DNA from: Bugula neritina
Taxonomy: Eukaryota; Bryozoa; Gymnolaemata; Cheilostomatida; Bugulidae
NCBI GenBank assembly: GCA_964035545.1
Contig: OZ037765.1
Span: forward strand, 27,478,504-27,542,503
Direction: 5' to 3'
Length of the DNA: 64,000 nt
Below are positions 1-64,000 of this stretch, piece by piece (the stretch's first letter is position 1; every line of letters begins with the position of its first letter). The notes below the pieces were generated by a model. It ran no database searches and had not been told where the DNA came from. It was given only the letters and a program-made list of their open reading frames with translations. The translations under genes and the position numbers were made by a program.

Positions 1-1776
1 GGTTTTATTATTTCAGTCTGAGAGCTTGGACGTGGGGTTCCAGCTCTCTTAGTTTGTTTTTCAGCAACTTCATAAGTGTGTGTAAATTTCTTGGAATCTA
101 AAAATCCATCCGTTCCACATTTCCTCTCTTGCTCCCTGCAGTGCATAAAATAAAACTATGCAATGCTCAAAGTAATGTTTTATTACAATGCTCTAAAGTG
201 TTAGGGAGAATTTAAATTTTTTATTTTAATTTTTCTGACCATCACTGCAATATAATTATCCAAACTATAAATGTATTTTTTGCATATATTTGATCAAAAA
301 GTTTAGCTCAAGTTGAAAAGAACGTTTTTTCTACTTTTCAATTAAAAAAAGATGTGGAGCATGAGCATAAAGCAATTAAATTCAGGACATGGGTTATATG
401 TTGAATTAACAAAGACATACAAAATGTTTTTTCTAACAAATTTAAAGTTTTTTTTCGCAGCTACAACTTATAAATTAAGTCAAATAAAGCAAACACATCA
501 ACATTTGTTTGGTATTTTGAATGTTCTAATTTTTTTATTCATTTGAAACAACTAACTGATTAAATTATTCTTGGTAAAAAAGTTTTAGATTTTTAGATAA
601 AAGGAATTGTATATTATATGTATTACTAATAGCTAAAGTTATAAATTATTATGAAAAATATAAATGCAACATTATGCAGTAGCTTGCTGAGGATGTGCAA
701 TAGAAATTGGTGTGCTTGTGAATGAAAGAAATGCAAAGTGATCAAAGGCTGGAGATTGCTTGACACCAATACACTTTAAGAAAAGGATAAAATAATAACA
801 GTGCTCAATTTAAGTGTAAAAAGGTTTCTTGCAATTTAGTGCAAATTTTTACATATGATATTTCATGACCACCAAGCTTTTTGAGTTTAAATATCACTTT
901 TTAATTTGATGCTTAATTAGAAACTATATATTATAATAATTCAAACTACTTATAAAAAAATATCTGTTACGGTTTCGCAGACTGTTGAGTTATTTCCTAC
1001 TATTAGATGGTCATCACTGATTGGATAAAGTTACTACGCTGTCTTCAAGATTTTAAACAAAAAACTTGGTGTTGACGCTAAAAATTACCTGATACTGCTA
1101 CGCTGCCACATTTTACTCATATTACTGCAATAGCATAATATCATTGCAATAGATAAAATGTAGTAGCACTGTCAAAAGTATAAATATGGCAACAAGATAT
1201 TAAGTTACTAAATTCACTATAAAATTTGAAGCCTTTTGCTATCTATAACACTTCTTATACTATCAACATGCTAGAGACTTATACTCATTTTAGCTAAAAG
1301 AGTTTAGAATAAGTAATGAATAAAATAAAAACCCATCTATGTTTTACTTTTACTCTCAATGTTATAAAATTGACTTACCAAGCATACATATATTTGCAGA
1401 TTAAATAGATGTGATCAATTTACATTGTTAAATAACTTGTTATAGCTATTTAGAGTTGCACCAAATAACTGCTGTCTAAATTAAATGTTAATTTTTGTAG
1501 TCAAATCTAAGTTAGTAGATTTTTGAATTGGCTGTTACCAACACTAAGATAAAACTTTTGCACATGATTTTTACATAGTTTTGATATAGTTTATGTACTT
1601 TAGAAATGCAGCATATTCTTTGCTTCTTCGAGCTTCAACTTCTTCTTCATTCTCATCAACAGGCACTCCAGGAATTCCACTCTCAGGTCGGCGTATTAAG
1701 GCATAGCGGCTTTTCTTGGCTCTTTCTTTTGCATCAAAGGGTACATCAGTAATCACCATATTGGAAGTTGTTAAAT
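1..1776 (-). CDS. Two exons of an incomplete gene, possibly CSPP1-like (centrosome/spindle-pole protein)
   Basis: Exon A is 1776-1599: acceptor TATAG before 1776, open reading frame, first ATG at 1757. Exon B is 135 to the window edge: acceptor CTGCAG, open throughout on the minus strand. Joining exon A at a GTACAT donor (1598) to exon B keeps the frame (phase 2 to 1 nt) and reads ...RRSKEYAAFLK then EQERKCGTDGF. Without that splice exon A runs to a stop at 1571. The product is charged and rich in Lys, Arg and Glu. The segment with a small-residue GIPGVP stretch followed by RRSKEYAAFLKEQE resembles, from memory, an N-terminal motif of CSPP1, a microtubule-associated centrosomal and ciliary protein. 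The match is short and the donor is weak, so the name is tentative. The coding character of both exons is better supported than the family. The gene continues past the left edge, and no upstream exon was found. Confidence 0.42.
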
Positions 1777-2889
1777 CTATAAGTTGAAATCAATACAAAG
1801 TAAAAAAATGCAAAAACAACTTCAATATCAATGCATGCTATTTTTTATTTCAAGAGATGCGCAGTGAATTTCTCAAGCTTCAGGCATTAGAATCAATCAC
1901 TGTAACAAATCTATCAGTTTTTCAAATTATTCAACACTTTGCATTATTATATTACTTATTTTTTATTTATCTAGACATTTAAAAAAGCTTGTTCTGCTAT
2001 TTGTGTAGCAATTATACTAATAAACTAAATTAAATTGTACTACTTACTAATAGCAAACAAATTGTCAAAATATAGAGTAAGTAAATAATTTTAAACAAGT
2101 TAAAACTCATTCAAAAACAAACTCAATTCGAAACCTGCCTCAATAAAAATATGACACGAAGCAGCTCTGGGTTAAATCAATTGTTTATTTTAAGCAGATA
2201 AACATACGTGTATTAAAATATTACTGAAATTAATATATTTCATTTTTATGTTATAGCGTGCATTTAAAAGTTGATATTTATGTTTAATATTGCTCACAAA
2301 TACAAAATCAAAATAGTACTAGTAGTACACTTCGTCTAAAACTTAAAAGAACTTACATACGTTTATGTTTGTATTGTGATAGCTAGGCAAAAATTAAAAA
2401 ACACATTATCAATTTACTGTCTAGAATGCAAAATTTTAGTATGGAATTTTGGCTGCTACCAGGTGATAATTTTGAATAAAGACGTGTATTTTTAAGATAA
2501 TCATAATTATAATGAACCAACATTTACACATGAGTACCGTTTATTGGTTACCAGGCACTGACCATATCCAAGGAAAGAGAAAACGCGAGAATATTATTAT
2601 TGGTCTACATATAAAAAATAGCGATTACATTTATTGGCAATCTGTGCAGGCAAAGGATTGTGGGGCAGGCGGCGTCAATATTGCCACGTAAAATCGCACT
2701 GTTCTGCAAATTGTGTCATTCATTGAGGGTTTTAATGTTTTTTGGCACGCCGTCATACATCAACTGGTGATGATCAAATGATTATTTAATAACTAATCAA
2801 GGTTTTAGGTGCTAGGTATGCTGCTATTTTACATTATATCTATTTTGATTCAATTTTAGCTATGTTACTGTTAGTGTAACTCACTAACC

Positions 2890-3240
2890 AGTGAGTGTAA
2901 CTCAAACTGAGTCAAATAGTAATACTAATAGAGTAATACTAATACTAATAGTAATAGACAATAGTAATACTAATACTAATAGTAATAGTAATACTTGGAC
3001 TAATAGTAAAACTAATAGTAATACTATTACTATCACTATTAGTATTAGTATTCTAATAGTAATAGTTATACTTATAGTAATTATATGAGTTGACCAACTA
3101 ACTAACAGTAACTGCAACATTATTAATATTATAGTAGCTTTAGTAGTAATAGTATGAGTATGAGTATCAGTATGAGTATGAGTATGACTATGAGCGATAG
3201 TATCAGTTTGAGTATGCCGTAAGTGTACGAGTATCTGTTA
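2890..3240. repeat. Degenerate ATT/ACT trinucleotide and GAGTAT simple repeats
   Basis: Positions 2900-3080 are built from TAATAC/TAATAG triplets on one side and ATTAGT/ATTACT on the other, so the block is partly self-complementary. Positions 3150-3200 are runs of ATGAGT. The hydrophobic and Asn/Ser/Thr-rich translations across it on both strands are artefacts of the triplet repeat. Confidence 0.8.
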
Positions 3241-3272
3241 CTAATATTCAGTATAACTATAAGTATTTCTAT

Positions 3273-3305
3273 TGATTATCATTATTAATATTATAATGAT
3301 AATCA
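3273..3305. repeat. Near-perfect 33-bp AT-rich palindrome
   Basis: The arms TGATTATCATTAT and ATAATGATAATCA are reverse complements and meet at a short TAATATT centre. Similar TGATAATCATTA motifs recur near 49980-50040 and 50420-50460 in the other promoter-side intergenic region. Confidence 0.7.
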
Positions 3306-4707
3306 TTAACATCATGATAAGGTGTCACATTGACTGCAACAATTTGAATTACAGTCACTCAGTTTAACTGTAGCACTGAATCTTACTTAGTTGCGCAGAC
3401 CACTTCATAATTCATATACCAGTGAAACAACTAGATGTAATACTTATGACTTGATCAATTAAAATTGAAATGGTTGTTGTAATCAAATTGAAATTCTAAT
3501 AATAAACTGATCATATTTAATTATGTTGTTAATAATATTATATTTATAATAATTTGTCTTACAGCTATACTAGCATTTAATTACAATAATTTGGAGTTTC
3601 TCCTTATCATTTTTCTCTTACAGTTGCTCTTAGTTTCATACTTATAGTAAATATAGTTATCATTATAGTCAATTTTTATTTTATATCAATACTAACAGTA
3701 ATAATAAGATTTTAAAATTTGACTTTAGCTTTAACACTTCTAGAGTGGGTGGTAATTATTTTATTGCCCCCACTGTCATTTTTCTCTATTCAGAAATCGT
3801 ACGGAAGTAGACAGCTTTGTTAGTTACTGTATAAACCAGTGGTTTTTTTGTTCATTTAGTTTTACTTAGTTTTAAATCTCTTCACAGTGTCAATAAACCA
3901 TTCATCATTTTCTTAAAATTGGTTCCAATGTACAGGTATCACTGAGAATACACTTGATATAAAATAGTCTAGCAAGTGCTTATTTAGTATAAGTAATCTT
4001 TCTGTTTGTCTGAGCCACATATGTTGATGTTTATTTATTTATATCAGCCTAAAATTTAAAGGCATAAATGTTAATAGTAGACATAATTTTATTTCTGTCA
4101 GCTAATGCTGGAGGATAAAACAACTGTCTGAGTTAATTTAAGGTTATGCATAATGTGCACAATGTATTTTATTCATGTTGGAAGTAAATAATTTTGAGGT
4201 GTAGGCCAACTGTGGTATGTTAGGAGGTATATCTTGGGATCTCAGTGAATAGGCTATACTGTGAATTGAATGTTGAAGGGTTTTGTTTAGTCTACATTTT
4301 GTTGCTAATTTATAATTAATGCAAACTAGAAACAAGTTGTATGCATATACAAACTTGATAAATTCGCACAGGTGAATTATTCATAACTTTGGGCAATTTT
4401 TTTTATAACAAACTAATGATGTTTTCATTCAGTTAACTTGGATACTTGATGTTATCAGGTTCTAAAGTAGGTTATTTGTACAGACCCCAATACTTCTTTG
4501 TGTGATTTTGTTGATGTTTTTTCCTATGTGTTAAAATAAACTAAATAGACTGATGAGTAGTTGATTACAGCTATGTGGTGAGCAGATTTGGAGGATAAAT
4601 ATCTTTACTCTTATTTTTTATCTTTCAGTCATCAAGTTGAGCTATTAGTGTTAATTCTATACAGGTATATTATATTATTCAGCCTCCGGAATACTTCAGT
4701 CTACACA

Positions 4708-6840
4708 ATGAAGGTGAAGGAAATAGAAAGAACAGCTAATGTAGCCTGGTCACCTAACTCTCAGTATCCAGTATACCTAGCTTGTGGCACTGCTGCCCAA
4801 CAGCTTGATGCCACCTTTAGCACTAAATCTGCTTTAGAGGTGTTTCGGTTCAATCCAGAGAACCCAGGCTTAGCATGTGCACCTGTAGCGTCTGTTGAGA
4901 CTGATCATAGATTTAGCAAGGTTAGTGCGCAAGGGAATCGCATTTTATTCTTTGTTTTATTTTTACCATCAACTAAATTGTGCTGTTTATGAGTTGCAAT
5001 GAAGCCGTTTATTTTATAGGTAGTATGGGGCAGTCTGGGAATGGATGATGGCCATGCATCTGGTGTTATTGCTGGAGGAACTGATAATGGTTTAGTTTGT
5101 GTTTGGGATGCCTCTAAGCTCGTTATGAAAGAATCCGACTCACAGCTGCTGAATTTAAACAAACATGTTGGCAGTGTTGCAGCTCTGGATTTTAACAAGT
5201 TTCAGGTACTATTTCAGTGGTAATACTGCAAATAAAATGTTATTGAAACTACCATGTAAACACTTTTCCCACAACACTGAATCTGAATATTTCTGAACTT
5301 GTCCTGCAGGACAACCTGCTGGCATCTGGCGGTGGAGACTCTGAAATACTCTTATGGGATCTGAACAACCCGACCACTCCTATGACACCCGGCGCTAAGT
5401 CTCAGCCATCAGATGATGTCACCTGTCTGTCATGGAACTGCCAGGTGCAGCACATTCTAGCAAGTGCCCTCAATAGCCGCTGCGTCGTCTGGGACCTCAG
5501 GAAGAATGAGCCAATCATTAAAATCAGTGACAGCATGTCGAGGGTGAGTAGTGATGCCTGTATACATGGTGTGAGTGATTGTAGCAAGTACTGCAGGTGG
5601 TTGCCTTGTAAGCTGCTAGTCATAACTGAAGCTGCTAGTCATAACTGAAGCTGCTCTTGCTATTGTTAGATCAAGTCAAAGCTGGTCACGTGGCACCCTG
5701 AAGTTGCTACTCAACTGTTGCTCTCCTCTGAAGATGATCATTCTCCAGTCATACAGCTCTGGGACCTCAGATTTGCTGCATCTCCTTTGAAAGTAAGTCA
5801 CATCAGCTAAATCTTTAAGTTTACTGAATGGGCGTTTTCTGTTTCTGCACAAATTCAACTTTCTATACTACTCTTAAATCTCTATACTACTCTCTGTTTT
5901 CACTGATCTCTATACTACCATTCTACATATCGTGGGTAACTGTACAGGCAGAGTTTATTGTACTCCTGCAGGTTCTGGAGAGACACACCAGGGGAATCCT
6001 GTCAATGGCGTGGAGTAGGGCTGACCCAGATCTGCTTATTTCCTGTGGTAAAGATAATAAGCTGCTGTGCTGGAACCCAAATGCCGACGTAGTAGGTGGC
6101 CAGGTGAGGTGCTGGACATTAGCTCATCATACAAGTTACTATAATTACTAGAAGAGTTACTATGTTTAATGAGCATTGCTTACAATCTGTATCGTAGTAG
6201 CTGTGGAAAAATTGCAAGTTCTACATCGTTGAGTTTCGTTTCCAACAGATAACTTATGAGCTGCCTGTTGGTAATCAGTGGTGCTTTGATGTGCAATGGT
6301 GTCCGAGAAACCCTCATTGCGTTTCCGCATGTTCATTCGATGGGCGTGTGGCTGTGTACTCTATAATGGGCGGGGAGATGATGACTCAGCCCCTGGATAC
6401 TACTAGCAAGGTATTGCGTTGTACCACTCAGTGTTTACATGTTCCATACTCCAATATATTCACTCAACTGTTGTTGCTGTTACACTATGTATTGAATTAA
6501 TATCTTTTCTGTTCTAGAGATGGGTATGGCAACTGTTTTTGTGGTAATATATATAGCCAGGAGTTTGTTGTGTTCTTATTAACCATCATACTTACTTCTT
6601 GTGTTTCTGTTATACTAAAAGTTACCCTTCTTCTGTCTGTAAACTTTGTGAGGCCCTTTTTAAATATTATCCCATACAGTCTGCTGCACCTCTCTTTCCT
6701 ATTGGCAGATAGCCGATTCGTTTAGTGGGTTTGAAAGTGTTGCACCAACTCACACTGTACCGAAGGTGGAGAAGCACATCGTACCACAGATTAGTAAAGC
6801 ACCAAAGTGGTTGAAACGTCCTTGTGGAGCTTCTTTTGCA
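4708..6840 (+). other. SEC31: SEC31 WD40 propeller exons 1-7
   Basis: The first seven coding exons encode the seven-bladed N-terminal propeller that, in known Sec31, forms the cage vertex. The domain ends at a [14 protein letters not shown] segment (exon 7), followed by FGGKLVTF in exon 8, as in animal Sec31. All these exons are phase 0 at both ends. Confidence 0.9.
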
Positions 6841-9800
6841 GTAAGCAGACATCTATTTTTAAAATATTTATATTTTAATTTCTTCACTTTATTTTTTACC
6901 TGCATGCATGCGTGTGTATGTAATATTAAGTTACAGTGCTCTCCATAATTCACGGTTCCATTTCTTACGAAATTCCATAGGTCTTGTACCCTCAATTTGT
7001 GGTTTATGTATGTGTGTATAGGGACAAAATGGCCGGATTTAACGGATCTGTGAGTTAAATCTGGTATTGCACTATAATACAAATTGAGGTTTCAGGACCT
7101 GCAGCTATAGTGAGAGGGAGGAGAGGAGGAAGCACTTTATTGTATTATATAACATTTTTGTTTTATTCCTTTTTAATCATAGTTTGGAGGGAAGCTGGTG
7201 ACTTTCTCTTACACCAAGTCTGCAACTCCTGGTTCCAATACGCAGAATAAAGTCAACATACATAAAGTAGTAACTGAAGGGGACGTTGTTTCGCATTCGT
7301 CTCAACTTGAACACGCCCTTCAAAACAGACAGTTTGCAGAGTTCTGCTCCCTTAAAATCAGTAACAGTGAGGGGCATCTTGAGGAGACCCTGTGGAAGTT
7401 CCTAAAGGTGAGGAATCAACAGGCTGTAAGGGTGGTAGTCTGCAGTGTAGCATACAGTGCAGTGTAACTTATAGTCTGAGTTGTATGTTTATATTCACAT
7501 TAATACCTGAACTCTGGCAATCTTACAGGTCAACTTTGAGCATGAGCCAAGGACCAAATACCTCAATATTCTTGGATTTGATGCTCAGGAAATATCACAA
7601 AAAGTAAGTTTTGTATTGTTTTACCATGAAAATAATTTTCAAACTATTTAACAATGTGAGATTGTATAATACGTGCTGCTCTGTGTGTAGTTTAGTTTAA
7701 ATCTTGCTGCTCCAATAGAATTCACGAAGGTTATTGTTGTGATACACAATTCTGTATGCACTAAAATAAAGACAATAAAAGACCCTTCATGTACGAATAG
7801 TTTTGTTAGCATTATTGTATCAGCTGAGAGCCATTTTTGTTCATAGATTGTGTGGTAAACAACATGTGTATGAATTTTAATGCTGGCTACATGAAACTTG
7901 AAGTCTTTGTGATATGAAATGTGCAGGTGGGCTCTACGGCATCGTCTGCCACTAATGTGTCCGACAGCGAACTCACGTCCGACCTCTCGGACATGGCTGT
8001 TGGGGATCAGCAAACTGCGGCTGATGCTTTTGACAAGATTTCCCAGCCTAAGCCTGCAGCTAAAGAACTTCGGTTCAACACGACTGACAATGGTAAATTC
8101 AAATGCAATCAGTTGCTCTTAGGGTATGCGTTGTGTTCTCATCACATAGAAAACATCTGTTGGATATTTATATTAGACTTGAGCTATTAAATGGGAGATG
8201 ATTTGATCAAGTTTTATCCCAAATATCTCTATTAGTTTTCTATATTTAGCCATATTATATAACCAGAGTGTTGTCATGTCAGCGCTGACCTTCTATTGCA
8301 GGACCAGAGAGTCTGCTGACACAGGCTCTGCTCACAGGTCAGCTGGAGGAGGCGGTTGACCTCTGTCTGTGTGAAGGACGTATGGCTGACGCTATCATCC
8401 TGGCCAATGCTGCCGGCCCTGACCTCATGGCAAGGACAGTGAAGCGCTATTTTAAACAGTGCTCCAGTTCAACTGCTAGTGTAAGTTAATACTGATAGTG
8501 TAAGTTAATACTGCTAGTGTAAGTTAATACTGCTAGTGTAAGTTAATACTGCTAGTGTAAGTTAATACTGCTAGTGTAAGTTAATACTGCTAGTGTAAGT
8601 TAATATTACTAGTGTAAGTTAATACTGATAGTGTAAGTTAATACTGATAGTGTAAGTTAATACTGCTAGTGTAAGTTAATACTGCTAGTGTAAGTTAATA
8701 CTGCTAGTGTAAGTTAATACTGCTAGTGTAAGTTAATACTGCTAGTGTAAGTTAATATTACTAGTGTAAGTTAATACTGATAGTGTAAGTTAATACTGAT
8801 AGTGTAAGTTAATACTGCTAGTGTAAGTTAATACTGCTAGTGTAAGTTAATACTGCTAGTGTAAGTTAATACTGCTAGTGTAAGTTAATACTGCTAGTGT
8901 AAGTTAATATTACTAGTGTAAGTTAATACTGATAGTGTAAGTTAATACTGATAGTGTAAGTTAATACTGCTAGTGTAAGTTAATACTGCTAGTGTAGGTT
9001 AATACTGATAGTGTAAGTTAATACTGATAGTGTAAGTTAATACTGCTAGTGTAAGTTAATACTGCTAGTGTAAGTTAATACTGCTAGTGTAAGTTAATAT
9101 TACTAGTGTAAGTTAATACTGATAGTGTAAGTTAATACTGCTAGTGTAAGTTAATACTGCTAGTGTAAGTTAATACTGCTAGTGTAAGTTAATACTGATA
9201 GTGTAAGTTAATACTGATAGTGTAAGTTAATACTGATAGTGTAAGTTAATACTGCTAGTGTAAGTTAATACTGCTAGTGTAAGTTAATATTACTAGTGTA
9301 AGTTAATACTGATAGTGTAAGTTAATACTGCTAGTGTAAGTTAATACTGCTAGTGTAAGTTAATACTGATAGTGTAAGTTAATACTGATAGTGTAAGTTA
9401 ATACTGCTAGTGTAAGTCAATACTGCTAGTGTAAGTTAATACTGATAGTGTAAGTTAATACTGCTAGTGTAAGTTAATACTGCTAGTGTAAGTTAATACT
9501 GATAGTGTAGGTTAATACTGCTAGTGTAAGTTAATACTGCTAGTGTAAGTTAATACTGCTAGTGTAAGTTAATACTGCTAGTGTAAGTTAATACTGCTAG
9601 TGTAAGTTAATACTGCTAGTGTAAGTTAATACTGCTGGTGTAAGTTAATGCTAATAGTGTAAGTTAATACTGATAGTGTAAGTTAATACTACTAGTGTAA
9701 GTTAATACTACTAGTGTAAGTTAATACTACTAGTGTAAGTTACTACTGGTAGTGTAAGTTAATACTGGTAGTGTAAGTTAATACTGATAGTGTAAGTTAA

Positions 9801-12800
9801 TACTACTAGTGTAAGTTAATACTAATAGTGTAAGTTAATACTGCTAGTGTAAGTTAATACTGATAGTGTAAGTTAATACTGCTAGTGTAAGTTAATACTG
9901 ATAGTGTAAGTTAATACTGATAGTGTAAGTTAATACTGCTAGTGTAAGTTAATACTGCTAGTGTAAGTTAATACTGCTAGTGTAAGTTAATACTGATAGT
10001 GTAGGTTAATACTGATAGTGTAAGTTAATACTGATAGTGTAAGTTAATACTGCTGGTGTAACAAACTAATTGTCATGTATCACCTAAACTAACTTTTGTA
10101 ATAAAGTATATGCATTGTGTTAATATTGAAGCAGTCATCACAAACTTACACATAATTCATGTTAGAATGAAATAAATTTCAGGTCTGCACCTCCTCTCTA
10201 GAGTGTAAACAGCTTGTCTTTGCAGAATAGGGAGGAAGTCCAATAGTATATACTTGTACAATAAATAATTCATGCACCAAATTTACCAAATAATATTACT
10301 AGAGGACATATGAACTTATTCCTGTGACTCAATATCTAACTTGTAGTTGATATCAGCAGTGGTGCAGAAAGACTACGAATCTGTGGTTGAGAATGCTGCC
10401 CTGGAGAACTGGAAGGAGACTTTAGCTGTAATTCTCACGTATGGAACTGCTACGGAGTTTGTGCAACTTTGTGGTGAGTTGACGTGTTTATTCTACGTTT
10501 GAGCTGAAATGTTTTATTCTACAGTAAGAGAGTAATAACTTTATGATGGTCAGCTGATCATTCTACTCAATATAGAGTTGTTCTACCATGAAATTGGTTA
10601 TAGTTGGAAATATATGTGTAAATAAAGTCAATCTTAAGAAGTTTTATGATTAACGGAGTTGCTAGTTGTCATAAAGTACCACTAAGTTGTTAGTAAGCTT
10701 ATTAGTTTTATAAAAAAGTGCCTGTTTTAACTAATCTCTCTTTTTGGTTTTTGCTGTTGGACTTTTACTGAATTTTTTAGAAGACAGCATATCTCATACA
10801 ATGCATGTGTGGCTAGTTTAGAATGTGGAGTTTTTAACTGTTAATGTATTTGATGTTCCAGTGTTACAGAAAAGAGCTGTTTTATCATTAGCTAAGTGTA
10901 TTATAATAAGGGCTGTATTTAAAAAACTACCAAGTGCATGTAGTTGCGTTTCCCTTACTAGTGCCTCTTATTTGTATTTTCATATGCTGCTCGTATTATG
11001 TAGATAAACTGGGAGCACGTCTTGAAGATTCACCAAACCAGCACCTCTCCTCCAATGCCGTGCTCTGTTACATCTGTTCTGGTAACATTGACAAGTTTGT
11101 AGATTGCTGGATGAAACAGCCCTGTGCCACTTCAAACTCCTCATTTGCTCTGCAGGTATTTGTTTAGTTATTAAAACGTCTTTCCTATAGAGAAATACTT
11201 TCACTGATTTTGAAGCAATAATTTATTAAAATTATTTACTCATTGTTTATTTATTTGTATATGCAGGGAAGCCGAGTAAATGTTTTAATATATAAAAATT
11301 CTAGAAGGAACACCTGAGCACTTTTTTTTTTAGTTATATAAATGATTGATGAATAGTGTGAAATATAAAAATACCAGCTTTTGAAATGATAATTCTCAAT
11401 CAATTAATGAGTTTATAGCCCATTAAAAGAGTTCAGTTTGCCAAGGTTTCTCTCCCAACCACTCACCAAAAGTTAATGCACTTATATATGTATATGTGTG
11501 TGTGTGTGTGTGTGTGCGCGTGTGTGTGTGTAAGCTGATTCTTGCACACTGCACAATGGTGTATCTGGGATGTGAATTAATGTTTTAGGAGCTGATAGAG
11601 AAAGTGATGATGTTGCGTAAAGCAGTTGAACAATTACACGGACAGGAGTATTCTGTGTCAGCTGGCAGCTCATTGGCCAACAAACTAGGTCAATATGCTG
11701 AACTCTTGGCTGCTGAAGGTAGCCTTTCTACTGCTCTTGGATACCTGACAGGTGTAGCCCAGGTATTAGCACCAACAATTAGTAGTTGTGCTCTCTTGTC
11801 TTGGCTTGCCACTTCTTAATAAATCTAGTTGGTTGAATGTAATATGTAATAGTATATAATATTATATTTCACACCTATACAGTCATAGTCCTGACTATAA
11901 TATATAATATAATATACACAATAATATATACTACATAATATTATACTGTAATACATATTAGTATATTATATAGTATATGATCTATAATAATATGTAATCT
12001 ATAATATGTAATATATACAATAACTTTGCAGAGTCAGAAGCTGAGTGTACTCAAGTACAGACTGCAGACAGCACTGGGTCAGCATGTCTCCTCCACCCCG
12101 TGGCCCACCGCACCGGTGCGTGCTGCCCGTACTACCCAGGCTGGTCAAAACCAGGCTTATACACGGTCCACTAGTAACCCTTATGCTCAGCCAAATCAAG
12201 TAAAGAACTACCCTACATCCGCTCCTGTTCAGGGGAACACCTCTTACTCTAACCAACCTGGTCATAGGTATGTATACTGGTTGTTATGTAGCTGATTCTA
12301 GGTCAGCATACTGGTTGTTATGTAACTGATTCTAGGTCAGCATACTGGTTACTATATTATACTCACTGTTATATCATTGTAGTGGTTACAGTGCATACAA
12401 TGGCACACCTTCTGTTACCACGACGACCCCGTCTTATGGTGCTTACTCTTCTCAACCCAACTACCACCCTAATGCTTACTCATCAACTGCCGGCTATATG
12501 CAGCCAGCCTCCACTTACCAGCCTTCCCCACAGGCCCCCTACTCCACCCAGTCATACTACACCTCTGCATCCACCCCCTACTCTGCTGCTGCCAGCTATT
12601 CTAGTGCCCCCGGAGGCTACATGACACCAGATACGAGCTACATGGCACCAGCTGCTGGATACGGACTCCCTGCCCAACCCGTGGGACATGTAGCTGCTCG
12701 AGGTCAGTTAGTACACCGAAATGTGAAAATTATCTACTTCTTGTCTACCAACTGTATTCCGTACTACTGCCATGACTTATTCGTATGTGGGTTATTATAG

Positions 12801-15612
12801 GTTTACTCGGTAAGAAATATGCTGCCACGTCATCTTCTACAGTCACGACCGCATCACCTGCCTTGTCGGCAGCACCCTCACTGTATAACCCTAACGCTGC
12901 TACTGCCAGGTTTGTCAGCTTCCCATCTCACCAATAGTTTTTGCTGTTTGACCATATCATTGTCTACTTATCTTGCTATCAGTCCGTGCCTAGGTTCACT
13001 CCACTCGTCAGTGGATAACACTCAATACTTCGAAGGAAATTGGTGATGCAAGGGTTTAAAACCCATTATTGGCATGTCATTTTCTTTTTGTTCAATGTGC
13101 ATCCAGTAGTATTGCTAGTTGTTGATGGGTTGTGTTTGTAGTATGGTGTCCAATACAACCACTGTGGCAAGTTCTTACAACTCCGGCTCTATCTATAATC
13201 CTAACAGCTCATATAATACTGCAGCTCCATCAGGTAAAGCATCAACTAAATCTCAACTCACTTAGTGGCTAATATAGTTTAGTATACTCTGAATCATTTA
13301 TACTCATCTGTAAATTTTCTTCCTGTCTAATTGTTTTTGAAATTATGTAAGCATTGTTTTTATGTGGTTTATTTGGCTAACCACTAGTTTTTATTTATAC
13401 CCGTTCATTGAGCTTTTGTTTACCAAAATTTAAAAATGTGTTTTTATGAATTTATGAATTGTGTTTAGCGTTAGAATTTTTTAATTGTTGCTTCAACAGC
13501 ATTACATACACCCACTAACCAAAAATCAAAGGTTTTTTGGTTTAACCTTTTTAGTAGTAGTTATGGTCTACACAGGTTTGAGCAAATCATCTTTTTTTTT
13601 TAAAATAGGAATAAATATTGGTTTGCAAAGGGTAATAGTATTTAAAACTGCCTATAAAGAAGACTTTTGATAAGAAACTACAAACTTACAATTGCAGTAA
13701 CTATTAGACCTTGGGATTGTCATCATGATCAAACAATAGTCATTTGATTTTCGATACCGAAACTGCGTGTCTTGCGTCTGTTTGAAGAAATATAAATAGG
13801 ATTTCTGTTGAGTGCATAATTTGTGTGCCCTCGGTAGATTAAGTTATGATGCAATGCAAGCTTCCTGTGTTTTCGTACTCAAATGTTAAGTTAGCTAATC
13901 AGAACTGAACAAGTTCTTGAACTGTTGGACTGCCCCAGGTGATAAATGCTGTGGAGTTAAAACTCTACTGAGACTGAGTTGTTTTCCTCTCTTGGGTTGT
14001 TGAAGGCAGAATTATCCAATAATACTCATTTGAGATATCATAGGTTTTGATGTAATGGAAGCCTTTTTATTTAAATAATAACATTCTGCATCTAGATATT
14101 ATTTGATCAAATCACAAGGAGAATAGAAGTAGCTTCACTCTTGTCTTTAGTATTGAGAATTTGATTTTCCAATAATATGAATAACATTGAAAATGTGCAA
14201 TATTTTTGGCATTGCTAGTTAAATTTGTAAAATTTATCACCATTTTAGTTTTCAGCTTTCCTAAGACTTGCCAATTTGATTACACAAAGTTGTGTACTTA
14301 GTTTGAGTGTTACTTGTATTTTCACAGCTCATTCATACCACCAGTCAGCTTATCAGCCACCAGCCACGCCAGCCATCCCAGTACCCACTGTAGACGCTGT
14401 CAGAACTGCTCCGTCTGGCTGGAATGACCCTCCACCTGTTCATAGCAAGGTAAATATGGAAGATACAAAAATAGCTTTTGCTGATTAGTGTTTACACTTT
14501 TTGATATGGTGTGTATTCTTCTGTACATGTATTTGCCAGGAGCCTGAATCACCACCAGCTGCTGCTAAGACTGCCCCTATAACCATGCCAGTGTATAATC
14601 CTGCTGCACACCAGCCTGCCATGGCCGATCCTACATATGGCAACTATAACCAGCAATACACTGGTGCTGGTATGCAACAGTACAACTATCATGGACAGGC
14701 ACCTTCAACACAGCAGTATGCCCCTCCAGCCAGTCAACCCTCTCCTAAACAACAGGTAGTTACTTCCCCTTGATGAATTATTTGCTTTTTTTCACCGGGC
14801 TCAAAATATTCACTCAATTGTCGTTATTAAAAGTTTTGGTTTTTGAAAATTACACTTCATCCAATTTGCTTCCAGTTGTTTGCATCTTCAAACTCATTTT
14901 GAAGTTTTTAAAATTGGTATGATTGGTGGTGGGTGGAGCTGATAACTTCAACTTGCTTTTATTTTCAAGTAATGTGTAGTATTCTTTGATATGCCTTTTA
15001 AAATTTTAGGTTGCTGCTCCTGAAGTAGTGAAGCCTCCTATACCAGAAAAGCACATGGCTCTTAAGGAAACACTGGATGCCTTAGCGAATAAATGCCTGC
15101 ATGCGTCAACTAATCCAGTAAGTGTACTCGAAACTGATGGTTTTGTTTAATACAAATGGGCAGGTAGTTAATGATTATTCTTTGATTTGTAGCAACAGAA
15201 ACGAAAATTAGAAGATGTGCTAAAAAAGTTGGAGTATTTATATGATAAATTAAGACAGCAAGCGGTAAGCATACACAAACCCCTTAATTTTTGCATTATA
15301 TTAGTTCTCAGCATATTGTGGTATAGGAATGTTGATACAACTGGCTAGGAACACCGATAAGGGGAGAAAATGACTTTTTTGTCACTGCAAAAAAGTCCAG
15401 TTTTTATGCAGTGTTTCCTTTTTCAGTTGAACGAGACGATTCTTCAAGGGCTGAATCAAATTGTCGCAGCCATAAAGCAATATGACTACAATACAGGCCT
15501 GGCTGTACACACACATATGATCTCTCAAGGAAATTTCAGTGAAATTAGCGCATTTATGCCAGGTCTTAAAATGCTTATGCAAACTGCAACTCAGTTACAA
15601 GTGTTTATTTAG
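4708..15612 (+). CDS. SEC31: SEC31, outer COPII coat protein (complete, 23 coding exons, about 1246 aa)
   Basis: Sec31 pairs with Sec13 to form the outer cage of COPII vesicles and stimulates Sar1 GTPase at ER exit sites. Coding exons: 4708-4920, 5020-5205, 5310-5543, 5670-5792, 5972-6103, 6249-6410, 6709-6840, 7183-7407, 7529-7603, 7927-8092, 8302-8480, 10347-10473, 11004-11155, 11589-11762, 12032-12267, 12383-12702, 12801-12909, 13142-13233, 14328-14449, 14540-14755, 15011-15118, 15193-15264, 15427-15612. All junctions are GT-AG and in phase. Residues 1-350 form the WD40 propeller (start [56 protein letters not shown]). Residues 500-760 are the alpha-solenoid ([29 protein letters not shown]). 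Residues 760-1125 are a Pro/Tyr/Ser/Gln-rich linker, including SGWNDPP near residue 1044. Residues 1130-1246 are the conserved helical C-terminus ([28 protein letters not shown]). Length matches human SEC31A (about 1220 aa). The ATG at 4708 begins the conserved N-terminus; an upstream in-frame ATG at 4588 lies before a likely acceptor. Confidence 0.97.
5612..5655 (+). repeat. 19-bp tandem duplication in SEC31 intron 3
   Basis: Two exact copies of GCTGCTAGTCATAACTGAA (5612-5630 and 5631-5649) are followed by a partial third. The array ends 14 bp before the exon 4 acceptor. It shares the CTGCTAGT core and the 19-bp length with the intron 11 array. Confidence 0.9.
8472..10062 (+). repeat. 19-bp minisatellite, about 83 copies, starting on the exon 11 splice donor of SEC31
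   Basis: The unit is GTGTAAGTTAATACTGCTA, repeated head to tail at constant 19-bp spacing. The first copy spans the exon 11 end: coding ACT GCT AGT is followed by the real donor GTAAGT at 8481. The internal copies repeat ACTGCTAGT plus GTAAGTTAAT, so almost all carry GTAAGT; about three have GTAGGT (near 8996, 9508 and 10001). Variants at the GCT position (GAT, ATTACT, GGT) are arranged in blocks, with a 152-bp (8-unit) period between 8605 and 8909. The array ends in TGGTGTAACAAAC. It fills most of intron 11 (8481-10346). Confidence 0.97.
11490..11535 (+). repeat. (TG)n microsatellite in SEC31 intron 13
   Basis: TATATG followed by a TG run interrupted by GCGCG, about 45 bp. The intron ends at the exon 14 acceptor (TTTTAG, before 11589). 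Confidence 0.9.
11835..12025 (+). repeat. AT-rich low-complexity tract in SEC31 intron 14
   Basis: Irregular TATAATATTATA and TAATATGTAAT runs fill the intron between 11763 and the acceptor before 12032. No coding potential is seen. Confidence 0.75.
12268..12355 (+). repeat. 34-bp tandem repeat starting on the splice donor of SEC31 intron 15
   Basis: Unit 1 (12268-12301) begins with the donor GTATGT itself. Unit 2 (12302-12335) begins GTCAGC, and a partial third starts at 12336. The units share a TATACTGGTTGTTATGTA-type core, with CATACT replacing TATACT in later units, and the first two end GATTCTAG. The boundary coincides with the exon 15 end (CATAG before GTATGT). Confidence 0.9.
14328..14449 (+). 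other. SEC31: SEC31 exon 19 with the WN active fragment (GWNDPP)
   Basis: The Pro-rich linker contains a SGWNDPP motif. In yeast Sec31 the Trp-Asn pair of the corresponding fragment inserts next to the Sar1/Sec23 catalytic site and promotes GTP hydrolysis. Preservation of WND supports a functional Sec23/Sar1-stimulating fragment. The residue role is family knowledge; the motif is seen directly. Confidence 0.85.
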
Positions 15613-16554
15613 TAAGGATATCTTTTGTGTACACTATTAGAGGCAGTTGTTTTTCAAACAATCTGAAGTGACAACATAATACATTTCATGATCTAGGAAA
15701 CTATACAATGCAAATTAAATTGCAATATATTATTATATACGTTGTATCTATTTTAACTGTTATTTATCATTGGGTAAGTCTTTTTATATTATTTGGAATT
15801 CGTAGGATGCTCAACATATTGATAATGCTTAGATAAATATGTATACAACTGTGCTTTATCAAATAAATTTGTCCTGAATTAATTTCTAGAACATTTTTAT
15901 TGGATAACCCCTAAAATCATGATTAACAGCCAAAGATGTGATAATGAATTGCTCATCATTGTACACATAGAGAGATATAGAGAGCAAATAGTAAGTTGTC
16001 TAGAAGTGTGTAATGCCATGGAGGTTACCTGTATGCATATGCATTACAGAGACGAATGAGAAAAAGGTATAAAAAATATTATCTCTCATATAGCAAGCAT
16101 AGTTGTAGTAAGTATAAGTTCATTGCTAATAAAACAGAATTTACATATTTATAATCAATGAAATACAGTGCCAAGTATCTGTACATTTTATAATTATTAT
16201 AGTTTTGATTCTAACTAAACTACAGTATCTCAGAGTGAAAAAGTATTTATAATAACAAATGAACTGCAGATGAAATGCTGCAGTATGGGCAACTATAAGT
16301 ATCTTGATAGGCAACAATCTACATTCAAAGACAAAAATATACTAAAAAGCTGCTGCTGTACAAAAGTGGCTGCCATCAAAGGGCTAGTAAACTCATAATT
16401 TTTATAATTTTAAACCACTACCCTCCAAGTTCGCAGCACTATTTACATATAGAAGAGTTTGATTTCAACAGGTACACAATAAAATCAAAATAATTACTGT
16501 GTTTGTTCAACTAGAAAGATGACAGTCTAATATAAGAAGTGAGGGAGCACAACT
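15613..16554. other. Tail-to-tail intergenic spacer with both 3' UTRs and poly(A) signals
   Basis: SEC31 (+) and KDM3 (-) converge here. A plus-strand AATAAA lies at 15862-15867, 250 bp after the SEC31 stop. The best minus-strand AATAAA (TTTATT on +) is at 15901-15896. The two transcripts probably end within a few tens of bases of each other. No further coding exon is seen. Confidence 0.6.
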
Positions 16555-19366
16555 TCACTTGTCAATTGATTCACTTTGATCCAGCACAGCAACTGCATCT
16601 TTGATGGCGTGATATATAATATTTTTAACCTGCAGCTTATCTTCATGGTTAGCATGTGTATTGGAAAGCAGCCTGAATTCTTGAGTTAAATTAAAGCAGT
16701 GATGCAAATGCTCAGGTGAAACAAAATCTTCAGCTACTTTTACACATCCATTGAGATTCTGAACCTGCAGAAAGCATACAAAACATTTAACAATAAAAAT
16801 ATTATTTACAAAAAACTTTTCCCCACAAAATTTACACTTTAACCAATAGGAAGCACATTAAGAAATCAATTCACATAAACATATCTTAATTTTATGGAAT
16901 TTGTTGCAATACCTGATGAGGCGCTCCAGCAGGTATAAAAACTGCATCACCGACGCATTGAAGGATGGGGTACCCATACACACCATACTCATCAGCTAAT
17001 CTTTGGCGCAAATTCTTATCTAGATAAAATTGCTGGTCATGAATGGGATCATGGTATGGTTCCAATTCCATCCCAAGTTCTAAAGCAACCTGTTTAAAAC
17101 AAAAAATAAATTACACTATTCATACATATTTAAATTAGTGTGGAGATAGTTTAATAAACAAAAAAAAACTGATAGGAATTAGCCTGAAAATTTCAGACTT
17201 GTCTTCTCAGTGTCATAATGAGGTGTATGTTTACAACTGCTAGAACAATACCTGGTTATGTATGACTCATGACTTCACAAGGTTAATAATATAAGCTGAC
17301 ATTCCGGCACATTAATACTATAAATCATTACAAATGCAAATGAGACTATCCATATATATTTGCATAATAATTATTATAACAACTTCAACCAATTGTTAAA
17401 TTTAAACCTTCTACTAGACAAGAAAGCTTTGTTATTTAACCTCACAAATTGAATTTGCTTCTTCAATCATAATACATTAGACTGCAACACCATTCTTCCA
17501 TGGAACACAACAGAATAATTTCTCAAGTAATCACATATACCCCAAATGACATGCATGTGGTCTGCATACGTATAATTACTGGCTGTTAAGCTCTAAGACA
17601 GTAAACCAACTTACCTTATTCAACAGGTCTCTCATTTTGTCAGCATCACAGGCATCGTATATGTGCCACAATGCACCTGGTATTTCACCATCGTCAGTAA
17701 TTCTCTTCTTCATGAGTTCATCACAGTCCGAGTCCTCTATCAACTTCATCACATCTATAAATGAAATTACCTCATATGACTTTCATATGTCTGCAGTGGC
17801 AAGAACATGCACGTAAAACCATTCACTTACAATCTAGAATGCAGATTCAACACCAACCACCACGCAGAGAATAATTCCAGTGGCACACCGAACAGTAAGT
17901 AAATAGGCTCATCAAACAGGTTATTACCATTAGTCATGCCAACTAGGATACAGATTTTAAGCAAAAAGTCTTCAACTAGTAAGCTACTATCATTGTATTT
18001 TATGCCTGACCAACCACTAAGCCATTGATACTAATAAAAAGATTTGACAAATTACCAGGTTCCAGTTCCTTTTCATGAGCCACAAACACCATAACATTTA
18101 CAGCGTCAGATACATCTAGATGCAGGTTGGTAGTTCCACTTTGAGGATACTTTGCCAAACCATATGCAATGTACATTTTTGGTCCGAGATCTGGTTTGAC
18201 AAAGAACTCAGGGAGTCGACCCGCCAGATTTAGCTGTCCGTTTCTCTGTGTATATTGTGGCATTGGAAGAGCAGACATTAAATCTTGGAAACGAGAAGGC
18301 ATTGACTCAGCAAAATCTTCAGAAGTTGGCCAGTCTTTCAGTTTCAAGATTAACGGCTGGCCATCCGCGTCAGTTAAACGCTCTAAACAAAAAATACAAA
18401 TCTATTGTTAAAAAGAAACAAATGAAAATGTTTTTTTTTGTTTATCATCAATATATCAGTGCATTTAACAAATTTCCACCCCAAATAGAAATGTTAATGT
18501 ATTTAGACTGGTTTGTGGAATGGCAAAACCATGTTTTCTGTTTATCCACTCAGTTCCTTCAATCATTATGTAATACAGTAGCACACATCAACTGAACAAC
18601 TGCTAAAGTATTACAGAGTAACATTTGTATTTACATCAGCAAAACACACTTACTAGACTGGTCCTCGAATCCGTCCCAGAAACACTTGATTTGGTAGCCA
18701 TTGAGGGGCTCATTCCGCCTGCAGTCTATGAGATCATGACGGTCGTGGCCAAACTCCTTGCTGAAGGCCTCAGGAGTCCACAACTCCTCAACTTTCATGT
18801 GTTTGGATACATTCGACACGATAACAGGCTGGCCTAGAGTGGCAAAACTCACGTTACTTACACGGGTCATAAAATTGTATCCAGCAGGCATATAAATCAC
18901 GTGTTTATGGCTGTCATTTACTACTGAGAAGTAAACTGCACTCACCTGCTACTGATAGTCATTGTGACATGACATACCATAAACACATAACTGGCAACTG
19001 ATACAATCAGATATTGTTGTAACTGAGTATGTGCAGCAGATCGTAGCCAAATAAAACTCTTATCAGTGATAAATAGCTAGCTGAATACTTTAGAATAATC
19101 ACAAGTTGCTTCGACAAAACACATTTAGAGAAGTGACACACATTGGCAAGATACCAAGTGATGTTTGAGTGAAAGCAGTTTGTGTTAGGAGAATGATGAG
19201 GCCTACTAACCAAGTGTCCAGCGCTGATTGAACAGCTGAAAGTTGTTGGGATGCTGTGGGTCATGGAGAATGAGAAGCTTTCCCTCACACATCCAGCTAT
19301 GCTTGATGTCCGGGTATTGCAGGGAGGTTTCCTTCAGGTAACACGTAGGTATGGCCTCCACACGAC
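16555..19366 (-). other. KDM3: KDM3 JmjC catalytic domain exons 19-24
   Basis: The domain runs from [15 protein letters not shown] to [19 protein letters not shown]. The iron ligands are all visible: the HLD pair in [11 protein letters not shown] (exon 21, near residues 2026-2028) and the distal His in FIPAGAPHQ (exon 23, near residue 2152). The conserved [20 protein letters not shown] and PGALWHIY segments are present. The enzyme is therefore predicted to be catalytically competent. The stop is TGA at 16557-16555 after ...SESIDK. Confidence 0.95.
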
Positions 19367-22300
19367 CTAAACACAACAATCAATATTACAACAAGAGCAA
19401 TACACTTAGCTAATGGTAATACACAGTCTATAGGTATTGTGATGGCATAACTGATTAGGGGAATGAAACAATACCTCACAGCTTTACCTAGCTAGTGACT
19501 GCTCTGTTGACAAATTGATATTTGATCAGCAGGCTATTAAAATTTGACTCTTAAATAATCACACGATTGTAATGATTGCAGCTTCACAACATTGTTTCCC
19601 CAGAGATCCAGAGGCTTGTGGCTGCATCAGTAAACATTAAAATATGAAATGTTTTACAGTTGAGATTCGTTTGAACAAAAGCTGTTACAATAGTACAGGT
19701 ACTAACCAGAGAGGTAGGTCCCATTTCGTCGCTGATAGTGAGCAAATTCATGGTGGTTTTTAGGCCCTGTGTTTGGCGGACGCTTGTATGTAGCAGCAGC
19801 AGTGTCCATCGCAGTGTTGACTATTTCGTGCACCTATAATTGGCAACTCAACATTCAATACCATCATTCAGCTTAGCCCAGACTGGAAACCAACCGCATT
19901 CTGTGTGTGACTCACTCATTCAATAGAAATAATATTAACAGCAACAACTACTACAGCACCCAGCAACAGTATTTGGCAAAATAGACAAAGTATATCTAAT
20001 TCTATGTCTACACAGTAGGCTAGAGAGCTGCAAAAAGTTACCCAACTTTAGATTGAGTAGAGAGTTTGTAAAAACTATAAACCTGAGACTCTAGTAGAAA
20101 CATCACCTGCTTGTCAGACGTGAGGTTGCCATTGGCCTGGTTTCTGGTGAGCAGCTTTCTAAGGGTGGTGCAAGGCTTCTTCTCCCCACCACCAGTATCC
20201 ATGTCTTCCACTGTGGCTGTGCCATTCACTTTTACCTGTAAAAATACCTGTTTACAGTGAGACAGTGCCAGATATATGGGAGCAGAGAGAAGGTACAACT
20301 TTTCTATCCCCAAACACTACTAGCCCCTAGACCAAACAGTGACTGTGGTTGCAAGGAAATTGGTCCAATTACTCAGCCATTTGTTTTTATACAGGAGCCA
20401 TGGACTGGCATGGCCACAGCAACCCAGAGCCATGAATAAACCTCGAGATTGGCAACTCATCTGCCCACCATTAAACGTGATTGATGACTCACAAATGTCC
20501 ATGTTTAATCGAGTTATGCGTCTTTCATTACTATAGCAACCGGACATCTAGTACATCAGAATAAAGCATTGCATTATCCCTGCTTGATTGCAAGGCTAAA
20601 TTATACATTCAACTACCAAATCTCCTCATACTATATGCATTATTCAAAGTCCTTCAGCACATTCTGGCATTTCTCCAATAAATCAACTTATTTAACTTGA
20701 GCTTTATTTAGATCAGACAATATGTCAAGACTGCTGGAAACTCAACAGTCAGTGAACTCCTACAACAAAATCCAGTCCCAAACGCCACGAGCTTGTTCAA
20801 CTCACGGATACTGTTAGTTAAGATAAGTAAGTAACAACTAATAGACAATGCACTTACTTCTGACAGCAGTCCTGGGCCATTAGTGGAGGGCGCCATGGCC
20901 GCTACGTCTGCCAACAGACTGAGGGGGTCATCAGAGTAGGTGTTGAGAGTCTTATTATCCAGAGAGGCTGATAGATACGTTGACTGTCTGTACACATCTT
21001 GAGGGTAAGACAGAGAGAGCCTGCCCTCAGCTGCGCTGTTGACAATGGGAACTTTGGCTGGGGCGGAGTCTATAGACAACTCCTAAAGACATCACAGGAG
21101 TGGTTTTGTTATTACAAGTCTACTAGAGAGACTAGTACTAGACGGGCTAACTACTCTATTATAACACTACTACGCCATGTGTACCAGCTAACACTTCGAT
21201 TAACATCAGATCAACTGCCAACTATTGCACAAGCATGAGGGAAGTTGAACCAGTACAACAATTTACAGTAAACAAAAGAAAATCTGATGATTTTCAAGTT
21301 TTAGCTATTGAAAACCCAACTGTAATCACATACAATATCAGTGATACTTCATAGTTCATTGCATGTGCAACAAATTATGCTCAACAGGCATTTCTGAGGA
21401 GACCATCATGAAAACTGTGTGTAAACAGCTGCCTGACTGATGCCACAGGTTGGTTAGTCATGTGACTATGCAAAGTGTAACAAGCTTGGCTGCCATAATT
21501 ACTCTGTACTTTTAGTGAGATGCTGAGTTGCTATTCAAAACCCATCAGTAACCTTAAATCTCTAAGAAATTTAGAATTAACTGCAATAATTTACTACTAC
21601 ATATTCGTACAGGTGACTGGGCAGGTGAATTACCTGATTGATGTTTTCCACACTCTTAGGAGTATCAGACGACTCCGGAGGTTCTGTACATATGCAGCTC
21701 GACTTGATGCTGTGCTTACGTCTCACATGGTGAATCAAGTCTCTAGTGATTTTAAGAGCATCGGCTGGAATAATGGACGTCAGCATGAGCTTATCTGGCT
21801 CGTGATTTTTGCCGGTCATGCAGGGCAGCCATTTTCTGTGTTCCTCAAACACGCCATTACTCGTCCTGCTCGGCATTTTCCTCTTCACTCTGTAGCAGTC
21901 GATGCACACGACGTAGCCACACCTGTGACACACCCAGTGCACGTTGAAGAGCGTTGTGTCACACAGATCACACATCTCCCTCACACCTTGTACCGCCCTC
22001 TTCCAAACCCTCTTCGTATCTGAAATATACAAGCAAGGTGGTGCAGGCAACAGCTGAGCCTGAGAGAAACAGTGTGAGGTAATAGTATAGTAACTGCTGG
22101 TGCTAGTTAGCTAGGTGACAGTTATGATGATTAATGGACTACTAAACAGGAGAAAATCACTCTTTGTTATCTCAAGACTGAGAGGGAAATGGCGACTATA
22201 TTTGGTTTCCCACAGCAACCACCAAGTAGAATGTAGTTGCTATGTCTTGATGTTACACCTTAGGCCAGTGCTACTGCACCAGGGTCTTACAGCCATCTCT

Positions 22301-25300
22301 GTTACAGTTGCCTACTTCTCTAAGTTATTCAAGGAACTTACTGGACCAACTTATACATTCTTGCTCTTGTTCCACGAGTCGGCAGAATTCCTCTCCTACA
22401 TTAGAAATAATGTACTTGGCATTCTTGACATCCTGTGGCAACAGCTTTCGAGATTTAGTAGCGATATGTGGCAGCCATATTGTGATGTCATCAGGCTCAG
22501 CCTGAGAGATGTCGCAGAAACCAGCAATACTAATCTGACCATTTCTACTGAACTTCAGCCTGTAATTATAATATAGTCAGCTGACAGCAATACCAACACT
22601 GAAAGTCTACCCACATAGGGTACACCATATGAATAATAATTAGCAACTTATGCAACTACAACTCAATATACTTGGAGTGGAATAGATTCATTATAGTTTT
22701 ACTATATAGTCAGTACTAGCAGCAGTGACTGGTATATGACCTTGAAACTAACTCCTAACTGATTAAAGGCAACACGAGTTAGCAGGCTACACAAATGTGA
22801 AGCACTTGCTGGTAGGCTGACTAAAGCTACAAACTTATCTCTCAACTAAAGGCAGGTCGGGGAAGGCTGTCTGCTTAGTATAGGACTTTGTTTGATAAAG
22901 GAATGACTAAGTATGAGTGGCTCTATCTAGAGTTAGTGAGTGATACAGCAAGTGTTAGCTTTGTCTCGGTTTTGTAAACAAATACATTGACTGGGTATTA
23001 ACACTTTATACTACTAAACAATAGATTAGAAACTGCATATCAAATTACTTTACAATCAAAATTAATGTGGATGACATTGAAAGGCTCTCACATTTCCAGT
23101 GGGTACTTGAAATGTTTTGTCAACTGTAGTTATCAAATTTACTACACGGCAGGAAACAGGTTCAGATGTAAAAAATGTTTATAAATTGCCATCCATCCAT
23201 CATTCGGTGGCCTCAATAAAGGTTACTGGTGGCTGATTACGCCTTCTTTAAAGCATACGATTATATTATTAAGCTGTAACATAATTTATATATCAAAGAG
23301 AAGCTGAATTGAATGGTAGGGTGTGAATAGCAATATTTCATTGAAAAGATACAGCAGGGGATGTGGAAGGACTCAGTTATCACAAGTACCCAACATATAT
23401 TTACTATCAACTAAGTGCAACTAGCAGATGACAAATATGTTAATATATAGATCAATTTCCATGGTACAGCCAGTTTGTCGTGAGAAAGTAAGAGACTGGA
23501 GAGATGTTAATCAAATTAAATTCAATGGCTGAAGAGACAGCAAACAGAAGTAAATATGTACTACTTACATTCTAAATGCGTAGAACCTGCAGAATATGTT
23601 TGGTGTCTTTTTGATTCTCTGAGTGGTGGACAATTTACACTCCCTACACTTTGTGAGTTTGGGCGCCATCTCTATACACGATCCATCCTGCACGAAGGGC
23701 TGCAAGGTTTTCTTCAGAGTAGCAATATTCGTTCTGACCAGAGGCTTGCTGGCATACGGTACCGCTGAGAGAGAGAACAAACCAGCGTTTAGAATACAAA
23801 GTACAACTCAACAACATAGCAATAGATAAGCAATGTACCAGCCATACAGTATACTGCACACACCTTCCATCCGATCAGCTCTAAAAGCTATCTCTGCCAA
23901 CTGTTTAATACTGTTTTGCTCGTCATTGTAAGAACACTGCATTATACCGTCTCCTCCAGCTGCAGGCTTCACTGCACAACTGTTGAGGTTGTGAGCCGAT
24001 GAGCCCGACGAGCGAGATGTGTTCTCATGTTGGAGGCTGGAGGAGACTTCAGAGTTTTTTGTCTTCTTTGATTGACCGTTTGCCACTGGGTTTAGCGAGT
24101 CAGATTTCCTTTTCTTTGATTTATGTTTGTGAATCCCCTACAAGCAAGAGAAACTTACTTAGCCACCCCAGGCTTCCTCACACAACCTTATTACTATAAT
24201 ATAACACTGGGACAATGGCACTTAGACTCTAAAGGGTAACTAAAGGGTAACTAGATGTAAACTTGTAGAAATACTTTACATGTGCAGAGGACTGCAGATT
24301 CTTACCTGGTTTTCTGCTTCCGTCTCGGAGGCAGAAGTGGTGGTCTCACTGAGGTTTGACACGCTGCTGTTGTTGAGCAAAGGAGCCGACGCTGTCTGAG
24401 AAGTTGGCGACGAGGAGGAAGTAGGTGCTGTGACACCACATTCTGTGTGGCGCTGCAACCACTCTTTCTTCAACTTCATTTTAGGATGACACGGCTTTGC
24501 TTCTTGACTTTCAGTTTTGACACTGAGTGTGGGAGATGGGGCACTAAGAGTGTCACTGTCCGTATCCATCGTGCCATTGTTACTCTTCTCTGACTTCACT
24601 GCAGGGTTGGCTGCAACAGTTGGAGATCTTGGTGGGCTTGACTTCTTCTTCTGTTCCTCAAGCTCCATGTCCTTGTAGAACGCCTGCGTAACAGCAGTTT
24701 CCACGAATGACTTAAAGCTCTGAGGGTAGGTGGAGGTGTTGGCACTGCTGGTTGTTGAAGGTAATGACATTGATTGGCTACTCCTGGCAGGCAAACCTGG
24801 CTGAGATTTAACTGAGGTCTGCGGACTGTCTTTGCTATACCTGTCTCCTGCGACCAGGTGATTGCCGGCTTGCATGCTCATGGACACGAGGGCGGAGATA
24901 CTGCTGCTGGCATCGTTAGTAGGAGCAGTGCCAGGAACAGAGACACGAGGGTTGTACACCGGATTGGGTATGAGACCCTCTTGTATCAACTGATTGGAAT
25001 AAATAGCGTGAGAACCAGTTGGCTGGGAAGCTGTCCGCGGGGGAGTAGACCTCTGCGTGGGTTTACTTAAATCTTTGCCAGCCAGAGTTTGTATAGGAGG
25101 TTTGATATCTTTAGTTTCTATCTTCTCGTCCTCACAGAGTTGCCGCTGCAATTGATCTCTAGACACGTACTTATACGGGAATGACTGCGACTGATATCCG
25201 TACAGACTGTACTCTGTCAGTTCGGACTTGGGCGGCAATTGCGCCAAACCAGCTTTCATAAAATGTTCATCAACTAGTTTAGCTGGTGAAGAGGACTGTT

Positions 25301-28300
25301 GGCCTGAAGAGCCAGTCTGAATTGATCTCATTAACGTCTCATGAGGCCTCGACAGAGCTGCTTTCTGCTTTTCTTCAGAAATACTCATGTTTTGTGCGGA
25401 GAGAGCTGCGTGAAACTGCTGTTCCCTCTCCTTATCCTACAACAAAACATATAGCAATGCAATACCAGCAGACAGCACAGGTTCTCAGTATTGATCAGCT
25501 CTAGTCGCTCAAGTTGGGTGATATTTCAACACAGTTACGCAATACCCGAGAAACCCAGGCCAAAAGAAACTATGTTGATATCAAATTCAAGACAGCACAA
25601 ACCTAGAGGAGAATGACATTAGTGGTGAAAAAATCAATGCTCCCAAAAGGACGGACAGGAAAATCACAAACTAGCTCGAGGATAGTTAAGTTGATTTGCT
25701 TTACCTGGAAAATTAGGTATTGATTTCAACACAAACGTGATGTAAAAATATTAATTACTATGACTGTGGCCTACAGAGCTAACACAAACCTGGCGAGTAG
25801 ATTCTTTGTTTTTATTGCTTATAGACAAGTCTTGTGGCTGAACACTGCTATCTCCAGCCCCAATGAACTGTTTCTTAGTGGACCACATGTTCATCATCAG
25901 TGGGTTGGGAGAAGGGTTGACTGGTGGCGTTGTGGTGGTGTGAGGCATCTAAAAACAACAAAATGCACTAGAAATGTAGCCTTGCCATATCCGCACAGTA
26001 AGCTATATAGACCCATGCTAAATAGGTTTAGTAGTCTAAGATTATATACAAGTATCAAGATGGAGTTTGTTAACTTGATATCAGTTCATGACAACTAGTT
26101 CAACTACCTATTCAGCTGTGTGGTCTACTGTTCTATAAGGTAGAGTGGTACACCATTGTGAGTTCAGGATTCACTGACACGCGGCTTTTCAAGTGGCATT
26201 TGAGCCGCTGTGGTGGACAAAAGGGCTAGTGCCCCCCCCCCAAATATTTCAAACTGAAGTATGGGGAAGTGTGACCATGGGCCTTGTCTAGTTAAATTGC
26301 ATAAATATTTGGTAAAAGCAGCCAGACTATCTCTGGGGCAGTAATAGACTTCAGGTTTACAAGAAAACTTGAAGATTAGTTGGCAAAACTTACTCTTCGT
26401 AGACTCTCCGAGAAATGCTGATTGACAGCATCCTGGGCTAGTAAAGCAGATTCTTTCAAAATTCTCGCTCTTTCTTGCCGGTCATGCATTTGCTGCTTCT
26501 CCTTCTCTTTGTCTAGTCGCTCCTTTTCCGCTTTCTCTTTGGCAAGTTTCTGACGCTCTGCCCGATCAGCTCTACAGAACATTATAATGTGTCTCAAGAT
26601 TGCTAACTGTGAAGGAGACGTCAAACGTCCAACTCACAAGAACTACTTACCGTTCTTTCTGGTCCAGTCTCAGTTCATGCTCTCTTTGCAAGTCACTGAG
26701 AAGAGGTTTGTCGCCGCTGAACTGGGGCATCATCATCCACTGGGCAGCAGCAGCTGCAGGGTTTGTAGGAAGACAAGGCCTGGGTTGTCTGTCAAACATA
26801 CCACCTAAAGCTAGTTGCTGCTGTGCAGCCAATTGTTGCTGTTGCAATATACTGTACTGTTGCAGAGGGTTCAGCGTCTGAATGGCCTGCAACTGCCGAA
26901 TTTGCTCCATCATTTGGTACTGCTGCATGAGTTGCTGCATTTGCAGGTGATGAGCTACTTGAGGGTTAAGCATGGCAGCAGCAGGTAATGAAGCCGCTGC
27001 CGCAGCTGGTAGGGGAGGTGCTGACTGCTGAGCCAAGGCTGGCATAGCAGCTGATGCTGCCGGGATAGACCGAGAGGTCGGAGGTTGAGAACCTGACGGT
27101 GTGTGCGCCATCTTTCTCACCTCAGCATCCCTCTTCAGCAGCTCGGGGTCTCTGTAGGGTACCAAGGGCGGGTCTCCCACCAGAGGGCTCACAGAACTAC
27201 TGTTGTATTCTTGGCCAGGTTTTGCTTTCAAACTGTGGGGTGAAGAAATGCCAAGCTGTTTGACAAAGGAGTTTTCAGTTACTACGGAGGTAGGCGCTGA
27301 GCTGGTCTTAGGTGAAGGATTAGAACTAACAATCAGTGCTGCTGAGGGGTTTCGGAGACCATCTTTATCTTGGGGAGAGACTGTACTGTCGGTGGTGGTA
27401 GCACTGCTGTAACCAGAAGAGCAACCGTCAATACTGCTTTCGGAGAGCTTTTCAGCTTGGTTGTTAGTACCTATGTGGCCTAAATTTCGAAGTGGCGAAG
27501 ATTGATGTACTGTTGATGCCACGGGTGGCAGCAGTTTAGTATTGTCCCCACTGCCTCTGACTATAACACCAGTTGTGCTACTTGTAGACGCACTGTTGAT
27601 GTCAGACTCACTTAGTCCTTCTATGTTAGAGAATGGTTGTTTAGATTTTGATTCTGAGACAGCACTTAATATTCGCTGCTTCTTTATATGCATGTCAGGT
27701 AAGCTATCCTGTTCGGAGCTAACTGACTGCGTGTCCAGTGGCACATCAATTACATCTTTTGAGCGTGCTGCTGATAAACTAGATAAAACTTTGCTTTGAG
27801 AGGACGAAGATACGTTAGTCAGATGATTAGATGTTTTTCTGGACTTTCTACTGCCAATTTCAGCTCCCAATGATGTAGGCTTGTCACTTTTACCCAACCT
27901 TTTCAGCCTTCTCTCTGGCCTGGGTGTGTGTCTGATGACAGAAGTTGGAGCAGTGGTAACTGCAGCTGAAAAAGAATTAAAGAAGTGTTAATCCTAAGCC
28001 AGCAAATAGTCTTTATGTAATCAACCCATGGCAACTAATGTCGTAATTTGTTCTACTCCGTAAGGATTACTTAGGAAAAGGTCAGGCCACGTTTCTTTAA
28101 TGCTTGCATCAGTGGATATTGTGATAAATGAACCATCTAGTCTACGGAGCCTAACTGCATACCATATGAACATAAGTAAGCAATGCCAAATACTAAACCA
28201 GTCAATCAATCATCCAGTTTTTTGCTGAAACCACACAACCAGAAAGGTGATGAGGAAAACAACAACACACCATTTGAAATGACAGTCAAAGTGCAACAAA

Positions 28301-31300
28301 AAGCCAACAAAAGATTGCAATCACACAGCTTTGGTAGTACACTTGGCTAACTCAGTACGTAACACTAACATCCGCTTAAACTGCTCCCATTGCAAAAATA
28401 TGCTAAATAATTCGATCGAAATAGCTATAAATAAACACAAAGTAGTAAGGCATTACCTGATGAATCCAAGTTACTCAGTTCCTTCTTGGACAAAGATGGC
28501 TGTTTGTTGGTTGCACTATCCTGACTATAAGAACCGCTGCCAGCTTTCTTTGTATGAGTTTTATTGGCAGAAACAGACGTAACAGACTTGACTAATTCCC
28601 CTCGGGATGCTGTAGGTGTAGTTAGCGAGTTGATTGGTTTGGAAGTTTTGATTGCTTGATTGGAAGTAGAACTAGCTTGGGTACTCTGCTGCAATAAAAC
28701 ATGCTGAAATCAATAATGAGGCTTATCACGGTACAACCTTGCATTATTACAGTTCAAGAGTTAGTCAAGTGTTGGCTGTAGCCGTGTGGCTTGAGATTTA
28801 AATAAAGTACCTTCGATAAGATTACTAACTGGCTTACATATACCTCTAATTCTAATAGAACGATCAATCATTAATTCGACAGTGTTTGCCAGGTTGTTAT
28901 CGTGGCTGCTTTTGCTTCAACATGAATTTGTTAAGCTGTCTAAACAATTCCAATAGGAAAACCAATTCAAATTAAGTTATTACATTTTATCAACTTGGCA
29001 TAGTGATTGTGCCATATAAAGTTCAACAATGCCCTTACGATTAAAAGCATTATATAATCCCCATGCTAGGTATAACTTGATATGCGAAACTAAACAAAGA
29101 GTCTTTTCAGAGTAAACTACTATTCTTCCATATTCCATAAAATTATCGACGAACACTGAGCAAACACCAAGCCCAATAAACACACCATTAGCAATAGTAT
29201 TGAAACATTCAAAATAAATAAAAAAGAGAAGTAATGTGGTTGATCAATGAACAGGCAAATAGTCCATATTGTACTGTAAGATCTATAAGTTGACCTAGTT
29301 AGTGTTAGACTACAGACCTGCTTGGGAAAGAAAGACTGGTCAATTCAAATCACTCACTCACCAGCTCCTGGTGTAGTCTGTCCGTATAATAAAATATCTT
29401 ATCAGAATTGGATAGGAACAGCTGCTCTCAACTGCCCTAATCTAATCTCCCTAAACTGGTTGCACACGTTGCTATTCCAAGACTCAGCCGTCGCAGTGTA
29501 ATGATTAAGACTACTTTGTTGTACCTGATAGATGGATGCATGACTGTTATCAATCAGCAGAATACCCAGTGCGCTAATCACAAGCATACACGCCTGACTG
29601 CCCGCTTTTCCTACAGTTTTTATATTGTAACATAATCAACACTTTGGCAGGCAATCATTAGGTTGAGCGATTCACCCACATATTTCAAATGATGACATTC
29701 TATTGGGCAATTCTGAACTGGGTTATCATCAAACCAACCAGCATCAATCATAACATTAGTAACGTGCCCGTAGTTCGGCACTCAGTCTGATAAATTACTA
29801 GCAAGCCTTTGTGTTCAACATGTGTATAACAATTATTCCATTAATAGGCCGGGCGAATTTCGGAGCGCTAGGATGTATAACCATATCTGCAACGTGTATA
29901 AACTAACAAAGACTGTTGATTACCACTGCTTCCGTGAACAGAATTTGAAATTCCAAACTGCAACAACCAGTTATGGATTATACTTAGTCAGTCAGAAATT
30001 GGTTTAAAGCATTTGAATGCCAACATGGCCATAAGCATGGTACAGGTATAAACCAACTTCCATGCATGTATGTAACTGATAATATTAAAAATTAAAGTTT
30101 TAATTTTCAAAATTAATAAAATTGCTTCATTTGGTGGTAACCTAAAGAACTCAAGTCCCCAACATACTTACCTGAACAGCTACCTAACTGGTACAGGGAA
30201 TCCTTGCCAACTTGACAATCTTGAATAGAAGATAAGTGCCTGCTTATTGAACCAGATTAAAATTCTAATAGCATGAATTTCCAGAGTGTTCTACTACTTC
30301 ACGTTGCTATTCACCACTAAGCATAATGCGAGTGTAACTTAATAGTTTAATTGAATGCCAGCGAAGTCTCAATAGCCACTCCTACAAACCTGCTACATCG
30401 CGAATAGCTCAAACAATGGAACTAGGTCACGTTGACCTAGTTAAATAGGCCAAGCGAATGGTGGCAGGTGAACGAGGCAAACGCAAAAATCTATAAACTC
30501 ATCCTACTTGCACAATTCAAATTGCCATCAAGTAAATTGATTACTGTACTTGATAGCTGTACACAAATAGTAAGCCTAAGCCTTACGAACTTTTCAGTTC
30601 AGCTACAACACGTAGCAAGCAGGTCGATATCTTTCAATACATTAAAGAATGCTAATATTGATTGATGAAGGAAGAAACACTCTTAGTATTTGCAATGCAA
30701 TTATTTTTGTATTGCTTTACATTAAATATATTTAGCTACTAATCAATTGCTCAACGCTTACATGCTTGGCTCATTATATGTGTACATTACTAATAACCTA
30801 CTGTATGTGTAATACATCTCAACTTAACTAGGGCTGCTGATTCACTGATTCCATAGAGCCTTTCCTTAGATTCTATCAGTATCATATAATATACAAGTAG
30901 TCGAGGGAGTGCATAACATAATATTATGTCTATAATCAAGGGTGGCTAATAACCAACCTTTCAAAAAATAAATTCATATATTTTATTCAATAGCAACTAT
31001 TTTTAAGTGCTTAAAAATGTTATTACCAAACATTAACTAACCACGGAGGTTTTGCAACTGGTAACTGCAATTTTTTCAAGCTAGGCTAGGGATTAATTTA
31101 ATAATAATAAGATGAGCATTTGTAGCTGCTACATCATGCTTGCTATTATTACAGAGGTTGGTAACTCCAGTGGCCGACATAAGTATGATTTATTACCAAG
31201 TTTAAAACCTGCGGAGTCTACAGAGAATAATGACAAATCTTCAAACTCACCCCGGCAGGTTCTTTGCCGTTTCCTTGCTCCTTTGCTCGCCTTCTTGGCA

Positions 31301-34300
31301 CTATTCTAGACTCTGTGCCTTTTAGTATTGTCTCAACAACTGTAAGAATATATATCAATATTCACAATAATATTCACTAGGAGTGAAACAAACGGCTCAA
31401 ACTGTATCAGCTATGGGTGGTTGCAGAGCTAATAGTATGCCTTTTTATGCCTTCTTCAGTGCTCTTGTGTATAACGTTTGCAAAGACAGCTAATCAGTGG
31501 CACCTAATCAGAATAGCTGGGTCAGAGAGCAAAAGCCTAGTGCCAACGTTGTAAAGGTCTATTATCATTCTAACAAACACGCCACTGGTGCTATTATTTT
31601 CCTTATAAACTAACACTGAGATGACATTCACATTCAAGTTTATATGCTCAAACCAGTTGAATGCTTCATTTGTTTGCTTTGTGAAGGAACAATGAAGAAA
31701 TTCCCTTTCTGCTATTGACAAAACTATTTTAATATTAAACCGAGGCCACTTGGTGTTCACTGCTGTTTCATACAATGTACAACAACAGAGGCTGTTGGTT
31801 TCATTTTTTTATAACATAATTCTTTTCAAAAGGGGCAGTTATTTGCTCTAGTGCATGTGAATAAAGCAAGTAATTGATGTTTACATGCCGTTCATCCACA
31901 TGCAAATGAAGAGGTCAGGCTGAAGTAGGCCAGAGGCATATGGTGATGATTTCATCAATTCAGTTCAATAGAACTTATACAAGTAGTAGTATTATATTAC
32001 AGAGCAATAAGTAGTTTTACATTCAAAGGTCTGTTACATCAACACTGTGTAAGAATGTCACAACAGTTACACTGACAAACTAGTTACTGTCAATAGCTAT
32101 TCACTGGCACCTAACCATAAATTCCATAGTAGCCCAAAATTTCCATCTACTAACAGTAAATACTAGTGTACAATAGCAGCCCCTCACGCTTTTCATCTAA
32201 CTTTTGATGCATATAAACATGTACTATATCTATATTTACTTTGTCGTCAATAGAGGTTGTTAAAGCACTTGGGGCTAAGAAGCTGTACTACATTATCTAA
32301 AAACTAACACTGGTTTAGTGTCTTTTTACCTTTGGGACTGTAAAATTATTATAAAAATATACTTGAATTATAGTATATATGCTACCGCCCAAAACAATCG
32401 AAAATTAATTATAATATGAGAGGCAATAACGGAAGTCTTGCAAATGCTTCCAGAAATCAAGGAGTTTGCTCCCCTAAGTTAAAAAAACTTCACCATATGC
32501 ATTAAAATTACTTTTATTTGGTAAAGTTACTATTGCACCTAGTGCCCGCGATGCAAAACCTGCTGGCATATAATATATATATAAGGCACAGCGCTTCCAG
32601 GGCTGTAATAATAATGATTATATTTTGTGTAATACATGTAATAATAATCCAGTAAAGCTATAATATTATCTCTATAAATATAATATTCTACATACCTTAA
32701 AGGACTGGTATTGTGTATATTATGTAACAAACCAGCTGGTACTATACTACACCTATCTTGTAATTTGTTTCTAAAACAGCTGCTGTGTGATTACTAACCA
32801 GTTACTATATATTAGTAGTTAATATTTTACTAGAGTAGCTACCATTTAAACAGCTACACTGGAGTGAGTACGCAATAGCAGGTTGTAAGCACTGTGAAGT
32901 TGGCTGTAAGTTGCATAACTGATATCAACTTCTAAATATTTATCAAGCTTCTTTCCATCTCATTGACATTACAAGTAGATAAAACAGTATCGCAATTATA
33001 TACTCTAGTTGGTATTCAAAAGCACCAGCGCAACAAGGAGCACAAATATCACCAATCAAAAGGTAGTCAAATGATGGAATCCATGTTTATTATGTAATTT
33101 GACCTTAACCTGGCTAGCAGCAGCTTGAGCAACTCGGAACTTGATGAGATAAAAAAATACCCATTAGTTCTCACTTCCAGTTATCAACGCCTGCTGTATG
33201 CATACTACTGACGTGCTTGTTTGCATACGCTCAGGTGAAAACCTGCCTCAAGATAACAGGATAAGGGTTTGATTTACCAACAATTCAAAAAGAAAGTGAT
33301 TCAAGTTAGAAATTTCCTGCCATCGCGAATTTTCAAAGAGATTAGACCTATGTTTGTGTAGGGTGGTTCCCAAAAGGAATCTGAAGTATATCCTGGTAAA
33401 CAGTTACCAAGTAGCTGTAAGGAAATACAGCACAGTTGGCTGGGTGCTAACTCACCTCCGTCAAGTGGGATAATCTGGGTAAGTTCTGCACTTTCACAGT
33501 GCTCCTCCAAAACTGTATCATCCAGTAAGCTCAGCTCCTGCCAAAAATAACAAGCAAGTAGGCAACTTGGTTTGATTAGGAGGCATGATGTAAGCTTTAT
33601 ATGTTGACCAGCCTTTACTGATATGCCAGCTGTCAGGAATGTGGCAAAGTTCACTCATGTTTGATGGTGTTGCCCAAAGTTCAACATAAGAATAATCACA
33701 CAAGTTATGGCAATCGAAGCGCGGCTCAGGGCATACCCGCTGTAACTACACCTCAACTTTAATTTTGCTAGCCTTATCCTAATGCGAAAAACCAAACCAG
33801 CCATCAACAGTACACAATGAACATAAGTAGGCCACCTGGTCGCCTTTATGTTTTGCGGGAGTAATTCTTAGCATACATAGGTCTGATTTTGATGAATTAG
33901 CCATCAATACCACAATAATCACCAGACTCAAAAACTTGAATAAATTAAATCCATAAAAGCGCTTGGGATTGTAACAATGCTCGGGAATTGGTTGGTCGGT
34001 GCCACGGGCTAATACCGGTAGAAGAATAAAATTACCTGCATGAACAAAATATCTAGCAGGAATTCCAACACGATGACGACAACTAGCAAATTATTTGATT
34101 ATTGATAAATCTATAAGTTTTGGCAAATCCCTTGACTTGGAACTGAGACTTAACTAAGTCTACTTTTACTTCTAGAGAAAACCACAACTACCGACTCTAA
34201 GCAGGATTACTAATATTAGTCAATACTGTTAGCGTTCCACGCGATGGAAATTTTGCTTATCATTGCTTCACTTTTGGTGGATATTGAAACTTGGAATCTA

Positions 34301-37300
34301 ATTTTACAAGTACATTTAGGTGGTCATTTAGATTTAGAACTTTAACCGGACTCGATGCACTCTCACTCACTAGGATACGTAACTACCCGACGGCATTCGT
34401 CTAACGTTATGATTTATATTATTATTAAACTTATATTTAGCTGTTTACAACATACCCCCAACTTGCTCCGGGTGTCCTTTAATAACTAGTGTACTAGCAC
34501 CGCTACTTACTTGATACTTATCCACTAGGCCCAGCGGAATGCGTACAGTTTATTATTACAATAATGAATAATTATAATGGTCTAACAATAGTTGTAGAAA
34601 TTCGAATACGCTATTCCAAATCAACATGTGCGGATTAAAAGTTATAATTATAATACATTTTATACCCGGCATACTTAAATTAAAATTATATATTAATATT
34701 GATATAACTGTAAGTATAACTTTCACTCTTTGGTAGGTAGCAACAGCCTAGGCTAATACTAATAGTAATCAAACTCGCACATAAGGTATTACCTATTGAG
34801 TTTTACCTTCTACCGTTACTAACAAAGCTCCAACAAAGTCAGAAAACCTGAGTGGTTATCCAAATATCAATTGGGCGTGTGCAACATATGTACTGTCTAG
34901 CTCTAGTCTAATAATTTGCGCTTACTAACCTTGCTTCAACACGCTCCGACAAAACAATACAATCAGCTAACCAATAATGCTGGTAAACCGAACTATTGAC
35001 CTTTGTTCCTCGCTAACGGCAACGATTGGACGGTTCAGTAAGCAGGCTACTAGCTAGAAGATGTTATTACAGGCTCATTCCTAGGGTACGCCTGCATGTC
35101 AAAACATTTGAACCACAACCTAATTAGACGCGCATTACACAAGTAACAGCTGTCAAAGGCGATACTAGCTGGTGAGGTGGCGTATTCAGTATTTAACCTT
35201 CATTCGCTAATAGAATAGCACCCGGGCTACTGGATTACTCTAACCCGCGTGTTAGTTCTTCAACTAGGAAAAAAGTTAGAATTTGTGTACTTCTTAAATG
35301 GCTTGGTAACCGTACTGAATAATACACCACAACTGGGCTCCAGGAGTCTGGAAACTTGACAGTTCTATTTAGCACCCTGCGTCTGACCTATTATTAATGA
35401 TTAGCTAGCATTTCAAAGACTCTGAAAAGACCCCATGTCACGATATGCCAGTCTGAAAACAATTAAATATCAATAACCTCCCTAACACGAAGTCCCATTG
35501 CTTCTATAACATTTCACTATGATCATTGCCCTGAACTATTAGCTAACACCAATACTAACTGCAACTCTAAAAATAGTGCTCCAGTTCCCAGTGGGTTGAA
35601 GGAATAAAGCAGTGACGTAAATAAAAGCTGATATTTTCTGATGACTTACTGAATTGAATCATAAACTGGACGCATTTAATTAAGCCATGTACTACTTACT
35701 CTATGTAATTACATCAGTTCTGTTTGTTGGATGTATAGCCAGAGCTAGCACCTACTTACAACCCACATAACTATTAGACACATTACAAAGTCTGTGTGCA
35801 CTTAGTAAGTTTATATCCTGTGGTAACTTCCCTTCTACAACCCAGTAACCATATTTAGTGATTTCTCTATTTTATTATCTAGTGTAGCTCAAATTACTCT
35901 TCAAAGATCCTACCAGATGACGAATTTCTTTTGATGAGAGTAAACAATAACTAGATTACTAGTATCATGACAGAAGGTGAAGGACAATGAGTGAGTTAGT
36001 ATTCTCATTGCCGAAGTACTGAATTACAATCGTGTTCATCACAATAGCCAAACAAAATATAATTACGAGCATTGTGTACAATTAGTCAGCTATTTAATTT
36101 ATGCATTCATCAACTAGCTTGTGCTGCGGAACGTACCAGTATGATATTATTATTAGTAAAGGGTAGACCCTCACTCTTCATTGAACAATTGAAACTTTGC
36201 CAAATTTATGGTAAATAAGATAGTTCCCTTCTACTGATACTCTACTACTAGCTCTTACTAATACTGATAAGAGTAACCCGATTTGCATAGTTGGATAAAA
36301 TGTCAAACAAATCATCAAGCCACTCAGTGACTGTACTCCATCAGCTGCTTATAGGACTTAAAAAGTCCGAAAATGAACACTTTCCGAGAATATCTTACGG
36401 AAGAACAGAAAACAAGCAATCAATAAATATGAGTGATGCCTTTCCACAAATCACGGTAGCTAACTTCATCAAGTTGCTTTAAATTGGCATGAGATAATGC
36501 TTAATGGAGGCACGTGATTCTATACTAGCTATTAGTCACCCTATTCGCCAAAGGAGGCTCAGCTTTTACAAAGCTGTGTCAAGAAGTTGAAGGCAATAAA
36601 TCATACCTCATCTAACATAGCTTTCAACCTGAATTAATTAGCATATCCAGCATTCTTCTAGCAACATGCACATTTACCTAGAGGCAGTTCTGTTGAATGA
36701 AAAGTAGCACTACTAGCTACACCTTACAGCATATAGAAGTTGAGGACATACCTTAGTAGAGTCGTTGTACTGTTGTATGACTGCAGTAAACCACTGAGTT
36801 GTGCCCTCAGTTCTGTATACTTTGACTCTGAAACCTACAAGTACAGTGGGAGTGCTCACCAAGATCCTCTGTCCGTCCTGGTATTCAGTCCACCGAGTAG
36901 CTGCTTCCCTACACTGTTGATCTAATGCTCTGTTTCCATCCTACCAAAACAGCCACTATATAGCAATTCAAAGTCACGTGTATTAAAGAATGTTACTCCA
37001 TTATTTCTAGAAATGCTGGTTTTGAAGGTCACCGATGATGTATTGAAATGTGATGTCAACTTTTCCCTGAACAACGTAAACGCCTAACTTTTGAACCAGT
37101 GCAATACAACTTTAATTGGAAATTAATTGACCGAGGAGCGACTAAAATTTTCCATTAGCCGACAACTCCAAAAAATGTTTAAGATTTGTTGCCATATGTG
37201 ATTGCTGCTAAAATATTTACAGCAGTAAACCAAATAAACTACTATTCAGCATTACAGCAATGATATATGGAAATAAATTTACTTGGACTAAATTACACTC

Positions 37301-40300
37301 AACAGATTATTATTAGGAAAACAGTGTTAAACATTCAGTCAATACTTTATTGACACTAAACATACTTGACTAGCATACTTGATCTTAGGAATAAGGTAGC
37401 CAGGTATGAATTGTTAGTATAAGATAATGCAAGGTTTTCACAGCATTGTAAGATAAGTAATGGCTTTATCTTCAAGTTTCATGTTCCAAGTACGCCTTGA
37501 GAATGCATAGTACTAGTAGACACAGCAATGAGTTATCATAAATACTTGTTTGAACTGTTTAACCACATTTCCACACACATTGTAATCTGAGCAAATGTCT
37601 TTGATAATAAGGTTGCTATAACAAATAAAGAAAAATCTTGCTTGCAATTCTTTCAACCACAGTTGGTATCCTTCACATTAAATGGTTCACAGTTTTACAG
37701 CCTAAATTACAGTAACAGCAGATACAATATACGGAAAAACTACTTTCAATAATTTAACCAGGGGGAATCATAGATTATCTGTAAAACATGTGTTTTCATA
37801 AATCTGCTGCTGGTTTTAGAAGTACAAAAAAACTTGAATAAAATTAATATTACAGCCAGTAATAGTATGGTTGGACTTTGATAATTTTTCAAGTTGGCTA
37901 AAGCTGCCTAACAAAAAGCTGTAATCTTGTGTGGCTACATCCACCAAACCTCCAAGTTTTGTTGGAAAACCTAATGAATGTTAAGTATTGAGCCTATAGG
38001 AAACTAGTATGTGCTAGTAACCCAGCAAGTGCTGTAGGTGGTTTCACATCAGGCCATTGGAGTGGCAAAATATTAATGATAAATGAAGACAAATTATTAC
38101 AGCAGCTGTAATAACTGAAAACCTCCTTTGTCACCAGTTTACACCAACAAACAGACTTTGAGGAAACTCGTAGGCATTAGGCAATAACCAATGGGCACAT
38201 TGATGTATAACATTCTCCAGCTGCATATAATTATTTTCACAGACTAACAGTTGATGCGTAGTAAATGACTTTTTGATTATGATCTGAGACGGGTATTTGG
38301 GGCTACATGCCGGGACAGGCAATGCTGCTAGTTACTAGTAGTAGTAGTATTATAGTATATACTGCATAACCCTCAAAAGAAATCAAGATTTTCTTAGTCA
38401 TAGAAACCAGTAGAGTGGGACTAGTTTCAAATAGCTTATACAAATTTCAACAGTACATTCGGCACACCTATCAATGTTGTAATGCCATCCTGATATATGC
38501 ATACAGTCACTTTGGCAGGATTCAGGGTCGATGAGAAGATAACCCCAATAGAATATGTTGTTAGCTTATCACAGACTTCTCTTTTTCCAGTCTATTTATT
38601 ATATAGCCTAATAATGCTCATTTAAACTTCAACTTTGATTATAAGAAAATCCAAGCAAAGTTTTTTGGTAGAGAAATTGGTGAGTAGAAAGTTGCTTTAA
38701 AATAATAGTCTGAAACTTGGTGCTTTGCTTGATAAAAAAGAACAATTTAGTATAGCCCAGAAATTTTGACGTTTGATAAACTTTAATTTTTTTTAAATAA
38801 GTGAACCGAAATCTGGTGTTACCAGAGACTTGAAATTAGCACTTTAATGAGCTGGGAGAGTAAACATCAATCACTGCTAGCAGTAATCAGTGGTACTTTA
38901 TCATCTAGTAGATTTACACACTAATTTTGTTAAAATCCTAGCTGTTAAGTTATTAGCAGTGTATATACATTGATTGATCACCTGATTATCATCCTCCTAG
39001 CAAGATGGTAATACCCACAAAAACTAAACAGTAACCCAGGCCTAGTTTCTTCAAACTAGTAAAAGAGGAGACTAAGTTGCTTTTCCTGTCTACTTGCAGT
39101 CTGACATTTTAGCTATACATAGAATATCTTCCTTTAAATTAGATGCAAACTCCAGTTTTTGTTGCCTGGGTTCTTGGAAACAAAAGTGCTTTGGATAGGG
39201 GACAATAACTGCATTTTCTAGAAATATATTTAAGAATGTAGACCTTTCTGAAAAAAGAGCTGTTTTGACCAAACCAAAGATGGCGGCCACCAATATTTCT
39301 GCTCCAATTCTATATTACAATTATTATGGCAACCTGTTGTGTAAACCTACATCTATTCTATGTCTCCTAATAACATTTGTGTACAGCTTAGCATAGCCAG
39401 GAACATACAACTCCCGGTCTTTACTGGAATTTAGCTCTTTCAAAACAATTTTATTGAGTGCATTGTGAGTCCATCAAACTGAAGAGTGGCTATTATATTA
39501 CAGCCTACCTACTGCGTGCCAAATAGTGGAATAGGGATACTGGGATATATTATAGCTACACAAATGAGTCCAGTCAAATAAAATCCATAACTACATACTC
39601 TAGCCACTGTATCTCTCACTAAATTGCTGTTGAAAATCTCATTTTTTGTAAGTACTTAACCTGTAGTTTCGGTTAGTACTTTGACAACCAAGTGCAGCAT
39701 GTTGTTTAGTTCCCTTATTCGACTTACTTTCAGACAGTGCTTTGATTTGCAGCTTAGTGTGAGTTTGAGGGCTAACAGTCAAGAAAAAAAAGGGTTGAAA
39801 TTTTTGAGAATAGATGTAGCATAAATAATGAGGGAGAAAGGTTTTCACCTCAATAATAATTAGCCGCAATATCAAAACCTACTCAGGGTACGGAGCTTTG
39901 CATATAGCAGCTCTAGTATATGTATTAAACAGTACTCACCGTGTACTCGGACAGGTTACTGGGTGCAACAAAGGAGAGAGTCTGGTCTACAAGGAACTCC
40001 ACTGGTTGTTTGTCACTCTTAGTGGCACCAATAGAGTCTACGATAACTTTAAATGTCTGCAAAAAGTTGGCAAAAAGTAAACCTATATGATTTTATAGAA
40101 ACATAACATCTAAGCACTAAAGAGACAAATATTGTACAACCATTATGGTCTATGCAAGTACACTAGTTTGTGAATAACATTAGCAGAAAATGGAGCAGTA
40201 AATCATGCAAACCAGAATAGAAACCAATTATGATAAATATTGCCAACTATGGATGCTGTATACCAGCTACGAGTAGGTACATTGCCCAGCATATCACTAG

Positions 40301-43300
40301 CAATGTAGGTCTATTTAGTAATTATAGTAGCAACTAGCAACACCACTAATAGTCCTACATAATTCACTACCCCTAGTAACAGAGTAATTATACTACAGCT
40401 GATATTTGATACGCTTGAGGCTAAGAAATCAGGACCAGCTTAAGTGGCATTCTAATGTTACTAAGCAGGGTAAAAGTGGCACACACTTCACAAGTGTTTT
40501 GCTGCTTAGCGTTTTTCCTGTCTCAGTAGAATGTTGTGAGCATAGTAGAAATGTTTTTTAAGATGTAGGAAGTACATTTAGTGAATCTCAAACTTTTTAA
40601 TTACATAAAGAGTTTTAGGTTTCAGAAAAAGAAGCATTACTAATATCAGAGTAGGACGATTACTATCAGGTATTAACCTTTATGGGATTTGAGAAGCAGG
40701 CTGGAGCATTCAAGTGTTTGCTTTACAAACTCACTGAACACCCCGAGAAAAACTTTATGCAAATTTGACTAATACCTTTGTCCCACTTATATATATTTGA
40801 AAATACAACACCAGTTTGAAAACATACAAGCTTTTACAGACCTAAATTAATTGGTCTCTAAAATAAGTAAGGGGGTTTGGGGTGCAGAGAAAAAGCTAGA
40901 CAATTCTCTTATGAAATAATTCAGTTTTAAAGCCTCAAGCACAACATGGAGTAGTGGTGGTACGGAATGAACCAGAATGCCAAGTGTAACAGAAGTTAAT
41001 GAGACACGATGGGAGAGATGTTTAGCAAAGCCTATAATATTACATTGGGGTTAGTAAGTTACACACAATACTATGACTCAGGTAGTGAACTAGTGTTGAC
41101 CTCAGTCAATGAACAGTGACCCACTAGTAAATATTTTGCTACTCTAGTCCAGCCTGAGCAATCATTTAAACAGGTGTTTTTGAATGATAAATTATTCGGC
41201 ATATACTATTTTTTACAATATTACAAAAAAATTTAGACTAATTTTGATATTATCTAGAATACACATATATTGCTTTGTTACTGTCAACTTAGTATGTACT
41301 GGCTTTTTAACTATGCTGATCTAACTACACAGACTAGTTATACACTAACTCAAGCAATCCAGGTGGAAGTGACTCAGTTACAATAATGAACTTTGCATAA
41401 TCAATGTCAATGTGGTCAACAAATAAAGACTGAACAACTCTGAGAATAACAGAGAGGGACTTGTAGTATATACTCCAGAAATTATAAGTGACATGGGTGA
41501 TTTACAAAGTCAACTTTTTAAAACAACCTGAATATATAAGAAGAGACAGGTAAGATTGATTATTACTAAATGGACTGTAACTAATGAAAGCAATGTCTGG
41601 CAAACCTTGGCCTCGTGGTGTGGAATTAATCTTACCAGACTAGAGGACTCCATTACTACGTACACTAAGTGAGATCTAAAGAGCTGATTCTTACCAAAGC
41701 TGGCCACCAACACTTCTTAGTTGGTTTTTCAGGATGTGATCTCTGTGATATTACCAAAGTTTCTTCTACCAACAGTACAGAGAAATCTTCATGAACTTTA
41801 AGCCAGTCTCTTTTCTGCCAGTCACAATGGTCAAACTCAACTAGAATCTACAACCATCCAAACACTTGACATTTACAAAATATACATACAGTTGTATCAT
41901 TTTATTCACACCGGCTATGCCTGTTGTAAGTAAACCAAATATTATTCCATCGGTCAGGAAAATGCAATAAACACTGGGCAACGCTGAAGCCAACTGGTCA
42001 CCTGTGCCATCTAGAAATTAATCAATATTAAATGAGCTCCAAGAGTTGAAGTTAGGTTTTCCAGGCTTGTGATTTTAGTGGTTAAAAGTTTCAGAACTTT
42101 CCAAGATACTATATGAAGTGTGGGAAATAGTAGGAGAGCTGAACCGAAGCAGGTACAAGACCAGCAGCTGGCACATAAGTACGGCGTATGACTCAACTGA
42201 ACTGCAGCCACTCTACATGTCTATCACTTTCATCTGACAGCCCTCTAAAGCTGACACCATGGAGAACCTTGCTGAGTTAAGGATCAGGTGCAAGTTGATG
42301 TGAAAGATGCAAAGCATGTAATTAATATTCTACACATCGTCTAGCTATTTTGCCTACTTATGCGTTGATAGTTGAGGGATGTAATAGACGCTAAAAGTCA
42401 ACAAATGACGCTAAGATAATCATTCAAAGTTGACAATCAGATTACACTATCGAGAGTGGTCAATGGATCCGCCAGCCCGCTGTCTGATAATTGAATAGAA
42501 TTGATCTTCATTTAGGTGAGTTATTGATCAGAGTTTTACTAGTCCAGCTTTATCTGACTGGTCATAGTAAGAGGTCATGGAAACTCACTAAACATTGGGG
42601 AGGGAGTGAATACCTCCCTAGTCAAACCACATGAGCTGGCAAGTTAAATGCAATACCACCAAAATTAGAGACCAATATAAATTGCCAAAACAAGCACTAT
42701 TCATTTGGGCTGGAAGCTGTGATAGTGGTTCCCATCTGATAGCACAAGTGTGTGTAGCACACTACAAGCACACAGTTTCAAATAATACTGCTAGTGGATC
42801 AACTGCTCTAATTTAACTACTAGCTGATAAGGTACCAGACTGCTGTTGCACTAATTCCAACCAGTCTGTCAATTTACTTGAGTGCAGTATAGTGGGTCAT
42901 GCGATATGACAGCAAAAGGGCCTAACTTTACAGTTCCCCAGACTTCATGCAGTTATGTAAAATCTAAGTTCAAATGATTTCGATTGATTACTGCTTAACT
43001 CAAGTTAAAAGTGTTGATGGAAGAAGCAAAGATGAAAATTTAGTGATAAAATAATATATTATTTCGACGACAGTGAAGAATAATCTGTATTTCAACCATT
43101 ACACATACTACGGACAATACCAACTTTGACTATTTCTAATGAACACAACTTGAGGAGCTTTGGTAAAGCTAAGGATGCAAAATCCTGAACATAAAACCGA
43201 AGTTTTGGTACCTTCAATATGTTAGTCTCCTTTGTCCTTACAATACTTACTACTGTGCAATATTTACTTTCTCAACTAATATAGTGTAATTTTGATATAT

Positions 43301-46300
43301 CCATAGGCATATGCTTGAAGTGGAAAAATGTGCTCAAGTCTAAAGCTTAAAACTTGGGAACAATCATGTACATAGGATGTAACATGTTGATACACTATTA
43401 CAACTTCTGCACCTGCATACTACAACTTTCTGGAGATGGTGACTCAACACAAGACCTCTCTAAACTTCAGCAAGAGAAAATCACAACAAAAGTAATAAAC
43501 TTTAGAGGCAAAAAACACTAAAAGAACCATAAGGAATACTCCAGTTGTTACAAGTAAAAGAAACATTTTAGTTTTAGTAATTTTTCCTAATGATTTTTTC
43601 ACTGCCTGTTTTTCGTATTAGCAACCGTTCCCATGATTAGCTTTCTTCAACTTGTATTAGTATATTTGCATATTCTATTGCTGATAACAAGGAACAGCTG
43701 CTAGCATTATGTTAGTGTTACCATGGAGATAAAGCAAACTGCCTTCACCAGCAGTACTTGGTGCGATGTCAGATCAAGCACAATTGTAGTTGAAAGGGTA
43801 AGCTCAACTAATTTTGAACTCGAAATGATAAACACAAAATCGTGTAACTGTTTCAAAACAAAATTACAGGGATTTCAAGGCTCCCAAAATAAAACTGAAA
43901 AACAATTATTCAGCAAAAATAAATGTCAACATAATATAACATCTTCACACTACTTATAAGCAGTCCTTCAGTTGAACATATAAACTTCGGTGACTTTACA
44001 GCTCTATATAGAAGTTAACCAATCTTTGTTAGAGTTCGTGTAGCTATGTAATAGACTTGATATACTATAGTTGGCCTGAGATATCTTATCTAATTTACAA
44101 TCTCATTACTACAGCGAGGTTTGTAGACTAGTAATGATTGTATTAAGCTGGCTAACTACTAAAACCGCTACTACGTGTGTTGCAGTGATATCCTATGGCA
44201 CAGTCAACAAAGCCAATAATAAAATGATGGCATTGATTACTGTGAATGGCTAGTAACCAAGTCACTTCAGACCTAACCAGTTTCCTAGTTTGGTTTGGAG
44301 AAACTTTTAAACAAGTTTATACCAACCATTACTATAATTGTAGAATAAAAGTAGAAGGTGAACCAACTCGTAGAAGAACCTTTTAAAAATTAATGGCACA
44401 TTTTTTGTTCCTCACATAGTAAAACAATAAGCCACCATTAAACATACAGTTAATAGGCGCTATTTAATATAAAGAATTTTGGCTATTCAACTTCCATCAA
44501 ACACAATGAAAGGTGTACACACCTGATGCATTCAGGGCAAAAGCAAAAGAACCATTCAACAACAAAACACTCCCACTAATACTATGCGAAGATATTGAAC
44601 ATGAAATGGCAGTCAATAAGATTCTTCAAGTCTTAGTAGTGATTTGTCAACTTAGAGTTTGACTACAGTTTGTACATGTCACAGGAGAGAGATTATAATT
44701 AGATATCATGCCTGTCCGGTTAAACAACTAAGTTGGCTCGTTTTGCCTTTTTTATCTGGGGAAGGGTGGGGTGGCCAGAGAGGCTAGCAAACAACAAAGT
44801 TGAGTTTATGCAGATGGGGTTCTAGAATTTGTATTACAATAAAACTCTGGGTAGGGGGTTAACAACATTAGTTTATCCCTGAAGTCTGGACAGCCATATT
44901 GTCTAGACTCTAGACTGTAACTGAAATCAGCTAGTGATTGTGAAAAGTCATTGTCTAGTAGTGAGCTAGTATTCTGGGTAGTAGATAGCATACTCAAACG
45001 GCTAGCCAAATGTGCAATGCACATGGCAAACAGTTCTATAAGCAAAATCCGTTACAGAAAACTAATTCTTTGTGACTTTTACTAGTGAATTTGTAGCAGA
45101 CTTGAGCCTTTCACTTTAGGACTTGTCAGAGTTAGATCAGTTTTATTTAATCTTTTTCATCTTCCTGAGTTTAAGTTGTCAATAAGAGCATGGAAAATGT
45201 TTTTTTGAAATAAGTCTTACTGTTACAAACATTTTTTTATATTTATTTTCCTAATCTAATAAGTTGAAAAATGATTAAAATTATTAGTGTTTACAATCAC
45301 TAGTTGTACTACAACAATTATAATTATTGGTTTGGTAATAAATGCATTATATATTCATAATTAGTAATCAATCATATACATGTTTTTGATGAAGGTTAGT
45401 AGATGCTAACCATTTGCTGTGCAAATTAAGGTTGCAAAAGTAGCAGTTTATAGAAAGTAAAGCTACCGAAAATTTCACTGAGGTAATGAATCCTGTTAAT
45501 TTTTACATTTAATAATTAACATTTACATAAATGAATGTTTGAATTATCAAGTAGCTATATTCACATGTACTGCTTGCACCAACAAATCTGCATAATATTT
45601 GAATCTTCATTACCACATCTAAAAATTTCAATGATTTCATCAACTTGTAACAGTAAGGAGAAATTGACACCAGGGAAGTGTGAGATCCCCACTTCTTGAA
45701 CTCTATACGAAAGGGATTGAAGTTGCTAGAGGTCAAATAAAATGTATGATTGAGCTTGCACGATGACGATACGATGCTAAGCCGCTTGGTATTTACTAAC
45801 TAGCTCAATTAAGGAATTTCTAAATTTGACTGTTTATTTTAAAAAGAATAATTGTGGATCATGTTTTCAAACGAAATGCGGGAATTATATTAATAATATA
45901 GGTCCACTAAACAACTGTACAACCTACAGCACTCAAATACTGCCAGTCTAATATATTTGGACACAGCTGAAACATTCACTTTTGCTGATGCTGCAAAGTC
46001 TAGACTGCACAATGAATAAGCAGGGAGAATTATTCATTTGAATGCATCTTCCTAACTATAATTGCTGTCTGCCATTACTACGTCTTTTGCAGGCAAAGCA
46101 AGTTATCTTCTACACATCTCGTATTCTGCATATAATTGTAAAAGTAATGCCAACTATTTTACCAGCAATGTGGAAAAGTCATCAGTTAGCTGTCTAAGGT
46201 TGGCAACTCACTGACTAATACTAGAATCTAGGCCCCATAGTTGCCAAGTAGTCATAATTTATTGCCAAGTTTATAGAAAAATTTACCACATAGCAGTTGA

Positions 46301-49116
46301 CCTATCAATATCGCAGAGGAACTAGAAATGGGTGTAGCTAATCTCTGTAAGAAATTAATAAAAGAACAAAAATTAGTTTGCCATGGATATTATTTAGTGG
46401 TCAGATTTGCAATTAAAAATGAAGCTAAACCAGCACGCTAATAATTTATTATCACTAAACTGCACTGCTTTATACACTAGCATCGACATCATTTATAAAT
46501 TGGCATTCGAATCCTTTTACATCAGGATAAAACAGCATTGCAAGCCTAGATTCAACTGAAGTGAGAAATCAGTCAATAGTCAACTATATATACAGAATAA
46601 TAGTAAACTTGAAATATTCAATAGCAATACAAATAGTTTGTATTGTATGGTTTAAAAGCCTTTAATTGACAGACGAAGTAAACTGTGCGCTTGCGTAAAA
46701 CTTGCAAACCTTATTTAAAATGTTGAAAATTAATGAAATGAACCTATTGGATGCTTAGTTCAGGGTTATTATTTAAAATTCATAAAGACTTGGGGAGAAC
46801 TCAGGATAACTGGGTGATATGACTTGAGCTAAGCATCTTCTGACACACTAAATGCCAGGTCCAGGTCCAACACAAAGTCTGTCCATATTGAAATACTTCC
46901 TTGAAAATCAGGGATATTGAAACTGCTGTCAAGGACAGACACATTGGGATAATGAGATTTTTCTACTTGCAAAATTTGAACCTTAAGAATAGAGACATAT
47001 TTTTAGCAATCATTGTCCAACTATGCTCAAAGCAGTCTGTTAAACAAAGGTACTAGTTGGTGCATAAAACTAAACTAGATATTTTTCAACTACTTTGTTT
47101 AAGCAGCACAGTTTCTTAAAAATCATACCTTCATGGAATGTATCAATGTTGATGGGTCCTAATTGTAAAAAATAACATTGGTGTTGGGACTCCATACACT
47201 TTAACCATTTGGGCAGTTTGAAAGCCCAGCCTTGCAAGAATTACTAACATGCAGCTCAAAGCTGAATGTCTTTAGACAAAAACTTTAGTGGCCGGCTCTC
47301 AACTGTTACCACCCAAATGAAGTGCGTAGATTTAAGTAACAACTTGTATTTTGCACCTGTTTCAAATGGAGGGTTGCAATTTGTATAACAGCCCTTCAGC
47401 CCAGGGTCCACAAAATTGCACAATACTACTAATGTTTATTATCCTCATCGCATCCCTCAGCATTGTTGAGAATATAAGCCAAACTACGCCCACTATATGG
47501 TCAGTTGTAAGCATTCCACAAGTTTTATTAAATAACTTTCATAGCTAAACAAACAAGTCTGTAACTCTGCTTTAACGCTGAGAACATTATTTTTTGTTTT
47601 CTATAACTCAAATAACAAGTAAAAAATCTAGCTAATAGCTACGATCAGCTAGGACAAAATAAATCCTTTTGCTATTCATATAACTACTGCTAATCATGGA
47701 AGTCGGGCAGCTTTCAACTCCAAGACTACAATTTATTCCCAAAAAGCTGTGGTTCCAAATATTTTAGGGCTTCCAATATGGGAAATGGACCCAAATTATT
47801 TTGATACATAGTTATACTTGCATAGCCTATAATTATATGCACTGACATACAAAAATATTACTTATGAACATTATTCAATAGGTTTTATATCATTGAATGT
47901 GAATTAGGAATGCCAGAGTGTCAATGTGCTCCAATTCAATTTGAATTACAAAATCTAAAAAATATTAACTAGCTGAGGAAACAGCAGACTGTTGAACTTA
48001 AGTAAGGCGTGAAAGTTGATGAGCCTCATAGGTTACAAACGCAATCATAATGGAAAATAGCATTAAAAATTAGTTAAAACTACAAGTATAACAACACAAA
48101 CTAGTGAAGTACAGTATCAACATGGCTCAGTTCCAGAAAAGATTGCAATTTAGTTTTTAAAAGAAATAATAATCAAATAATTATAACAGCAATATAGTCT
48201 ATTATGACTAACTACCTCTGTTATAGATAGTAAGACAAGAGTCGATGTGCTACAATAATGATGAATGATGAATAATAATGAATGAAGTCACACCATGACC
48301 AGTGCAATCGATCAACGAAGAAAACTTACTCTACACCTTATATCTTTACTAGTGTCTTACTGAAAGTCAAATTGAATCCAAAATTCAATAATAATTAGTA
48401 GTGCATTGCTATTTACAATTAGAATTACTGCTTATTGTTTAGGAGCATAAGTATTCCATCAAATTAACTTTGCGTGCTAAAGAAGAGTTAACTGTTAAGA
48501 CAAAGAGACTTGTCATCATGATCATTACCGACTACTACGGCGTGAGACTTTTTAATAATACTAATACTAATAGCTATGAATATAACCACTAACCAGTAGT
48601 CTTAGACTTAGACGAGCTTAGTTTTACATAAAACATTCATATTGAATTTGATTAAATGATAATATTAATAATAATATAAATTAAAATATATACAAACTAA
48701 CACGTCAACATTGAAAATATTTTACAAAATTCACAAGAGTCAATGAGTCGAGGAGCTGAAATAGAACTCAAGTTTAAATTTCATCTGATGCTAATGCTTA
48801 CCTGGGGCTGAGAATCTTGGCACGTGATGTCTTTATCCGAAGCGGCCCGAACGACTCCTGATATCCACTTGCAAGCTGTTATATCCCAGTTTGAGTTAAT
48901 GTTAGAGAGCTGATTTTTGTGACTGTGTAAATTTGCACCGCCGTGTGCTGTGGAGGTATTGTGAACTGTTTCAGTCGATCTTTCGGCTGTTGATTTTATT
49001 TTTGTTATAGCCTTTAAAGTTGATGGAATTTCAAATTCAAATTGAGATGACTCCCTCAACAAGGCAAGGAATCGTTTACCTACAACCTCCTCGCGAAATT
49101 TCAAAGCCATAGGCAT
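16555..49116 (-). CDS. KDM3: KDM3/JMJD1-type histone H3K9 demethylase (complete, 24 coding exons, about 2222 aa)
   Basis: KDM3 enzymes remove H3K9me1/2 using Fe(II) and 2-oxoglutarate in the nucleus. Exons, 5' to 3': 49116-48802, 41847-41695, 40056-39940, 36940-36752, 33537-33456, 31312-31251, 28688-28457, 27965-26651, 26571-26394, 25948-25790, 25436-24306, 24137-23864, 23764-23569, 22559-22351, 22019-21634, 21082-20858, 20235-20107, 19833-19707, 19366-19211, 18833-18654, 18382-18056, 17754-17615, 17089-16913, 16764-16555. All junctions are GT-AG and in phase. Residues 1-306 match the conserved KDM3 N-terminus ([37 protein letters not shown]). Residues 307-1400 are a long Ser/Thr/Pro- and Gln-rich, partly coiled-coil region. 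Then come [18 protein letters not shown], the Cys-rich zinc finger and the JmjC domain. Human relatives are KDM3A (1321 aa), KDM3B (1761) and JMJD1C (2540). No second copy is in the window, so this looks like the pre-duplication type. Confidence 0.96.
21634..23764 (-). other. KDM3: KDM3 zinc-finger exons 13-15
   Basis: Exon 13 carries [23 protein letters not shown] and CRFYAFR. Exon 14 carries [15 protein letters not shown]. Exon 15 carries [17 protein letters not shown] followed by [18 protein letters not shown], the C-x2-C/C-x2-C...C-x2-C pattern of the KDM3 C-terminal zinc finger needed for demethylase activity in KDM3A. All cysteines of the pattern are present. Confidence 0.93.
23864..28688 (-). 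other. KDM3: KDM3 low-complexity, Gln-rich and charged coiled-coil central exons 7-12
   Basis: Exon 8 (1315 nt) has Ser/Thr-rich sequence, a [18 protein letters not shown] block, then a Gln-rich stretch ([18 protein letters not shown]). Exon 9 is a Lys/Glu/Arg-rich predicted coiled coil ([20 protein letters not shown]). Exon 11 (1131 nt) is Pro/Ser/Thr-rich. Exon 12 has a basic [11 protein letters not shown] segment that could be a nuclear localisation signal. This part is probably disordered and regulatory. It accounts for the extra length over KDM3A and KDM3B. Confidence 0.85.
26226..26240. repeat. Poly-C tract in KDM3 intron 9
   Basis: A run of about ten C bases between exons 9 and 10 of KDM3. 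Confidence 0.85.
28689..31250. other. KDM3 intron 6
   Basis: AT-rich intron of about 2.6 kb between phase-0 exons 6 and 7. I see no exon with family similarity or paired splice sites in it, and no RNA gene. Confidence 0.6.
31313..36751. other. KDM3 introns 4 and 5 (exon 5 at 33537-33456 between them)
   Basis: Introns of about 2.1 kb (31313-33455) and 3.2 kb (33538-36751). AT-rich, with short chance ORFs only. Nothing else is recognised. Confidence 0.6.
36941..41694. other. KDM3 introns 2 and 3 (exon 3 at 40056-39940 between them)
   Basis: Introns of about 3.0 kb (36941-39939) and 1.6 kb (40057-41694). No nested gene is detected on either strand; the short ORFs lack similarity and paired splice sites. 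Confidence 0.6.
41848..48801. other. KDM3 intron 1, about 7 kb
   Basis: The longest intron lies between the start-codon exon and exon 2, a common place for enhancers, but I cannot identify any element. AT-rich, with no coding exon, RNA gene or intact mobile element seen. Confidence 0.6.
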
Positions 49117-49127
49117 ATGTGTACCAT
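49101..49127 (-). promoter_or_regulatory. Short uORF overlapping the KDM3 start codon
   Basis: An ATG at 49127 opens an 8-codon frame ending in TGA at 49103-49101. It overlaps both candidate KDM3 start codons (49116 and 49110) in a different frame. The 5' end of the transcript is unknown, so its presence in the mRNA is inferred. Confidence 0.45.
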
Positions 49128-49969
49128 AGTGGACACCAATACCCAGCTATCTCAGTACAAAAAAATTAGCTTAATTATTCAAGACAACCTCTATTAATAA
49201 CGTGTAAAATGTGAAGCAAAAACAAAACAAAAATACTGTACAGCTTTGTAGACGTAGTAACTACTTGGCACAGCGTAAACTGCAGGTATAATTACTATTA
49301 CTACTAGTAGTATACGATACCGATAGTGATACAAACATGTAGCTTGTGAATTTACAAACAGCGCTATATTTTGCGGCGGAACTGCGCTCAAGACTCAAAA
49401 TAGTGTTATTCATTTCTCAGGGTCATAGCTAAAATTATTCACAAATACTTCGTATATTATTTCGCGAAAGAGTTTCTTTTTTAGATATATGAATTTTGGT
49501 GTCAATATTTTGCTTTTATTATGTAATATTTTAATTTAAAAATTAAATTAAATATAATTATTTATATGCTTTAGTTTTAATTGCAATAATTTCGTTTTGT
49601 ATTAATTTATGTTGCGGGCTAACATCCGAATATTTATATTACTTTATCGAGAGTTTTTTTAGGATGTCAGCTTGTAATAGTTAGCCTGTTGTCAAAAGAC
49701 AATAGCTTAAGGAGTGTGTTAATAAAACAGTTTCATTGGGTATGTTTCTAGGAGCGTCATAAGTCGACATACTGTTATAGTGCAAGCCCTTTGGGGATAG
49801 TATTATATTATATTTTGTTGTGTGTTGAGTATTTTGTAGCTAGTACTAGTCACTATATAATAAGAGTGTGCTCCGGGCTACTGTGTAGTTACCATTAGTT
49901 AATTTGAAATTAATAGTCATAACTTCGGATTGGAAAGCTCGTGAAGTTAATCCAAGGTTTTCTCCCTGG

Positions 49970-50860
49970 TTTTATTATAATTATCATAATTGATAATTAT
50001 AATTATCATTATGATTATCATTTAATCAATTAATGATTTATCATTTATGGTTTAATTCTAGTACTAGTAGTAGTACACTGTACAGTATGAGTATGAGTAG
50101 TAGTAGTAGTAATCAGTAATGATTATTAAAATTAATGCCCGAGAGTGATACTGATTGTCAGTATCAGTGTGAGTATGATAGTGATACTGATACTGATAGT
50201 CATACTCATACTGTCATTATAGGTATCATAGTGATAATCATAACCACTTAATGATAATCATGATATGTGATACTATAACATAAACAAGTTATACTATAAG
50301 TATAAGTGTAAATATAATCATAGTAATACTACTACTAATAGTAATACTGGTAGTAAATGTAATTCACTAATACTAATAGTAATTGTATCAATGTTGCAAT
50401 ATAATGATTTAATATATAATAATAATGATAATCATTATGATTATCATTATGAATATTATTTTTAGTATTGTATAATTTTATCAATAGCATAATGATAATC
50501 ATAATTCAACCAATCAATGCGAATATTTACTTTTATATTAGACTAATATTTCAAATGAATTTTTTTGCCACACTGAGAAGTAATTTTGCTGCTAGTGCTA
50601 CTGAATGCTAAAAATACTAGTCACTAAGAGTGATGGCCATAATATTAATTTAAATAGATATTACTGCTACTAGTACCTGTACTATTACTACTAGTAGCAA
50701 TAGTAGCAGTGGTACTACTACTACTATGTCTTTTACTGCTAGTGCTAGTAGTACTAGTAAAAGTAATACTACTACTAATACTACTGCATTCGTTGCTTCA
50801 ACTACTACTAGTGCTACTCAGAGTAAGCGTGACTATAATGCAATCACAGTATACTCATGT
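49970..50860. repeat. Cluster of TGATAATCAT palindromes and degenerate TAG/TAC/ACT trinucleotide repeats
   Basis: Runs of ATAATTATCAT and TGATTATCATT (49975-50040, 50400-50520), AGTATGAGTAG and AGTAGTAGT (50060-50110), GATACTGATACTG (50150-50220) and CTACTACTAGTAG (50660-50820). The hydrophobic Leu-rich translation at 50709-50909 comes from the triplet repeat. Confidence 0.8.
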
Positions 50861-52516
50861 TCATGCTGAACTGATGTTGATACTGATAGTTATAGTAAAA
50901 ATAACTTAAAATTTAATATTTCTACAGAAGAACAGCACGCAATGAAGGTTAGCAATAATTACTACTATTATTAGTTAAGTATATCCAGGCATTCGGAACC
51001 AACTGGAAATATCTCCAGCAAGTGATCAGAAAGTCCAAATTAATTCAGGGCATGTTTGAACAAAAGTTATTTTAAATTAAAATTGAGCATAAAACTAGTT
51101 TGTCGATGATGATTTTAATACTGTATAGATCAAGTATGTTAGGGATTCTTTAACGTAGTATTTGCTGGTTTTTGCAAAATTAGTTGCTATCATGATCACC
51201 ATAGAGTAATAAATGGTAGAGTTCTTTCTCACCCAGAGTTTACTGACCCTATATCATGACTTTAATCGGAGTATGTAGTAAGTCAAGAGTTGTTAGCTAA
51301 AACATTAGTTGCTCCTTTCTTTCATGGAAAGTTTCAAGATGATAAGTACCTGCATGTGAGCATGGGTACAAACATTGAATTAAATTCAACTCTAGCAGAC
51401 AGCTATAGGTATAAGATGAACTTTGGTGAAACTGCTAAGATTAAAATTGCAATCGGTAGTGTTTAGTTATACTGCTATCAAAAGTGATTTATTTTCTAAA
51501 TGCTGGAACTTTGCACTGACAATGCTCTATTGCTGTTACTCCTATAATTTTTTTTTGTTTCTACTGCAATAAATATTCTAGTTTCAATCACAATAATTGT
51601 AGCAATCAATGTTATAAAAATATATTTATTGTTTTGCTTTATTAAACAAATGTGTTTTTACTACAACTCTAGAAAACACATGTTTCCACAAACGCTTCTC
51701 TTCATGAAAACTACATGTTTTGTATCTGCAATCTAAACGTATTTCACCTCCAACTAGCAATTCTGCTGTACTGTAGTTGTTACTACTATTGAGTTCGTTT
51801 CAAGACATTAGTTGCACTAATGATATTGTTTCAAGTTCTGTGAAAGTAACAATCCCAGCTGTGCTATAATAATCAAGAAGTCTTACCATATTGAAAATAT
51901 ATTTCAACTTGGTTGTAATTTCATTTAGTTGTAGAGAGTAAATGGTTTGATAGCAAGGTCGGGCCAAGACTTAGTGTAAATAAGGTAGGCAGTAAACAAC
52001 GGTCATGTCAACAAACCTTTAACTGAAAGATTCACTAGGCTCAAGTTGGGTGCAAGTTGCAGCAAAGCTATCTCTGACTTAATCTTGCGGGAGAACAGGT
52101 ATAATATATCTTAAGTTAGTCCAATGTCCTGTTAGACTCACAAATTCGTAGACTGCACTACTTGTGACCATATTGGTGAATATGCATTTTGAAATTGTGT
52201 TTTCAGGGGGAATGCTTTAACAATACTAAAAGTCATAATGTGGTTTGAAAACTGTGTAATTTCTATTAAATTGTTAACTAGTTTATCTCAAAGCATGCTT
52301 TGTAAATGCCAAATGTTAATTCTATAACAATTACATACAATAATATTGATTTTGTTTTTACTAAAAGTTGACTGGCAAAAATTACTGATTCGACCAATAG
52401 CATTACCATTACAAGATTAGACCTGCCGATGGTTGAACTAGTAGATTATCATTTAATATTTATTAGAGTTGATATAAATATTACTATTTTTTGTCTAGTT
52501 GACACAATCTACTCGC

Positions 52517-52537
52517 ATGTTTGACAAGCTCTGCTGA
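52517..52537 (+). promoter_or_regulatory. Six-codon uORF upstream of REEP
   Basis: ATG at 52517, in-frame TGA at 52535-52537, 12 nt before the REEP ATG at 52550. If the exon begins at the acceptor near 52500, this uORF would be in the mature mRNA. Confidence 0.4.
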
Positions 52538-52549
52538 CAAGTCTGGGCA

Positions 52550-55500
52550 ATGGTTTCAGGAATCATATCTCGCGTCGTCATGTAAGTCCGTTGGTTGTAC
52601 CATCTAACTTCTAGTGGATAATATGATACTTATATGCTTCATGTACTAACAATTTTATTCATCAAATTTTGTAATGGTTGTAGATTAGTATTTGGCACAC
52701 TATATCCAGCCTATGCATCATACAAAGCTGTCAAAACTAAAAACGTGAAAGAGTATGTAAGTTGATTATGATGTGGAATATTGCAGGCATGTTCAGCCTG
52801 TCTTGATACGTTATACTTGTATGATTTTCGTCTATATTAACATATTTCACGCATGGTTGATGTGTGGGCAATGATGTTCTCAAATTTTCCACAAGTACAT
52901 AACATCTCAAGCCAAAGTATGCTTTGCTTTAGGTGAAATGGATGATGTATTGGATAGTATTTGCCCTGTTTACCACAGTGGAAACCTTTGCAGATGTGTT
53001 GATTTCATGGTGGGTATTGTACCTTTTTGTCTCCCATTTGTTAAATAGCTGATGGTTTCTTCACTCACTGGTAACTAAAGCTAAGAACAGGTCTATCTGA
53101 AACTTATTCTGTTATGTTTCAGGTTTCCTTTCTATTATGAGTTGAAGATAGTGTTTGTGATATGGCTGCTGTCTCCGGCTACCAAAGGCTCCAGTGTACT
53201 TTATAGAAAATTTGTGCATCCTGAGTTACTTAAACGGGAACAGGTGAGGTGTTTGCACTGCTCAGCAAATATACTTCTGCAATAATATAGTTACAAAGAG
53301 GCTGCAATGTCCTTCATACTCTGAAAAGGCATATAAGCTAATTTACTAGTGTAATTAGGTGTTATGTTTTAGTTATTCAAAAGAATAGATATAAGAATGG
53401 CTAAACACAAAGAGAGCCTATTTACTCAAAATATAACTACTGCATAATAAAACTAGAGTAGATGTATTTACACCTGAATTATTGCTACTAGCTTACCTTC
53501 TAGTTTCTAGCTTTCTGTTGAGTTAAAAAATTATAAAGACTTTGTATGGGCTTCCTATTTTATAGGAAATAGATACGACTTTAGACAAAGTTAAATCCCA
53601 AGGGTACTCAGCTTTAGTCAATGTAGGTCAACAGGGTCTCAACTTTGCTGTCCAGAGTGCTGTAACTGTGAGTATTACTTTAAAGTTGAGTATGTTCCTC
53701 GTTCTTGCTGAATTTGTCATGGGGTGTATTTTTATGCTTCAGTTGTACTGCTAGGTGGTTTCAAATTGCAAATCGTGATTCATGTTTTACTGAAAACAGT
53801 GGCTTACAGTTGAATGATGATGATTTGAAGGGGCAGAACAGAATGATGGATCATCTAATGAAGAAAAGCTTTAGTATGAGTGATATATCTAAGCAACAAG
53901 GCAACGCGGCTCCAGTGACTTACAAACCAATTGACCTCATAGAAGAGGTGGATGAACCAGGTGAATACATTCTTCCCTACTATACTTTCAAGTTCTATTT
54001 GTCAGCTGTTGCTACAGTTCAAGACACTGATTTGTACAATGTGAAAGCTGGTTTTAACCTTCCCTGGGGGTTGTTACATTTCAGCTTGACTTCTTACTGA
54101 AAACTTGTCACTCTACTGTAAGAGTTCTGCTAGTGTAAGTTGGCAGAATCCAAGAAGGCAATGCCTGTTTTGTTAATTTTGTTTTCCAATATAAAAAGTT
54201 TCACTTGTCCTGGAACTTTGTCCATTGCAACACCTTCACTTTTACACAGCAGTTGGCATTTTTTTATATTTGATTTGCAATAGTAGTTGTTGTGTTTGGA
54301 AATGCTTTAGATTTCACAAGCGTTGCACTGTGATATATCAACAGTCATGTTAAGGCAGCTGGTTTTTTGCAAACAGGTGCTGGATGTGTTGAAATGATAG
54401 AATTTCTATTAAAAAAACACCAGCCTTCACACTAGCATAATTTTACTAAGTCCCATTTTTATTTGTGAGGCCATGTTTTTAGAACTTCATCAAATATTGT
54501 TTGCATTGTTAGAGTGAGTTGCGAGCAATGCAGTTTCTCTTCAGTTTAGCAACACAATAACAATTTAGCCTACTGGATTTGCTTTTTTATTCATAGCAAC
54601 TGCAAATTTCCATGCATTATTAACTTCTCCACTTAGTTGATGTAATCCTACGGATGAATTCTGTAAAAGCTCTCAATTATATATTCATATTTGTGTGTTA
54701 TAGACTATGGCACTCAGTCACATGATGTTCAAGGCCCTAGTGATAATTACCAGCCCCTTCAAGAAGGTGGTGTGCCAGGAGCAGGTAAGAATTGTTTCAT
54801 TTTAAACCTCAATAAATGACCAGTAAACTGTGAAAATTTGCTCAGAAGGGCAACTCAATGCCATCTGATGACCTTTCTCTGTTTAGAAGAGCTTGTCATC
54901 GACACTGACCTATGAGGTCAAGTGGTTAATTGTGCTCTTTTTATTACACTATGAACCAGTACTGACTCTTTACATGTTTATAAACTCATGATATGTTCAT
55001 TTGTTCTGTATTGATCAGTGCCTTTTAATGTTCTCCTTAGCCATGTAATTGTGAGTAGAAATTTTACTTGTCAAATACTTGACTCAGTGCTGCTAGTTTA
55101 GCCTCTTAGAATTGTTTTCAAAGATTGCAACTTGCACTAGTTGAAATTTGCAGCTAATGTGTTGTGTATTGCTGTGCTACTTCTGTCTATATCTTATTTG
55201 GTGGTAGCTATACTTGCCGCTGCAGTGGTGTTGCTGTACCAAACTGCTCTAAGACACTCGTAAATATACTCCTAAGGCAGTATGAAGTCAATGTTCTATT
55301 TTTTGAAGCCAAATCTATGCAAGCACATCATCAGCACTAAATGTCTCGTTTGTTTTTGCACACTTGATTATTGGCAGGAAGGGTAAAACTTTTGGGTTTC
55401 GGTTTGTTCAATGTAATATAATGGGCATTGTGCTTGTCAGCGTAATGCAACTTTGCAATGTAGTAAGACAACTCCGTGCTCATAAACTATAACTGTGTAC

Positions 55501-57001
55501 TGTATAGAGATATCATGAGTCAGGCTGTCCTTGTTGTGATAATAGTTCCTACCTATAACACAAATAGCATTAGTTTATTTCATAGAAGAAATATAGAAGT
55601 TATTTTATATCCCGTGTTCAGATTATGGTCAGACCAGAGTATTTTGTATATTTTTGCTTTACTTGAGATAAATGCAGTTTTCTATTGCTTGTGTTTGTCC
55701 TGTTATTATAGGTATATAATGCACGCCAATATTTCATCTAAATTTCTTACAGTTTGCGATTTATCATTTCTTAATTTGAGCAGTTGGCCTATTCCACTTC
55801 AATAAAAGAGTTTTAATATTCATAAATTTATGCGTTGACCAAAGTTGAGGTTGATTAAAATATTCTGGTGTAATCTAGTTTATGATTGATATGTCTCTAT
55901 TTCTGTTAACGATTAGTTTTGTGCCCTGTTAGTGTTTGAATTCAGATTTTAAATATTTCAGGTGCTAATGTCAAGCCACACGAGTATCATGGAGAGATGA
56001 ATCCCATGCCTGGTACAAGATCTCGCCCTTACAACCACAACGAGGTATGCATTGTAATGGTGTGCTGTACAGTATCAAGCACCACTATACTATGTTTATT
56101 AGTTTTTTAATTGAAAATAGTTTTATGAATGTCACATGTGATTTAAAGATTATGATGAAAACTAAATTCAGTCATGGGATTGTGAGCTTGTAATTAAATA
56201 CTATTTTATGGTAACTTAGCAGATATTGTGATATTTTGTGTTCTGTAGGGATACCATTATGGCACACTGCCAAGACGGTCTGCTAGTTTACGAACGAAAG
56301 TAAACACTGCCTTGCCAACTCGTTGGCAGAAACGCTCCTAAACTCGTATAACTAGTTGTTAAAATGTAAATAGCTGAAGCGATTTTTCCTTTTCACAACT
56401 CCCTAATGTACAGCTTGAATTCCAAATCCAGCTTATGCTTTTATTGAATGATATTCACAATACATGCTTGTAGGAGGCAATTGTATGCTTTGGTAAGCAG
56501 CATATCAGTTGCTAAGTAGCTGCATGCTGGGGCACAGGAATGTCCAAGTTCACTGTTGATTTGTGTATGCTTGGTTTGCTATTGTCTGGTATAAGCACTT
56601 CTAACAGTGCTTATAAAATTACCCTGTGATCATTTCGTTTGCTAATGATATATTGTCTCTGTACTGTCTTTATAAATTGTAGATGTGACACGGGTGGTTA
56701 TTTGAAACTTGTCTATAATCCATCTTATATGTTTGATAAATTAGAATTATGCTTGCAATCACTAATGCATTGAGGATTACTGATTAGTATTTCATTATGT
56801 GGCAGCATGAGAATATTATTAATGTGTTACTAAAATACTCCGTATATATTGTAATGTATTTTATTTCTGTTTTACAAGGGAAAATTAGATCAAGTTAAAG
56901 AAACTAAAAAGCCAACTAGAAAACCAAGATCCAAGTCCTGTTCTAAAGCAAGACCTCGTTCTCGCTCTGCTGGGAGAAGACGAGTCACAAAGAAAGTCTA
57001 A
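52550..57001 (+). CDS. REEP: REEP1-4-type receptor expression-enhancing protein (ER-shaping, microtubule-linked)
   Basis: REEP1-4 proteins are TB2/DP1/HVA22-family hairpin proteins that shape tubular ER. REEP3/4 keep ER off mitotic chromosomes through microtubule binding. Exons: 52550-52581, 52684-52756, 52933-53009, 53123-53243, 53566-53667, 53810-53960, 54704-54784, 55962-56044, 56249-56299 (or to the stop at 56341) and 56879-57001. The N-terminus reads [20 protein letters not shown], then [19 protein letters not shown] and [19 protein letters not shown], closely matching REEP1-4 hydrophobic hairpins. [11 protein letters not shown] and the helix up to VQSAVT follow. The C-terminus is hydrophilic with a SFSMSDI motif, as in REEP1. 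Using the exon 9 internal donor gives about 297 aa; reading through gives about 270 aa. The exon 6 acceptor at 53809 was chosen because it alone keeps the frame. The ATG at 52550 begins the conserved N-terminus. Confidence 0.95.
56249..57001 (+). other. REEP: REEP alternative 3' coding exons
   Basis: Exon 8 ends in phase 0. Exon 9 (acceptor TTCTGTAG) reads [17 protein letters not shown], then either continues to a stop at 56339-56341 ([13 protein letters not shown]) or uses an internal donor GTAAAC at 56300. The next exon (56879-57001) starts in phase 0 and encodes a 40-residue, very basic Lys/Arg/Ser tail ending RRRVTKKV. It can follow exon 8 directly or the shortened exon 9. The isoforms differ in the basic tail, a plausible microtubule-binding element. 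Confidence 0.7.
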
Positions 57002-57519
57002 CTGATGTTAACAACTTCATTTATGTAAAGCAGTGTTAAATCACTTTAAAACCAAATTTTTTACATTGCAATGCAACATATTTATTATACTCAATTTTAT
57101 CTTTTTAACTGTTGTAGTATAATTTAGACTGTTGGTAATGTTCATGATAGCCTATTGGCACACATGTATGCAGAATCTTATTTTATGCCGATCATTTAAT
57201 GCTCAAAAATTATATGTACGATAAATGCCAATAGGCTATAAACTTGATTTTTGTGTTCCCTTTGCCTAAACTACAAAAATATGGCTACAAGATATTTTGC
57301 ATAAATACAATACACTATAAAATACATGAACAATGCAGCAAAAGATATAAAGTAAAAAAATCTTGAATAGTTTCAGTTAGTTCAATGTAGTCAAAAAATT
57401 GCTGGTGTAATTATATTATACTAACTGTACTATGTAATTAAAAGAAATGCTATTCGAAATAGATTGTTTTTGAGCAAATTATGTGAAGTACATAATATAT
57501 TAGATTGTCGCGAACCGTG
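57002..57519. other. Tail-to-tail spacer between REEP and SIDT
   Basis: Contains the REEP 3' end and the SIDT 3' UTR. A minus-strand AATAAA (TTTATT on +) at 57086-57081 is a likely SIDT poly(A) signal. I see no clear plus-strand AATAAA for REEP here. Confidence 0.5.
57147..57239. repeat. 14-bp perfect inverted repeat (93-bp hairpin)
   Basis: ATAGCCTATTGGCA at 57147-57160 is the exact reverse complement of TGCCAATAGGCTAT at 57226-57239. The loop is 65 bp and AT-rich. It would lie in the SIDT 3' UTR on the minus strand, or just beyond the REEP stop on the plus strand. Confidence 0.85.
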
Positions 57520-60500
57520 CTAAAATGCTGGAATTTCTGTCCTTGGAGTGTCTTTCAAATCGTCATCAATGAAAAGTATCACCTGAAAAATAAAGGTTGA
57601 ACATGTGTACAGTGAAATTGGAATCTATGCCAATTGCCATCACCTGCCACAACCATTCTGATACTTACTAAAAATGAGCAGAACATGGCTCCTGCAGACA
57701 AGAAATGCCAAATATCATGACCGTCAAAAAAGTCGAGAACAATACAAGGAGCATTTAAATTTCTTGATTGTGCAGGTGTTTTCTAAAACAAATAAACACA
57801 TTTGCAACATGTGCCACGTATATATGCAAGATTAGATTGACTGCTGATACATATTAGCTGGAACTGCAAGAGAAAAGATTTGAAATACTGAAATGTTGTA
57901 GAGAATTAAGGTAGCCAAGTATTTGACACTTGAAAGTATTAAATCATATAGCAGTACGTACTTGCCAGTCTGTCAAGTGGTTGAAAAAATACTTTAATGC
58001 AAAAGCCCACAAAACAATGGAAAGCAGCATAAATATCCATGCCTGAGGAACAGGTATCTCCTTACGCGTTGACTAGAAAAAAGAATTTTGCAATTAAGTA
58101 AGAAGTCACTGAAAACACGATAAAAACATGAATGACTAACTTGAAACTTCTAGTGCTATGTGCACCCAGCTACACAACTATAAACATCAGCTCACATAAT
58201 AATATTACTTAAGGATGCATATGAATATATTAGTCAATGCACATGCTACATGATGCTATATAATAGCACACTAATATCTAGCACTAACATTTATAATAAT
58301 TTCATTTCGTCTACATGACATTTACAGACATATTTTTTGAAGATACACCACACAGTCATGACTTTATTTAGTAATTCCAACAAATGCACTTTAGGTATAG
58401 CGATATAGCATAATATTAAGTAGGTATCTGGGTCATTGAACAGTGGTTTTGGGCCGACCTCTTACAGTATTTCTTTAAATGACCATAATATTTATAAGTG
58501 TTAATGATTTTTCATTATACTATGCAAGTTGAATATCAAAACTGAAAAAAGTTGTTTAACTAGTAGGCAAAAAGTGTACACTTTGAAAGTTAATTATAAT
58601 AAACATCAATATTTTTTTAATCATGTTATTCACAGATGAATATTATAGTGTACATACCTTCATTACAATGTAAAACAGAAGATACAGCGCAAGGTTCATA
58701 ATTGTTATTTCCAGCATAAAAGTTGCAAAATCGGCGGGTTGTGTTATCACTCCGTAAAGGCCCCTATAAAATAATATTGGTGAATAACTAAATAAACTGA
58801 ATAATTACAATTCACTCGAAAAGAAGCTTAAAGAATCGTGTTCCCAGTTATATATAAAAAAAATTTCCTTTACGTTTATAGTCGATACTCACATGCCCCA
58901 GTTGCAGGCATTCATAAACAGTAGAAAGCCAAACTTTACCTACAAAAACATTTAGCTTTTAGCATTTAACATATGCAATGAAATTTTCTCAAACTGATGA
59001 ATATTATACATTATGAATAATCTATTAGGAAATAAAATTTAAGACAGAAAACAGCATTGAATGCTAGTAACCATGTTGAAGCAAAAAAATATAAAATATA
59101 TCTTTGAAAATGTATGAGGAAAATAAAAGATATTAAAAAGAGTATATCTCACATGAAACAGAGTTGTGGCTTATCATACAAGACTTACAGGGTAAGTGAG
59201 TGCTAAACACTTTTTCTTATCACTTTTAACTGAATAAAAGTGATATTTTATGCTCTGCATCAATGCTTTGTCTAAAACAAGTGTATTATGTTCTATACCC
59301 ATCCATGTATTACAGGAGAGAAATCAAACAGTGATATATTATAGTATCCATAGCTTTTGCTGCTTTTACTTACTGGCATAAATTTAGTATAAATAGTGGA
59401 AGTTGTCTTCAGACAAAGGTCATGCTTTAGTCCATTTGTAATTACTAAGACCACAACTTGATGTTTTAGGTTCAAAGTTTTGAAATAAAAAATATTTTTG
59501 ACTAGTTCAAGTGTAGATAAAAGAATATAATATACTCACTTAATAACATATCACATATAAATATGAACAGCATATTGTAAGAATTGTAAAATATGTATGG
59601 GAAACATATGATCAAAACTCAGCTGAATACAACTGTATATAACCTTACCAAACTTGAATCGCCCCACATAGTAAATTTTGATGCTCAAATACGCGACGGA
59701 AGGAAGATAGAACAAGGTGAACACAAACCAGAATACTGGAGAGATGAACAACTACAAGACAAAATAAAACTCAACAGTGCCTGATGAAAAAGGGAACAAA
59801 TATTTGGGTTCACACATGAAATAAAAATACATAAAATAATCTGCTATTGTCATGAAAATGCCAATTTTTGTATAATTTCGTGTTTCAACATTCATTCTAA
59901 TAAACACAGTGTTGCATTAGTTGCATTATAGTTGTGACATTAAATCAGGAAAACGACAAGTAATTTGCTTACCACGCCAACAGCTGCAATGATGATGATA
60001 ATGGCGAGCGATATGAAGGCTGTATGTGCATTAGCATTGATATCAGGGTGTCTGGATTGGAATAGTCTAAGAGTTAGTAAACCGCCCAGTATGTACATGA
60101 AAGCTGTGTCTAAATAATACAGAAATCACAGCTAGATAGTATAAATAGCAGATAAACTAAATACTTATAGTTATACTGTAATAATTTTATGCGTGGAATG
60201 TTATGATTCGCTGCATGTAATTATTGGTGTGGGTTATTAGCTGATGGAACACAGTGACTCTTTGCTGAGAATATTTATTAATAAATAAATAAGAAGGTTT
60301 ATACTCACTATCCTTTATTGCACTCCAATATATATCCAAAAATAGAAAAAGAGTTAGAGAGGATAACTCCTTACATCACGTGGAAAACTATATGTACTAC
60401 TATTATTCTAGGTATAAGGTAAATAACTATGCACTAAGTATACAAGTGTCCTGGCTTGGTAGCTCCGAGTTGTGTCTTCATCTGATGCTGGCAGTCAACT

Positions 60501-63500
60501 AAATTCACTGGGTTCTCGCTTCGTTTTATATGTTTGGATGTGACTAGTCTAGAAAGTTCCATGCGAATTCGAGGGAGTTCGCTCGAATCGCAGGGTAATA
60601 ACAAAAGGTTCGCAGGAATTCGCTTAAATCGAGCGAACTCCGAGGGCGAATCCCAGTCATCTCTATTATGTAAGCAGTCCTATGCGTAGCTAGGAACAAT
60701 AGCTAATCCAGTCAGTACTATAATAACACGTAGCTAGGAACAAGGACTGGGGCTATGCAGCTGATACATTTAAGAAAAACACACATTCCATGGGAATGAA
60801 AGAAATACTAGTAAGAAATATACGCAATTCTACCACAATACACACACCACTCAACTCCATACACTACAGCACAGCATTGCATATATTAGTAAATAATTAT
60901 AGTTGTCATACATACCAAATTGGAAGTTGTTGTAACTTGGACAGACATGGTAACACCCACTCATTATTCCTTCGACAAACAAAGCTAATCCCATAGCGTA
61001 AAAGATACCCGCATGCTGGGGAATTCCTAGAAGTTCCCGTTCTTCTTCGGGTTTGTTCATCGAGTCCCGAAACCTAACAATATTACAGCTGGTGAACTCT
61101 TGTTGAGTAATGTAGCTAAATTTCAAACATAATAATTCAAAACTTACATTCCCATGCAGCATGCTAGCAAGTTGAGTGAGTTGAAGCGTGAAATACCTGA
61201 AATAAGTAATAATAATAAAGAGAATCCCAAGCAGAATGTAACCAATATTACTAATCACACTATTGAAGCTGTGTAGACCTCCCAGATGTCTTGAGCAGAG
61301 GAAGTTGTAGTAGCAAGTGTCTTGGTTGCCAGATAAATTTAAATACTAAAAAATAGAGTGATTCAACAAAAATGAGTATGGTGAGGTACAGTGGTGCTAT
61401 ATACAAAACGCAATAAACAAAAATATGCAGAACGACACCAAAAAATCATTAAAGAACAAATACAAAGTGTTGGGAGTAATTATAATACAACATTATGACC
61501 ATGTATACCACTATACAGATATAAACACTTTTAACATAAAAACGTTACTAGAGTTTACTTCATATCAATAAACCAAAAAAAAAAGAGAATACTACTTGAG
61601 AGGCCTAGAAATCACACAGGTCATGTTTGTGTGGAAGAAAACCTTCCCTGCCCAGGATAACATTCTCTTTTGGAAGTTATTAGTTTGAGTATATATTATA
61701 AAATTGGCCAGTTGATTCATATAGTTTGTGGGGTGTGTTTGAAAGATAAATAATGTATTAAAAACTGATAAAACATATTGTTTAAATAAAAATGTGTGCA
61801 TATTGTAGCTTAAAAGCCAGAAGTTTCCAAATAAAATGTAACCGAAGTGGAGTATTACATAAATTATACCTTCTGATATGCCAACACCAACTGGATAACT
61901 GGGAGAGCGTAGAAAATTGAAATACTAATGAGGTTTCTAAAACAAAATGGTTACACAGACATTACAGTCTAGATTACAATAGGTCACTTTGGTGAGACAG
62001 AGTGGGGACAACTCCCACATCAGCTTGTTATTTGAAAGGTCGATATAAAATGAATATAATGGTTAAATTGATTAAATAAAATTGCTAAACAGCTTATGCA
62101 CTCATTTTACAATGACCAACTAGACTGAAGTCCTCCACAACTAAAGGCGGAAACAGTGAACTTTACTATAAACTACAAACTCTTACCTTGCTCTTATAGT
62201 ATAAACCAGCAAGAATAAGATTGTAAGTTCAATCATTGTAAAGGCTAAATCCCAAATTTTAAATTTGAAAATTATGCTTATATTTATAAGTACAACATGA
62301 ACAAACATGAACAATAAAACACTAACCTCACGTATAACATATATTTCTTCCGAAGATGGGTGGATGGTTTTCTAGCCATGTCAGCCACCATGAGGTTTTT
62401 CTGAAAAAGTATGTATTAATTGCTCTATAGTATGTATTAGTTGTTCTGTAGTGTGTATTAGTTGTTCTGTAGTATGTATTAGTTGTTCTGTAGTGTGTAT
62501 TAATTGTTCTGTAGTATGTATTAGTTGTTCTATAGTATGTATTAGTTGTTCTATAGTATGTATTAGTTGTTCTGTAGTATGTACTATTTGCTCTGTAGTA
62601 TAAATATCAATTAATGTAGTCTTCACTTTTCAAAACTGTAGTCTAGTAGCCATGTTAAAATATAAGAAAACGCAATTAATCCTGGCTGTGAGATATAAAT
62701 TTTATACCATGAAAAGATATTTGTGAGAGAGAACAAACCTTCAGCCTATAAACATCTTTTATCTCATCCTGGTCAGCCAGTGTGTCAGCATCTAACAGCA
62801 GACTGTCATCATAATTAATATCATTAATAGATGTGTTACCAGCCCTAGCAGGTGCTTCTGTGTTCCCATCACTGGCAGGCGCTTCTGTGTTCCCATCACT
62901 AGCAGGTGCTCCTGTGCTACCAGCACTAGCAGATGCTTCTGTGTTCCCACCACTGATAGTAGGCACTGTGCAGCAACAAACAACGCATGTTATTCTATAA
63001 ATAGGCAGTCAACAAATTTCAATCCTTTTATTTTTGAAATTGTATCAAATTATGCTGAAAGTTTGGAAAGCCCCCTTTAGAAAGGATATTATTTGCTCAA
63101 TCCTTATCCTAATGGCCGACTTATGATTTTAAGACCTGCTTTATTACTAATGAACACAGTAGACCTTCATATATTGCACTGGGCTTTACGTAGGCAAGGA
63201 CGTATAACAAGTGTGGAAAGAGGAGGAGAAAGTGGGATGGTATAATGCTGGTATAACTGAACATTACAATGACTTTATATATACACTTTCTATAGCCTGT
63301 ATAGCTGGCATATCGTGTCTATGTAAATAAGTCTAGCAAAAAGCTATGGGTAATGCTAGCAATTGAAAGGAATATATTTTATAGGCCGGCACATTGAATG
63401 TTAATGAATGAATTATATATATTCATTGACTAAGAAAAACTCAACAAAATACCCAACTTTCATGTGACATATTTGAAACTGATAGAATAGAATATTAATT

Positions 63501-63828
63501 CAACTACAAGGATAAAATGTATAAACGTGCACTAACTGAACCTACCTGGAGAAGTCACCTCAATTTCTTGGGCTTCTCTTCTCTTTTTCCTACAAATAAT
63601 CAACTTTTAAGTCTCAACAGAAATCAACAGGCCATTGGTTGGAAAGTATTACAGAGAGAAAATATTAGCAGCAACCGAACACCCAACATGAAGCAGCAAA
63701 ACTTTGGACTCACCAAAGTTTGATTACGAGGAGATAAAGTTTGATTATGAGGAGATAAAGCCCGGCAGCCACGTAGTATGCAGAGCAGTAGCCAACTGCA
63801 GCCAGCAAAGCAAATTTGTACACAGTCT
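57520..63828 (-). CDS. SIDT: SID-1/SIDT transmembrane family protein (C-terminal 531 aa; 5' end beyond the window)
   Basis: SID-1-type proteins are multipass membrane proteins linked to RNA uptake (nematode SID-1) and lysosomal or endosomal nucleic-acid and cholesterol handling (SIDT1/2). Exons, 5' to 3': 63828-63714, 63589-63546, 62965-62739, 62400-62327, 61936-61870, 61345-61197, 61073-60916, 60109-59973, 59751-59649, 59271-59189, 58939-58893, 58763-58658, 58072-57962, 57782-57669, 57582-57520. All are in phase. Diagnostic segments are [76 protein letters not shown] and [14 protein letters not shown], followed by a DDDL C-terminal motif. The Ser/His/Asp of SGCYHVCP...D and the two His of HDIWH match the metal-site residues of the CREST superfamily. 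The extracellular N-terminal domain is missing because the gene runs off the right edge. Stop TAG at 57522-57520. Confidence 0.95.
60574..60641. repeat. 13-bp inverted repeat, CpG-rich, in a SIDT intron
   Basis: GGAGTTCGCTCGA (60574-60586) is the exact reverse complement of TCGAGCGAACTCC (60629-60641), with a 42-bp loop. The surrounding 60560-60660 is unusually rich in TTCG/CGAA for this AT-rich window. Confidence 0.85.
62410..62598. repeat. 21-bp minisatellite, 9 copies, beside a SIDT splice acceptor
   Basis: The unit is TATGTATTAGTTGTTCTGTAG on the plus strand, nine tandem copies with a few substitutions. It ends 9 bp from the acceptor of the SIDT exon at 62400. Because 21 is a multiple of 3, the minus strand is open through the array as a 7-residue repeat (TEQLIHT), but in a different frame from the exon. 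Confidence 0.93.
62841..62948 (-). repeat. Coding 27-bp repeat in SIDT (four GNTEAPASD-like units)
   Basis: Four tandem 9-residue units ([36 protein letters not shown]) lie in the exon at 62965-62739. They sit in the hydrophilic loop between transmembrane segments, before an acidic stretch. Confidence 0.9.
63719..63760 (-). repeat. 21-bp tandem duplication inside a SIDT transmembrane exon
   Basis: 63719-63739 and 63740-63760 differ at one base and encode LYLLVIK and LYLLIIK, extending a hydrophobic segment by seven residues. Confidence 0.88.
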
Positions 63829-63922
63829 CTGTGAAAGGAGAGATAGATTAGCATGGGATAGTAATTGAGACAATAAGTTTTACTAAAACAAGTCAGCATC
63901 AACAGAATGCTAATGAAAAATG

Positions 63923-63938
63923 CACCCCCCCCCCCCCG
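63923..63938. repeat. Poly-C tract near the right edge
   Basis: A run of about 14 C bases, upstream (on the minus strand) of the first visible SIDT exon. Confidence 0.85.
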
Positions 63939-64000
63939 TCCTTCCTGCTAGTTGATAGTGTAAGCAGAACATGAGTAGCTTTATCATTCTTTTACATAAC

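Follow-up and report, generated by a model that had tools for sequence, protein, structure and literature searches.

Tandem copies of a 5' splice junction in intron 11 of SEC31 in Bugula neritina

Which donor does an intron use when its 5' splice site stands in dozens of near-identical tandem copies, and do the copies serve the gene? The question is raised by SEC31 of the bryozoan Bugula neritina, which lies in the 64,000-nucleotide stretch of DNA analyzed here (the window).

The SEC31 gene and its amplified junction

The gene (4708..15612, + strand) was delimited by its spliced open frame and by homology; its 23 coding exons join into a single open frame of 1246 codons plus stop. The predicted protein shares 63% identity with a Watersipora subatra Sec31A-like protein over 100% of the query, contains a TPR_Sec16 domain and, in a 230-aa piece, matches SEC31 structures over residues 5-143 (best E 1e-6). 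Exon 11 (8302..8480, +), placed by the spliced frame and protein alignment, ends in phase 0 with the bases ACTGCTAGT, while intron 11 (8481..10346, +; 1866 bp) and exon 12 (10347..10473, +; acceptor cttgtag/TTGATATCAG) follow from the spliced frame. The alignment with W. subatra (YFKQCSGATSS/LIASVV) has no gap at the exon 11/12 join, and we therefore place the true donor at 8481 and treat ACTGCTAGT as coding sequence, in agreement with the gene, intron and donor named by an earlier, sequence-only reading of this DNA. The GTAAGT at 8481..8486 (+), required by this gapless alignment and complementary to U1, is thus probably the site used to join exon 11. The genome contains a U1 gene with a standard 5' end, complementary to a GTAAGT donor. 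The intron 11 donor is an ordinary and rather weak one: its U1 pairing energy is -6.4 kcal/mol, which ranks it 17th in strength among the 22 donors of SEC31, whose energies run from -4.5 to -11.7.

The junction between exon 11 and intron 11 is present in 84 tandem units of 19 bp (8472..10067, +; 83 intact, the last decayed), the first of which is the junction that homology demands. The array, which corresponds to 27486975-27488570 on chromosome 1 and was identified by a tandem-repeat call, unit-by-unit reading and motif count, makes up about 85% of the intron. The repeat call (8472-10061, period 19, 83.7 copies) reports 95% matches and 0% indels, and the unit-by-unit reading finds 13 unit types in one fixed register. 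Each unit consists of the final 9 exonic and initial 10 intronic bases at the boundary, the composition and period that the sequence-only reading had proposed; the array it described is real, with its figures of about 83 copies at 8472..10062 replaced by those given here. The commonest form, ACTGCTAGT/GTAAGTTAAT, accounts for 41 of the 84 units, which are identical from -9 to +10 and include the first. Eighty units carry GTAAGT (79 of them downstream of the first donor) and three GTAGGT, which bears out the earlier count of about 80 near-identical decoys; the 84th, ACTGCTGGTGTAACAAACT (10049..10067, +; unit-by-unit reading), is diverged, lacks GTAAGT and has GTAACA instead. The 14-mer GTAAGTTAATACTG, allowing up to 2 mismatches, matches 83 times in the window, always within the array, compared with 1.4 matches expected.

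Near the 5' end, the unit order string contains three adjacent and identical stretches of 152 bp, each made up of 8 units (8510..8965, +), which we read as a recent block expansion close to the first donor. Only four unit types occur in the first 42 units, as against 12 in the last 42; this difference, the exact block repeat and the decayed last unit all fit repeat turnover. Over the array as a whole no single block period is prominent, the best lag being reached in 4460 of 5000 shuffles. Tandem arrays are classic trouble spots of assembly, and this one could have been over- or under-expanded. Such an artefact is extremely improbable: the 13 unit types form an ordered pattern free of indels, and the 1.6 kb array is far shorter than the usual HiFi read. 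The tzBugNeri2.1 assembly, for which an alternate haplotype assembly, GCA_964035465.1, is public, is reported as built from HiFi data of about 132-fold coverage with a QV of 53.7 (PMC11480708).

A coding repeat was considered and rejected, as all six reading frames are closed through the array (longest open run, 18 codons). Recursive splicing through a zero-length exon was likewise discarded, the unit having AG-T-GTAAGT and not AG/GT. RNA folding of the first units was no better than that of shuffled sequences (z -0.83).

Donor choice and variation of the GTAAGT core

We consider it probable that the array is a neutral, recently expanding minisatellite of the "mirage" type, spanning the junction and without a dedicated function, in which the first donor wins. 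The process would have begun with a small tandem duplication across the junction, possibly aided by a short imperfect repeat, present as AGTTCA-ACT in the exon and as AGTTAATACT in the intron. Slippage and unequal exchange could then have enlarged the array, most recently by the 8-unit blocks near its 5' end. Growth of this kind would be tolerated, being confined to the intron, with exon 11 still joined from the 5'-most donor. Selection of that donor would have to come from position or context, because its sequence is no better than that of the decoys. Exon definition, earliest transcription and upstream exonic signals may each favor it; against a first-donor rule, splicing in vitro often prefers the intron-proximal site when two donors are strong and equal.

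When donors 2, 3, 4, 5 and 84 were modeled, each led to ...STAS-V-S-stop at codon 612, as expected from the immediate in-frame stop that the sequence-only reading had noticed past the true donor; every later donor would truncate SEC31 because the TAA sits within the first added unit. Under the neutral reading, rare use of later donors would end in this stop and in mRNA decay, at small cost. Alternatively, the same outcome could be the function, with some transcripts using later donors, stopping at codon 612 and decaying, so that the length of the array tunes the dose of SEC31. The frame-breaking effect of all modeled later donors and the supply of 79 later GTAAGT copies are in keeping with such a buffer, as is the scarcity of changes in the core (3 of 498 bases, compared with 50 of 1079 at the other positions), a scarcity also seen in the arrays of CCDC40 and a carboxylesterase gene described below.

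This invariance, which the sequence-only reading had offered as a hint of constraint, does not reach significance in the SEC31 array, whether counted by variable positions (1 of 6 in the core, 7 of 13 elsewhere; Fisher p 0.15) or by distinct substitutions (1 of 9 within the core; p 0.17). When the unit's 19 circular windows of 6 bases are ranked by variability, GTAAGT falls at the 32nd percentile. Counting variants by runs gives p 0.001, a value inflated by block duplication. Across 15 GTAAGT arrays taken together, variation is lower in the core than in the remainder of the unit (Wilcoxon p 0.003), which hints at constraint. The nine arrays assigned to donors give p 0.13 by themselves, GTAAGT takes second place and not the first when 40 words are compared for variability, and core variation is low also in the six arrays not assigned to donors. 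Given core invariance that is not significant in SEC31 and recurs in arrays not assigned to donors, we judge the dose-tuning buffer to be quite unlikely.

The array might instead bind many U1 snRNPs, thereby shielding the intron from premature polyadenylation or slowing its splicing. The 80 GTAAGT sites complementary to U1 in 1.6 kb and the standard 5' end of the genome's U1 gene would permit this. However, the intron is merely 1866 bp long, each site pairs with U1 less strongly than the median SEC31 donor, and in a 200-kb sample GTAAGT arrays are antisense to predicted genes (8) as often as sense (6), the antisense ones being unable to bind U1 in that transcript. We regard a U1-holding role as very improbable. 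Neither the U1 titration nor the nonsense-mediated-decay switch that had been suggested for this array finds support, given a core that is not significantly conserved and a genome rich in minisatellites, among them GTAAGT arrays in both orientations to predicted genes; of the three readings offered at the outset, neutrality tolerated by virtue of a winning first donor is the best supported.

Related arrays in the Bugula neritina genome

Two other genes have arrays at or near a donor. In CCDC40, an array of about 118 copies spans a donor junction, across which the protein runs without a gap; its 20-bp unit contains the last 8 bases of the exon. A second array in this gene, of about 12 copies, ends at an acceptor. 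The array of the carboxylesterase gene (locus L019) has about 26 GTAAGT units, starts 17 bases downstream of the exon's donor without covering the junction, its unit containing no exon bases; nevertheless, this unit resembles that of SEC31 over GTAAGTTA(A/G)TACT. Among ten further GTAAGT arrays of chromosome 1, the start of one coincides with a likely exon end according to the codon score, and that of a second on inspection by eye, while four share a common 31-bp unit with no exon-like flank.

The carboxylesterase array suggests another origin, in which a common genomic minisatellite, with units rich in AGTGTA, GTAAGT or TACTGTA, arose beside the exon end or invaded it. We found 146 qualifying arrays in 264 kb, and many words are as enriched in them as GTAAGT. 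The SEC31 unit, however, holds the last 9 bases of its own exon in register, and protein length is conserved over the junction, which together indicate that what was repeated is the junction; the CCDC40 unit, too, includes exon bases. An origin outside the junction is thus unlikely.

A genome-wide class of donor arrays was tried and rejected, as one control word is commoner and one rarer than GTAAGT and there is no sense bias. Control words were chosen for similar single-copy frequency (170, 163 and 168 per 205526). Counted as triples genome-wide, with several matches per array, GTAAGT has 22524 matches (639 for the reversed word), the self-overlapping AGTGTA 42339 (reversal 5629) and GTGATA 6705 (reversal 10985). 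GTAAGT occurs within the units of 16 of the 146 arrays, where a Markov model of units predicts 5.1 and the single-copy frequency 2.9, and about 18 other words are equally or more enriched. Relative to predicted genes, the counts of sense and antisense GTAAGT arrays are 6 and 8 (81 arrays, 200-kb sample), or 6 and 6 at the strictest threshold.

Exon edges were located with our own codon-usage score, trained mostly on SEC31, and the exon-edge test is therefore weak. Array starts score above 5 in 6 of 16 cases for GTAAGT and 72 of 268 for the others. In the 200-kb block, arrays touch predicted coding segments on the acceptor side 28 times (10.9 under a uniform null; 0 of 5000 simulations) and on the donor side 14 times (9.5 expected, p 0.05). 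Neither figure holds in an independent 83 kb (the window, L019 and L020; 21 arrays), with 6 acceptor contacts for 4.9 expected and 5 donor contacts for 3.1; we do not claim an excess of arrays at exon edges. A kinase search, made for exon sampling, matched mostly small contigs with in-frame TAA or TAG. We hold it rather unlikely that a recurrent process in this species amplifies 5' and 3' splice junctions to between ten and more than 100 copies. Under such a process, introns of ordinary genes would start with many identical donors, correct splicing would depend purely on position, with the 5'-most donor winning, and the array would burden U1 and mRNA decay with a mutable load that varies with its length.

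Junction minisatellites in other systems

Minisatellites that span exon/intron boundaries, a kind that the sequence-only reading did not name, are known but little studied, and SEC31 is a large example. For the choice of a 5' splice site it amounts to a natural experiment, since a single intron of this COPII gene contains 80 GTAAGT donors; these share the same core, so core strength cannot explain which is chosen, and the choice among dozens of identical sites becomes directly testable. With the SEC31 and CCDC40 arrays, two genes of a bryozoan join the amphioxus cases and the one in a human gene, and such arrays offer a concrete way for introns to grow with the protein unchanged.

The closest parallels are the "mirages" of amphioxus, minisatellite-like tandem repeats across exon/intron boundaries in Adh3, troponin C, the globins BflGb6 and BflGb9, and PGBD5, for which regular splicing is reported to be undisturbed and length to vary (PMC3087553, PMC3902484). 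In SEC31, as in these, the unit crosses the junction and carries splice signals (80 GTAAGT and 3 GTAGGT in 84 units), and the interior is homogenized while the edge copy has diverged; on these features the SEC31 array can be classed as a mirage. According to the same accounts, several unrelated genes and both 5' and 3' boundaries are affected in amphioxus, as in Bugula neritina, and the 19 bp unit falls inside the Adh3 range of 10-72 bp. The arrays differ in scale, with 3 and 6 units described for BflGb6 as against 84 in SEC31 and about 118 in CCDC40. They also belong to different phyla, and undisturbed splicing and length instability are amphioxus observations.

A minisatellite in human IFI6 (6-16, G1P3) is cited as supplying multiple splice donors (PMC4526556, citing Turri et al. 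1995). As described there, IFI6 resembles SEC31 in having donor-bearing units where a coding exon ends, but two of its downstream units are used as donors and yield variant proteins, whereas the 19 bp unit of SEC31 brings an in-frame TAA and the modeled donors lead to truncation only. No in-frame variant of the IFI6 type arises from SEC31 donors 2, 3, 4, 5 or 84. Intron gain by tandem duplication is a theme to which a paper on potato RdRp is reportedly linked. In the Rogers model, as discussed in PMC3087553, introns are gained through tandem duplication of AG/GT segments. SEC31 shares with this model the copying of splice signals by tandem duplication; the model, however, creates an intron, whereas in SEC31 an existing intron has been lengthened at its 5' end.

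A junction-spanning array in SEC31

SEC31 (window 4708-15612) comprises 23 coding exons, which join into a single open frame of 1246 codons. The protein spliced from the window shares 63% identity with SEC31 of Watersipora subatra, also a bryozoan; the named matches that follow, from a brachiopod (Lingula), a nemertean and molluscs, reach 43-47%. The phase-0 end of exon 11 lies at 8480, and exon 12 starts at 10347. TRF reports one array, at 8472-10061, in which 83.7 copies of a 19-bp unit show 95% matches without indels, and reading it in a fixed register gives 84 units of 13 types, which bears out the approximately 83 tandem copies proposed in the sequence-only reading. That reading had also equated the unit with the exon/intron junction, including 9 nt of coding sequence. 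The Watersipora protein aligns without gaps over the exon 11/12 junction of the joined SEC31 protein; on this basis, we place the true exon end at the first copy and regard the nine bases ACTGCTAGT as coding sequence, in agreement with the earlier proposal. The exonic AGTTCA-ACT directly upstream is similar to the intronic AGTTAATACT, and we suggest only that this likeness may have been the seed of the first duplication.

The commonest unit is ACTGCTAGTGTAAGTTAAT (41 of 84); 24 units have A at position 5, and five begin ATTACTAGT. There are 80 copies of GTAAGT and three of GTAGGT, and GTAAGT is gone from the final (84th) unit. Copies 3-26 consist of a block of eight units (152 bp) present three times exactly, and 19 of the 24 pairs at distance eight within copies 1-32 are identical. 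Over the whole array no lag is prominent, the best being reached by 4460 of 5000 shuffles. The first 42 units include 4 types and the final 42 include 12. Two further short tandem repeats lie in this gene: one in intron 15 (window 12274-12350), starting 6 bases past the end of exon 15, and one in intron 3 (window 5610-5655), ending 14 bases before exon 4.

Donor choice and variation in the GTAAGT core

The in-frame stop predicted past the true donor is recovered in the models: use of donor 2, 3, 4, 5 or 84 would in each case add V-S-stop after codon 609, placing the stop at codon 612. We found a U1 gene in the genome, with the 5' end ATACTTACCTG. Predicted U1 pairing of the intron 11 donor is -6.4 kcal/mol, the 17th strongest among the 22 SEC31 donors (-4.5 to -11.7). 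The first unit is identical from -9 to +10 to 40 others; local donor sequence therefore cannot single out the first donor.

Within the SEC31 unit, one of six core positions varies versus seven of the other 13 (Fisher p 0.15), and one of nine distinct substitutions falls within the core (p 0.17); a run-based count of variants yields p 0.001, a figure in which block duplications enter many times over. Across 15 GTAAGT arrays together, the core varies less than the rest (Wilcoxon p 0.003). When only the nine arrays assigned to donors are considered (three with homology support; six assigned by eye or from open frames), p is 0.13; the core is less variable in all six arrays outside this set, and no difference was seen between the two groups (p 0.46). 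With a different aligner, GTAAGT ranks second among 40 words, with a mean conservation percentile of 0.34 (0.32 for SEC31). We consider it likely that the SEC31 array is a neutral junction minisatellite with continuing turnover.

Other arrays at exon ends and their genomic background

The genome analyzed, in which the window occupies C1:27478504-27542503 (C1 being chromosome 1), has 215,847,546 bases in 295 contigs; the B. neritina HiFi assembly tzBugNeri2.1 is described as 216.00 Mb in 320 scaffolds, with chromosomes 1 and 5 of 35.64 and 17.72 Mb (PMC11480708). BLAST searches of the genome with four units gave two additional places. On chromosome 1, a CCDC40 exon (...LNQLVQIE) ends CAGATAGA/GTAAGTT, and its end bases form part of a 20-bp unit of which approximately 118 copies follow. 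The same gene has an acceptor array (positions 7195-7441 of the CCDC40 locus, L020) of approximately 12 copies of a 20-bp unit with ATGCAG, which runs up to the next exon's acceptor; exon sequence contributes no more than one or two bases to this unit. Alignment of the joined protein with CCDC40 structures (best E 3e-24) has no gap at either the donor-array junction or the later acceptor-array junction. On chromosome 5, a carboxylesterase exon (...LNIFQPN) ends at the donor GTAAGCTAG. From 17 bases past this donor, a 17-bp unit containing GTAAGT is present approximately 26 times in tandem; this array therefore lies after the donor and does not span the junction. The frame is kept into the next exon, and the joined piece has a single uninterrupted match to Pfam COesterase (residues 3-164, E 5.6e-62); its best structure alignment shows gaps close to the junction. 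There are thus two donor arrays (SEC31 and CCDC40) that span homology-supported junctions, one acceptor array that ends at a junction of this kind, and a further array, bearing donors, that lies just after one.

Other arrays were noted in passing. At window 62408-62601, a 21-bp unit containing GTATGT (AGTATGTATTAGTTGTTCTGT) is present nine times in tandem. At C1:449280-449700 (L043), a putative 36-base exon, seen by eye between ttttttaccag and gtgagt, precedes a tandem array of ..GAACAG/GTAAGTTATTACTCT. Four arrays at C1:810127, 829389, 837753 and 852657 share a nearly palindromic 31-bp unit with GTAAGT and ACTTAC; no exon-like flank was seen beside them, and they are perhaps part of a mobile element.

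Three GTAAGT spaced 3-30 bases apart match 22524 times genome-wide (reversal, 639). Among control words chosen for a single-copy frequency like that of GTAAGT, the self-overlapping AGTGTA gives 42339 matches (reversal, 5629) and GTGATA 6705 (reversal, 10985). Counting units of 8-60 bp in at least 2.5 copies, a contiguous 200-kb block near one end of chromosome 1 (C1:160001-360000) contains 171 arrays and the 64-kb window seven. Array units are generally biased to certain words (TACTGTA/AGTGTA/GTATAC), and GTAAGT-bearing arrays in block and window number 16 of 146, versus 5.1 expected. Relative to predicted genes in the block, six GTAAGT arrays are sense and eight antisense, with no sense excess, and their starts are not clearly more exon-like (codon score >5 in 6 of 16, versus 72 of 268 for other arrays). 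Given the control words, the unit bias and the lack of a clear strand or start signal, we make no claim for a genome-wide donor class. In the block, arrays contact predicted coding segments on their acceptor side in 28 cases versus 10.9 expected, an excess that did not recur in a separate, independent 83 kb. Minisatellites are abundant in this genome, and some have captured true junctions.

Most of 130 protein-kinase matches fall on small contigs (e.g., C188, C173, C64, C236 and C58) and contain numerous in-frame TAA/TAG and few or no TGA; those on large contigs are mostly stop-free. The small contigs look like those of a ciliate cobiont remaining in the assembly that decodes TAA/TAG as an amino acid, presumably glutamine.

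Relation to amphioxus mirages

Tandem repeats spanning exon-intron boundaries have been described in amphioxus as "mirages" of unstable length; in Adh3 the units are 10-72 bp (PMC3087553). PGBD5 was added as a mirage gene in a report that also cites troponin C (PMC3902484). No bryozoan case appears among the literature matches listed, a coverage that leaves out most subscription journals, and "minisatellite", "tandem repeat" and "intron" each have 0 occurrences in the Flustra foliacea genome paper. What makes the SEC31 array of interest is its scale, its occurrence in a new phylum, and the clean test that it affords of first-donor choice among many identical donors. For the amphioxus mirages, RT-PCR suggests that regular splicing is undisturbed (PMC3087553).
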